Assembly: GCA_963281255.1 (NCBI GenBank)
Contig: OY725501.1
Coordinates: 1,527,674-1,591,673 of the forward strand
From: Aphrocallistes beatrix
Lineage: Eukaryota > Porifera > Hexactinellida > Sceptrulophora > Aphrocallistidae
Length of the DNA stretch: 64,000 bases
Direction: 5' to 3'
Made by a program: the position numbers and the translations under genes. The notes below the pieces were generated by a model, which was given only the letters and a program-made list of their open reading frames with translations, ran no database searches and was not told the DNA's origin. Of this stretch, positions 1 through 64,000 are shown piece after piece. Position 1 is the stretch's first letter. Each line of letters starts with the position of its first letter.

Positions 1-19
1 AGGAGACTTTAATTGGTAA

Positions 20-1100
20 CCATGTAAGGGGTTACATCCAGTCTTTGGGACATAATCCTTTCATTATTCAATGTACACAGAAAAACAAATACACATTTTG
101 AAAAGTTTTAAAAAAACAAGTATAATTCTCCATTTAGATGCTACCGGGTCAAATACTTGTTGGAATTGCTCAGGTTTAAACTCTTCTGTTAAAGATTTAA
201 AGGTTATTGTACATATATGTTCCGCTCATCTAATGCACTGCATCGGATTACATAAATAAGAAATTTAAAATAAATAAAGATGGAGACTATTTCGGATTTA
301 TGGTAGGCCGCACTGAATTATCTAAAATAAATGATATATTTAATGTCGAGTATTAATGAGTAAATATCTTGATGAATCAGTTTTGTCTCATATTGCTGAG
401 TTTGAATCTTACATTAGTGAGGATTCCCAAATTTCCCTGATATTAGTAATGATCTAGAAACTGAGATAACAGATAGCAATTCAATAATAGATAAGGATGT
501 CAAAACTTATAAAGAGAAGTCACCATTTGGAAGACATTTCGTAAAAATCGCCAGAATTTGTCAAGATAATATCAAACATACATTTCCAATATTGCCGAAA
601 AATTTGATTCAAATATTTGTCACCATCCTGATCTCATATAATATTTATTAACTTTCTATTTGCCAATTTTACTGCTATGGAGTGGAATTATATTAGGCCT
701 CAAAAGTATTTCAGTTGGTAATAATTACTCACATTATAGTAACGCAACAGTCGAAAACTGGATGCGTATTCTTAAGTAAGACATTTTAAGATCAAAATCA
801 AATTTGAGGCCTGGGGATCTGATTAAAATATTGTATCCAAGTATTGAAAGTAGGATTTCAGCGTTTAACTTTGCTTTTCATCCTAGAGCAACTAAAGTAT
901 TTAAAAATCTTAAACGCCCAAGAGACGTTTCAGAAGAACACTGTAGTGAAGAGTGGTCAAGGAAAAATAAACGTCATTGTGGTTATTTAAATTCAAAACT
1001 ATTTAAATTCTCTCAAAAAAATATAACTAAAAGAGAAAATAAATATTAAATAATATAGATAAAAAGAAAATATCTAAATTTATCCCAAAGAAGCGTGAAA
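20..1100 (+). pseudogene. Degraded DDE-type transposase of an unclassified transposon, upstream of an OTU domain
   Basis: Fragments of one long reading region appear in shifting frames. Near 71-150 the peptide ILHLDATGS resembles the first catalytic Asp block of a DDE transposase group seen in many invertebrate genomes. Near 640-830 the fragment LLLWSGI, then SNATVENWMRILK and LRPGDLIK, resembles the C-terminal Glu block of the same kind of protein. A basic tail (RKNKRH near 960) follows. Several stops and frame changes separate the blocks, so the copy is dead. I recognise the motif pattern but cannot name the superfamily. The left end runs off the window. The OTU domain immediately downstream on the same strand suggests both belonged to one element. 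Confidence 0.5.
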
Positions 1101-1350
1101 AGTTGTCAAAGCTACGTAAGGATATTGAAATAACTGACACAAAGATAGCTTCCGTAATAACTGATGACGAAATAGTAGAAATAGGAATGGTGCGATATAT
1201 TTTGCCTAGTTTTCGTCCGCCTCACACTGAGTAGCAAATTTATATGTGTAAAAAGTGGAATTTGCAATTTCATCATTCTGTCGCTTATTCTTATAATTGC
1301 ATGAAATAAAAGAATCCTTGTTTGATTATGAGCCCTACTAGACGGAAAAC

Positions 1351-1821
1351 ATAGCTGGGGATGGAAGTTGTTATTTTTCGACAATTTAATTCATATTAAC
1401 TGTGAGCAAATGTTACCATAAACAGATAAGCTCATTGCTAGTTGAAAATATGCTTGCAAAATTGATAATAACTGTAACACTTTTTTTACGAACGAAATAT
1501 GTCTATACACAAGGTAATTATAGCAATGCTAGAGATTGGATGAATAAGACGGGAATAAATAGGTTAGGGAGTTGGGCTACTGATTTGGAGGTTTTCGCAG
1601 CTTCATTGCTGTTTAACATAGATATATGGGTATTCTTGGGACCTTCTGGGACACGTTGGGTTGGATTTTCAGGGAAGGGATCGAATTTTGGTGAACTAAT
1701 GAAGGAACCAATCCCGATTGGAATTTATATTCAAAATTTAGGGAATCTTTACGGACCAATTATCTCAGTCAAGTCCAAGAATCATTACGAACCAATTATC
1801 TCTGTCAAGTCCAATCATTAA
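1351..1821 (+). pseudogene. OTU-like cysteine protease domain, broken by one stop
   Basis: The frame starting at 1351 reads AGDGSCYF, the catalytic Asp-Gly-x-Cys box of OTU deubiquitinases (Cys codon 1369-1371). A TAA at 1387 interrupts it. The rest of the domain continues in the same frame from 1402: SLLVENMLAK, then SWATDLEVFAASLLFNIDIWVF, which is the conserved W-x-TD-x-E helix and strand, and finally NHYEPIISV with the catalytic His. The tail IISVKS-NHYEPIISVKS comes from a ~36-bp tandem duplication at about 1754-1818. Family knowledge: OTU proteins cleave ubiquitin from substrates. The neighbour suggests a transposon-encoded accessory protein, not a host enzyme. Confidence 0.65.
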
Positions 1822-2459
1822 TATAGTCACACTCTTAAGGACTTTAAATGAATAAATATATATATATATATAGTATATTTATCTCTCCATTAAGCTATGA
1901 CTGGATTGAAATCGATTTTTTTAATATTACCAAATTTGAATGATGGTCTTTTCACTAGTTTTGCAATGTAATAATGGATTTTTTGTTAAACACTACGCTG
2001 TTGGTCAAGCAATGTGAGCAATTAATGTTCGTTGCTTGGATTATCGTCGAATATTATGTTGCTATTTTGGGAATTGGGGTTCCCAAAATAGCTAAATTAT
2101 TTCTAAGTATGAGAAATTTATCAGTACCCTTTCACTGTATCACTTGATAACTGAAGGGAGTTAGATTAATCTTTTGCAGAAACCATTATGTAATTATCAA
2201 CACCATATTTAAATAATATCACTTGGTATTTATCACTTTTAACCAGATAAATCTTAAAATCGACAATTTATCGAGCCTGCTGGAAATACCATTTCCCTTG
2301 TTCTTTGTTAACCTTTTTCAGAAGCAACATTAGAACAATTACTATTTATGTCCAGTTATGACATTGCTTCAGTTCCTCTTTAGTTTATTTCTCTATACTA
2401 AATGCCTGTATGTTATTAGCATGTTATATGTATGTATATATCTTGATATACCTTGTTTT
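1822..2459. other. No gene seen
   Basis: AT-rich sequence with a short (TA)n run at about 1856-1874. I see no convincing coding segment or terminal repeat. Confidence 0.5.
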
Positions 2460-2461
2460 TA

Positions 2462-2521
2462 CTGTGCTTCCTATATTATTATATTGGGTCTATGATCCAA
2501 TATAATAATATAGTAGCACAG
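2462..2521. mobile_element. 60-bp hairpin micro-MITE with TA flanks
   Basis: Two arms of about 26 bp (CTGTGCTTCCTATATTATTA and its inverse) surround a ~9-base loop, and TA lies on both sides (2460-2461, 2522-2523). The TA target and near-perfect hairpin fit a minimal Tc1/mariner-type MITE. Confidence 0.65.
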
Positions 2522-2523
2522 TA

Positions 2524-3586
2524 CTAAATGAGTGCTGGTGTAGGGCCGGCCGGCCGTAAGTGGTGCACAGATCAGAGTTTAAAATATATCGCCCTGAAAT
2601 CTTTTGTGAAGCTGCAATATATATGTAGATGTGCACCTAACCATACGATTTTCAATATATGCTAAATCATCATCATCACGTAGCATTTTGTGATTTTATT
2701 CTTTTCTTATTGCACAAAAACTAGAAGAGCTAGAGACTTGAGATTGGTAACACTGGTGAAATATGAGGCCCTCTAAAACCTATTTCATTCCTAGATCCAT
2801 TGGACTGAGCAATTTGCGGTTAAAGATTTTGTCGCGTCATCATCGCCTAATTTTAATGATAAATGCCGATTAGATCTTAAATTTTAATAGTTTGAGATAA
2901 ACAATTGTTTAATAAAGTGTTCAATATAGATTTCTCAACAAAATTAACTTAATTAATTATGCTTACGTCATCATCATGACACAGCAATAATTATAAATGG
3001 CTAATAGAGTTAAAATGATAAGAAATAGAAATAAACATATGTTGCAGAAAGTGTTCAGTATAGATGACTATACAAAACTATGCTAATTAATTATGCTGAC
3101 CTCATCATGATGACACAGCCAAAATTTACATCCACAATTTTAGTCCCACAAACATTAATTGATAAAAGAAAAGCCCCTCACAGACGGGCTAGAAGTGTGC
3201 TTCCAAATCCCTTGAATGACATGTATTGTGTCATCATCCAAGGAATGTGGAAGCACACTTTTTATTATTTAGATTTGGATATGATAACAAGAGACTACTC
3301 GACTTATTTCCTGTTTATACATTCGAGAAATGATTGACGCATTTTTTCCTTTGATTCTTAACAATTTCACAATGAAGATGATTACTACATTCTTTTTCTG
3401 AGAATACGTATCTGTATTAATGCAATCCAACTTGTATTTCAAGCTGACAGATTCGACGTCAACATTTACTTCTGATTATTCATATATTGATTTGTTTGAA
3501 CAGTTTGCTCATGCTTGTTTACATGTTCTAATATTGTTTTTGTGCATAATAGAAATCGAATAATACAAACTGTGTCAATTTAAATA
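2524..3586. repeat. Non-coding stretch with a diverged tandem duplication
   Basis: Segments near 2909-2995 and 3048-3127 are related: both have a GTGTTCA-TATAGAT start, AATTAATTATGCT in the middle and CATCATGA-GACACAGC at the end. This gives a repeat period of about 140 bp. A 68-nt hairpin at 3193-3260 is listed separately. No gene is recognised. Confidence 0.5.
3193..3260 (+). other. Stable 68-nt hairpin, pre-miRNA-sized
   Basis: AAGTGTGCTTCCA pairs perfectly with TGGAAGCACACTT (13 bp). The stem continues with bulges through CCCTTG/CAAGG and closes around a GACA-TGTC loop stem. Size and shape fit a miRNA precursor, but a tiny inverted-repeat MITE would look the same. The 3' arm contains GGAATGT, the miR-1 seed, but the rest of the arm does not match miR-1. 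Confidence 0.3.
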
Positions 3587-3716
3587 CAGGTAACTCAGTT
3601 AATCGGGACAACTTGGTCCCGGATATTTTGTCCAGATTAAGAAGGGTTTCCAATCAACCGTTGAAATTTGGTTTTGGCTTATATTAATCGGTTTCCCGAT
3701 TAAGGAGCGTTGACTG
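3587..3716. mobile_element. 130-bp MITE with pogo/Tigger-like ends
   Basis: The ends CAGGTAACTCAGTTAATCGG and (inverse of the right end) CAGTCAACGCTCCTTAATCG match in inverted orientation. TA precedes the left end (3585-3586), and TG follows the right end, probably a mutated TA. The AATCGGGA style of terminus resembles non-autonomous pogo/Tigger elements. Confidence 0.55.
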
Positions 3717-4231
3717 TGATATTTAACTCCAATTGAGCATATTTACTAACAAATCAAATGTTCAAAATTCTTTTAAAATTCAATATTTAGAGACAATATT
3801 TGAAATATTAAATAGATCGAAACGTAAATAAAGGTATTTCAAAGGAAATATTTATAGCATCAATATTTCAAGAGTTGATGGCAAAAACAGGGGCATATTT
3901 TTCTATGTGATTTATAATGTAAAAATTAAAACATCAATAATTTTCTCAAAAGTTAATATTTTCGTTTGAAAATTAAAATACGTAATGCTCTTTTTGAGAA
4001 GTAAGTGTCATTCAAAGGAAAACTATTTCTTCTTATTACTTTCAGAGATATTCACAAAAAACAGACAAGAGTTCATTATCAAAATGCTAAGTCACCTTAG
4101 GAAATTTAACACATTTGAGGCGTTTTATGAATTACCCAAATGCTCTCAGGTATAATTATTTTTAACATAGAACGCATACTTTAAGTTTTGTGCGTTCTAG
4201 TTAAGATTTTCAATCCGTCGCTAAGATAACA
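3717..4231. other. No gene seen
   Basis: AT-rich unique-looking sequence without coding or terminal-repeat signals that I can recognise. Confidence 0.45.
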
Positions 4232-4846
4232 CTCTCGTGCAATAGGTTATATTTATAATGAATTTTGTCATTTTCAAGGCCAGTTTAAGGACACTTCTGA
4301 GAATTTTTAATATAATGTTTTTGGATTGAACCGAGCTGTGAATTGGTTAATACGAAAAATTGGATATTTTCCATGGGATGTCGCTACATTCCAGCGTTGC
4401 TATGGAAACGTATTTTGGTCAGTTGAGGTCATATCTTGAAAAATGCAATAACTATGGATTCAAATTTTATTGTTATTAGACAAATTACCAAATGTGAATG
4501 TGACCAATATGATAAATTATCTAATAACTCGTAAACCATTGAAATTAAACGTGAAGATTGTATTATTGCTTAATAGGAAGTAGTCTATTGGCTATCAAAT
4601 AAGATCAAATTTGAATGCCTAGTTATTGCGGTTTTCAAGACCTCAACTAACCAAAATACGTTTCCATAGCAACTTTGGAGCATAGCAACACCCCATGAAA
4701 AAATCCAAATTTTTCGTATTAATCAATTCACAGCTCGGTTCTATGCAAAAACTTTCTATTAAAAACTATCAGAAGTGTCTTTAAACTGGCTTTGAAAATC
4801 ATTAAATTCATTATAAATATAACCTATTGCTCAATCGAGCGTAAAC
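4232..4846. repeat. Foldback arms of a P-type-ended element
   Basis: Left arm about 4232-4500 and right arm about 4565-4846 are inverted copies sharing CAATAGGTTATATTTATAAT, GTTGCTATGGAAACGTATTTTGG and a CGAGCTGTGAATTG block. Related copies occur at 52.9-53.8 kb and 62.3-62.7 kb. The right part of the element runs on to 6620, interrupted by a hAT MITE and a mariner, and ends in ...AGCTATG. The left boundary is not resolved. Confidence 0.65.
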
Positions 4847-4906
4847 GGCTTCTGAAAATGACCAAATTTGTCACAAATATAACCCATCCCGCAACCATGT
4901 GGTGAT

Positions 4907-5120
4907 CAGGCTTTCATCTAGGCGTACTAGGCGCGCCTAGAGGCGCGTATTTGATCCCATGGATCATAATTAGGCGTATGATTTTTTTTAGGCTAGGCGC
5001 GCGCGGCATACGCCTACTTAGGCGCGGGGATTAAAACATATATAAAAATGAGTCTAGGCGCGTCGAAAAATGGTGACGTCCATTTAGGCGTATGACTTCG
5101 GAAAGCTGGATGAAACCCTG
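4907..5120. mobile_element. hAT-like MITE, 214 bp
   Basis: Ends CAGGCTTTCATC and (inverse) CAGGGTTTCATC. The flanking 8-mers GTGGTGAT and ATGGTGAC match at 6 of 8 positions. The copy at about 53.6 kb lacks this block and reads straight through (CCATATGGTGACTAATC), which independently marks it as an insertion. The inside is unusually GC-rich, with repeated AGGCGCG/AGGCGTA words. Confidence 0.7.
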
Positions 5121-5243
5121 ATGGTGACTAATCTAAAATATTTCAACGGAAATGGACACTTTGACACCATATTTATATATGCTGGTAATACATTCCTAAG
5201 CTCTATTTTGCTTTGTTAATTATTTAAGACAGCTCATGTACTA

Positions 5244-6537
5244 CATTCAAAAAGTCTTGCGGGTCATACCATAAAATAATAAATAAATGTCATAGAATAT
5301 GTTTTAATGTATTATTTATTCGAAATACCTACACAGCGTTTCAAACTTTCCACCCACTTTATGAATGCATTTATGTACTCTTCTTCGGGAATGGATTTGA
5401 AGAAGTGGTATAGGGCCGACCCGAGGGTTTGTTTCGACTCAAATTCCGTGCCTTGAAGGTAGATTTTGTGCTTGGGGAATAGCCAAAAATCACAAGGAGT
5501 TAGGTCTGGTGAGTAGGGTGGGTGGGGAAGTAAATCTAACCCCTCTGATTCCAAGAAATTTTTAGTGAGCTTGGCTGTATGGGAGCTAGCATTATCTATC
5601 AATAATTTTATTCCCCTCATTTTAGCCTTAGGACGGAGCTCTTCCACGTTTTTTATTAGGTTTGGAAGTACTTTCTCTGTAAAAAACGTTGCGTTTACTG
5701 TTTTACCACTTTCAGAAGGTATTTGCAAGACTATTCCACTACTATTGAAGAAGATCGTGTACATGACCTTCGGTTTTCTGAAGTCGGGCCTAGGAATTTG
5801 GGCCGGTCTTTCGTCCCCTCTCACCCATGATCGCATTTTATACTTGCTGTAAGGGGTTGAATAATAGACCAAAGTCTCATCCCCGGTTATAACTTCAGCT
5901 AGGCGTCTAGGATCACAACCGTTTCTAGGCAGTCTTTACACGTGCGAGCTTTTGTTGATCGCCGAGGTTATGTGGGACTCACTTGCCGCAAATGGATCGG
6001 AAACCAAGCTGAGTAGTCAGAGTGGAATGAATGGCCCCCGATGAAATCTCCACACTCTGCTCTAACTGGTCGATTGTTATACACTTATCTTCCCTGACTT
6101 TGCTCACGATTAGAGCAACATTCTCTGGGTGCTGAAGGACACCGGTTTCCCAGATCGAGCTAGATCTGACACGTCTTTATTTCCAGACTGAAATCGTGCA
6201 GCCCATCGCTCTACCGTTTATCTGGAAGGGCAGTCCAATCACAATACCTCCTGCAACTCGTTGTTGATGAGTACCAGCTGGATGTGGAGTTTTGTGCGAA
6301 ACTCAATGCAAGCTCTCCATTTCAGATTAAAATTGTCATCCTTGGAAGCCATAATTTTACCAGTATGTTGAAATGATGTGTGAATAAATTGATCAGAAAT
6401 TTGTAATTTTCATTCAATCAAGCTAAGATTTTCAGTAAATCAAGCTAGATATAAGTTTGTGTTATAGATGAAAACTGATTTGTTTACTATTATAGTCTGC
6501 GAAATATACCATGGCCCGCAAGACTTATTGAACGCCC
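5244..6537 (-). mobile_element. mariner element, defective
   Basis: Inverted ends: CATTCAAAAAGTCTTGCGGG on the left and, as the inverse of the right end, GGGCGTTCAATAAGTCTTGC. TA lies at 5242-5243 and 6538-6539. The related repeat copy at about 53.71 kb is an empty site (CTCATGCATTAGTACAACGG), so the insertion boundaries are supported by comparison within the window. Confidence 0.85.
5312..6352 (-). pseudogene. mariner transposase (DD34D), broken in its N-terminal part
   Basis: Tc1/mariner transposase, which cuts and pastes the element at TA sites. The minus-strand frame from 5872 to 5312 is open: TGDET (first Asp, just upstream), then LLIDNASSHTA (second Asp) and PYSPDLTPCDFWLFP (third Asp). 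Thirty-four residues separate the second and third Asp, the mariner signature. The N-terminal helix-turn-helix half starts at ATG 6350-6352 (MASKDDNFNLKW) but has stops and frameshifts, with recognisable pieces such as VERWAARFQSG. The C-terminus SLKRCVGISNK is typical of the family. The copy cannot make an intact enzyme. Confidence 0.85.
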
Positions 6538-6539
6538 TA

Positions 6540-6620
6540 GTATTAGTTCAACCATCTTCTACCACATCCCTAGTCTCAAATCCGCAAGTTACTGTGAGGT
6601 CTTATATACAGTAAGCTATG
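6540..6620. repeat. Right end of the P-type foldback element
   Basis: Continues the host repeat beyond the mariner. Matches 53,709-53,787 and, inverted, 62,319-62,400. It terminates in CAGTAAGCTATG; the inverse starts CATAGCTTACTG, similar to the ends of the P element at 26,815. Confidence 0.55.
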
Positions 6621-6708
6621 GAAAGATAAATTTTTGACCCTCGATGTCCGAAAATCTAATTCTTGATACAATTCTCTTTGGAATTGTTTAGAATTGGGTA
6701 TATTAACT

Positions 6709-6884
6709 CAGGTGTGTCAAACTCGAATCGGATAGTGGGCCAATTTCATAACCCCAGCTCTTCCCCGGGCCATGATAGAAATGAATAAATTTTAACTACT
6801 GATTCATTCAAGTATATTATTTTTTAGCAACTGGCTGGCGGTCCACCTCTGAGCAACCTGCGGGCTACCAGTTTGACACGCCTG
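6709..6884. mobile_element. hAT-like MITE, 176 bp
   Basis: Ends CAGGTGTGTCAAACT and (inverse) CAGGCGTGTCAAACT. It is absent from the opposite arm of the surrounding foldback, where the sequence reads ATATTAACTAATTAGAG without interruption. The flanks TATTAACT and TTAAACTA are consistent with a slightly decayed 8-bp duplication. Confidence 0.75.
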
Positions 6885-8269
6885 TTAAACTAATTAGATA
6901 TATTATATGCTTATAAAATGTCAAGTAGGACTCGATATATAATACATAGAAAAAAAGATTTTCCAAATCGGACAATCCCTTTAAAAGTTATAACCAAATG
7001 ATTACTCAGTACGGAAAATTTCCCCATTTAGCGGTTCGTTGAAATACCATAACATTAAAACTATAACTGATAGAGCTTAGCTGTAGTGATGAAAAACTGC
7101 AGGAACAGTAGTTTCCTATACATTAATTTTACTATATTTATAGCTAAACCTTGTGGATTATGAGATTGGCCTTGCCAAAATGTAGAAAATCGCCGAAATT
7201 AGGGATTTTTTTCTGAAATTTCTCAAAAGAAATTTTCAGAATCGATGCAAAATAAACTTCTAAGGTTCGAAAAAGTACTGTGGCACTTTATTATTGATGC
7301 TAAAGCTCATTATTATTGATTTTAAAGATTAATATCCATACTTTTTTCTCTCTTAACTGCAGTCTATGCTGCTCGTAGCGTATTACCATATAACAACCAG
7401 AGATATAGTACTCGCTTCAGTTTAGGGTTTATTTTTGTCATTTAGGCAGTCCTCGCTGTTCACGTGTTTACCGTTTCCTCGATTATTTTGGGTTTAATTG
7501 GCGCTTTATAGCAATTACATTACAGCTATTTCCAATAAATTATGATCATTCATGTCCTAATAATCACATAATGTAGGTGGATCTTAAACCTAGGAAATTA
7601 ATCATTATGGTTTCCATTAACTATTAGCTTCGCCGCTCGTAATAATTTTCGAAATCGAAAACACCGACAGTAGGTACGTACGTATGTCGAAATGTAGTAA
7701 GCAACTTTTTTACATATTGTGTGTTGAATTATTTCATGAGGCTTTGTTTGCAACGTGTATGGTGACTTTCCATTCAGAGTAAAGTTATCTGTGAATAATT
7801 TTAATTTGTTCATGCATCCTAATGTTATAAGCTATAATGCATCATAACGTTATATCAAGGGCAGATGGGGTGAATGGATAAATCTAATGGAAACTGGGGG
7901 AAATCCCGCCCTACATTTCTCAACCATAAATACATACCTTCAATCAAACTATCATATGAAAAGTTTGTAGCATCTTTCATGGAGTCCGAATTAACGGACC
8001 CGCTATTTACTTTCCTAATTTAACTTTGAAAGTTTTATCCAACAAAGTCAATTTACGATAGGTAATAAAAGTTCGGAAGAAAATAAATAAACAAATAAAT
8101 CAGCTGGGTTTATTCGGGCCCTAGAGATTTTGATATGATAATTTGATTGAAGATATGCATTTATGTGAGAAATGTAGGGTGAGATTCCCCCGTTTCCATT
8201 AGATTTATCTATTCCCTCATCTGCCCTTGATAATACGATATGATGCACTATAGCTTATAACATTAGGAC

Positions 8270-8765
8270 CAGTGGCGGCGTTAGACGGGGCGCAGCTGTG
8301 CCCCCTGATTAAAGTCCTGCTCCCCCTAAAGGGGGCGCAGGATTTATAGCTCCATATTTACGAATTTTGTGATCTTAGTTCTATGTTATATGAGATTAAG
8401 TGAAAATTTGTGAAAGAATCAGGAACAATATAATACTAAAGTCACATATACTAAATAAACGGTTAAACTAAGGACATATCATCTGGGCCAGGAGCTTCAG
8501 TTCTATGACGTTTAGTAGCTGCGGGAGGAATGTCACTCATTTGGATACTAAAGGTACTAACAAAACGCACTAAATAATATTAATCAGAAGAAAAACATAT
8601 TTTCAACATTAAAGTCGGTTTTAGATTCCAAACATACAATGTTGTTTATGGATACAATCTAAAAAATGAGACATTTTAGAGTTCCCTTCCTTTATTCTGC
8701 GACCCCTGCCAGATGATCTACCACCCCTATGCGACCCCTGATGAAAACAACTGGCGCCGCCCCTG
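8270..8765. mobile_element. hAT-like MITE, 496 bp, exact 8-bp duplication
   Basis: Starts CAGTGGCGGCGTTAG and ends CTGGCGCCGCCCCTG, a typical hAT terminus. It is flanked on both sides by ATTAGGAC (8262-8269 and 8766-8773). It interrupts the right arm of the foldback. A shorter relative lies at 56,604-56,781. No coding capacity is seen. Confidence 0.85.
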
Positions 8766-9888
8766 ATTAGGACGCATGAACAAATTAAAATTATCAACAT
8801 ATAACTTTACTCCGAATGTAAAGTCGCCAAACACAAAGTCGCATGGAATAATTCAACACACAATATGTAAATAATTTGCTTTCAATAATTCGACATACTA
8901 CATACCGGTACAACTTTGCTGCATTCAAAAAGGTTGCTTCGCGCATGATGACCTCTAAGGAGTTGAGAGGGACGATGCCAAATATACTTACTGTAAAACT
9001 TTGGAAATTCTGCGGTCCAAATTCTTGCCGGTGAGGGGAGTAGGCTGTAGTTTACAATCATGCCTACTCTACGTCGGTGTTTTCGATTAGGATAATTAAC
9101 ACGAGCGGAGAAACTAATAGTTAATGGAAACCATAATGATTAATTTCATAGGTTTAAGATCGACCTACATTATGTGATTAATAGCGCATGAATGATCATA
9201 ATTTATTGGAAATAGCCGTAATGTTATTGCTATATAACGCCTATTAAAACCGAAAAAATCGAGGAAACGGTAAATACGTGAACAGCGAGGGCTGCCTATA
9301 CAACAAAAATAAAACGTAAACTGAAGCGAAAGTACTATATCTCAGGTTGTTATATAGTAATCAGGCTAAGAGCAGCATAGACTGCAGATTTGAAAGTAAA
9401 GTGACTATTTCTATTAATTAATATTGAACGAAAATGGCATCGTATATCAACAAAAAGTATGGATATTAATCTTTAAAATCAATAATAATGAGCTTAACAT
9501 TAATAATAAAGTGCCTAAGTACATTTTCGAACCGTAGAAGTTTATTTTGATTCGATTCTGAAAAAAGACTATCTGCTTTTGGCAAGGGCTATCTCATAAT
9601 TTATAAGGTTTAGCTCAAAATATAGTATTATCAAGGTATAGGGAACTGCTGTTTTTCATCACTAAAGCTAAGCTCTAACAGTTATAGCTTTGAAGTTATG
9701 GAATTTCAACGGACCGCTAAATGGGGAAAGTTTGTCCGTATTGATTTGGTTAAGACAACTTTTGAACGGATTATCCGATTTGAAAAATCATTTCTACTAT
9801 GTATTATATATCGAGTCCTACTTGATAATTTATTAGCATAGAATATCTCTAATTAGTTAATATCACCAATTCTAAACAATTCATAATG

Positions 9889-10815
9889 GATATAAAAAAC
9901 AATACACCATTTTTAGGATTATTCTAACTAAGCCTTAAAGTGTTACTATATAGTGAGTTTTGGGGAGAAAAAACATTATCGAGGTACGCAGCGATTGTTG
10001 GGCACAATGGTATAACCAGGAGGGGGCCGAAGGGGCCATGACCTCCCTAAATATTTTTTTGGATGTCCATTTATTATTCAAAGTATCTAGCGATCAAAAA
10101 TTATAAATGATGTCAATCTTTCAGGACTTTTCACCATGTTATCGATGATTTCTTCAGGATCAAGTTGTATCTCAAGTCCAGCTACTTTATTTAACACAAG
10201 GCTTGCTAACTTTAAGATATGTGTTGATACACTTCAAGATCGAAAAGCTTCTTTCAATAGTTGCAGTTGTTATCGGTATGGTATAAAAATGTTTAGGATG
10301 CGGAATATAAGAAGCGTTATGCTTATTACTGCAGAGTGCTAATGATTCAGCAGCATTCTCAGGAATTGTTTCTCTATTTCTTTCCTTCTCAATTCAAATT
10401 TGTCGTTTTAAATGTTTAATTGTAGAACTAAATTCCAATAATTCATAGGTCATACAAACTTTTGTAAATCATCAAAAGGCATTTTCCATGTTGTCTTGCG
10501 TTTCTGAATCGTGCAAACCTTCAATGTGTATTTCAAGAACTTTAGGTTATTTGGCTAATCAGCAGTATATATAAGTAAATGGAATGAACCATGTTTTCTA
10601 TAAACAAACTCTTTATCAATAAATAGAAAGCAATGAAAAGATTCCAAAACTATAAATCTTGCCGTCCCCATCATTTAAGCGTTGAAAATTTCAACATGTT
10701 CAGAAAAAATATTGTTGCGTTACTGATATCATGTTATGAAGAAATTATGAAAATCAATTTATTAATTGAAAAAAGTAAGGAAAAGGTTATTTGTTGTATT
10801 ATATGAGTTGGATTA
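9889..10815. other. No gene seen
   Basis: AT-rich sequence with a small GC-rich patch near 10,020-10,050. Short open frames such as 10,136-10,342 carry no recognisable motif. Confidence 0.45.
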
Positions 10816-11536
10816 TATTTGAGATATGTTAATATAAACATTCTATAAAAATGTCAGCCTTCTATCACCCCGAATGGCAGAGTTATTATCGAAAAACTGA
10901 AATTTCTAATTATAAAAAAAGTGATACTGACGTCATAATCACACGATGTGTTGACATTTTCGTCTAGTCGGAAAGAGTCCCACATGCCAAAAATCAGGTT
11001 TCTGTGCCTGGTAATTTCTTCAATCAATTCGTTACATATACAGGGTGGTCCACGGATAATCTACTGATTTTAAAATGTTAGATTTCAGGAATTTTATCCC
11101 AGAATTTTAGGAATGACCACTCGTTTTATTGCTCAAACTTTTTTTATATTTACAAGAAAAATACCGTTAGATTATGTCATTGCGTTTATAGACTGAAATG
11201 AAAGTCACCATTGTGAAATGCTACTATTGAAATGTTAAGAGTATAGTCAGAACACAATGGACTTTACAGGGTAAAACAGCTCCATATGGACAAACAATCA
11301 GGAATCTTGTTAAGAAATTCGAGGAGAATGGTTCAGTTGCCAATAAACTACCACCAGGTCCAGTTTTCACTGCAAGAACCATCCTTTGTGTTCTGACTAT
11401 ACTCTTAACATTTTCATAGAACCATTTAACAAAGTTGACTTTCATTTCAGTCTCTAAACGCAATGACACAATATAACGGTATTTTATCGGTGGACCACAC
11501 TATATATAAACATTAATCGAGTTTTAATAGTAAGGA
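10816..11536 (-). mobile_element. Helitron-like element A, 3' end lost, split by a MITE
   Basis: On the minus strand the 5' end TCCTTACTATTAAAACTCGA is at 11,536. The usual family interior follows (CGAATTGATTGAAGAAA, then TTTTTGGCATGTGGGA and GACGTCA-type blocks), homologous to elements at 11.5-12.1, 22.4-22.9 and 45.4-45.7 kb. The GC-rich 3' end is missing. It abuts the 3' end of element B with no intervening base. Confidence 0.65.
11041..11502 (+). mobile_element. Tc1/mariner-type MITE carrying a transposase HTH fragment
   Basis: Inverted ends AGGGTGGTCCAC and (inverse) AGTGTGGTCCAC sit inside the TA-rich part of Helitron A. Internal inverted arms share GAGTATAGTCAGAACACAA. Between them, plus-strand codons at about 11,238-11,365 read NLVKKFEENGSVANK, the helix-turn-helix linker seen in mariner-like transposases. 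It looks like a deletion derivative that kept only the DNA-binding part. Confidence 0.65.
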
Positions 11537-12081
11537 CAAGCGCGCTTCGCTTGCTTGCGCTGCGCGGCTGGCGGACACTTCGTGTGCGCCGGAGGCTCCC
11601 TTCGGTCGCCTGGAGGTGACATTGGTTAATTAAACGGGATATATCATCTCTAAATATGTCCATCTTAGTTTTAAAATCGATATCACTCGAAAAAACACCA
11701 AATTTGTCGATTTTTATAATTTTTGATGAGTAATGATGACGTCATAGCAAAGTGATAAGTCATCATTTTTTGATGATAGTTGCATCATATGTGAGACGTG
11801 TTAGGATACAGATTCTATTAAAATTTCAGCCTTCTATCTCCTATAATGGCTGAGTTATGCCCGAATAACTGTGTTGCTTAACTTTTAAAAATGTGACAAT
11901 GACGTCATAATTCCATGATGAGTCGACATTTTGCTCTGAGCTCAGAACTTACTGGAGCCATAGCCAAAAAATTCCCACATGCCAAAAATCAGCCTTCTGC
12001 GCCCGGCAGTTTCTTCAATCAATTCGTTACAGATATATATATAGATATATATATACAATAATCGAGTTTTAATAGTAAGGA
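11537..12081 (-). mobile_element. Helitron-like element B, 545 bp
   Basis: Minus-strand 5' end TCCTTACTATTAAAACTC at 12,081, preceded by A. 3' end ...GAAGCGCGCTTG at 11,537. Subterminal GC-rich hairpin (GGCGCACACGAAGTGTCCGC region). No target duplication and no inverted terminal repeats. TC at the 5' end, a GC-rich 3' hairpin and A/T insertion fit a non-autonomous Helitron, although the 3' tetranucleotide is CTTG, not the usual CTRR. Confidence 0.7.
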
Positions 12082-12660
12082 TAAGTAGGAAATAAAATCG
12101 CAATTAGAGCATTCATACTTACAAACTCCTCTTGAAAATTTCCCTGGATTCTAAGAGCGAAATCCCTGGAATTCAATGGTAAATCTTCGGATATTAATAT
12201 TTTTTAATTTTAGAGATGAGAAGTAATGTTATCAAACTCGTAAAATAATCATTTGATCAAAATTCCAGAATAATCTTTGAAATTCGTGATCCAAGAAATT
12301 TTCTTGGATTCCAATAAACTTGCTAAATATTGAGGAAAATAATTAATTAACAAAATCTATCAACTATATTACAATAATGAAAATGATTGTAGGCTACTTA
12401 AAAGCTCAAAATCCCTGGATTATTAATAAACCTTTGGATCCCTGGTTCATAAACCATTTTCCTGGATAATACAAGTTTTGTAAGAATGAACATTAATTGA
12501 CCTCTGATGTCTTAGAAAATGCTCGCTCTGTCAAAAGTTGAAGCAAATCATCACCAATATCTGGTGGACTTATTATTTTAAGAAAATATACTAGATGCAA
12601 GACATGAAGCAAACTCAATTAAATAGCGTAATAAAGAAATGATTATAATATTAATAGTAT
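12082..12660. other. No gene seen
   Basis: AT-rich non-coding stretch downstream (in gene orientation) of the ABCA exon. TCCCTGGA-type words recur near 12,140-12,470, suggesting a decayed repeat. Confidence 0.4.
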
Positions 12661-12725
12661 CAAGCGGGATTCGGTTGCTTTCGCTGCAGGACTGGCGGAC
12701 ACAGAGTGTACATCGGAGGCGCCAA
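12661..12725 (-). repeat. Decayed Helitron-like 3' end
   Basis: The order CAAGCG, GCTTTCGCTGCAG, CTGGCGGACACAGAGTGT and GGAGGCGCC follows the GC-rich 3' ends of the other Helitron-like copies, with substitutions. It lies in the intron just after the ABCA exon's splice donor. Confidence 0.5.
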
Positions 12726-12743
12726 AAACCAAACATGACTTAC

Positions 12744-13176
12744 CATTCAATTTGAGAAATTCCCTTTGTTTTTTTTCGCGTTCATAAGTAATGAGGTATA
12801 ACAAAATTGGATAATGGATTGCTATTCCACCAAAGAGTAAAGAAGGAAAGGCTAGTAATTGCAATAATGTGTTTGAAAAAGTGTTGCTAAGTGTAGGAAA
12901 TTCTTGGATATTCAATCTAATTGATAAATCTTTCCCATAATGAAGATTGAGAAATATATTATCGATCAATAATTGGATATTATACCTAAGATCAAGGGGA
13001 GGAGGATCATAGCTATATATTTTACTGAAAAAATAATTATTAAATGTTCCATTATATCCAATTGCATATTCCAAGATAGGGTTAAGAACATCTAAAGAAC
13101 ATTTAAGGAAGACTACTATACCATTAGTTGTATTTGGATTCAAAGAAAGAAACGTATATACTCCGGCGAGTTCGTC
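12744..13176 (-). CDS. ABCA-type transporter exon (extracellular loop plus transmembrane helix)
   Basis: Minus-strand exon bounded by a pyrimidine-rich acceptor (TTTGATTTTAG before 13,176) and a consensus donor (AATG|GTAAGT at 12,744). The open frame begins DELAGVYTFLSLNPNT and ends with FPSLLFGGIAIHYPILLYLI, a hydrophobic helix, then TYEREKKQREFLKLNG. The YEREK-x-RE-x-K cytoplasmic segment after a membrane helix is characteristic of the first transmembrane domain of ABCA lipid-type transporters. No nucleotide-binding fold is in the window. A second exon of the same type lies upstream at 50.5-50.8 kb. That they are one gene is inference; intermediate exons would be needed, since the exon phases do not join directly. 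Confidence 0.6.
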
Positions 13177-13505
13177 CTAAAATCAAAGGGTAAATAATAA
13201 TATAATGGGATATACTAGAATACCAAGAATTTAAAAACAGTAATTTACACCTAGATCCAAGTTTATATCGAAGGAGGCGGGAGGAAGGTGAATCAACAGT
13301 AAATGTAAACTAAATATAGTAAATGGATCGTTTCAAGAAACAAGCAGACATCATTGACATTGCAAATAATAAGAGTAGTGACGAGATTCAGAAACTACAT
13401 GAAATAGTTAGTACCGCGTTAACATTTCTAATGACAAATTTCATGATTTAGAGTTATTCAAGTTAAAAAAATCCAAGAATACCTCAGTTTGCTCCCACTT
13501 CTTTA

Positions 13506-13652
13506 GGCAATTACTATCCAGCCATCCCAAAATGTGCCGCGAAACCAGGTGGTTTTTGTCTACCACAATGAAAATATTCGAGCAATAACCGCAAAGCTCA
13601 AAACTCACGTGGTATTGCGGCGCATTTGTGAGATGTCTGGATGGTAATTACC
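13506..13652. mobile_element. 147-bp MITE, TA-flanked
   Basis: Inverted ends GGCAATTACTATCCAGCCAT and (inverse) GGTAATTACCATCCAGACAT continue for about 45 bp. TA is on both sides (13,504-13,505; 13,653-13,654). Confidence 0.65.
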
Positions 13653-13821
13653 TAGAATTGAAGAGACAAACTAGGAAATCATTCTGATATTTATTATAAA
13701 TAATACAATTATTGATGAGTAATCATCATTTGATCATGATAATATATATATAGAAAAGAATTGTGATGCCTGATAAAATTTCGTCTCAATATAATTGCCA
13801 TCTCTCCCCATTTTCAAGTTA

Positions 13822-14417
13822 CAGTCTGTCACGCAATTATTTACAATTTTAAGTAATTTTGTAAAGAACCGTAGTTTGGAGCAACGCTAGTGCATATTTT
13901 CAGAGAAAATTGCAAATTGCACGGATCTTTTTATAATGTTCTTAATGGGGTTTTGATAGATAATGCTTTTACGCTACCAGGGCGGTTGGAAACTTCAAGA
14001 AGACTATTCCATCCATAAATCTAAGTTTTCAAGGGCCTACCAAAAGTTTCGTGAGATATCCTGCATATATTGGCCTGCAAATAATCCCGATTTGAATCCT
14101 ACTGCGAACTTATGGAGCTACTTAAACATAGGATTCAAGTCAGAGCTCCCAAAACGATAAAGAGGTAGAACGTTTCGTCAAAATTGAATGGGAGTCCTTT
14201 CGTTCCAACTAGTCTGTCTAACTTTGTAAAATAAATGAGGAGACGCTGCGGTTTGGTGATAGATTCTCGAGAGAAAAAATTGATTCTTAAATTTGAAATT
14301 GTTATCATAGTTACATAATGGATATTGTCATCTAATAGTAAAAGAAAATCAATCAACCATACTTCTATCTTCAGTTATATTGAATTGAACGATTGTAAAT
14401 AATTACGTGACAGACTG
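13822..14417 (+). mobile_element. Tc1-like deletion derivative, 596 bp
   Basis: Inverted ends CAGTCTGTCACGCAATTATT and (inverse) CAGTCTGTCACGTAATTATT, with TA on each side (13,820-13,821 and 14,418-14,419). It retains only a fragment of transposase at 13,963-14,160. The termini resemble those of the intact Tc1 at 32,666. Confidence 0.8.
13963..14160 (+). pseudogene. Tc1-like transposase fragment
   Basis: Short plus-strand frame with YWPANNPDLNPTANLWSYL. This is the block around the third catalytic residue of Tc1 transposases (normally PDLNPIENLW); here the catalytic Glu is replaced, reading TANLW. Both earlier Asp blocks are missing. Inactive. Confidence 0.7.
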
Positions 14418-14843
14418 TAGTTCAAGTTTCAGTCAAGTTTCAAATAAATACTCGAGATGTAAAATCTGAAATAACATTGTATGTAATAGTAGTAGTCGAG
14501 CATATTTTATGCAATTTCGATGAGTCATTTACCACTTATTTACAAATATATATCAATTAAAAGGTGTCATGAATTCCATCGTGAAACTGCAAAAACGATT
14601 TTCGAGTTATGCTGTATTTGAATCATTCTGAAGGTATAATAGCTCTTTAATCTCCTCATACTCTCTCAACTATATTCAATGAGCAAGTTCATTCATATAT
14701 CCCAGTAAATTCTGGTTTGTGAATTGAAGGGTGGGAGTGATAGTCTTTAAGATGAACTATTCTGCGGTTACTCCGAAAATATAGATGAAGTAAAAAGTTT
14801 GATCAAATATGATGTCAATGAACAAATCCGTTTAGAAAGCTCT

Positions 14844-16526
14844 GCGGCAGTATTCACTAAGAACTTAAGATCGAACTTAAGATCGATCTTAGTGCTTAAG
14901 TTCGATCTTAAGTCGTATTCACTAAGATTGGTATTCACTAAGATTTAAGTTCGATCTTAAGACCGAACTTAAGACCGAGCTTTAAGCAACCTAGGGAGGT
15001 GTCTTAAGTATTGGAATTGATTCGATTTTTACAGTTTGAATAACATTTATGGGGTAATAAATGTTATTCAAACTTACTTTTATCGAACATTTAATCTACC
15101 TTGATTGATATTAAACTTCAAATAAAATTTAAATATTTTAAAAACATTTCCCTTATTGTGTGTAACATCGCAACATGTATCACATGTTATATTCTTGGCA
15201 AATTCTTCTTGGATTTGTATGAATAAACAAACATACATTCTTTGATCATATAATCATACACTCATTCTAATATGCACAATTATAGAGACAGGCTTTATAT
15301 ATTGATTCACATGACTGATAATAATCACTTTGATCCTATTTTCCTATTTACAATGATTTTTCCAGCAGTCTCTGACGTTTCAATCTATAATAGTCCCTCT
15401 GCTCTTCTATCAACCTGCTGTGATGGAAGTAAGTCTGCAGCCTTCAAGAGTTCGACCGAATCATCTTGCCCATCAACAGTTCGCCTTCTCTTCAAACTTT
15501 TATTTGATGGTTTACGAGTATATATTGTCGGGATTTCAACTTCTGGAGACTCTAAAATTGGAGTACTTTCAAATTCAACGGGACCTGCAGTTGATACTGT
15601 TGATGCTATTGGAATTTCATTGTTCTCAGCTGGTGCTTTGAAAAAGATCAGCAGCACCTGTAATTCCGCTAAAAGCAAGGGTGTTTTGAAACATCTCTGT
15701 TACCCGATCTGCAGAGTCAGAAATACTTCTATCTGCTGATATAATTGTATGTCCTCGTCTTCTACCTGTCCAGCAGTGTTTGTACCCCCTCCAGTCTTTC
15801 TGGCTTCCTGTTTTTGTCAGCAGAATTTCCTGAGCCTCTCAAAATTTCATCTGCTGATTCAATTTCATTCATGAAACTGCACATTACACCAATTATTTTC
15901 CTAACACCAAATGAAGCAGAAATTTTAACGTCGTTCAATTTATTGTACTTTTCATATCCAATGTTTATATTTTGTCTTAGAGAGGTTTTCATGTTACAAT
16001 ATACAAAGACACTTGTTGTTTATATGTTTTGTTTAATAAGTATAATATTATGAATGCATGAGATACAACTTATGCTCTTTGATAGCACTTCCTTTGATAT
16101 TGACTAGTGTAGAATAATTATAGATTGCATACATAAGACATTGAATTACATAATAGAATTCAAAGTTAAAACAAAGATTTCACCACAGATATTGTAAGAC
16201 TCACCAGCAGGCATTCCAGGTGGTACAACTACATAGATAGAAGCTATGTCTTACAGAAGTGGGTTAATCAATCTTCTTTGCTCATAATATTTTGACATTA
16301 ATTTTCCTAATTTTGCTCAAAAAGAGAAAATATAGTTTATTTTACTAGATCAATAATAAATGACTACTTACCATTACTAATATTATATTATAGTTTTGTA
16401 TTTGATTAGTATAATGCTATATTCTAATCATATTAACCCTAACGTTATTTCTAAGTTCGATCTTAATTCTTAGTGAATAGCTCTAAGATCGATCTTAGTG
16501 CTTAAGATCTTAGTGAATACAGCTGC
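14844..16526. mobile_element. Element with PIF/Harbinger-like ends, ~1.7 kb
   Basis: Inverted ends GCGGCAGTATTCACTAAGA and (inverse) GCAGCTGTATTCACTAAGA. Inside, the left end repeats TATTCACTAAGAT and TTAAGATCGAACTTAAGA several times up to about 14,985; the right end has a second TTAGTGAATA at 16,470-16,480. TATTCACTAA plus TTAAG resembles animal PIF/Harbinger termini. No clear 3-bp target duplication is visible. No DDE transposase is inside; only the minus-strand coding trace listed next. Confidence 0.55.
15385..15992 (-). pseudogene. Unrecognised coding trace inside the Harbinger-like element
   Basis: Minus-strand reading region in at least two frames: an N-terminal part (15,992-15,762) with a charged SADEILRGSGNSADKNRK segment, then a Pro/Glu/Ser/Thr-rich part (15,678-15,385) with a basic SLKRRRTVDG patch. 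Harbinger elements normally encode a second, Myb-like DNA-binding protein, and this could be its C-terminal half, but I see no Myb helices. The plus-strand open frames over the same region look like antisense shadows. Confidence 0.3.
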
Positions 16527-17042
16527 TGATCTATGTAATATTATGCCACTTCCTATTACAGAATGATATTCCACAAAACATGATGATTTGGTTCCAATAT
16601 GATTCCAAATCATATTCTATTTCTAGGATCACCGTATACATTATATTGAAGAGGAAATTCTTTCAAGAGGAAATTCTGCTCTCAGACTTTACGAGTAAAG
16701 CATTAGATATGTGAGTTAACGTTAAAAACTTTTAATAAATAAATTTAGAAAAGACCCAAAGTCTGCACGAGAGTGCATTTCGCATTTCTTTAGATAACAA
16801 CGTTACATTTTGCGTACAACTCGAGGTGTGAAGAATTATAATATTTTTTGAGGAAATGTTTTTGGTAAACATTGTATAGCATTATGAAGCAAATTCAACA
16901 TTTTGGAACCTATGATGAATCATCGTCACTTAACTACATATATATCCATCAAAAGGTGTCAAGATATATGAACATTTAAACGTTGGAAGTTTTCTTATAT
17001 CACTTTTTAATGCGGATTTATTAAGTTTTAAACATTGGTTTA
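16527..17042. other. No gene seen
   Basis: AT-rich; nothing recognisable apart from AAAGGTGTCA-type words also found at about 14,560. Confidence 0.4.
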
Positions 17043-17123
17043 GTTGCATATATATATATATATATTAGGGTGCTCCAAAAAAATCGATAGTTTGAATCTT
17101 TAGATGCACACTCTTTGGAGCAC

Positions 17124-17158
<35 letters not shown>
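17043..17158. repeat. (TA)n microsatellite split by a 58-bp micro-MITE
   Basis: (TA)n at about 17,047-17,066 and 17,126-17,157. Between them, 17,068-17,125 begins GGGTGCTCCAAAA and ends TTTGGAGCACCC, a short inverted repeat. A longer relative with the same interior words (TGATGCACACTCTT) ends at about 61,479. Confidence 0.65.
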
Positions 17159-17159
<1 letters not shown>

Positions 17160-17969
17160 GTGTGAATAATCATATCAATTTTCAATATAATTACATTAAT
17201 TTTATCTATAACAATCTAGCCCAAGTTAGTTAGATATATAATGTTTTGTTCACTGATGAGAAATTATTCACCATTGAAGAAGCCTTTAATCGTCAAAATG
17301 ACAGGGTTTTATCACCATCCTCTTCTACAATCCCAAACGATCTTCATTTAGTAAGGCGAACCCAGAAACCCCTCTCTGTGATGGTATGGGCAGGGATTTC
17401 GGCGGTAGGCCGCACACCGCTGATTTTTGAGCCTGAAGGGGTTAAAATCAACTCAAGTACATACAGAGAACTCATTTTGGAGCTTGTAGTGTAAGATCTT
17501 AGCAAGACAATGTTTCACAATCAGCCTTTACTTTTCCAACAAAGACGGTGCCCCAGCTCACACGTTGAAAGTCTCTCAAGCCTGGCTTCAGAACAATATT
17601 TCTGGTTTTATCTCGAAGGACGAATGGCCACCCTCAAGCCCAGACCTGAATCCAATGGACTTCTGTATCTGGTCAATCTTGGAAGCAAACGCATGTGCTA
17701 AGTTCCATGCCAATATTGAGTCCCTTAAAAGGTCATTGGTGAGAGAATGGATCAAAATCCCTGAGGAAACGCTGAGTGCAGCAGTAGAGTCCGTTCCTGA
17801 TCGTCTCTGGGCAGTCATTAAGAAAAAAGGAGGATATAGTGAATAACGATAGTATTATTATTTCTAGAAGGCTTAATACTAACTATGAATAACGATAATA
17901 ATTTATTCTTAAGGTAGTCTTATATTTTATGCTCAATAGTCTATGTATCAGAACTTAAAAGCCACCCTG
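17159..17969 (+). mobile_element. 5'-truncated maT-like Tc1/mariner element
   Basis: The right end reads (inverse) CAGGGTGGCTTTTAAGTTCT next to TA at 17,970. The left terminus is not visible; the copy seems cut at the microsatellite. It carries the DD37D transposase fragment. Confidence 0.6.
17240..17846 (+). pseudogene. Tc1/mariner transposase, DD37D (maT-like), 5'-truncated and frameshifted
   Basis: The first part reads VLFTDEKLFTIEEAF (first Asp block) and LSVMVWAGISAVG. After a stop and frame change near 17,500 the second part reads DGAPAHTLKVSQAW (second Asp) and EWPPSSPDLNPMDFCIW (third Asp). Thirty-seven residues separate the second and third Asp. The C-terminus RLWAVIKKKGGYSE is typical for this group. 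The N-terminal DNA-binding half is absent. Not functional. Confidence 0.8.
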
Positions 17970-18050
17970 TATTAGTTGGATATACTATCGAAAAAAACAT
18001 TCATAGCTGTGAAGCTGCCATGATGTTTACTTCTGAAATTGGTTCGTGCG

Positions 18051-19110
18051 TTATTCCCAGACTTTGGCTATAGGTAAGGCTAAGGTACCCATCCTTGTCA
18101 ACGTATTCAAACATCCACCGTTCTTTTGATCAAAAATATGTCTGTTAATCGGAAAACCAGCACTAACCATTTCGATGTATTCAAGATCTTTGATACTTGC
18201 CGTAGATAATTGAAAATGCACACCTGCAGCACCACTTGAAACCCCACTCATTTTCCCATCGAGCATGCTTCGAATGATTTCTACATGGACGTGACCTTGT
18301 GGGTACTCGATCGATGAACTCTTTCAGGGCCATTAATAGGATATGCCTAACTCCAAATTGTGAATTCGGGATATCATTTACCCATACTTGACTGTTATCT
18401 GAATCCAAAATTGAGAGTAATTTAAACGCGAATAGGATATAGCTTTTTGTGCCGGATGTTGGGAATTGGGGATCCGAAAGTGGAGGCAATGTTTTGACAA
18501 GCGTATTAAACTAGGGCATAATATGCATTTATAAGATACCACTAAGCCGATGGATACTCATCTCATTATTCACGAATACTAACTCATTAGTTAGGCTGAC
18601 ATTATGGCGATATTGTGCTAGTTTAGAATTGGATAGGAATCTGATATTTCCAGAATTACAAAGACGTTTTGATTTCATTTGCAAATAACCCTTGGCTATG
18701 GTTCGTTTGAAAACACTTGAAGTATTTACATCTTTAGAAAGATCAGATATTAACATTAGTGCATAGGAGGCAATTATTTTCAGATCAACTTCTTCTTAGA
18801 CAGCGAAAGAATAGATTAAATTTAAAAGCGGATTAAGCCTGGCCCGTTTAAGGGTTTTAATTGGGATAAAGGACTTTTTGTTTACATTGATAAATCAGAT
18901 TCAATAATGACATTTTCGCTAGAAATCGCTTCTTTGTGGGATGTACTGATGGTATCGAAAAATTGTATCGTCTCCCATCCTTCCAATTTCTTACCTTTTT
19001 CGACAGAATCCTTGGTCGGTTTGAGAATATTGAATTAATGTCGAATTGGTTCATAATCATTCTCTTCTATTTGAAATGCTTGCATAAATGCCATAGCAGC
19101 ATCGCGAACG
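18051..19110 (-). pseudogene. Unrecognised degraded gene; possibly an old viral insertion
   Basis: A run of minus-strand open segments in changing frames (about 19,110-18,900, 18,756-18,529, 18,489-18,300, 18,266-18,051) lies in a consistent order, as expected of one decayed protein of roughly 350-400 residues. The composition is protein-like (few low-complexity stretches, regular hydrophobic spacing), and no intron signals are evident. There are no transposase, zinc-finger or protease motifs. An intronless, isolated, decayed structural-type protein in an invertebrate genome can be an endogenous non-retroviral element, but I recognise no family signature. Confidence 0.3.
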
Positions 19111-19553
19111 GAATCCTTAGTTGAGAGGTAGTCCCAAGAGTCTCGAGTATTCATTTTGGGATAGAGAAAATATTTTGCTCGTAATAAATAAATAGCACCA
19201 ATTTGTATGTGATATTGATGGCGTTTTTATTACTGGAAAATTTCAACTTGAAGGGTTGCGCGCGCGGCTGGAAAGTGGTTAAAATGCCCACACATTATCC
19301 CTCGAACATCATCAAATGACCCCATTTGGCATTTGGGGTAATTATTCTGGGATTGGAACCCCTGCTCTAAAGCTTGAGTTATTTTTGAAGCTCAAAATCC
19401 TGCACACATCAATGATTCACCAAACTTTTCGTATCTCTTTGGCTATAGATCCGGTAGTTTGATAAATTCCAAGGTTGTGTTGAAAGTTCCTTCTAACAAT
19501 TGCCAGAACATTTTTAATGCAGAAGAAAAAGGGATAATTGCATTAAAGAATTA

Positions 19554-19913
19554 TTATTTCTTCCTTTTCCTATTAGCTATTCTTTTCTTGAGCGATGTCA
19601 ATATCTTTTGGTGACTTTTCTTCTCTCGGGAAATTAGCTCCTCAATTGGAGTAAAACGAACCACAACTAGTTGAAGTGTTCTAGCACATGAGGCAAGTTC
19701 TTCTTTTGCAATATCAGCCGCAATCAAAGGGGCACTTGGGAAATCTTTAGGAAAATCGAGTTTCAGAAAACGAACAACTTCTGTTACTGTTCTAAAATTT
19801 CTAGATGGAGTGATATCACTAACATCTGCCGTATTTTTCTGTACAACTAGAATCTTTCGATCAAGTGATTTTCGATGGCATTCAAGTGAATAAATAATAG
19901 AAGTTAATCTCAA
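19554..19913 (-). CDS. Hypothetical protein fragment, 119 codons
   Basis: Open minus-strand frame ending in a strongly basic tail (KKRIANRKRKK). The middle has hydrophobic/acidic alternation (FPSAPLIAADIAKEELAS). No family is recognised. It lies upstream, on the same strand, of the 18-19.1 kb degraded region and could be part of the same unit. Confidence 0.25.
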   Translation of the reverse strand: MRLTSIIYSLECHRKSLDRKILVVQKNTADVSDITPSRNFRTVTEVVRFLKLDFPKDFPSAPLIAADIAKEELASCARTLQLVVVRFTPIEELISREKKSHQKILTSLKKRIANRKRKK

Positions 19914-22359
19914 AAAAATTAAGTGAAAGTTTGTAAAATGTAAGTGCCTTCAGTGAATTTAATTAATCTAGTCATTGCCAATAGTATTATCCTTACACAA
20001 TCACTGCTCTATGTACAGTATAGTGTTGCAGTGGTACATTTACCAATGGGAAAGATGCTCAAATTTGGATAGATTAAAAATGAGATAGAAGCCATTGTTT
20101 TTATAATTTGAAATGAGATATAAGGAAATAAAGAATACATTGATGGATTATCAACACTGAAAGCTAGATAGGAATGTTAGAAAAATCGCCAGAAGTAAGT
20201 ATTCAAAATTTCAAATTTATGACAAACTTTGATGAAGTAGTAGAAACAACAATTTAGACGGTTCAAATCACGTATCATAAAATGTCCGTGTCTATACTAT
20301 CAACTAATAATACATCCAACTGAATTACATCTTGAATAGATTAGAAAATCAAAGCTTAAAGCATGCTCACTCTGGTAACTAGCAGGAGGGGTAAACGTCA
20401 GAACACAATTGAACACTACCTTCACCAATGGCTCTCAAGAAAATAGAAATTTTCATATGAAATTTAAACTGCATAAAAGTCAATTATTTAAAAGTGTAGG
20501 TGCACATCTTGGATTGTAATTTTTGGAAGAGGTGCTAAAAATATTGGTTAAGGCTGTGCTGGGTTTAACTATAAAATTTACCGACTAAAGGTATAAAAAA
20601 TACAATTTTATACATATTCATAAACGTTGGTTCCTCCGCATTCCAATAACACCGAATTTATCCAAATCGGACATTGGGAAATTATTCAAATTTACTCTTC
20701 AAGTTTGCTCGATTGAATACTCAACCAACTTAACACTAGTCATTTGAGAACGATCGATCAAGTTGACTTGTCAAATCAGGAAAATTTTGTAAAAATAGAT
20801 AATTCACCAAACCCTAAGTGTTTTTCTGTAGAAGGAACAAATTGATGGTTCTAAATATGATTAAAAAGTGATTTTTGAAAGAAAAGGACAATTTCGGGAT
20901 TGATAAAAGCTAATCCCGAATTCCGGGATTAGAAAACATGGCCATAGCACATTATCCTCTACTTGAAGGACATTCTGCTCAACAAAAATGAATGGTTTGG
21001 AATTTAGAAAATGTCTATAAGGGACTTGTAAGACTTTAAATTTTAAATACTGCAGTTTGGGGTGAGTTATAAAATTGAAGCGTCATTACTACTCATTACT
21101 AACTTAAGGTCTTTTTAAAAAATCGAAACCAGGCATTTTGTAGAGGGAAATGTGCTGAATCATATAGATTGGGATTTTTATAATATAACGAATACCTTTT
21201 GAGTTATGTTGCCATTAAGGATATGAGTTGAAATTTGGGAAGTATTTGATTAATTCAGGTAATTAAGTTGTTTCGTATCTTAGTTCTAAGAAAGCTTCTA
21301 GACGGTGATTGGTGGTTTTCTTAATAATAATAAAATTAAATCATTTCAGGGCTTTTTTAGCAATTTCTCAGTATTGACATCCAAGTCGCAATTTAGCATA
21401 GAGGTACTAAATAATATAAGTTGTCTCACATAAGGTTAATAGGGACAAAATTATCGATTACTATTATATTAATTTAAATATCTAAATTTACGGTCACCAG
21501 ATCAGAAATATTTCTTATAGAAATGTCTTTTTCCAATTCTAAACCAGATACATTAGAATATTCGTTCAGGATTTTCTTCATACAGGAAAAATACATATCT
21601 GATTCAGAGATATCCTCTGATAAATAGAAATAAACTAACAATGCATAACATTTTCTTTGATTCCAACTTGAACATCTAATAATAACATACTATAAAAAAA
21701 GTGGAAAGCAATGGCAGCATAGGGTTCCTTTTGTTAACGACAAATCATGTATTAATCCAATTGGATAGGATAGCAAGTTAGGTAATTTTGTTTAAGAATA
21801 CTCTTAATTAATGTAGGCTATGCCAAATCTTATCACGTTTGCGGAATTTACTACTTGTCACTGATTGCAATCTAAATATATGAGAGTAACCAGAGGTTTA
21901 GGATTCCAGGCATTTTGTGAGGAATTAAGGACAAACCACGGACAAATTTAACAAGAAAATCCACTTGTATTATGCAAAAAGTGGCAATTTAGTATATAAC
22001 ATGTCAAAACTATTAAGAAACCCAAGTGGGAAATATATCGAGTAGAGGTCGGCGACTTTTTCGTGATAAAGTATATAATATATTTTGCTATATTTATCCT
22101 GATAGTTCACCTTTGTAAACATATCTACATATAGATGAAACGAGTAGATTTGGAGATCTAGTCGTTTCATGTATACTTCGCCATCAGCCGGTGAATACCT
22201 AAGAAATTTACCAACTTTTCAATTTTAGTATTATTTTCGACCTACGAGCGAAATCATCTGACCACTCACATCAAAATGGATCTAACCATACCAATTGACG
22301 ATATTAGCAAATTTATCGTAATTGTTCAAATAGAAAGTATTAGATTCAATCAATCAATC
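19914..22359. other. Long non-coding stretch
   Basis: About 2.4 kb of AT-rich sequence. No coding motif, inverted terminal repeat or tandem array was recognised. Confidence 0.4.
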
Positions 22360-22908
22360 TCCTTACTATTAAAACTCGATTATTGTATATATATATATAT
22401 ATATCTGTAACGAATTGATTGAAAAAACTGCCGGGCGCAGAAGGCTGATTTTTGGCATGTGGGAGTCTTTTGGCTATGGCTCCAGTAAGTTTTGAGTTCA
22501 GAGCAAAATGTCGACTCATCATGGAATTATGACGTCATTGTCACATTTTTAAAAGTTAAGCAACACAGTTATTCGAGCATAACTCAGCCATTATAGGAGA
22601 TAGAAGGCTGAAATTTTAATAGAATCTGTATACTATCATACCTCACATATGATGCGACTTTCATCAAAAAATGATGACTCATCACTTTGTTATGTCGTCA
22701 TCATTACGCATCAAAAATTTTAAAATTGACAAATTTGGTGATTTTTCGATTGAAATCGTTTTTTTAATAATTATCACTAAGATGGACATATTTAGAGATG
22801 TTATCTCCCTTATAATTAACCAAAGTCACCTCCAGGCGACCGAAGGGAGCCTCCGGCGGACACAAAGTGTCCGCCAGCCGCGAAGCGCAAGCAAGCGAAG
22901 CGCTCTTG
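22360..22908 (+). mobile_element. Helitron-like element, 549 bp
   Basis: 5' TCCTTACTATTAAAACTCGA, a (TA)n run, then CGAATTGATTGAAAAAACTG. The 3' part has GGCGGACACAAAGTGTCCGCC (9-bp hairpin stem) followed by GCGCAAGCAAGCGAAGCGC and the terminal CTTG, with T next. No target duplication. Same family as the copies at 11.5, 45.4 and 63.7 kb. Confidence 0.7.
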
Positions 22909-24103
22909 TAATTCTGGAAGTATCAATTAGTTTAGTTATTCATAAACGTTGGTTCCAAATATTTAACTTTAAAGTAGAGCTTTAAAGACTATCAAATGAG
23001 TAAATTGAGTGAGTAGAATACGAATTTTAAGGTAGGTTAAGTCTAAATGTTATTCATAAATTACTATTGACTCGACAAATAGATTATATTTATACAATTT
23101 GTATGAGAAATAGTGGGGTGTAGGAATACTTTTTGGTAGGGCAGTGTATGGAAAAAAGTTAATCTTATCCCTAGTTTCAATGAGGAAGTAAAATCCTACT
23201 TTGATGGCTCTGGATATAAACTCATGTTCGTACCAATGAAGAACGAATTTCTCAAGGTTTATGGTGTCCTGGATATAATTGTAAAAAGATCAAAAAGTCA
23301 GGCTGGTCTACTTGGATCTTTGATGAGACTCGAGACGTCGCAACCCTCGAGCAAGTTAACATCTGTACTATGAGGTACGTTGACGAGACAGATCTTAGTG
23401 TAAGGGAAGATTTCGTAGATTTTATGTCATAAATGGTCAACAGCCGTAGAACTCTACGATATATTTATCAAATCAAAAATAATATATGTTTTGTAATGCA
23501 AAACTGCAGAGGTGAGCTTACGATAGAGCTTAAAATGTTTCTAGTCACAAATCACGATTGCAGACATTAATTCGGAGTCGCTATCCAAAAGTTCCAAGGT
23601 ACCATTGCGATGGTCATAATCTGAATATATAGTACTTAACACGATACTGCCCGAGTGATTTCATCAAAACTCTCATTGGTTAGATCAGTGTATACGTAAA
23701 GGATTATAATTGTCCCAAAATTCACCTCAGCCGCTCCAAATCGAAAGTTCGTTTTTTCGAGATATGGTAAAGTATATGCTGACGCCATAATGATGACGCC
23801 ATAACAGATCAAAAAGCAAGATCCACATTTTTTATGCTGAACATGCGGCTTCTTATTAATGTAAAAGATAGAATAAAACTTATGAATGATAAAATGTTCA
23901 GTATTTATGCCTCGACAATATAAATTAACATCATTAAGAACACACAGAAAATCGAAAATTCATTGTCATTATTTCCTAGTAAGATTAATATTCCGTGAAT
24001 AAGATAGGATAGAAGAAGTCAACATAAGTATAAACCTGTCACTCAATGGTGAGCTCATAGACGATTAAAGTCAATTTCATAATCACTTTGAATGGATCAT
24101 TAA
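22909..24103. other. No gene seen; one MITE end
   Basis: Non-coding. TTTTTGGTAGGGCAGTG at about 23,129-23,145 with GTGTAGGAATAC before it matches the right end of the MITE at 36,685-37,160; its left end is not visible. Confidence 0.4.
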
Positions 24104-25805
24104 TCTTATATATTAAAACGCAAGGATTTTTTTTGCTTGTCCGAATTGATTGAAGAATTGGAAAGTCGTGAAATGAAAATTGGCAGTAGGTGCCAAATAA
24201 ATTTGACTACGATTAAGTTCTAAGATCTAAGCGAAATTTTCACACCTCTGCAAAAAAATAGAAAACAATTTTTCACACCTTTTTCTACACACTATATATT
24301 ACTTCACTCGCACAATATACTAAATCATTGTACGACAATACAATATATTGTCATTGTTATCAATACTTAAGGTTGGTATTTCCTATGGGCATTTTGTTTT
24401 CTATCTAAAATTTGGCAAAAGTTCTGTTTAATCATTTTTAGATCCCTAAAGGGGTTCTAAACATTAATTTCGATTTTTAGAATTTCAAGGCTAATATTTC
24501 GCCACTTAGTGCTACTTGTACCACCTCGTGTCGCCCAAAAAAGGACATATTTTTGACGCGAAATGTATCATATCCATAACTTCTTTTAACCATGTCAGAA
24601 CATCATTTTAATGCTAAATTCGTGCTCAACACTATATTTCCAGCAATTTAATATATATCGGACACATTTGGAGAAAGCTTTTGGCTGCGGGTTCCTATCA
24701 ATGGCCAGGCATGTGAAAAAATTCCTGCCCGTTGCTAGGCACGGACAACCAAAAAGTCCTCAAATTGATGGAAATCAATGTAGGATACGAATTCAGCATT
24801 CAAATGATGATCTGACATGGTTCAAATAAGTTATTGATCAGGGATTCCGGCGGACAGTATCGAATGTGGTTATTTTTGGGTGACCAGTCATCAATGACTA
24901 GTTTTTCACACTTTTGATGATGAAAATTTTTGATATACCATATTTTGAAGCTAAGTACTGCTATAAGTTGTCGAATAAGGATATTTGCATGTTATTTAAT
25001 ATTACACAACAGTTAAAACTAATGTAAATTGAGGGACATATATAGATATTTTCTAAATCCTATTTTCTGAGACTTTTTTCCAGCAATTATAAAGGTGATA
25101 ACTTTTTGTAAATTCAACATGAAAACTCAAAGGTTTTTGATAGATCTCGAAGAGTAGAACAAAATCAACGGACAGATTTTTGATAATACAAATAAAAAGA
25201 TAATTATGGAAAAATAAGTGTCTAAATTACCAAAAATAAAATTCCTCGGGGTTTTGGTGTAAATTTTTAACAATTTTCAAAATTTCAAAAATCTGTCTGT
25301 TCATTAGTTAGATAATCGATTTATCAATTAATTTGATGTTTCTAAAAGGATTGTAAGCATATTGTATCCGATTTCTTCATTGTAAAATGACCAAATACTT
25401 TTTAAAAAATTTTAATATGTTGAATTATTTCAATTATTATTGCAGTTTTGCAGATAACACTGCGATTCAAATCTGCACTGAAAAAATTAAATGAATCGGT
25501 TGAAAAAGTCAAGTTAGCTATTATAGGAAAGGGCAACCTTAAAGGCATAAATTATGTTTGACATCTTAGTTTTATTGTACTAGTGTATGGCAATAAAAAA
25601 GGTTATGTGCATATTTTCACACTATTTGAAGAATTTAAAAAAATATACTACAGGATAGCATCTAACGTTTGACATGGGGTTTTTAGTGGTATAGATTTCG
25701 AATATTATATTATATTTTCATTTCGATAAGATAAATAATTAGTTACTTTTGTTTACATTAGAAACATAAAGTAAACAAATTACAAAAATAGGCTAGAGAA
25801 AAATT
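24104..25805 (+). mobile_element. Helitron-like element interrupted by a TTAA element, 3'-truncated
   Basis: 5' end TCTTATATATTAAAACGCAA after A at 24,103. The interior tracks the copy at 27,046-27,811 (TTGTCCGAATTGATTG, TTTTTCACACCT, CATTGTTAT-AATAC). It breaks at 24,367 and resumes at 25,543 (CATAAATTATGTTTGACATC) until about 25,805, where an inverted TTAA-element copy begins. Confidence 0.65.
24371..25538. mobile_element. TTAA-flanked element, 1.17 kb, non-coding
   Basis: Ends GGTTGGTATTTCC and (inverse) GGTTGCCCTTTCC, with TTAA on both sides (24,367-24,370; 25,539-25,542). The uninterrupted Helitron copy at about 27,300 shows the target (AATACTTCAAAG). Interior hairpin with GGCCAGGCA/TGCCCGTTGCTAGGCA words. 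TTAA targets are typical of piggyBac and some Kolobok elements; no transposase is present. Confidence 0.65.
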
Positions 25806-26711
25806 CAGACCAAAACACCCCAGAAAGTTCATTTTTAGTAATTTTGACACTATTTTTTTCATTATTCGATTTTTATTTGTATTATCAAAAATCTGTCTGT
25901 TCATTATGTTCTACTCTTCGAGATCTATCAGAAACCGTTGAGTTTTCGCCCTTAGGTTGGATTTACAAAAAGTTGTCAACTTTATAATTGCAGGAAAAAA
26001 GTCTCAGAAAATAGGATTTAGAAAATATTTATATATGTCCCTCAATTTCCATTAGTTTTAACTGCTTTGGAATATTAAATAACATGCAAATATCCGACAA
26101 CTTATAGCAGTACTTAACTTCAAAGTATGGTATATCAAAATTTTCTCCATCAAAAGTGGCAAAAACTGGTCATTGCCCAGAAATAACCACATTCGATAGT
26201 GTCCGCCGGAATCCAAGATCAATAACTTCTTTGAACCATGTCAGATCATCATTTTAATACTGAATTCGTGCTCAGCACTAAATTTCCAGCAATTTGATAT
26301 ATATATTGACCATATTTGGAGAATTTTTTAGATGTCCGTGCATAGCAACGGCCAGGAATATTTTCACATTCCTGGCCGTTGCTAGGAACCCGCAGCCAAA
26401 GAATTTCTCCAAATATGTCCAATATATAAATCAAATTGCTGGAAATTTAGTGCTGAGCACGAATTTAGCATTTAAATGATGATATAACATGGTTCAAAGA
26501 AGTTATGGATATGAGAGTTTCCGTTTCAAAAATGTGTCCTTTTTTGGGCGATACCAGCTGGTTGAAGTGGCTCTAAGTGGTGAAATATTAGCATTGAAAT
26601 TCTAAAAATCGAAATTAATGTTAAGAACCACTTTAGGGATCTAAAAATGATTAAAAAGGATTTTTGGCAAATTTTAGATAAAAAACAAAATGCCGATAGG
26701 AAAGGCCAACC
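25806..26711 (-). mobile_element. Inverted, truncated copy of the TTAA element
   Basis: Inverse of most of 24,371-25,250: ends CCAACC followed by TTAA (26,712-26,715). It shares AATTGCTGGAAATTTAGTGC, GTTGCTAGGAACC and GATCTATCAGAAACCG-type blocks. Its other terminus is missing at the Helitron junction. With the neighbouring copy it forms a long imperfect palindrome. Confidence 0.6.
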
Positions 26712-27045
26712 TTAACCGATGTACAAAAATATAATGTAGGAACCACAAAAATTGTCCTTTTAAAATAAACTAATATACAATTTGGAAGCTGATCCACTAA
26801 GGAATACAGTGGACCATAGACTACTTAATAATACAGATAGGAAAGTAGCCGAGGGACGTCAAAAAAAGAGAGGCCAGTTTCTAATTTTTTCTCGCGGGAA
26901 TAAAATATTGTTTTAAGTTACAAATTCGATATAATATGAGGTAATAAGGTTGCTGAATCCATTGGGAGGGTTTTCGAAATTCTCACAATTGTGGTTTAGG
27001 CGCCATTTAATGATGACATCGCATTATATAAACAATACACACGCA

Positions 27046-27811
27046 TCTTATATATTAAAATGCTAGGATTTTTTTGTTTGTCCGAATTGATTGGGAAGTC
27101 ATAGAGATGTGAAAATTGGCATGTATGTGTCAAATGATATGGCTATGCCTACGATTAAGTTCTAAGATCTAAGTAAATTTTCACATCTCTGCAAAAAAAT
27201 GGAAAACAATTTTTCACACCTATTCCTTACAGAATAGATTACTACACTAACACAATAGAAATCATTGTACAAGTACGACACTACAATAGATCGTCATTGT
27301 TATTAATACTTCAAAGCCACAACTTATGTTTGATATCTTAAATGTATTATAGTGTATGGCAATTAAAAAAAATTACGCGCCTATTTTCACACCTTTATAT
27401 ATATATTTTCACACCATTTGACAAATTTTGAAAAATATGCTAGAGACTAGCTTCCAACGGGTGATATGGGGTTTCCAGGGGTGTAAATTTCGAATATCAT
27501 ATTTTCAGATCTATAGGATAAATTATTTGTTTACATTAGGTACATAAGGTAAACAAATCTCAAAAATATGCTAGAAACTTGCTTTCAACGGTTGACATGA
27601 GGTTTTTAGCGCTGTAGAGTTCGATAATATATTTTCGGATCCATATGAGAAATTATCCATATGAGAAATTTCGTTAACCTTCGTTTACAATATTTATATA
27701 AAGGAAAAAAATTTCCAAAATAGGTTAGATTGAGTAACTCCAGGCGCCCGCAGGGCGACTCTGCGGACAGTGTCCGCAAGCCGCGCAGCGCAAGCAAGCG
27801 AAGCGCGCTTG
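27046..27811 (+). mobile_element. Helitron-like element, 766 bp, inside the P element
   Basis: A|TCTTATATATTAAAATGCTA at the 5' end and ...AAGCGAAGCGCGCTTG|T at the 3' end. GC-rich 3' region with CTCTGCGGACAGTGTCCGCA. The 5' half belongs to the 24,104 subtype, while the 3' end is shared with the TCCTTACT subtype, which supports one family with a conserved 3' end. Confidence 0.7.
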
Positions 27812-28228
27812 TATATAATATAGTCGCTTTTTTAGATGTTCTTGAAATTTTTTTAAATCGATTTAAAGAATATGTATTGAACATTTTGAAGAAAAGTATA
27901 TTATTCCTCATCTATTCAAAACTAGGCTCAATATGACGTTTAATCCCATCCCAACATTACATCCTCCTTCAACTCCTAAAAGCCAGACTGTTATTCCTTC
28001 AGGTATTCGAAAAAATTAAATTGCACGAAATTTTAAAAAAGATGAACTACCCACTTTTCAAACACGGATAAAATTTCGGTCTAAATGATATTTTAGATTA
28101 TATAAAATCAGCAATCGAATTTAAAGACTTTTTCCATGTATCTACTGATACAAATCTGACAATATATAGAAATACAATCAGGCATAGCTACAGTTAAGGA
28201 GTGTATAAATATTAGTTCTGACTTCCAT

Positions 28229-30317
28229 GTGGACCTAAGCTTTGAAGGTTCTCCTATTCCTCTTCCAGATTATATATCTAAATCCAAAGGTTCTAAAATA
28301 TATAACTTGGACAATATTCCAAATTATTGTAGAAACGCAACTTACTGTTATGACATTGAACCTATTAAAGATTTGTTGAAACTCTTATACCATTTCCCAA
28401 ACGGAAATTATAAATATTCAAAAAGTGCGCTTCGATTTGCTCTTCAATTGCGATATACCTCTAATGCAGCTTATAATCTATTAAGACAATACTTACCGTT
28501 ACAAGGTCAGAGGCTGTTACGTGGATTAAAATCAGACTCAATTGACAGTTTAACCCGCGGCTGGCTAGGAATGTTGAAATTTGAAAATGAAAGTACATTG
28601 AAAGTGAACTGAAAGTGAAAATGAAAGTGGGATTTTCTCTATTTATACTTTTGAGACCTAGCCAGTCGAGGGTTAATTAATTAAAGGCTTTATCTAAACT
28701 CCGTGAAGATGGTTTGTTTGGAAATGTATGGTAATCCTCCTCGACGAAATGCATTTACAGCAACAAGTACAATTTGATGGACAAGATATAATTGGATGTG
28801 ATGAAAATCTACAGATGTTCAAAAGTATACTTTGCTTTATGGCAATGTCTCTCACTAATACTGTCCCCTTTGTAATTAAGGCTATTCCTATATTAAAACT
28901 ATCTTCAGAAAACCAATATTTCTTCATTCAACTATCTGATGAATATGTATCCAACTGAAAAGAAATTTTGCATGGTCAATCCATTTACTTCTCAAACTGT
29001 TTACTTGATGTTCGATACGATCCACCTTATCAAAAATATTCACAATAATATTTTGGGTGCTCGTTTCTTTAAGATACCACAACTACAATTAGAAATTCAA
29101 GAATTAACTCACATAGTTCCAGCGGGAAATGTACATTGGTCAAGTCTTCATAAAGTTCATAATGCAGAGTCATTGCAGACCTTTCGATAAATTTCCATCT
29201 TAGAAAAGCTCCATCTTTAAACTACCAATCACTTCACCCGGGAAACTCTAAACAGTCTGTTGCACTTGCTCTAGCTATTTTTGATAATAAAACTTCAGCT
29301 GCAATGCGTGAATATCTTAAAGATGCAGATAAAGTAACTCCTGCATTCTTAGAGCTCATAAACATGTGGTGGTTGCTAGTCAATACAATAGAACGTTTTC
29401 ATCCACATCGCGTTGGAAATGCTATTACTCCAGATACACTGAAGGCTAAATGTATCTTTCTGTCAGAAATGAATAAATAGTTGACAACATGGAAGGATTA
29501 AAAAAAAATGGGCCTTACTATACAAACCTTTGAAGCTTTGATAAATACCAATTCTGCGATTGCTGATCTATCTAATGATTTAATCAGAAATGGCTTTCAT
29601 TATATATTAACAGGAAGATTGCAAACGGATCCTTTAGAAAGGCGATTCTCCCAATATCTACAAATGAGTGGCGGCCGTTTTCTTGTAAGCTTAACTGAGA
29701 TTCTACGTTCTGAAAAGATAATAACTTATCAAATCCTCCTCAAACGTGATATTGACTATAGTGAACTAACAGTGTCCCTAACTGATGATAAAAATCTTAC
29801 TCTGGAGTATATAAGTACATTACCAACTGATTCTATTTACCTACTAACTTTAGCAGAAAATACAAAGCATATTGTTGCCTATGTATCAGGGTATATCTCC
29901 CATAAGTTAATACAACGCTGCATTTGTGAGACTTGTCTAGAACTTCTACAGAAGGATCAGATGAATAATTCTTATATTGAGATTTTAGATAGAGGAGGAC
30001 TCCAGTTACCATCATTCCTACTTTATCAGTATGTAGAAATTGCATTTTGTGTACTTGAATCATTTGAATCTCAAATTCTAGCATCTACACTTCCAACTAA
30101 AATTGTGTTGATCCTTCTACTCGAACAAGTATCAGTTGAATGGGATTCTGGTTTTGTATGCGATATACAAGTACATGCTACTACTGATTATTGCATGAAA
30201 GTTCGTTCTATTATTGCAAATCTATATCTTTCTGGACTTTCCAAAGAAGTAAGTGAAAATACTAGAAAGTCTCAAATTGATTCATTTAAAGCCAGGAAAA
30301 GCAAACTTTATTTCTAA
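28229..30317 (+). pseudogene. P-element/THAP9-like transposase, degraded
   Basis: Successive plus-strand frames give the P transposase core in order. The N-terminal helical part includes LRFALQLRYTSNAAYNLLRQ. ILLDEMHLQQQVQFDGQDIIG carries the first catalytic Asp, and LCFMAMSLTNTVPFVIKAIP follows. LMFDTIHLIKNIHNNILGA carries the second Asp. After a frame change comes TDPLERRFSQYLQMSGGRF, the block with the acidic residue near the C-terminal end. The 269-codon segment from 29,508 is open to a stop at 30,317. At least three frame changes or stops lie between 28,612 and 29,508. The N-terminal THAP zinc finger (C2CH) is not recognisable; a Helitron and unreadable sequence occupy that space. Confidence 0.8.
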
Positions 30318-30768
30318 GAAAACATGAATTGTTTATGTAAAATGCATAACTATAGCTATTCATTACATTGCTATTCTTATTTGTATATGTATTCAATGTA
30401 TGAAATCGTTCCTAGTAATATATTATTAGTCGAACATCATGATAATATTTTACTACGTATGTTGGTATGTATGTACTCAACATGCACAATATTCAGTATG
30501 CAAGCCATACAGCGCATTGTGCATTGTGCATATAGTAGTATGTACTAATTAGTATATTATGCGAAGTCATCATTAAATGGCGGCTAAACCACAATTGTGA
30601 GAATTTCAAAAACCCTCCCAATGGATTCAGCATACCTTATTACCTCATATTATATCGAATTTGTAACTTAAAACAATATTTTATTCCAGCGAGTAAAAAT
30701 TAGAAACTGGCCTCTCTTTTTTGACGTTCCTCGGCTACTTTCCTATCTGTATTATTAAGTAGTCTATG

Positions 30769-31809
30769 TGTGGACAAATCGAAAATATACAATTTTCACT
30801 ATCATTTGAGGTACAGATATGGAATTATAACTTTTTGAATGCCCTAAGTACATTATATATTAATTGTTTGAGATGTAACAATAATAGAGCTTAGCTTTCG
30901 ACGGTCTGCAAGAGTTTTTAGGGACATAGATAATTTTTAATCTCTATTTCAAAAAATTAAATAATAGTTATATTGTAGGAAACTATTTAATTGAACATGA
31001 TTATTAATGATTCTGCTGTTTGTTAAGCATAAAAATATACATATAACTCAAACAATCCTATCTATCGACAGTTTGTTGAATAATCGATTCTAATCAGTAG
31101 ATGAAACATCGTATGGATAAATTTCAAATATATAACTAAACAACATCGAATATAAACTCACAGTTAATAGTACATTGTTTTACCAATCATATAATTAATT
31201 TTGCCTGGAATATACGCCAATAAACTGCAAACAATGTCCTTAAACTAATTAGGCTTCGAAAAATAAGATCATATTTCTATTAATGCTTTCCCATGCTACC
31301 ACATAGAAGCCCTGTTGCGTAGAATTTTGAGTGTGACAGGATCCATTGTATTGGTAAACCATGGATGCTGTAGAATTTTGAGTGACAGTATTAATTGCAT
31401 TAATAACGCAAGGATCCTGTAGGAATTTGAGTAAATTGAGAATTTTGGGTGAGTATGCTAATTAAGTAAATATAGAATCGATACATTAAATGTTATTAGG
31501 TTGTAATTCTATTGTCATGGATTGTTGTGCAATTCAAAAGAGACAAATATAATACCACTTCATTGAAATATTCCATTTTGTGTATTTCATTGAGTTTTCT
31601 TCATACAATTATTTGATGTAATATCTTTAATTACCAGTTGGCATTGTGTTTTTCTTCAATTTCGATGGATCCGTAAGAATACCTCGAAATCGTAGAATTT
31701 TTGACATCAGAGCGGCTAAGTTCAGCGTGTGACATGACAAGCGAAATTTTAGAAGAAAAGATCATATTCCATAGGAGATTGCTGGAAAATATTAAAAGGT
31801 AATATTATA
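30769..31809. other. No gene seen
   Basis: AT-rich; AGAATTTTGAGTG-type words recur between 31,320 and 31,450, a small degenerate repeat. No coding motif. Confidence 0.4.
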
Positions 31810-32665
31810 CAGGGTGTCTCAAAAGTTTTTTCCGGTTTAATAATTTATCAAAATATTCCTTTTACATCAGTGCTTGCATTTAAACTCGCCCTTTTTTGAT
31901 AATATTTAACTTGAACGGTCATAATGTTTGAATGAAATACAAATCAATTGTATTTGTTAACATCTTGTGATTTTCTTGACCTCACTTCATCATCAATATA
32001 TAGTTTATATTATGGATGTCCAAAATTCCAGAATTGGTAAGAGATTACGTGCAATCGGTATGTTAGAATCTGGTATTAGCCAGAAACAGATTGCTCAGAC
32101 CTTAGGGGTTACAGTTAAGACTGTTTGGAATTGGAAAACGAAGATTCTATCAGGCAAATCTATGGCGGACAAACCTCGGTCTGGGCGTCCAACACGGCTT
32201 TCTCGCGTTCCTAAAATCATTATTAGAAAATCTCTAGGCAAACGTTGGCAGTCTACGCGAAAACTTGCTTGTATCGTTTCGAAAAATTCACAGAGAGTTA
32301 GTAAAGACACGATACATCGTTATTTAAGGAATAGCATCGGAGCAAAGCCATACAAAAGACCTTCGCAACCAAAATTGTCGGAAAAACAGAAGGAACAGCG
32401 GCTACAATTCTGCCTTAGTCATAAATTTTGGGATGAACAGGATTGGAAAAGGGTTCTTTTTAGTGACGAGAGTTCTTTTGAACTTTTCCATCCAACAAAT
32501 CGGCAGAACGATCGGGTTTGGAGTCAGAATGCGCGAAACATTGAGCCTATTCAGACAGTTAAATTCCCGCCTAAAATCATGGTCTGGGGGATGATGAGTG
32601 GCACTGGGATCTCGGAACTCCATTTTCTTCCTCCCAAACAATCTGTAAATGCAGAATACTATATA

Positions 32666-34000
32666 CAGTCTGTCCCATAATTATTGAGAAAATGTTTAAT
32701 TGAATATCCTTAGTATTTGAAACGAAATTTCAATACCTATTCATCTAAATCTTAGATATTCCTCTATTTGATGGATATTTTTCTATAATTAGTATGGTAT
32801 AAACTTGGTTGTTTTTTTTAATTATGCAAAAATATGTGATGCGTCATCATTACTTAGCACTATCTGACTAATGTTAGTTTGTTGTGAATTTCTAAAGAGC
32901 TTAGATACACTAGTTATTGAGATGTCTCAAGTGTCAAAGAGGAATGAAATTCGAACCCTCTGGACCTCAAAGATATACAACCCGAAACAAATTAGCCGAG
33001 CACTCGACGTTTCCTTAGCGACAGTCTACCGTGTAATTCGCCGAGTTTCTGAACAACAGTCGCTAGATCACCATCGTGGTGCAGGAAGACCGGCTATAGT
33101 CTATCAGGCGATTAAGAAAAGTGTGGTTAAGCAAATCAGAGATGATCCAAAGGTCTCCATTCGCGAAATTTCATCGAAGTTACCTTGTTCAGCTAGCAAA
33201 ACAAGCGTCCATCGTTGCCTTAAAAAGTTGGATTATTCAAAGCCCTTTCCGAAGAAAGTTCCCATGTTGTCTGAGACAAATCGTATTAAACGTCTAGATT
33301 GGGCAAGAACTAATATGGACAGACCGTGGAATCAAGCAATTTTCGCGGATGAAGCATCCTTTTGGCTTTTTGGCGGCTCAGTGAGGATGTGGACGAAGAA
33401 TAGTGAATTCAGAGTTGCCCCCACTGTTAAGCATAGTGCAAAGATCAATATTTGGGCCGGATTTTCTTCAATGGGGACATTCCCACTCTGTATTTTCGAA
33501 CACAATATGAACGGTGAATTCTTTGTGAAGATTCTAGAGGTTCATTTACTGGCGCAAGCAAATGTTTTTCATGAAAGAAATTGGTTTTTGGTACAGGATA
33601 ATGATCCCAAACACACTTGTAAGAAGGCAAGGGATTGGATGCAGCAAAATATGCCTCAAAACACCTTTGGTTGGCCAAGTCAGAGTCCTGATATCAACCC
33701 AATAGAGAATATATTCGGATGGATAAAGCATAACCTTAGTAGAGATCGACCAAGAACAAAATCAGACCTTAAAGATCGGATTTCTGTCTTATGGGATTCC
33801 ATAACCCCGGAGTTTTTGGAACCTTACTGGTCTTCAATGCCGAAAAGGTGTCAAAAAGTGATCGACAGCAATGGTAACAAGATAAATTACTGATCATCAG
33901 ACACATATTGTAATATTCTGCTTAAAATTTAATAATGGAATTGAATAATTGATATTCATTTTAGTACTTAGGTGATTCTCAATAATTACGGGACAGACTG
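32666..34000 (+). mobile_element. Tc1-like element B (DD35E), 1335 bp, apparently complete
   Basis: Inverted ends CAGTCTGTCCCATAATTATT and (inverse) CAGTCTGTCCCGTAATTATT, differing at one base in about 26, with TA at 32,664-32,665 and 34,001-34,002. It lies inside the transposase gene of element A and contains one uninterrupted transposase frame. Confidence 0.9.
32922..33893 (+). CDS. Tc1-like transposase, intact, DD35E spacing
   Basis: Cut-and-paste transposase of 323 codons from ATG 32,922 (MSQVSKRNEIRTLW); the frame is open a further 17 codons upstream, but this start fits Tc1 proteins. Order: helix-turn-helix (PKQISRALDVSLATVYRVI), GAGRP linker, second DNA-binding region (SIREISSKLPCSASKTSVHR), then the catalytic core. 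The core has IFADEASFWLF (first Asp), LVQDNDPKHTCKK (second Asp) and WPSQSPDINPIENIF (Glu). Thirty-five residues separate the second Asp from the Glu, one more than classical Tc1. It ends at VIDSNGNKINY with a stop. Length and motifs are complete, and no stops or frameshifts are seen, so this copy may be recently active. Confidence 0.9.
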   Translation: MSQVSKRNEIRTLWTSKIYNPKQISRALDVSLATVYRVIRRVSEQQSLDHHRGAGRPAIVYQAIKKSVVKQIRDDPKVSIREISSKLPCSASKTSVHRCLKKLDYSKPFPKKVPMLSETNRIKRLDWARTNMDRPWNQAIFADEASFWLFGGSVRMWTKNSEFRVAPTVKHSAKINIWAGFSSMGTFPLCIFEHNMNGEFFVKILEVHLLAQANVFHERNWFLVQDNDPKHTCKKARDWMQQNMPQNTFGWPSQSPDINPIENIFGWIKHNLSRDRPRTKSDLKDRISVLWDSITPEFLEPYWSSMPKRCQKVIDSNGNKINY

Positions 34001-34719
34001 TAAAAGAAATTTTGAGAAGTCCTGCCTTCCTACCTTGAAGAGAAGGAAAACTACAGGCCCAGACAGAACGGAAAATGTGTCGCTTGATGTCCGAGGCCAT
34101 TTTTCTGCAGGATGGGGCTCCTGCCCACACCGCCAAAAAGACGCAAACCTGGCTTTCCAATCATATTCCAGGGTACTGGGCTAAAGGAATTTGGCCTAGC
34201 AATTCACCAGATTTAAATCCCATTGAAAATCTTTGGGCGATTATTCAAGCAGAGCTTGACAAGAAGAGACCAGCCACCAACTTGTCAGAGCTCGCTAATT
34301 ACCTGAAAAATATCTGGAATGGACTCACACCGTCGATTTTGGAGAATTTAATCTCAGGGATGCCTGCTCGAATTAATTCTTGTATCCAACTTAAAGGAGA
34401 TTATATTGGCAAATAATTTAAGATTTCTATACTATAGTTTACAAGTTATGGGTATTAGTACAACCGGAAAAAACTTTTGAGACACCCTGTATGTTTGATT
34501 AGCTAGTTAACTTTCGCTTTTTATTTGTTTGTTTGTTTGTTTTTCATTCCCAAAAAATGTGTTGCCTGTATGAACAATCTGCATAGCAAAAGTATCGCTT
34601 TTTCACATGCGTTAAACTTCATAAAGAATTGATCCCGGTCTATATCCAGTTCAAATGTTGATTTAAATAAGCCCACTTTGGGGGAGGGTTATTCAAATCA
34701 ATTTTAAATTAATAATTAG

Positions 34720-34825
34720 GCATTTCAGAAATTTAACAATGATTTGGGAATTGACAATAGAAGTACCCGAAGTACCATCCCATGGCAAATGGGATAGTAG
34801 AAGCTCACAACAAGATTTTGAAATT
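34720..34825 (+). pseudogene. Relic exon of a second Ginger-like integrase
   Basis: After a splice-acceptor-like TTAG, codons read FQKFNNDLGIDNRST and, after a one-step frame change, MANGIVEAHNKILK. This aligns with the fourth exon of the Ginger-like transposase at 41,748-41,854 (GVDNRRTSAYYPQSNGLVEAHNKILK), including the catalytic Glu and the same exon ends. The rest of the element is not visible nearby. Confidence 0.6.
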
Positions 34826-35277
34826 GTAATTTAGAAAAATAACAATCAAATATGTAGGCCATTCTAATGTAGGATAAATGAATATTTTGACTTTCCTATT
34901 AATTAATTAGAGTGTTTGACAATAGATTTCCTGCACTTTGGCAAAATCGGATTTTATTCAATTTAACTGATAGAAATCCCCTTTATACCTAGTGATATTA
35001 GATCCTTAAATTTTCACTCAATTTACGCATTGGAATTTATTGAAAATAAATTATTAACTCTTAGGCCAGTTGGATTTCCACGTCTCGACATGCTCCACCT
35101 AAGGTCCGACGACTCGATAATAACTTACAGTAGATCCTCCCAGATCCAGACCTCTGAGTTACGGATTGACTTTGCCCTGATTCCAAATTGATCCTGATAC
35201 CGAGTGTCCAACAAGTTCGAGTAAATGTATGCTTACAATACAGATATACGTATATAAAATTACTATTTCAAATGTTC
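34826..35277. other. No gene seen
   Basis: Non-coding spacer between the integrase relic and the mariner remnant. Confidence 0.4.
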
Positions 35278-35890
35278 GAAATACTCCCCACTAGCATCAA
35301 TATACCTTTGACACCGTTCTAACCACATGCCAAATAGTCTTGAAAGCGACTTTCTGGTATGAACTCAATGGCATCAAAAAATGCGGCGGTTAGCCCTGTT
35401 TCCGAATCAAAACGCCTAGCTTTTAGGTGTCGTTTTAGGGTAGGAAACAACCAGAAGTCGCAGGGGGCCAGATCAGGGCTATAGGGTGGATGATCGATCA
35501 ATTCTAGCCCCAATTGTTTGATATATTCCTTAGTCTTTCGTGCAGTGTGAGCTGGAGCATTATCATGGTGGAATTTCATTCCGCGAAGGCCAGTCTTTGG
35601 TCGCAACCTCTCTACAGCTTGAAACACTAGTGGAAGACAATTTTCAGTGTTGCAGTAACAGTGTGCTTCACAGGAAGCATCACAGATTCAATTATCCCTC
35701 TTGCGGAGAAGAAAACAGCAAATATTCGCGTGCCGATCGCCCTCCCTGGTTTGCTTGGGAATTGTGTCCGGTTGCTCGTCTTCAAAGATCCATTTCGAGC
35801 TCTGCTGCTTCGATTGAAGGTCATAATCGTAGATTCATGTCTCGTCACCAGGGTTTTCATTGGAACTCAAAAGCCACACTACATCCTTTT
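35278..35890 (-). pseudogene. mariner transposase, 5'-truncated
   Basis: Minus-strand traces in order: NPGDET (first Asp block), IFAVFFSARGIIESVMLPV, then KFHHDNAPAHTARKTKE (second Asp), PYSPDLAPCDFWLFPTLK (third Asp), and the tail RCQRYIDASGEYFEH in a shifted frame. The Asp-Asp spacing is the mariner DD34D type. The DNA-binding N-terminus and both terminal repeats are missing; the 5' break coincides with the start of the next transposon trace on the other strand. It differs from the 5.3-kb mariner. Confidence 0.8.
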
Positions 35891-36684
35891 GCCAAATATT
35901 AGCGAGATGATGGTTAACTGTGCAATTCCAGTATTTGTGCAATCAGCAATTGTTATAAACATGATGCAGTTGCTGTTCATTGCTTTATTAAGGTTGTGCT
36001 CCAGCATTTAACAACTCATATTTGTTATAAGCTTTCCAAAATATACTACTTCACAGATGGCACAGCTTCACAATACAAAAATTATAAAAATATGTGCAAT
36101 CTTCTACATCACCTTGATGATTTCGGACTAGATGCAGAATGGCATTTCTTTGCAACTTCCCATGGAAAAAATGTTGTGGTGGAATTGGTGGGGTAGTGAA
36201 TAGAGAAGCTGCAAATGCGAGCTTGAGAGCTACAACATCTGGTCATATTTTAACTCCTTTACAATTATATGAATAGTGTTCAATCGATTTAACTGGAATA
36301 AGTTTTTTTATGTCCATAAAGTCGAGATTGAGGATAGTTCAATTTACCAGGCTGAAATATTTATAAAAACATCTAAGATTCAAAGAATACATAGTTTCAT
36401 TGTTTTATTCCTCATTCCAATAAGGAACTGACAGTTAATAGGCAATCTGGAACAGAAAGTAATTTTAAGGATTTGATCTACATCTCTCAAACAACAAAAA
36501 CGCCTGCTAGTTTAAATCTAGAAAAATACTCTCTTGATCAATATACTATATTGTGTCGCTATGATGAAGATTGGTGGATAGGAACCATCAGAGACCTGTC
36601 ATTCGAAAATGAGGACGCATTAGTTTCTTTTATGCACCCGAAAGGACCATCCAAAACTTTTATTAGCCAACAAGGGATGACATA
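35891..36684 (+). pseudogene. Unclassified transposon-type protein, degraded C-terminal half
   Basis: Plus-strand segments: YYFTDGTASQYKNYKNMCNL, then FGLDAEWHFFATSHGKN and ASLRATTSGHILTPLQLYE; after frame changes, LCRYDEDWWIGTIRDLS and VSFMHPKGPSKTF. The DGTASQYKN...HFFATSHGK pattern with a C-terminal WWIG...FMHP-GP domain is one I recognise as a multi-copy protein of invertebrate genomes, transposon-like but unassigned to a superfamily in my knowledge. The copy is 5'-truncated against the mariner remnant and 3'-truncated by the MITE at 36,685. Confidence 0.5.
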
Positions 36685-37160
36685 CACTACCCTACCAAAA
36701 GTATTCGTACACCTCAATATTTCCCATTAAAATAGTACTAAATGCGTCTATTACTGAACTGTCATGCAGTTAAACCAGACGAGATACAGTATATTTGATT
36801 TCAGTTTCGTATTCTACGCATTTGAATTACCTATTTTAGAGTTTTCAAATCGATTAAGTTTTAACTATGCCGAAATTTATCATCCTGTGCTACCCTGTGT
36901 CACCTATCACCATCTGCTACAGTGGTGGAGACTCTAGAATTGTGGTACATGGTGGCACAGGTCCGGAATTTTAACCTTGGCAATTAGCAATTGATTTGAA
37001 ACTTCGAAAATAGGTATTTCAAATACGTAGAATACGAATCTGAAATCAAATATACTATATCTCTTATATTTTAACTGCATGATCATTCTTTAATATAGCT
37101 ATTTTAGTACTATATTAATGAGAAATATTGAGGTGTACGAATACTTTTGGTAGGGCAGTG
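36685..37160. mobile_element. 476-bp MITE, TA-flanked
   Basis: Inverted ends CACTACCCTACCAAAAGTAT and (inverse) CACTGCCCTACCAAAAGTAT, continuing to ACACCTCAATATTTC. TA on both sides (36,683-36,684; 37,161-37,162). The inside contains a further inverted segment around CGAAAT/ATTTCA. It supplies the last codons of the open frame ending at 36,730. Confidence 0.75.
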
Positions 37161-37162
37161 TA

Positions 37163-37616
37163 TGTTGGGTTCCAGTACAACATATACTAACTCCAATTAA
37201 TCCACCAATTTTGAGCAAGAATTAATTCGTCATATGCAAAGAAGTGCTGGATTTTGATCTCGAAAAAGAAATCACATTTGGCAAGTTTACCAATACAAAA
37301 TAACGTTGTTATGCTATGCGAAATAAACTGAATCCTTAGATGAATTACTATTACACTACATACTTTATTATAAGTTGTGCAGATGAAATTTAATCCCGAA
37401 ATAGAAACCCCATTTGGCAAGATTTGCATGGCAACGAAACGTTGCCATGCTATGTATATAGACAGAACAATCGATTAATTATTCTGACAATAGAAAGCTA
37501 GACATATTGATAACTAAAGAAATTAAGAAGATAATCGTTTTACAATATTAGGAAAAAAGAGGATACTTATTAGTACTTGTACAAGCTAAATACCTATAAT
37601 GAATAGTACAAGTGAT
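37163..37616. other. No gene seen
   Basis: AT-rich with a small perfect palindrome around 37,424-37,450 (TGGCAACGAAACGTTGCCA). No coding signal. Confidence 0.4.
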
Positions 37617-37857
37617 AAAAAAACCAAGGTTGAAACCGCTTCAACCAAATACCAATTTGACCGAATAATGGACAGACCAAATAATTTGGTCAACCGAATC
37701 TTTGGTTAATCGAATAATTTGGTCAACCGAATATTTGGCCAACCAAATAATCTGCATGTTTCCCAACACAATCACATGCTCTTACATGAGGTGGTCCGAA
37801 CACAATTAAATATAATAGGCTAACTTATATTTGATTATATTTTTGTATAAATGTTTA

Positions 37858-39186
37858 CAGGGTGTCTCAAAATTATTGCCCTATTGCATTTTTATCCATA
37901 AAATATTAGAATAGAGAGATATATGATCGGTCATTTGGATATATAATTTCCATCTAGTTTAATACAAGATTTTATCCTCTCGGGCATTCCATCTATCAGA
38001 GCTTTTAGATAATTTGGTTTTATGGATGACCAGGCCGATTCGAGCTGTATTTTTAGGTCACAAATACTTTTGGCGGTGTCTATCTTGTTTAGCTCTTCCT
38101 GAAGATATCCCCACAGGTTCTCAATTGGGTTTAAGTCAGGAGAGTTGCCTGGCCATTGTGGTTTATCCCAAAAGTTAGCTAGGTTCCTCTTGCACCAATC
38201 TTGGGTTTTTTTGGACGTGTGAGCAGGGGCGCCGTCCTGCATAAAAACAGCTTTTGACATGTTTTTGAGCATTTTTCTATCCAAAACAGATCCATTTTCA
38301 CGGGTTCTGTGAAGAGTCTCCAAACAGGACTTTGCCAGGATTTCATCTATATAGTAGGCTGTATTTACTGTTTGTTTGGGAGGGATGAAGTGCAATTTAG
38401 AGATCGCTCGAAAGCTCATCATCCCCCAAACCATAAATTTCGGAGGAAATTTGACAGTTTCCTGTGGGATGATATTTGAGCCATCTCTTGCCCAAATCCT
38501 GTCATTTTGACGATTTGTGGGATGAAATAGCTCAAATGAAGACTCATCAGACCAAAGGATGTTTCTCCAGTCAGCGACAGTCCAGTTCTCCTTTGCCAGA
38601 CAGAAATTTAATCTGTTTTCTCTCTGTTTTGAGGAAAGTTTGGGCTGTTTTGGTCGCTTATAGGGTCGAACTTGCAAATCTTTCCTCAAATAGCGATGGA
38701 CAGTTTCGAGACAGGTACACATGTCCTCGTAATTTGTGTAGCGATTAATCGCGTAGATTTGTGTCGCTTTCCCAGAGATTTTGCGATCATGATCTTAGAC
38801 CGCCGGTTCAGCTTTTTTGGCCTTCCAGCCCCTTTCCTATGCTGAAGATCTTTTGAACAATTGTATCTTGCCAACCATCTTCGAACTGTTCTAATATCCT
38901 TCCCAAGTTCCTTTGCTACAGAAATCTGAGTAGAACCAGCGAGTAACATCCCAATAGCGCGATTTCTGACCTGTAACTTTCCATCGTCAACATCCATATC
39001 GGCCAATAAAACAAGACAAGAGAAAAAAAATATTTTCAAGGTACGTAGATAAATCTTCAAGTTATCAAATTTCAAGTTATATTTCAATACTTGAGTTACT
39101 ATAACTGAAGTCTATACTGATTTGAGGTAGATTTATAATCCATACTGTATAGACTTACAATAGGGCAATAATTTTGAGACACCCTG
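37858..39186 (-). mobile_element. Tc1-like element C (DD37E), 1329 bp
   Basis: Inverted ends CAGGGTGTCTCAAAATTATT with TA at 37,856-37,857 and 39,187-39,188. Full length, transposase on the minus strand. Inserted between the two iterated-repeat ends of the hAT-like element. Confidence 0.9.
37931..38997 (-). pseudogene. Tc1-like transposase, DD37E, one frameshift from complete
   Basis: Starts MDVDDGKLQVRNRAIGML at 38,997, with helix-turn-helix (QISVAKELGKDIRTVRRW) and the KGAGRPKKL linker. A single frame change near 38,705, between VPVS and ETVHRYL, splits the DNA-binding and catalytic halves. The catalytic part is open: LWSDESSFELF (first Asp), VFMQDGAPAHTSKK (second Asp), SPDLNPIENLW (Glu), with 37 residues between the last two. 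It ends IKSCIKLDGNYISK. Closely related to the transposase of element A. Probably young. Confidence 0.9.
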
Positions 39187-39492
39187 TATATATTGAATAT
39201 ACATATAAACATTTATACAAAAATATATCTTGTGGTTGACCAAATATTCGGTTGACCAAATTATTTGGTTGACCAAATTATTCGGTTGACTAAATTATTC
39301 GGTTGATCGAATTATTTGGTTCTCAACCGAATACCAAATAATGATATTTGGTTACAAACCAAATATCAACTATTTGCAAATATTATTTGGTTAAACCGAA
39401 TAATCAATTATTCGGTTGCAACCCTGAAAAAAACATGAATTTCAAAAACAATTCGCACAACTGGAGAAAGTATATCTATATAACTGTAGGAC

Positions 39493-39660
39493 TGTTTCAT
39501 CGTAAGTTGATCCGCATCGTAATTTGATCCGCACCATGGATCTACTACATCTATTGCAACTAGACCCGCATCGAAACTTGATCCGCTATTCTATCCATCG
39601 TAAGTTGATCCGCATCATGGATCTACTACACCTATTGTAATTTGATCCGCAAATACTATC
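39493..39660 (+). repeat. Left terminal inverted repeat with iterated TTGATCCGC motifs
   Basis: The first 81 bp match the right end exactly. Within 39,493-39,650 the word TTGATCCGC recurs five times in slightly different contexts (CGTAAGTTGATCCGC, CGTAATTTGATCCGC, CGAAACTTGATCCGC). Repeated sites of this kind are candidate transposase-binding sites. Confidence 0.8.
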
Positions 39661-39932
39661 AACTATATTATAGTGACTTGATTAGCAATTCTATTTTCAA
39701 TATTTTGATTTGCTAATCTTTTACTATTTTGATTCATATTCGCTTGCTACTATTGTCCACTTGATTTGGAGTAAGTTGCCTTTATTCACTAGTTTGATAA
39801 AAGCTAATTTATTCACCCATCTTTGTTTCATAACTTAATAGTAAATACCTTACTGTTCGTTGCCGGATTGCTAAATATTATAAGTATCACTTTTTACCTA
39901 TAATATTCACGTATTTTATTTTCGTCATAAAG

Positions 39933-42836
39933 ATGAATGCTACTGGGCATGATAATCTGTTTCAGTTCATATCGGCTGGAACCTATCCAGCCGATATTCA
40001 ACATGGACCCAGATATCTCCGTGCGAATTTCCGGCGGATGACTTCACACTTTCGTGTTGAAAGAAAGACACTCTACAAGGTTAGAATGTACGGTATTATT
40101 TCATACTTTACATCTTGTCCTGTATTTTTTGCATTATATTAGAGCGTGATACAGGCCAAAATTATTTAAATTTGTTGTATAATGTTGGATTAATGCATTC
40201 CAGGATCCATCGTTAATCAGTAGCCATTCGAGACCTTTTGATGCAAAATAAATTGTGTCATATTCAAGGATTTGTATTTGTTCAGTTATATATTGTTGCT
40301 TGTAATATATTTCTAGGTGATTCGCAACAAAAAAGAGACGTTAGAGTTATTTGAATACCCTCTTATTTCAGAAGTCCCCAAAATCCTGGAAGACTATCAT
40401 GTTGATCATGATAAGATCAATGCCATGTCTAATTCTATCAGGCAAAGATACTTCTGGGATAAAATGTATCAGCAAATAGAACAATATGTAAGTTTCCATT
40501 TTTTGTGGTCTTAAGAATTTATCATCAAACTTAAATACTTAGTAATATTCACCTTTCTAATAATTATCACCCATTAACAATCTGACTATTTGTAGTATGT
40601 TATTTTGCTAGATTTGTCTTTCTTTTGCGAACTAAAAGTTAAGTGAAATCCTGTATTGTGACTAACTACTGAACTTGGCGCTTCGTTACTTTTTGCTTAT
40701 AGGTCCACTACTATTTTTTATCGCTCTTATCTAATTTTGCCACCACTGAAAAATTTGAAGCTCATAACTATCTCATCACTGTCGTATTGTTAATATTACA
40801 TGTTTGAGACAAACAGTAGCAAAAAGACCTTGTCAAATTTGGCAAAGTTGTTTACTAGTTAGATTGTCTAATTGTTTGAAATTCATGACGAATATCACGT
40901 CAATTTAAGGAAGTAACAGTTTAAATTTCCTGAATAACTATGACTAATCTAATATACATTTATTATTTTATAAATGATTAGATATTAATTGTTATACTCT
41001 GACTAGATTAAGTTTTGCGACTATTGCCAAAAATCTGGAAATAAAATTAAACAACCGCAGAGAGAACTTCAGCCCATTACTCCTCCCGAGAGACCATGGC
41101 AGCATATCGGAATGGATTTGTTCGTTGACATGCCCCCAAATGAGTTTGGGTACAGACATGTACTCGTAGTCGTTTGCTACCTGAGCAAATATGTTGTTGC
41201 AAGACCTCTTAAAACAAAAACTACTTCCGAAGTTGTTGCTAAACTATTGGATATTTATCTGACATTTGGTGTCCCGGAAATATGCCAACATGATCAAGGG
41301 AAAGAATTTACAAGCAAGGTGAGGAATACACATAGATTTGAAATTTGAGAACTATCATTTTATAATACTACTTGTAGTATTGCTTAAACTGCTCATTGTC
41401 ATTCATTACATTTTATATCTTCCACAAATTCTTTATTGATTTCTCAGCTAAATTCCAGCATTCATTGCATCATAAAATCACTCATTTTGTTATGATTACT
41501 TACCCCAAGTTATTTTATCAATTGTTTCTCAACACCTGAATTCATTCATCAACTATGCAACAATGACGATAAGTATGTAACCGTAATTCTCTAAAGCATG
41601 ACGTGATTGATGAATTTATTTTACTTTCAATAATATTCAAATTTAACTGAACTAATTACTTGTAGCAAAAAATAGTGGGGCAATAGTGAGATTTCTCAAA
41701 TAAGTGATCTGTTAAATTTGACTGATTGATTGATTATTAATTAACAGGAGTTCAACGATATGCATCAACAGTTGGGGGTTGATAACCGAAGGACAAGTGC
41801 ATACTATCCTCAGAGCAACGGTCTTGTGGAGGCGCACAACAAAATTTTGAAAAGGTTCGAAATACTATTTATAGGCCAATCCTTGATCAAAATTGTAGTA
41901 TTTAATTAACATTTCGTAGGAAAATCGAGAACCTGCGCCAGACTTCAGATGGTGCGTGGCCAACCAAATTACCATTTGCTGTTATGGCTTCAAACAGCAA
42001 GATCAAAAGAGCCACAAAATTTTCAGCTTTTGAGCTTATGTTTGGGCGCAAGTTTGATGCTATACCCTTACTAAACCTAAGTAAATCCCACACAACTTAT
42101 CCTAATGAGCAGTCATCTGAAGATGAATCAATTCACATTGATTCACTAGTCGATCCTTACGCCATTCAAGTTGAATCCATTGGTGATATGGGTAATGAAA
42201 TGAAATTGATTCGCCAGCAAAATGAGTCAGAGGCGCGTTTAAATATTAAAATTGAACAGAAGAGACAGAAGCGTATTTATGATAAAAAAGTGAAAACTAA
42301 CAGGTGTACTGTAATATATTTTTATAACTTTTGGTTCTTATATTTTATCGGCCAAATTAATTATCAACGTTATTTTAGTTCGGATTTTCAGGAGGGGGAG
42401 CTATTTTTAGTACGGAACATTGCCAAAGACAAGAAGCTCCCAAACACTAAGAGGCAGTCCAATTATTTTGGCCCTTTTCCTGTCAATTCAGTAAAGAAAA
42501 GTCATATTATTACCCGTTAAGTCACAGATAGGCAACAGACTAAAGTTAGGTATCATCCTATTCACCTATCTAAAAAGTATATTCCACGCGAGAAACAGGT
42601 AGACAACCTACTGAATTTAAAAACTTAAAGGCGTCTAAATATAATTGTAGTGATTATATATGTACTTGTAGACACTTCTTCACTATAACATAATTCGAGA
42701 AACCAAACCACCAGTAGATGACGAGATCTCTATAGTACAATCCCAAACGGTTAAATCATGTAAAAGAGGAAGTTCAGATGTGGAATTAATCAGTCAATGT
42801 AAGAAATCTAAGGTGAAAGAGAAATTGTACAAGTAG
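39933..42836 (+). CDS. Ginger-like transposase (retroviral-type integrase), seven exons
   Basis: Predicted exons: 39,933-40,079, 40,317-40,487, 41,007-41,318, 41,748-41,854, 41,920-42,310, 42,392-42,598, 42,672-42,836, all with GT-AG introns; about 499 codons. Domains: HHCC zinc finger (YHVDH at residues ~77-80, FCDYC at ~110-113), integrase core with Asp in IGMDLF (~143), Asp in QHDQGKEF (~202) and Glu in NGLVEAHNK (~238). Thirty-five residues separate the last two. A GPY/F-like segment (NYFGPFPV) follows, with a basic C-terminal tail (CKKSKVKEK). This enzyme would cut and join the element's ends in the nucleus. One in-frame TAA at 42,518-42,520 lies in the GPY/F region; coding clearly continues beyond it (VTDRQQTKVRYHPIHLSKKY). 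Start chosen at the first Met after which homology-like sequence is continuous. Exon 5's donor (ACT|GTAATA) is the least certain. Confidence 0.8.
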
Positions 42837-42885
42837 ATTATTCATTTTATTTTAATTGTATGTTGATATAAATATTCAATTATAG

Positions 42886-44151
42886 ATGGTGACTTCATCT
42901 GATCGCTATATTTATGGTCTTTCGCGAGAGATAATCGTGGACGAATTAAATTTCCTGAAAGTGAGTTTAGTGTACGGATGTGAAATATCCTTGATAATAT
43001 TCTATAAATAATGAAAGCGTATTTTTTATAAAGGAAGATGTAATCAATAAATTAAAACAACAGCAGTACATATCTCCCTTACACGAATTACTTCATAATA
43101 CCCCGACTAGACAGATGTGTCCAACTATTACCATCTTATTCTCTATTCTCAGTAACGTTACACCTTTCAAAATGGTTTGTTTTATGTTTGCACATTTTGA
43201 GTATACATTGTTACATTGCATTTATTTTAGAGAGAAGAGATTATGGACATTCTTCTCCAATGGGCAGAACAGGCGTTTGAGAAGAAATACGAAAATGCCA
43301 CTTTACAGAGTCGATATTGTATAGAGTATGCACACCGAGTTCTATACCCAGTTGTGAGTTGGACAAATTAACTATTCAAATAGCAAATCATCAACTATAA
43401 TCTTCGATTGTTTACGAGTTAATTATTAACATACTAGATATGTGACCGCCTGGAAACAGAAATGATAGACCGGTTATATATTTCTGAGGCTGAAAACAGA
43501 CCATTCAAGCTTCCAACACCTTTCACAAATGATCCCTTATACATTCCTGTCACCGAAATTTGGCAGAAGCAAAAGTCTCAAGAAATGGGTATTAAATTAT
43601 ATGAGAACTTCGAGCAACAACCAGCATTAACAGGGTCTCTTCTTTCTGAATTGATTCCCTGGCAAACAGAAAATATAGAGAGAGATGGAAACTGCTTTTT
43701 CAGATTCATTTCTAAGATGATAACAGGGACAGAAGACCACCATGTTAAACTGAGAGCAGAGATATGTCGATATATGGTGACGACAGGGAGAGCATTAATA
43801 AAAAGGTATCTAAGAACATTCACTAATGATACTACACCGGTGGAATATCTAAAAAAGTCGGGAATGACTGAAAATGCAATATTGGCTACAGATGTGGAAC
43901 TGTTGGCTGTTTCTGGTATGCTCAATTCTGATGTCTATATCGCCACCGAACAATTCGACAATATTACGAGGAGAAATACCTGGAATCGATATTCCTGTTG
44001 TAATGATTCCTCAAGAAATCCGCATTCAGTGTCTCTCTACATTTCCAACATAAATCACAACCACTACGAGCCTGTCATTCGCTTAATAAATTCGGGGTAC
44101 GAATCATACAAGCTGAAAGAGTCTACAAATGGCTCAGTAGAGACTTACTGA
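42886..44151 (+). CDS. OTU-domain cysteine protease (deubiquitinase-like) of the Ginger-like element, four exons
   Basis: Predicted exons 42,886-42,960, 43,034-43,174, 43,231-43,353 and 43,438-44,151. All junctions are phase 0 with good GT-AG sites; 350 codons to TGA-type end after NGSVETY. The N-terminal ~190 residues are unrecognised. The last exon holds a complete OTU fold: ENIERDGNCFFRFIS with catalytic Asp ~196 and Cys ~199, ILATDVELLAVSGMLNSDVY (the conserved TD-x-E helix), and INHNHYEPVIRL with the catalytic His ~322. Known role of the family: ubiquitin cleavage. Inference: it may protect the transposase or dampen host ubiquitin-dependent control. ATG 42,886 is directly preceded by TATAG, a possible splice acceptor, and the transposase stop is only 49 bp upstream, so the two products could share a transcript through alternative splicing. 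Confidence 0.8.
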
Positions 44152-44496
44152 AACTGATGTGAGTGTCATTGGAACTGTTTAGTTGTCACTCGAAAATACT
44201 ACCTGTTTTTTAACAGGGGCTCAGACCAGTTCTGGGTCTTACCCTGGCCCGGGTAACTGATGATGACCAATGGAAGGTCGAAACCTAGAACATGAATTTC
44301 AGCACAAAACAACTCTAGATACATCATAGTGCATTATTTGTTAAATACTATATCACTTTTCTGTTAGATATTTTTCTATCACATATTGTTAATTATCTAT
44401 ATTATATCTAATGTTAATTTATCAATTATAAATCGCTGAACGAGGCTCAAACCAACCCCCCCCCATTATTAGCTATTTAAGTTATTCTATTATAGT

Positions 44497-44771
44497 TGAC
44501 AAGAATAGCAAATCAAGTTACAATAATGAAGTTGACATTAATTAATAGCGAATCAAGTTACAATAATAAAGTTGACATTAATTAATAGCGAATCAAGTTT
44601 AAATAATGTAGTTGATAGTAATAGCGGATCAACGTACGATGCAGGTCTAGTTGCAATAGATGTAGTAGATCCATGGTGCGGATCAAATTACGATGCGGGT
44701 CTAGTTGCAATAGATGTAGTAGATCCATGGTGCGGATCAAATTACGATGCGGATCAACTTACGATGAAACA
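44497..44771 (+). repeat. Right subterminal tandem repeats and inverted repeat of the Ginger-like element
   Basis: 44,497-44,626 holds three ~40-bp units with GTTGACATTAATTAATAGCG and AATCAAGTTACAATAAT. 44,627-44,734 holds two 54-bp units (GATCAAATTACGATGCGGGT ... GATCCATGGTGCG) plus a partial third running into the terminus. The open frames called across this segment (44,572-44,918) are products of the repeats, not genes. Confidence 0.85.
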
Positions 44772-44841
44772 GGACTAAGAAATAGAATAGTTCAGGAAAT
44801 TTTGAAAAATTTGATCACAATGAAAATTTGGAATTATTTAA

Positions 44842-47034
44842 GGATCCGCCCTCGAAAAACCTTGCCTGTTGTAAAAAAAACCGGAAAATTTGTATTGCCA
44901 ATTTCGTTGTATTACTGAGCGGTATACCATCTGAAACCACTAGTTGGACGGTATTTATTTTGAGTTGTATGAGTTAATCCCATAAAGTTTAGCGTTTATA
45001 AAAATTGAAAATTATTGGAGGTTTATGACTCATTTACCAATTAGTTTTTAACTTTTTTGATAATTTTTTAATGATATGGATCTTAACATTGTTTTGGCAC
45101 CTTTAGAGATTATATAAAACAAAGATTTAGAAAAATGGCCGAAGAAAATCCAAACAAAATAGCTTTATAAGGGAGTTGATCTCAGATATTTAGCGATCAC
45201 TGGATCAGAAATAAAATTCTGATCGTTTCAAAAAAATTTATGCGGATACGACCATTTGTTCTTGAGATATCGCTTATTATAGGTAAAGTTCGGGCATAAT
45301 ATCTCTCTATGGTCCCGAAAGATGCAGATGTCATACCTCAAAAACTGTTGAAGATATATATAATCCTTACTATTAAAACTCGACTATTGTTTGCCCGTTC
45401 GTTCGCGTATATATATATATATATATATATATCTGTACGAATTGATTGAAGAAACGGCCAGGCGTAGAAAGCCGATTTTTGGCATGTGGGAGTCTTTTGG
45501 CTATGGCTCCAGTAAGTTCTGAGCTCAGATATTATAAAAATTGTCGAATTTGGTGTTTTTTCGAGTGATATCGATTTTAAAATTAAGATGGACATATTTA
45601 GAGACGATATATACCGTTTAATTAACCAATGTCACCTCCAGGCGACCGAAGGGAGCCTCCGGACGACACAAAGTGTCCGCCAGCCGCGCAGCGCAAGCAA
45701 GCGATGCGCGCTTGTACATTATATTCTTAAATAAAAGGATTTATTCGAAAATATATAGGTTCCTCAAACATTCCTTTGTCAAAAAATAAATATTTCTCGA
45801 CTTATCATTGATATAATTGTAATACAAATTCTATGGAGAACTTTCAATATATTAGAAAATGGCGAATCTAATCATTAAATATGAATCCAAATGTGACTAT
45901 TATGCTAAATATTGAATACAATTGTCGTTAATAATGTGTACAGAAAAATTGGAGAACTTTTGATTACTATTTTGAAAGTTCTGGCCTTGGACATCGCAGA
46001 TTCGGGCAAAAACCCCCATTTAGGGTGCAAAAAGAGATATCTCTCCATCTCTGTAAATATAAGTCCAAATTCTTAGTTCTCACTTCCTAATATACTTTTT
46101 ATGAGGGCACATATATGATTCATTGATAATAATTGCACAACATCCTATAGAATGTAAGTTTTAGATTTTTGTCATATGATGACGCAGCATCTTTCGAAAA
46201 TCCTAACTTGGAAACTAAAAGTCGTAGACTTTCGCTCTAACTTCCTAATATACCTTTCGGAAGCTCTTTAACCATTCTAAACTGATAGATTATATTTCGT
46301 AGTGCCAGGAATATCAATTATTATTTACAATTATCTCAAAATATTCGGAGTTAGGGGCCTCAAGGAAATTTGTGTATTTTCAGCGTACTATTGCTATTTT
46401 ATGTAAATATTTGGTTCGAATATACCTAAATCTGCAGTATAAATGCGAATAAATGTCTATGACTGCTTTTGTTCATTATTAATAACTCATTTTACATTCT
46501 AATGACATCTAAACTTAAAATCTCTATAACTCGGGACTTTAAAATTTCAAAATTGACTGTTTTTACAGAATTTTAACTCAAAATTGGTTTGAGATAGAGG
46601 TTTGAAAATTTCATGAGTTGTTCCATATCATTAGGCGATGAACGTAGGACCACTTTATTTTCGATATATAATAACTTGGTGATTTTATTCCTGATTTCCC
46701 AAAAAAACAGACATTCTACGCCCTTTTTTTTCGGACACCGATAAAATTTACAATTTTTGTCATTTTAACTTTCTTCTGGTCCTATGAAGTTGCAAATATG
46801 GTAGACTATCTACGATTCGATTTTGGAAGCATTTGATTCCTTGGTTTGTCTTAAACAATTCCTAGAGTGGCCGGATTTCTACCATTAAGATGTGCTAGCG
46901 GAAAACGAAAAAAAAAACGGTTTGGAATGTGCCAGTATTTCTTGATGGAGATACCTCCCCACGCATACATCTCTTATAGCTCTACTTTCATCGTATGCTG
47001 TAAGCCAAATCATGTTTTTTCGAGGGTGGTATCC
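44842..47034. mobile_element. TTAA-type non-coding element, copy 1 (2.2 kb with a Helitron insert)
   Basis: Inverted ends GGATCCGCCCTCGAAAAA and (inverse) GGATACCACCCTCGAAAAA. TTAA on the left (44,838-44,841) and TAAA on the right. It is colinear with 56,964-58,906 over its whole length, apart from the Helitron at 45,364-45,714. No transposase. Confidence 0.75.
45364..45714 (+). mobile_element. Helitron-like element, 351 bp, with a visible empty site
   Basis: 5' TCCTTACTATTAAAACTCGA, (TA)n, GAATTGATTGAAGAAACGGC, GC-rich 3' hairpin, end ...GATGCGCGCTTG. The sister TTAA element at about 57,517-57,530 reads GATATATAATATATTATATC without the insert. The insertion therefore fell between A and T with no target duplication, as Helitrons do. 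Confidence 0.8.
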
Positions 47035-47543
47035 TAAAAATAGGTTGGAATTTAACAGTCAAAGAACTGATGTAAGCATGAAATTTACCAGGAAGTGTAC
47101 ATATATAGAGCAAAATTAAAAAGTTAATGGGGTAAATTCTAAACCATTGGAGACATGAAGAATTATTATTTTGAAAATTTTTTGGATAAATTGATGAAAA
47201 TATATGTTTAGATATGAATTAAAACTAAACTAGGCAATAAGAATATCCAATTTAGTTAAGAAATAAGGTAACCATATGATTAACAACCAGTAAAAATTAG
47301 ACATCTAAGTTAAGAATTGACAGATATTTGTTACAATTGATTAAGGGACCTCTAATACAAGAGTGTCCGAACTATAAACATCGTCAAATTTTAAAATGGC
47401 TATAATTATAAAACCAAAGGTATTGAAAACTGATATTGTACAAATAATCATACACTAGTATGCGAAACTTAAAGGCAAAATTACAAGAATTTCTGAGATG
47501 CTCGACATGGAACAGTTAGTCAAATTGGTCGATTTCACATAGA
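47035..47543. other. No gene seen
   Basis: Non-coding AT-rich spacer between the TTAA element and the palindrome. Confidence 0.4.
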
Positions 47544-47550
47544 ATGACCC

Positions 47551-48589
47551 ATGGCCTACTTAATACGGCTATATATGTCACCGAGAAGGCCAGTTTTAAG
47601 AAAGTCAAAATTTAATTAGACCGATAAATCAAAAACCGCTTCCGATAGACATTTGAAATGTATAATTACCATATACAAACATTATATCAGAGTATCCAAT
47701 TCCGCTGTCAAAATTTTGAAATGTTATCATGTGATTGCGCAATAGGCTCTTTTTAGAGCGGAAAATGTTGCTGTTCCAGCTCATATTAAACATCGTTATC
47801 TGCAATTCTAATGCTTGATTTTTTGATAGAGCAACAATAAATAGGAAGACCTCAAGTCAAAAAATCTGAAAATTTTAGTTGGAATGTCTATGCATTCCTT
47901 AGTTGCTATGGAAACAAAAGATTACATGTTTATGCCATAACTCGAAAAGTATAGATCGTAGATACTAAGAAATTAAACCATTTAATCCGTAATCTTTAAG
48001 TTATGAGTTATCTAGGATTTTGTCACATCTCATTACTTCTCTATAGATCGTGATAAAATCCTAGATAACTCAGAACTTATTGAAAATAAACATGTGAATA
48101 GTATTATTCTCACATAGGAAGTAATAGATTACGGATTAAATGGTATAATTTCTTAGTATCTACGATCTATACTTTTCGAGTTATGGCATAAACATGTAAT
48201 CTTTTGTTTCCATAGCAACTAAGGAATGCATAGACATTCCAACTAAAATTTTCAGATTTTTTGACTTGAGGTCTTCCTATTGTTGCTCTATCAAAAAATC
48301 AAGCATTAGAATTGCAGATAACGATGTTTAATATGAGCTGGAACAGCAACATTTTCCGCTCTAAAAAGAGCCTATTGCGCAATCACATGATGACATATCA
48401 AAATTTTGACAGCGGAATTGGATACTCTGATATAATAATGTTTGTATATGGTAATAATACATTTCAAATGTCTATCGGAAGCGGTTTTTGATTTATCGGT
48501 CTAATTAAAATTTTACTTTCTTAAAACTGGCCTCTTCGTTTTATGGCCTTCTCGGTGACATATATAGCCGTATATTAAGTAGGCCATGG
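47551..48589. repeat. 1.04-kb near-perfect palindrome with P-like termini
   Basis: The arms are near-identical inverted copies running from ATGGCCTACTTAATACGG to the centre near 48,037, where GAGTTATCTAGGATTTTGTCAC faces its inverse. The right arm has one ~55-bp extra segment. ATGACCC occurs on both sides (47,544-47,550; 48,590-48,596). The CTACTTAATA terminus is shared with the P element at 26,815, suggesting mobilisation by a P-type transposase. Non-coding. Confidence 0.75.
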
Positions 48590-48596
48590 ATGACCC

Positions 48597-48993
48597 TATT
48601 ATAAATATTTATATGCGGGTATAAATACAATCGGTAGGGGAATGTACATATCAGCATGGATTCATTAAAAAATTGGAACTCATAGAGAAATCTTTGGCAA
48701 AATAGAGGATTTTGAAACTGGATGAACAAGTTCCAAATAGATACATATGAAGATGCCAAATCAGGTTAAATTATGACAAATTATTAGTAATTATATACAG
48801 AGTATTATAGAGCCTTCCAGAGATACGCTCCAAGTCTAAAATTTCTAAATTTTCATACGCGTAAATCGATAAAAAACATTATAATATTGTATAAATTGAG
48901 TATTTTTATGGATTTTTACGCTCCTAAGCACTTTAGCGGGTTTGAAAATCATACGCCTAAAGGAGCGTCATACGCCCTAGATAATTCCTTGAT
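48597..48993. other. No gene seen
   Basis: Includes 48,820-48,985 with ACGCTCC/GGAGCGT and CATACGC words in inverted arrangement, probably a decayed MITE. Confidence 0.4.
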
Positions 48994-50393
48994 TCTTATA
49001 TATATTAAAATATTCAGTTTATGAGGATAATTCTGCCATTATTTGTCTTAGAAGACTTGCATTGAATGGTAATAGCGCCAATTACCAAAAACATGACACA
49101 TCGCAAGTTTTATGCCATCATGACGCAGAATAATCAAAATAATTTAGGTCAACATTCACAAGAAGGGATAAGATTTCGCGGACTAGTTTTTTACTTTTAA
49201 CCCTTTGTAAGATAACAAATGCGTTTGCATTACGCGGAGAACCTGGGAAATCTAATAATACAGAGGCACCCTATGGGAATGTAATATTGATTACTTTCAC
49301 AAATCCAAGGATTGAGAGGTTAAATAAAACGATGACATTATCACCCATGATGACTGAACCATTCAAACTACAACTCGAGATATAAAAATGCACCGGAAAA
49401 AATTGGAATACACTAAGCGGACAAAATATTTCAACACTTGATTATTTCGCATACAAATAATACTAATTCGGATTATTTCATGAAGGGCAATCCATTCAAA
49501 TTCAAAAAGATACTAAAAATCTGATTTCAGATTCGAAATCTACACATTCGAATTAGTCATAGTTGAACATAACTAATAAATTACCCAACTCAATGAACAA
49601 TCTTATCAGCCTGAGCCACCATGGGTAATTCATTGCCATCATGTACACTAAGCGGACAAAAGTATTTCAACACTTGATTCTTTCCCATACGAATAATACT
49701 AAATCGGATTTTTTCATGAAGGAGAATATGTTAAAATTCAAAGAGATACTAAAAATCTGATTTCAGATTCGAAATCTACACATTCGAATTAGTCATAGTT
49801 GAACATAACTAATAAATTACTCAACTCAATGAACAATCTTATCAGCCTGAGCCACCATAGGTAATTCATTGCCATCTGTATAGTGGTCAAAATGGGTGTA
49901 TGAGGCATAAAGTGGCACTGATTGATAATTACAAAAAGTTAGGAATTAATGATTAATTAGAAAAATTAACATGTGACTAATTTGAATGCGTATTATTCTA
50001 ATCTGGAATCCGATTATCTGTATCCCATACCGTTTAGAAGCAACCCTCTTCATCTTCATGAATAGACCCATTTTAATATTATTTGTATGGGAAATAATCA
50101 AGTGTTGAAATACTTTTATCCGCTTAGTGTACACTTACATAATAACTTTCTCTACTTAAGATTCCGCATTGGTCGAAAAGGCTTACTCAAGTTAATATGT
50201 AAGTGTAGACCAATGTTTGCTGCTGCATTTTTATATAAAGTTGCAGTGTTTGAAAGGCTCAATCATCATGGGTGATGGCGTCAATGTCACCTCTTATTTA
50301 ATATAATTTAATAAAAAAATGCATTCATGGATTTATGAATGCTATATTTTTTAGATAGGGCGCCTCTGTATATTTGGAAGAAAAGCGCGCTTG
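48994..50393 (+). mobile_element. Candidate Helitron-like element, 1.4 kb
   Basis: 5' TCTTATATATATTAAAATAT resembles the starts at 24,104 and 27,046. 3' end AAAAGCGCGCTTG followed by T at 50,393. The GC-rich hairpin block is reduced. It contains the MITE at 49,411-50,129. Boundaries are inferred only from the terminal motifs. Confidence 0.45.
49411..50129. mobile_element. 719-bp TA-flanked MITE with an internal tandem duplication
   Basis: Ends CACTAAGCGGACAAAATATT and (inverse) CACTAAGCGGATAAAAGTAT, TA on both sides. The first 235 bp are repeated directly (49,411-49,645 and 49,646-49,880), so the element has two left ends and one right end. Confidence 0.75.
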
Positions 50394-50543
50394 TTTTAAA
50401 CTAAAAGATTAAAGTTAAAATCACTTCCGCGGAAAAAATCACGATGGTGAATATGGTAGATATTATAACAATCATTTCCTCTAAATGTAGTAGAGTAAAC
50501 AAAATATTCTAAGGAAATAATAATTTATCATTAAACAACGAAC

Positions 50544-50806
50544 TTTGTTTGCGGTGTAATATTTCTGGGCGAAGTAAATATCACGATATTATATTCAGAT
50601 ATTGCAAGCGAAAAGATAGCAAAAATAATCACAGAGATAGTTGGAGTAAAAATTTGCAATAAAGTAATTTTCCATATACCTCTATGAAACAACCAATTTT
50701 TCCATAATGAAGTTTTAAGCTGATCAAATTTTGAAGGAATGAAAGAATTATGATTATCAGTTTTAAGGTCAAGAGGTTTTCTTCCAAAATAATTCATCAT
50801 GGCCAC
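50544..50806 (-). CDS. ABCA-type transporter, N-terminal exon
   Basis: Minus-strand frame starting at ATG 50,806 or the nearby Mets (MAMMNYF). It has a cytoplasmic stretch, then QLKTSLWKNWLFHRGIW and the first membrane helix ITLLQIFTPTISVIIFAIFS. The LLWKN-x-LxxxR...LxEIxxP-type entry into TM1 is the hallmark N-terminus of ABCA transporters. The exon probably ends at a GTTCGT donor after ITPQTK. The other ABCA-like exon on this strand is at 12.7-13.2 kb, downstream in gene direction. Whether they form one gene is not shown. Confidence 0.5.
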
Positions 50807-51089
50807 AATTAATTAGAATCTATACCAATAAAATTTTCAAATATTGAATACTATTTTGAGGGGAATAAAAAAAACTTTGATTAGCATAAAGAATCGAAAA
50901 TTGAAGCGACATCAGTCAATTTTGAAGAGGTCACACACTAAAAGTGGCAGAAAACTTTAACAACATATACCTCCAGATGGCCGAATAGAATTTCTACTTT
51001 CAATATTTTTAATTAATTTTTTACTCACATTTTGATTATTGACATATTTGATTTGCATTGAATGTAACGGAAGATCCTCCCGATTAGCC

Positions 51090-52822
51090 ATTTCGGGTGA
51101 TCAGTTCTAGCAGAGCAGGAGAGAAGCTAGTCAAAGGAAGAGATTTTAATCCTGAATTCGTGCCAGCACTAAATTTCCAGCAATTTGATATATATATTGA
51201 CCATATTTGGAAAATATTTTGGTTGCCTGTTCCTAGCAACGGCCAGGAAAGTAAAAAATTCCTGGCCATTGCTAGGCACGGTCAAACAAAAATGCTTCCA
51301 AATATGATCAATATATATATCAAAATGACGGAAATCTAGTGCTGAGCATGAATTCAGCATTAAAAAGATGTTCTGGCACTGTTAAAAGAAGTTATAAATG
51401 TGGGGCATTTCGCATTTAAAATGGTTTGTTTTTAGACCGACACCAGGTGATACAAGTGGCTCAAAGTGGCGAAATATTGGTGCTGGAGTTATAAAAATCG
51501 GAATTATTGTTTAGAACCCCTAATAGGATCTAAAAATGATAAAAAAGCAATTTTGGCACATTTTTAGTAAAAACAAGTTTCCCATGGGAAACACCAACCT
51601 TAAATGCGAAATGTCCCACAGCTATAACTTCTTTTAACAGTGCCAGATCATCTTTTTAATGCTGAATTCATGCTCAGCACTAGATTTCCAGCAATTTGAT
51701 ATATATATTGACCATATTTGGAAACATTTTTGTTTGACCGTGCCTAGCAACGGCCAGGAAATTTTTAACATTCCTGACCGTTGCTAGGAAAGGCAACCAA
51801 AAATATTTCCAAATATGGTCAATATATATATCAAATTGCTGTAAATTTAGTGCTGAGTACGAACTCAGTATTCAAATAACGACCTGGCATAGTCAAATAA
51901 AGTTGTAGGTATGGGATTTCGGCGGAAACTGTCAGACATGGTCATTTTTGGGCCCCCAGTGGTAACTGTCAACTTTTTCACACTTTTGAAGGTGTCATGA
52001 TATGAAAATATTTGATATGTCATATTTTGAAGTTAAGTACTACTATCAGTAGTTGATTTAGGATGTTTTGATGTTATTTATTATCAAAATACAGTAGAAA
52101 CGAATGGAAATCAAGCCTTTCCGAAGAAAATGGCTTTGTAGCCTGTTTTTAGCACTTAAAAAAATCAATTTTACAAAGGAGGAATCTCTAGTTACAAAGG
52201 TCGTAGAGTTAAAAACTCGACGGTTTTAGAAAGATCTCGTCACGTAGAACAAAATGATAGAGACATATTTTTGATGTTCTACTTTAGAAAAAAGTTAAAA
52301 TATTTTTCCTTACGAAAATCTGCCTCTAAATATTATAAACGAAATTTGAAAGAAAAAATTATTTGGGTTAAAATTGAAAATTCTATTCCTATTATTTTCT
52401 TTATTCAACCATTTCGTGCAAGAATAATTGAGTAAAAGAGGCATAAGGCATTGAAGTTTCCTCGAATGTCCTCTATAAATTAGGTCATTTGGGAACAAAA
52501 AAATTTTTCACTTACTTCTTGGGCTCCCAAAAAGTGTATTTCCGCAGATAACTCATCGAGAACAGTTTCCACAAAAAATTTCAGGAGAAAATAATGAAAA
52601 CTTTTAAAGTTAGTTCTGGAAGGAAACACCAACCTTAAAATGTGTCGTTTTTGGAGCGACACCAGGTGATATAAGTGGCTCAAAGTGGCGAAATATTGGG
52701 GCTGGAGTTATAAAAATCGGGATTATTGTTTAGAACCCCTATAAGGATCTAAAAATGATAAAAAAGCAATTTGGGCACATTTTTAATAAAAAACAAGTGT
52801 CGCATGGGAAACACCAACCTTA
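51090..52822. repeat. Rearranged cluster of TTAA-type elements
   Basis: Pieces of one family in both orientations. CCAACC followed by TTAA occurs at 51,595-51,604, 52,630-52,637 and 52,814-52,822. 51,604-52,633 is the inverse of most of 59,861-61,074. The block with GACACCAGGTGAT and AAAGTGGCGAAATATTGG is present twice (51,440; 52,655). The hairpin GCCTAGCAACGGCCAGGAA... recurs. Non-coding. Confidence 0.6.
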
Positions 52823-52823
52823 A

Positions 52824-53787
52824 TGAATCATTTATGAATAAATACGACCGCATAAGGTAGATTTCTCTATTCCTTGTCATAAATTTACAAGTCTAATACA
52901 ACATACGCAAAAGTTAAAAGCAAAAAAAAATTTTTGAATTTTCTTATGACATACAGACAAAGGGGGGTGAAAATCAAGATTTTGCAAGGTACTATATTTT
53001 TTGGAATTTTTCGCATAGAACTGAGATGTGAATGGGTTAAAACGAAAAATTTGGAATTTTTTCATGGAATGTTGGTACATTCCAGTGTTGCTATGGAAAC
53101 GTATTTGGGCAGTTTGCGTTATATCTTGAAAACTGCAATGGCTACACATTCAAATGTAATTCCATTTGATAGCGAATATACTACTTCCTATTAAGTGATA
53201 ATATAATTTCGACCTCTAAATTCAATAGTTTATGAGATATTCGACAATGTACCATATTGGTCACATTTGATAATTTGTCGATTATCTCATAAACCTTTGA
53301 ATTTAGAGGTTGAAATTATACTACCACTTAATAGGATGTAATATATTTCCAATCAGATGGAATTACATTTAAATGTCTAGCTCTTGTGGTTTTCAAGATA
53401 TGACTCAAACTGACCAAAACACGTTTCCATAGCAACACTGGAATGTACCAACATTCCATGAAAAAATTCCAATAATTTCGTATTAACCCATTCATATCTC
53501 AGTTCTATGCAAAAAATTTTACAGTAAAAACACTTAGAAGTGCCCCAAATCACCAAATTTGTCACAAATATAACCTATTGCGCAACCATATGGTGACTAA
53601 TCAAATTTTTAACAATGGATATGGGTACTTTGACACCATATTTATATATGCTGATAATATATTCCTAAGCTCTATTGTGCTTTGTAAATGATTTAAGGCA
53701 GCTCATGCATTAGTACAACGGTCTTCCTCCGCATCCCTGGTCCAAAATCCACAATCAGTTGTGAGGCCTTTTGTATAGTAGGCTATG
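52824..53787. repeat. P-type-ended foldback element, second copy (mariner-free)
   Basis: Inverted arms about 52,985-53,240 and 53,285-53,590 (GCTATGGAAACGTATTTGGG and inverse; TCATAAACCTTTGAATTTAG and inverse). It then has the same tail as 4,847-6,620 but without the hAT MITE and mariner, and ends ...GTAGGCTATG. The left 180 bp also occur at 59,019-59,200. Confidence 0.65.
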
Positions 53788-53862
53788 TATTAATATAATT
53801 TCAAACGCATAGAGTTATATTCACAACATGCTTTCATTAAATCACTTTATTGCCCTTTAAAT

Positions 53863-56281
53863 CTAGTGTATGTATACACGGAAGGCAGAATGAGAACTTT
53901 CGCACGCAGTTTCAGACCATACCCCTAAACCCACTCCTTCCTCCAGCATTTCAATCTTGTCCAATAAATGTGAAGTTATATAGTGTGATTTTAATGTTAC
54001 TGGCCATCCTGTCAGAATCCAAGCAGTTTTAAATTCACAGACTGCATTGTGTGCAGCAATTTGATCTGGTTCATTAGAAGAAAAACATATTGTTACGATG
54101 GAATCTAACTTTACCAGTACGTCGATGGAAGAAGTGGGTGTTTGTTCAGGCCATGTAATTTCATTGGTAATTCTCAGAAGTTTTCTACAATCATTTCCTT
54201 CCAAGCTGATTCCATGGTATGATTGCCATTTTATACCATAGTCAGTGTGGAGTAACTTCTGGAATGTCTCAAAATTTGAAATGCCTATATCAGATGATAT
54301 TTTCTCAAGAATATTGTTAACCATCAAAAGAATGTGTAGGACTGGAAAACAGAAGAAGTGGGAAAAGTCTACTCAAATAAGGGAAAATCTTCATAGCCTA
54401 AATGATGCATAGTACGTATTTTTTAAAACAAAATTGGTAGTTACACTCACTAGTGAAAAACATGTTCCTACCTTTGGAATTTGAATCGTTATTAGTGACA
54501 ATCTCTACGGCCTGGTCATAATTCCGATATTCTGTAACTTCGTCTTCAAAACCTTTAGTTCTCGTCCAAGTACACATAGGACATGGTTATGCAGCACTTG
54601 CTTGTTTTATGCCTAAGAATTTAATAAATATACAGAGTGCAAGGGAACACATGTAGATAAAATGTCTACTACCTGCTGCCATGGCTTGGACCTTGAGATC
54701 ACATGATAATAAAAATGTTGTGGAAGGAATGTCATTAAAGTATTTGTTCGGTAAAACTTTCTGGAGAACCTTGAATAAATTGTTGTGTGTTTCTATGCAT
54801 GGACTGGCAGCTAAAATCAAGGTTGTTTTTATTGAGTAATATGCGATTTCCATATACAGTACATCCTCGCTAATCCGAACAGCTCTGTTCCAATCATCGA
54901 AAAAATCGTTCGGATTAGTGAATTTGTTCCGATTAGTGAAATAACACTAATTCAATGGGTATTAATTATAATAAATTTGCATTGTTAGAATATCAAGGAT
55001 ATTATTTCGCTATGATTGCTTATTTAACGAGGTTTCTCAATTTTATTGATAGATTTAAGTTTATAAACGTTTATTCAAAGCATAGAGGCGAATAAAATTA
55101 TATTTTGGGTGTTCGGATTTAAAGAATGAAGTGTTCGGATTAGCGAGGGTTCGGATTGGCGAGGTTCGGACTATCGAGGGTGTACTGTACTGAGCAGTGA
55201 GTTTAAGAAACCCTTGTCCTTTATCCAACCCTAATTTGCATATAAGAGGATGGGAGCTGTCATAATCATTTTCTCGTTTTACTAGTGAATCAATTTCAAC
55301 AATATATTTACAGTATGCAAGAGAATGTTCAACTTCAGATCGATTCTTTTTGGTACCTTCTTCGAATACTGCAAGCTCCCATGCAAATAACGGATCTATT
55401 ATTTCCCTCCTACGAGTTTCTAAGCACCTTACATTAGGAACTGAAATATTACAATTCTTCAATTGTGAATATATCTCACGGAGGGATCTAATAGACTGCC
55501 CAGCTTTTCCACCGGTATTAGCCTAAACAATAACAAAATACAATTAAGCTGTATTAAAGTGTGACGGTAACAGTCAACTAATTGCTTACTTTTATCGATG
55601 CGAGGACATTTTCGTCTATATTTACTTCTACTTCTTCGGCCAGAATATCAAACGCATCTGCCTCTTCAGCAATTTTGATCAGCATTCCTACCAGCTCTCT
55701 CTTCTGGGTACGACTGATAAAATTATCAATCGAAGATGATGGTGCAATTTTTGCAGATTGCTGTGCCAATCGACATCGATGAGGGAGCCCTTTTCCGATC
55801 TTTTGCAAGCAAAAACCGCGGCGGTTAAATATTAGCCTTTTTGGTTTTGATTTATCTGGAGTATCTGGAGTCTGGAGTTTGATTTGATTTATCTGGACCG
55901 ATATGCCTTGCTGCCTCTTAACATACTGGACAATTATCAGGAGTGCAGATCTTTCCATTTCTAGGCCATTTTGTAAATCGGAATTGCTTGGAAAATGATT
56001 TTGGATTGGGTTGATTTGGATTATCAAATCGCGAGTTGTGTTCTGCACTTATCACATATAGCACGAGGATATCGCATTTGTTCTTGAAAATCGAAGACGA
56101 TATTTGGATCCCAATGCTTTGAATACATAGAAATAACATCTGCAGTTAAGTTTCTGCCATGATTCTTACTTCTTGAGTCAGCTGCAATGCATTTGATGCA
56201 ACACCTTCTGCATACCCTCCCTAAATTTTCGTAATGTTCACGAGAACATTCTTGGACTTTTGAAGCTGTTTTGGACGCCAT
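53863..56281 (-). pseudogene. Degraded, intron-containing transposase-like gene of an unclassified family
   Basis: Minus strand from ATG 56,281. A Cys-rich N-terminus (CRRCCIKC, ICDKC, later CTPDNCPVC) resembles zinc-binding modules. After a frameshift near 56,040 comes GFCLQKIGKGLPHRC. VLASIK|GTAAGC and an acceptor before ANTGGKAGQ mark an intron (about 55,520-55,590). The core follows: PLICKLGLDKGQGFLKL, then after the MITE TLILAASPCIETHNN and LLSCDLKVQAMAAG. Another intron follows NDSNSK (GTAGGA), and the last exon has KSHYITSHLLDKIEMLEEG and VWSETACESSHSAF. I know this motif order from multi-copy invertebrate transposon proteins but not a superfamily name. Broken by at least one frameshift and a MITE. 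Confidence 0.55.
54857..55187. mobile_element. pogo/Tigger-like MITE, 331 bp
   Basis: Inverted ends CAGTACATCCTCGCTAATCC and (inverse) CAGTACACCCTCGATAGTCC, TA on both sides. TCGCTAATCCGAAC is a classic pogo/Tigger terminus. It interrupts the transposase-like gene between its QGFLKL and IKTTLILAAS blocks. Confidence 0.8.
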
Positions 56282-56603
56282 GTAATAGTAGAAAGTAGAT
56301 GTTATAATATTATTAAGATTTACTCCACTACATAGTGCTATATATACTAGGTATACGTATTTACTATCTAGTAATTAGTTCAATCCAATTACCCAGAAAA
56401 CCACTACATATCTCATTTTACGGTTATAGATTATAAATTGAAAATATAAACAATTAGTCAACCGTTAATTAATTACAACCAATCTGAAATGGTGGCTGCA
56501 TATTGGATATTAATTGCCACGTTATTTTACAATTCTATTAATAATGGACCTCAAGAATCACGAAAATCGTAAACCAGTGCATTGAAATAATTATAACTAC
56601 TAA

Positions 56604-56781
56604 CAGTGGCGGCGTTAGAGGGGCGCAGCTGTGACCCCTGATTCAATTCCTGCGCCCCCTAAAGGGGTGCATGGAACATAGCATAATCATTGTTATATGA
56701 TATTTTCCTTATGCTGCGACCACAAACAGATGATCTGCGATCCATAGACGATACATAATGATAAAGCTGGCGCCGCCCCTG
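56604..56781. mobile_element. hAT-like MITE, 178 bp, exact 8-bp duplication
   Basis: CAGTGGCGGCGTTAGAGG ... CTGGCGCCGCCCCTG with ACTACTAA on both sides (56,596-56,603; 56,782-56,789). Internally deleted relative of 8,270-8,765. Confidence 0.85.
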
Positions 56782-56963
56782 ACTACTAATGTAGTAGTAT
56801 GTTCGTAAAACGACAATCCTTTAGAACAAATTATGATAAAAATCATTGGCCTCTCTGAACGACAGTAGATAACAAACTTTTTCCTATGGCCTGACCTCAC
56901 CTAATGTTTCACAGTTGTTTCAAAGCGAAATAAGTGTCAATGGAAAGGAAATTGTCCGATTAA

Positions 56964-58906
56964 GGATACCGCCCTCGAAAAATCTTGCCTGGCGTAAAAA
57001 AAAACAGCAAAATGTTTTATTGCTAATTTCATTGTATTACTGATCGATCTACCATCTGATAGCACTATTTGGACGGCATTTTCTTTTATTTTTTGCGAAA
57101 TAACCCCCTAAAGTTTAGCGTTAATAAAAATTGAAAAATTATTAGCGGATTTTAACTCATTTACCAATTAGTTTTTAACTTATTTGATATTTTTTTAATG
57201 ATATGAACCTTAACATTGTTTTAGCACCTTTGGAGATTATAAAACACAAAGATTTAAAAGAATAGGCGAATAAAATCCAAACAAAATAGCTCTATAAGGG
57301 AGTTCATTTATATAATCCTCGGGAAATCGCAAGTTTGATCTCAGATATTTAGCGATCCCTGGGTCAGAAATAAAATTCTGATCGTTTCAAAAAAAAAATT
57401 GTTCAGATCCGACCATTTGTTCTTGAGATATCGCATATTATAGGTAAAGTTCGGCCATAATATCCCTCTAAGGTCCCGAAAGAGGCTGATGTCATATCTT
57501 AAAAACTATTGTTGATATATAATATATTATATCCTTAAATGGAAGGAAATATGCGAAAATATATAGGTTCCTCGACCATTCCTTTGTCAAAAAATAAATA
57601 ATTCTCGACTTATCATTGATTTAATTGTAATACAAATTCTATGGAGAACTTTGAATCTATTAGAAAATGGCGAATCTAATCATTAAATATGTGTCCAAAT
57701 TTAGCTATTATGCTAAATAGTGAATACAATTGCCGCTAATAATATGTACAGAAAAATTGGAGAACTTTTGATAATTATTTTGAAAGTTCTGGCCTTGGAC
57801 CTCGCAGATTCGGTCAAAAACCCCCATTTAGGGTCCAAAAAGAGATATCACTCTATCTTTATAAATAAAAGTCCAAATTCTTAGTTCTCACTTCCTAATA
57901 TACTTTTTATGAGTGTGCATATATGATTCTTTGATAATAATTGCACTACACCCTATGGAATGTTAAGTTTTACATTTTTGTCATATGATGATGTAGCATT
58001 TTTCGAAAATCCTAACTTCGAAACTAAAGGTCGTAGACTTTCGCTCTAACTTCCTAATATACTTTTTGGAACCTTTTAATTCATTCTAAACTGATAGATT
58101 ATACTTCGCAGTGCCAGGAATATGAAATATTATCTACAATTATCTCAAAATATTCGGAGTTGTTAGGGGCCTCAAGGAAATTTGTGGATTTTCAGGGTAC
58201 TTTTGCTATTTTTGGTTAATATTTGGCTTTCATATACCTAAATCAGCAGTATGGATGCGAATAAATGTATGTGGATGCTTATGTGCATTATTAATCACTC
58301 ATTTTACATTCTTCTTGAACACCTAAACTTAAAATATCTATATCTGGGGACTTTAAAATGTCAAAATTGACCGTCTTTGCAGAATTATTTCTCAAATTTG
58401 GTTTGAGATAGAAGTTTGAAAATTTCAAGAGTTGTTTCATATCATTAGGCGATGAACGTAGGACCACCATTTTTTGGATATATTCTAACTCGGTGATTTT
58501 ATTCATGATTTTCCCCAAAACAGACATTTTTCGCCGTTTTTTGGCCCTTTTTTTTTGGACACCGATAAAATTTACAATATTTGTCATTTTAACTTTCTTC
58601 TGGTCCTATGAAGTTGCAAATATGGTAGACTATCTATGATTCGATTTTGGAAGCGTTTGATTCCTAGGTATGTTCTAAACAATTCATTGAGTGCCTAAAT
58701 TTCTACCATTAAGATGTGCTAGCGGAAAATTTAAAAAACAGACTTTGAGACACTGTATCTCAAAATCTAGAAATGAGAATCAAAAACGGTTTGGAATTTG
58801 CCAGTATTTCTTGATGGAGATACCTCCCCACGCTTAGCATCTCTTATAGCTCTACTTTCATCGTATGCTGTAATGCAAATCATATGTTTTTTCGAGGGCG
58901 GTATCC
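56964..58906. mobile_element. TTAA-type non-coding element, copy 2 (1.94 kb)
   Basis: Inverted ends GGATACCGCCCTCGAAAAA, nearly identical, with TTAA on both sides (56,960-56,963; 58,907-58,910). Colinear with 44,842-47,034, clearly related throughout. Very few open codons; no transposase. Confidence 0.8.
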
Positions 58907-58910
58907 TTAA

Positions 58911-59860
58911 GTCAGAATATTAACTTGTGATGGGGTCTATCAGGAGAAGTAGCTGATCCAAGAGAGAAATCGCCAAATTTGGGTCGGATTGTGCCATATT
59001 ATCCATTAATAATGGTTAATGAATCATTTATGAATAAATACGACCGCATAAGGTAGATTTCTCTATTCTTTGTCATAAAATTACAAGTCTAATGCAACAT
59101 ACGCAAAGTTAAAAAGCAAAATTTTTTGTAATTTTCTTATGTCATATAGACAAAGTGGTGTGAAAATCAAGATTTTGCAAGATACTATATTTTTTGGAAT
59201 TAAGCATATGAATATACACATATAAGAGAATCAAATTACATAGTAGGTTTCACATCTGGGACAAGAGATTCAAAAATTCACTAATTTGGCACGCTGTGGG
59301 ATGTGATGATAATCAGATGAACTAATGAGCATATTGATGGATCATATGAACAGGAGCAAAGTTTCGTAAGAATAAGATGGAAATTAATTAATAATAATAG
59401 GCTAATGTTCGGGAATTGTAAAAAAGTCATATTTTTGGGCAAATGAAAACTCCCATGAAAACTAGTATGAAAACTCGCTAGACTGGCACAAAGGTTTAGT
59501 GGTCGAAAATTTTGTCTTTACAAGTGGTTGTCCCAAGTGACAACACGAGGCTATTAGGGCTTTTAAGTGAAAAATAGTTGAGATTAATTCTACGCCCAAA
59601 ACAATCTTTTCTGAAATTTCAAAATAGACAAAATTGACCGACAATAACCTTTATCATAAGGAAAGTAGAGGAACACCAGGATAGCACAGAGGACAAACCA
59701 GTGGAAATAGCTGCATTTTTCATGTAGGCTAGAGAAAATTCTCTATAAAAGGTATTTGGTCGTCACTAAGTGGCTAAACATGATTAAAAAATCCAATAAT
59801 CTATAAGTACCCGCTGTCAAATATATTTCCGATCTTAGAAAAAACCGAAGACTCCTTTAA
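58911..59860. other. No gene seen; repeat fragment
   Basis: 59,019-59,200 repeats 52,824-53,000 (AATACGACCGCATAAGGTAG onward). The remainder shows no coding motif. Confidence 0.5.
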
Positions 59861-61074
59861 GGGTGGTGTTTCCTTCCAGAACTAACTTTAAAAGTTTTAA
59901 TTATTTTCTCCAGAAATTTTTGTGGAAACTATTCTCGAAGATGTTATCTGCAAAAATACACTTTTCGGGAGCCCAAGAAGTAAGAGAAAATTTTATTTTT
60001 TTCCCATATGACCTAATTTATAGAGGACATTCAAGGAAACTTCAATGCCTTATGCCTCTTTAACTCAATTATTCTTGCACGAAATGGTTGAGTAAAGAAA
60101 ATAATACGAATATAATTTTCAATTTTAACCCAAATAATTTTTTCTTTCAAATTTCGTTTATACAATATTTAGAGGCAGATTTTCGTAAGGAAAAATATTT
60201 AACTTTTTTCTTAAGTAGAATATCGAAAATCTGTCTCTATTATTTTGTGCTACGTGACGAGATCTATCTAAAACCGTCGAGTTTTTAACTCTACGACCTT
60301 TGTGACTAGAGATTCCTCCTTTGTAAAATTGATTTTTTAAAGTGCTAAAAACAGGCTACAAAGTAATTTTCTTCGGAAAGACTTGATTTCCATTCGTTTT
60401 ACTGTATTCGGATAATAAATAACATTAAACATCCTAAATCAACAATTATAGTAGTACTTAACTTCAAAATATGACATATCAAATATTTTTACATCATGAC
60501 ACCTTCAAAAGTGTGAAAAGTTGACAGTTATCACTGGGGGCACAAAAATGACCATGTCCGACAGTTTCCGCCGAAATCCCATACCTATAACTTTATTTGA
60601 CTTTGCCAGGTCGTTATTTTAATACTGAATTCGTACTCAGCACTAAATTTCCGGCAATTTGATTTATATATTGACCATATTTGGAAATATTTTTGGTTGC
60701 CTTTTCCTAGCAAAGGTCAGGAATGTTAAAAAATTCCTGGCCGTTGCTAGGCAAGTTCAAACAAAATGTTTCCAAATATGGTCAATATATATATCAAATT
60801 GCAGGAAATCGAGTGCTGAGCATGAACTCAGGATTAAAAAGATGATCTGGCACTGTTAAGAGAAGTTATAGCTGTGGGACATTTCGCATTTATAATGTGT
60901 CGTTTTTAGAGCGACACCAGGTGATACAAGTGGCTCAAAGTGGCGGATTATTGGGGCTGGAGTTATAAAAATCGGAATTATTGTTTAGAACCCCTATAAG
61001 GATCTAAAAATGATAAAAGAGCAATTTGGGCACATTTTTAATAAAAAACAAGTGTCGCATGGGAAACACCAACC
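59861..61074. mobile_element. TTAA-type element of the 24-kb family, 1.2 kb
   Basis: Ends GGGTGGTGTTTCC and (inverse) GGTTGGTGTTTCC. TTAA at 59,857-59,860; the right flank reads AAAA. Inverse of the 51.6-52.6 kb copy. Hairpin around TTCCTAGCAAAGGTCAGGAA. Non-coding. Confidence 0.65.
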
Positions 61075-61319
61075 AAAAGACTGTAGGCGTTCAATCTCAG
61101 GTCCTGGAACTTGGGTTCATTGTGTCCATTGAACTTGGGTCCGTTGTTATTGATATATCGTAATCCGCTCAAGTTAGACATGGGTAGGGTTGTAAAGGGT
61201 GGGAAACTTTCCGGGAATATTCCCGGGAATTTATAAGACCTGGAAATTTTCGGGAATTTTCGGAATTTTCGGAATTTTCGTTTTTCTTTAATAATGAGAA
61301 ATATTCAAAGATTTTACTG

Positions 61320-61479
61320 TGCCAACTATAATATTGTATAGTGGCCCAGTTCTAAAATGCATTATTTTGTTTGTTTGTTTGTATTTGTCAATAGACCTGT
61401 CCAACATTTGGTGATGAAGGCAAACTATTTGAAGAGTGTGCATCATAAGAATCAAACATTGGAATTTTTTGGAGCACCC
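61320..61479 (-). repeat. Remnant of the GGGTGCTCC element
   Basis: The minus strand starts GGGTGCTCCAAAAAATTCC at 61,479 and carries TGATGCACACTCTT, as in the 58-bp micro-MITE at 17,068, but continues into unique sequence. The other end is not recognised. Confidence 0.45.
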
Positions 61480-62318
61480 TAATATATTTATATATATACT
61501 ATATATATATAGTATATATGGGAAATTCCATGTCAAATCAACCAGCCATTTCACCAGCATCAACCGATTTGTCTGAAATTTGCTGTGCGACAAGCCACTG
61601 ATATGTCTTTTCTTTTGTGAAAATTTCAGATTAATCAGCCGTGTGGTTTACTTATGACGTCACAAAATTTTGATTTTTTGCTGTTTGATCAAGGATTTCA
61701 CAATGGTAAAATCACCATCCCATTTTAAACTCGAATAACTCGAAAAATATTTTTCAAACTCTTTCATAAATTGCTATACTTATGTTTTACATATGGAGAA
61801 TACGAAAAACATGAGTAAATTAAGTTTTGAGTTCCTTTTCTTTGTTAAAACTGGAACTGAAACCAATCCGGAAGCAAACCGGAAGTATGACGTAACAAAA
61901 ATGTATATTTTGTAAACTGTTTATAATCATGATTCGTTGTATAAAAAAATTCATTCGGTTTCCATATGTTCTCTTTAGTTATTAACATTTTTGTACTTGT
62001 AAACGCTTTCTATATATAACTCAAAATTTGATCCCCTTATTAAAAATATAAAATTGACCTGACAACTCTCAATTTCTACCATTTTGAAAATGCTTTTATG
62101 TCTTCCTCTATAATATCGCTCATTCTTACAACATTCTGCAATTGATATGTGCATTAAGAATTATAAGTCTGTTGTATATTTGACCGCAGATAGACTAAAC
62201 ATAAAAAGTGCAATGCTGTTGTTGCTATGTAATAGGAATGAAATAAATGTCACTAATGAGCTGAAAAGTTAATTTAGGATGACTAATATTTGCTGAACAA
62301 TCCGATATTTAGTCCGAC
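61480..62318. other. No gene seen
   Basis: Starts with a TA-rich run (61,480-61,517). The following GGGAAATTCCATGTCAAATC segment looks like a repeat end, but no partner is in the window. Confidence 0.4.
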
Positions 62319-62689
62319 CATAGCACTCTGTACATAAGACCTCCCATCTAAATCTCAAAAATGGACTAGGGATGTGGTCGAAGATGGTTGAACAAATACA
62401 TGATCTGCCTAAAATCATGAACGACGCAAAATAGAGCTTCGGAATGTATTACCAGCAGATATAAATATGGCGCCAAAGTTCCATATCTGCTGTTAATATG
62501 ATTGCGGGGGCGCAATAGGTTATATTTGGGACAAATTTAGTATATTTTCAGTGGTTGTTTAAGGGCACTTCCAAGTAGTTTTATTATAGTTTCTTTCGTA
62601 TAGAACTGAGCTGTGAATGGGTTGATGCGAAAAGTTTGAATTCTTTTCATGGAATGTTGCTACATTCCAGCGTTGCTATGGATTTATCA
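62319..62689 (-). repeat. Partial P-type foldback, third copy, inverted
   Basis: Begins CATAGCACTCTGTACATAAG, the inverse of the right ends at 6,620 and 53,787, and follows them through GGATGTGGTCGAAGATGG and GCGCAATAGGTTATATTTG up to the GTTGCTATGGA block, where it breaks at 62,689. Confidence 0.65.
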
Positions 62690-62690
62690 C

Positions 62691-63702
62691 TTATGTTCAC
62701 ATTTGGTAATTTCGATACTTTGAAGGCGGTACTTGATTCGGAAAGGTCAAAATGTCCGAAATCATTATGGGGGAAACTGGCTCATATGGTCTACGGCAAA
62801 AACCGCGATAACAAGCGAAGCTCCCTGAATTGCAGGTGGAGACTAAATAGAGGAAACATTCAGCATATCCTAAGGGAGCGAATGGAGCTAAAAAATCAGC
62901 AGCATGGTCACAACAGACAGAGAAGACGGAACAGGAGCGAACAGAAAGGACGAATCAATTGGAACAGATGGAGGAGTTGGAACAGCTAGAGCAGATAGAA
63001 CCAACGAAATGGACAGTTGACAGAAGAGATGCATCAAGTGGAGCCAACAGTTGATGTCTCAGGTAAATTGTGTGATCTGGGCGAAAAAGCTACTCCACTC
63101 TTGAAAAGTAAGGTAAGAAATTTAATAGATTTAGATAGTGTAAGTTACCTTAGGAATTGTAATACCGTAGTAGTAATAGTTTGATTATTAGAATTGGTAG
63201 TAGGACTCCTAATGAAATTAGTTGTAGTATTAATAGCATGAAGAGGGAATTGTCGGATGAAAACTTTCTAAGTGTAATAGTTTCAGGTTGTGAAGACTTA
63301 GACTTGTATGGGGAACTTCTATCCAGGGCTACGCCATCTGAATCTGAGATTCCTGATGATTACTTATGGCATTATAGCAATTGTGATTGTGTTGTGTGGC
63401 TCGACGCTCTAAAATGTTTCCATGCTAATCCTCCCCAAACAAAAGATGGATTTATTTTAGTTAACTGGGAAATCTTAAAAGAGTGCAACTCTTTTGTCGA
63501 TTTTATGCTTACAGATTTAAGAGATTTTAAGTTGATTAAAAATAATAGTTCTTTGATAGAGGTATGGATCATTTTAGAAAGTGTTGAGTGTAAGGTTTTA
63601 ACTGGAGTGTTTGGAGTTACATATCTAGTATTTAGTCCATTGCAACTTATTTATTTTCTATTATTTATCAAAACATTATGCGAAGATTCCGAATTATTAT
63701 AG
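62691..63702 (+). CDS. Unrecognised coding-like region
   Basis: Two open plus-strand stretches: about 62,691-62,990 (LWGKLAHMVYGKNRDNKRSS, then Gln/Arg-rich) and 63,181-63,702 (DDYLWHYSNCDCVVWLDALK, FILVNWEILKECNSFVDFML). The second could end at a splice donor near 63,560 (ATAGAG|GTATGG); codons beyond it look less protein-like. The first segment is fused in frame to the tail of a foldback repeat, so its true start is unknown. No family is recognised; a host gene or a transposon gene are both possible. Confidence 0.3.
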
Positions 63703-63704
63703 AA

Positions 63705-64000
63705 CAAGCGCGCTTCGCTTGCTTGCGCTGAGCGGCTGGCGGACACTGTGTCCGCCGGAGGCTCCCTTCGGTCGCCTGGGATCACATTGGTTAATTATAA
63801 GGGAGATAGCATCTATAAATATGTCTGTCCTACTGTTATAATAGATATTACTCGAAAAATCACCAAATTTGTCAATTTTAAAATTTTTTGAAGCGTAATG
63901 ATGACGTCATAACAAAGTGACGAGTCATCATTTTTTATGATAGTTGCATCATATGTTAGGTTTGTTAGTATACATATTCTATTAAAGTTTCTGCCTTCTA
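63705..64000 (-). mobile_element. Helitron-like element, 3' end, running off the window
   Basis: The minus strand ends ...GAAGCGCGCTTG|T at 63,705, preceded by GGCGGACACAGTGTCCGCC (hairpin) and the family interior (GATGACGTCATAACAAAGTG). The 5' end lies beyond position 64,000. Confidence 0.75.

Follow-up and report, generated by a model that had tools for sequence, protein, structure and literature searches.

An OTU-bearing transposon of the Ginger1 type, very likely encoding integrase and OTU domain as one spliced protein

The locus raises the question of whether an integrase-type transposase and an OTU cysteine protease, found between a single pair of inverted repeats, are separate products or parts of one protein, and what the protease may do for the element. 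In the window (the whole stretch of 64,000 nucleotides that was analysed), the transposon occupies positions 39493-44771, i.e., 5279 bp. The reading that we prefer, with a probability of roughly 0.86, is a Ginger1-type DNA transposon whose integrase, linker and OTU domain would form one spliced protein that inserts at AGNNCT, the OTU part deubiquitinating in cis. The features, with exons as predicted, are the following:

39489..39492, no strand: left copy of the target-site duplication, GGAC, inside AGGACT (same rule in the sister copies)
39493..39573, plus: left terminal inverted repeat of 81 bp, matching the right arm base for base
39933..40079, plus: exon 1, YP...LYK stretch, possibly a YPYY motif
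40317..40487, plus: exon 2, two His of the H2C2 zinc finger (PF17921, 38.7 bits)
41007..41318, plus: exon 3, two finger Cys and the first two catalytic Asp (PF00665, 42.2 bits)
41748..41854, plus: exon 4, catalytic Glu, D,D-35-E spacing
41920..42303, plus: exon 5, C-terminal region of the integrase
42379..42598, plus: exon 6, GPF (GPY/F) motif, interrupted here by a stop at 42518-42520
42672..42812, plus: exon 7, lysine-rich linker ending in ...CKKSK, a possible nuclear localisation signal; joined in phase 0, with a counterpart in subfamily 2
42886..42960, plus: exon 8, linker, where the original prediction began a separate gene; in 4 of the 5 families in which it was found, the equivalent exon does not open with Met
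43034..43174, plus: exon 9, linker, also matched in other loci
43231..43353, plus: exon 10, linker
43438..44151, plus: exon 11, OTU lead-in and OTU cysteine protease domain, up to and including the stop codon (PF02338, 29.3 bits)
44691..44771, minus: right terminal inverted repeat, 81 bp
44772..44775, no strand: right copy of the duplication, GGAC

A repeat search and direct comparison agreed that the two arms are identical over exactly 81 bases counted from the tips, and GGAC is repeated directly on both sides, just as originally described. Beyond the 81 bp, the similarity of the left arm goes on inward, more weakly; at the right end, 54-bp tandem units occupy positions 44624-44752.

Alignment with other genomic copies likewise bore out a cut-and-paste transposon of the Ginger type whose inverted repeats enclose both the integrase and the OTU. 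L009 and L010, two additional full-length copies (97.4% and 97.9% identical to the window copy), have the same ends and a 4-bp duplication of their own (GATC). In both, as in a diverged subfamily, the OTU lies inside the same repeats. Ginger-type inverted repeats were also seen at 10 of the 17 further Ginger-type loci (L031-L046, L050) and were not found in the stretches as fetched for the other 7.

None of the three full copies of the window family is intact. The stop in the GPF exon of the window copy is absent from both sister copies, and its intron 7 donor differs from theirs; L009 has a one-base gap in exon 2 and a stop in the OTU exon, and L010 has gaps in the OTU exons. As the sister copies carry these lesions of their own, no intact copy of the exact window family was seen. 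The window copy is thus a slightly decayed member of a family with many copies in an animal host, probably a glass sponge. In the integrase search, among the best 120 of 238 matches listed, all four named eukaryotic matches belonged to Oopsacas minuta. A fungal host was considered and set aside: eRF3 scored 661-671 bits against its best four chains, named eRF3a/ERF3A (mammalian), compared with 534 and 490 bits against the next two (yeast and fission yeast). Mitochondrial COX1 contains in-frame TGA, and also AGA at several positions that are Ser or Gly in animals.

The D,D-35-E integrase with an HHCC finger held up on inspection. Both Pfam matches exceed their cut-offs (25.5 bits for Integrase_H2C2, 32.6 for rve), and the residues are in place: H 40398, H 40407, C 41016 and C 41025 for the finger, D 41115, D 41292 and E 41829 for the catalytic triad, with 35 residues separating the last two. 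After the core, a GPY/F motif could be recognised by eye, reading YFGPF in the window family and YTGPF in 4 of 5 subfamily-2 copies (L015 has D for G). Upstream of the finger, exon 1 reads YP...F...LYK, a possible YPYY motif.

The OTU domain, too, retains the Asp/Cys/His set reported for it (D 43684, C 43693, H 44062), which we take to be the catalytic residues. The profile match lies above its cut-off (23.3 bits), an OTU fold was found for the domain, and the profile was matched in all 28 chosen relatives, Asp83 being substituted in two of the 28 aligned domains (L043 and P0005). From the conserved residues and the fold, we infer that the domain is an active OTU protease.

The original prediction placed this domain in a separate four-exon gene, whose N-terminal half of ~190 residues was regarded as an unknown domain. 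Two features of the window copy would fit a transposase ending near 42836 followed by an OTU gene starting from the ATG at 42886: a reading frame closes with a stop at 42834-42836, with that ATG next, and the intron-7 donor, GTGAAA, is weaker than the GTAAGA of L009, so that the window copy alone might yield two products. However, exon 8 at 42886 is flanked on both sides by phase-0 GT-AG junctions, in phase with the upstream exon, and adjacent exons join in phase 0 wherever traced, with GT-AG junctions in the window family, subfamily 2 and L037. Moreover, the ATG is kept only in the window's own family. The equivalent exon does not start with Met in subfamily 2 (five copies), the L035 family, L037/L038 or L050; Met is wholly absent from the first three, and in L050 it lies mid-exon. 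We consider two genes improbable, and the N-terminal half is best read as linker exons plus the OTU lead-in.

These comparisons concern the 5 of 11 families in which exon 8 was recognised, the linker not being traced in the remaining six; the families are our own grouping (window family, subfamily 2 and nine more, comprising 11 loci). For L035 and L050, the pattern itself demanded phase 0 and the preceding exon was untraced. The patterns used did not find exon 8 in L032, L040, L041, L042, L043, L044, L045 or L046. Exon 9 was found by pattern in L038, L041 and L042, and by tblastn match also in L037 and L050; exon 6 of L037 was read piecewise because of a frame disturbance. Given the conserved exon phase, the integrase and OTU would be one protein, and a single gene of 11 exons and 844 codons (integrase, lysine-rich linker, OTU) is very likely, as judged from the sequence. 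Its ten predicted introns would be new as far as checked.

The association was then visible across the genome. Taking 150 integrase-exon matches as the base set and seeking an OTU partner within 9 kb, we found one for 84 and none for 66, among the 150 OTU matches listed. The OTU lay downstream on the same strand in 80 of these 84 neighbourhoods, overlapped the integrase match on the same strand in one, and was on the opposite strand in three (again among the matches listed). None of the 9 Ulp1 profile matches lay within 9 kb of an integrase match, judged by eye, which gave no sign of a Ulp1-type Ginger1.

When the window copy was compared with L012, L013 and L018, dN was 0.24-0.26 against a dS of 1.63-1.64 for the OTU, and 0.17-0.20 with saturated dS for the integrase. 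This pattern points to purifying selection between families on both parts. Among close copies, dN was close to dS, as expected from decay after insertion, with some values inflated by frameshifted stretches.

Transposons capture host genes, and with 149 OTU matches over the cut-off in this genome, one might picture a domesticated or passenger OTU gene picked up by chance by a single Ginger copy. The uniform order and strand and the selection between families speak against this, as does the fact that hydra, sea hare and aphid share this architecture (PMC2836005), and we give it hardly any credence. Unless the OTU was acquired repeatedly, its conservation from family to family rules out capture by a single copy.

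The remnant of a Gypsy-type LTR retrotransposon is just as implausible: the nearest solved relatives of the integrase in the PDB are the PFV and Ty3 integrases, and the ends start with TG, but the end repeats are inverted rather than direct, reverse transcriptase and RNase H are absent from the seven reading frames scanned, and the inverted-repeat layout is common to several diverged families.

The preferred target is the palindrome AGNNCT, of which GNNC is duplicated; it looks different from the published one and is new as far as checked. AGNNC precedes 40 of 66 TGTTTCATCGTAA ends (~0.6 expected from base composition) and 145 of 174 TGTTGCRTGRNATTCTGAG ends (~1.7 expected). Adjacent facing ends that both carried AGNNC had identical duplications in 7 of 7 and 21 of 27 pairs, respectively, a comparison that took 40 of the 40 and 100 of the 145 AGNNC ends; in six facing pairs, the four bases were unlike. 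A 4-bp duplication was observed in the window, L009 and L010, and in 28 of 34 facing pairs chosen among AGNNC ends.

Ginger1 transposases with a C-terminal OTU were described by Bao, Kapitonov and Jurka in 2010 (PMC2836005), so the combination is no surprise in itself, and the original prediction rightly allowed that it might not be wholly new. The OTU-tailed set comprises Ginger1-1, -2, -3 and -11_HM (from hydra), Ginger1-1_AC, and Ginger1-1 and -2_AP; the C-terminal domain, OTU or Ulp1, lies within the same transposase; and elements of 2.6-7 kb have inverted repeats of 40-270 bp and a 4-bp duplication (PMC2836005). Repbase holds 23 autonomous Ginger1 entries (PMC10045372).

Our assignment to Ginger1 is by domains, inverted repeats and duplication. 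The present element shares the Gypsy-like integrase with H2C2, DDE and GPY/F (PMC2836005), the size range of the repeats, the 4-bp duplication and, as read from exon phase, the C-terminal OTU in one spliced transposase. It differs in its target, AGNNCT/GNNC rather than CCGG or CCGT/ACGG, a rule reported from hydra copies (PMC2836005), and apparently in its ten introns (0-4 in Ginger1) and 844 residues (500-800). The window-family ends, TGTTT, fall outside the Ginger1 consensus TGTNR, which the TGTTG ends of other families in the same genome fit.

Ginger2/TDD elements likewise combine an integrase-type transposase with inverted repeats and a 4-5 bp duplication, but Ginger2 is described as lacking GPY/F and as targeting AT-rich RTATAY (PMC2836005), unlike the GPF and AGNNCT found here. 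Helitrons and Helentrons with OTU or VTD also have a deubiquitinase-type domain added to a transposon protein, in their case a rolling-circle Rep/helicase instead of an integrase (PMC9741609, PMC6431247). In the literature that we searched, with Repbase and Dfam outside that search, we found no report of Ginger1 in sponges, with or without OTU, nor of an AGNNCT target.

By analogy with the integrase family, the Ginger1-type transposase would bind repeated GATCCGC-type motifs in the element ends and then excise the element. The element would next be joined to AGNNCT sites by strand transfer with a 4-bp stagger, leaving GNNC duplicated. Most likely, the OTU tail would remove ubiquitin from the transposase or its partners in cis, and the complex would thereby be neither degraded nor extracted until repair is done. 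Such shielding from ubiquitin-dependent removal, already suggested in the original prediction, is a reasonable inference; it has also been published for the deubiquitinase domains that Helitrons carry (PMC9741609). For Ginger1, a role in DNA repair was put forward in 2010 (PMC2836005).

A second inverted-repeat element (L047-L049), in which no integrase was recognisable, ends in a related OTU domain. It is conceivable, if rather doubtful, that unrelated transposons in the sponge lineage share the OTU as a regular, exchangeable module, which would act in cis as a deubiquitinase that transposition requires; the selection test covered the Ginger part, with the L047-L049 type outside the comparison. 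Were the OTU exchangeable, comparing the two transposon types could tell which host ubiquitin step limits them.

If the host is a glass sponge, the range of OTU-bearing Ginger1 elements is widened to sponges. Their radiation within one 100-Mb genome is large and, as far as checked, new. One small animal genome here offers a natural comparative set of many families, with copies of recent origin, an evident palindromic target and purifying selection on integrase and OTU alike, so that why integrase-type transposons carry ubiquitin proteases becomes directly testable.

As originally predicted, the element begins and ends with 81 bases that are identical in inverted orientation, and it is flanked on either side by GGAC. 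On six-frame reading, three domains scored above their Pfam cut-offs: the zinc finger and the core of an integrase, and an OTU protease. The D,D-35-E spacing and the intact OTU residues were likewise located, the catalytic residues being chosen from general knowledge of both families:

39493..44771, Ginger-type element, 5279 bp
41115, 41292, 41829, integrase D, D and E, 35 residues separating the last two
43684, 43693, 44062, OTU Asp, Cys and His

The ends contain repeated GATCCGC-type motifs, and the right end has tandem units of 40 and 54 bp. Just beyond the left end, at 39234-39321, lies a 17-bp tandem array (about five copies of GGTTGACCAAATTATTC), with inverted repeats nearby. Mobile elements are abundant in the window, and four frames have the look of Tc1/mariner-type transposases:

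5312-5935, minus strand
31961-32680, plus strand
32868-33893, plus strand
37931-38794, minus strand

The genome (100.5 Mb in 28 contigs) holds two further full copies, on contigs C2 and C19, with 97.4% and 97.9% identity to the window element and each with its own GATC duplication; the element belongs to a mobile family. Five other loci, termed subfamily 2 (L011, L012, L013, L015 and L018), match it at the exon level with roughly 68-78% DNA identity and also contain exons for the integrase and OTU, ordered as in the window element. Queries of the genome with the OTU exon and a single integrase exon gave 150 listed integrase matches, of which 84 had a listed OTU match within 9 kb and 66 had none. 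OTU lay downstream on the same strand in 80 of the 84 neighbourhoods, overlapped on the same strand in 1 and lay on the opposite strand in 3. OTU thus travels with the integrase, which answers the refuting condition set with the original prediction, namely other copies with the OTU gene outside the inverted repeats. Two shorter stretches with the same termini are probable non-autonomous derivatives:

C19:2235058-2235888, 0.83 kb between facing ends, matching GGCC duplication
C2:7415330-7416972, 1.64 kb between facing ends, matching GCAC duplication

AGNNC precedes the terminus TGTTTCATCGTAA at 40 of 66 occurrences, some of which may be chance matches, since the reversed 13-mer, our control, was counted 5 times; it precedes the related terminus TGTTGCRTGRNATTCTGAG at 145 of 174. 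Base composition would give about 0.6 and 1.7, respectively. Where facing ends were at most 13 kb apart, the four bases were identical in 7/7 pairs for TGTTTCATCGTAA and in 21/27 for TGTTGCRTGRNATTCTGAG, the latter drawn from 100 of the 145 AGNNC-bearing ends; two of the six disagreeing pairs are, by eye, nested arrangements whose outer end matches. The bases preceding the ends and the agreement of facing pairs therefore point to AGNNCT as the target, with GNNC duplicated, whereas the 2010 paper gives CCGG or CCGT for Ginger1, and RTATAY for Ginger2 (PMC2836005).

The OTU domain had been assigned to a separate four-exon gene, starting with the ATG at 42886 that opens exon 8. In subfamily 2, the GPF exon is followed by one with a lysine-rich end (...SKRPK), which is joined by GT-AG to VTNVNDEQYLFGISRESIVEELNLLK, the homologue of exon 8, which is joined by GT-AG to the next OTU-side exon. 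These junctions are phase 0 throughout, with a local two-base gap in the preceding exon of L012. Exon 8 starts with Met in the window's own family alone; the equivalents in subfamily 2 and in three further Ginger-type groups (the L035 family, L037/L038 and L050) lack the initial Met, and among them only L050 has an internal one. By our own grouping, exon 8 was identified in 5 of 11 families and was not recognised in the other six. A separate gene is very unlikely, and from conserved exon phase we infer that integrase and OTU are encoded by a single gene. Under the conserved junctions, the window copy reads as 11 exons separated by ten GT-AG introns, with 844 codons, one of them an in-frame stop. 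The N-terminal stretch of about 190 residues, taken earlier for half of an OTU protein and matching nothing known, would therefore be linker exons 8-10 plus the lead-in of exon 11.

All three full copies carry lesions. The window copy has a stop in exon 6 and an altered donor at intron 7; in sister copy L009, exon 2 has a one-base gap and the OTU exon a stop; in sister copy L010, the OTU exons have gaps. Members of one family show nearly equal dN and dS, which fits copies decaying after insertion. When the window family is compared with subfamily 2, the OTU part has a dN/dS of about 0.15, and the integrase part has a dN of 0.17-0.20 with synonymous sites saturated; more distant comparisons gave dN of 0.17-0.68 with synonymous change mostly saturated. 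Judging by these rates, both parts are kept by selection.

Among the 120 of 238 integrase-search matches listed, the named ones were four proteins (P0049, P0058, P0095, P0099) of the glass sponge Oopsacas minuta, and a partial one filed under Salmonella, probably a contamination. eRF3 gave better scores against presumably mammalian chains than against presumably fungal ones. We take the host of the window element to be a glass sponge or a near relative of one. The O. minuta genome paper, in the sections drawn on, puts DNA transposons at 15.44% and does not use the word Ginger. On the mitochondrial contig (C28), COX1 has 14 in-frame TGA codons, read as sense, and 16 AGA codons, several at positions that are presumably Ser or Gly in animals, a pattern consistent with reassigned AGA.

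OTU domains are numerous across the whole genome: of 263 candidates, 150 were scored, and at least 149 profile matches exceeded the Pfam cut-off, against 9 for Ulp1. Since several of these OTU domains sit within frames of 1006-1970 residues, other transposon classes may carry OTU too. Three loci represent a distinct repeated element:

C8:2428460-2434960, L047
C10:992073-998648, L048
C17:2608475-2615050, L049

Their inverted repeats are nearly identical and at least 514-552 bp long. They share a frame of 1102 residues (broken in L049), in which about 900 residues without a Pfam match precede an OTU domain 26-27% identical to that of the window. Seven database relatives were found, two of them with OTU (P0132, P0136).

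The demonstrated part of the mechanism comprises the ends, the duplications, the domain order and the selection. As follows from the integrase family, the DDE transposase would cut and paste the element, with strand transfer 4 bp apart. Integrase and OTU would be made as a fusion protein, whose lysine-rich linker would mediate nuclear import and whose OTU domain would remove ubiquitin. We favour, at about 55%, the reading that OTU protects the transposase complex, which ubiquitin would otherwise mark for degradation or extraction. We rate an effect on repair factors, suggested in 2010, as less likely, and one on chromatin or other targets as least likely. PMC9741609 reports active enzymes in another deubiquitinase family with Helitron-borne members and states that transposon OTU domains had not previously been tested.

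The window element is real and largely understood, and its main point is already known: the suspicion that the integrase/OTU combination might not be wholly new was justified, that point having been published for Ginger1. Compared with publications, Repbase entries aside, it differs in target site, intron number and probable sponge host, and so counts as a variant of published Ginger1. Reading one gene in place of two brings it nearer to published Ginger1.
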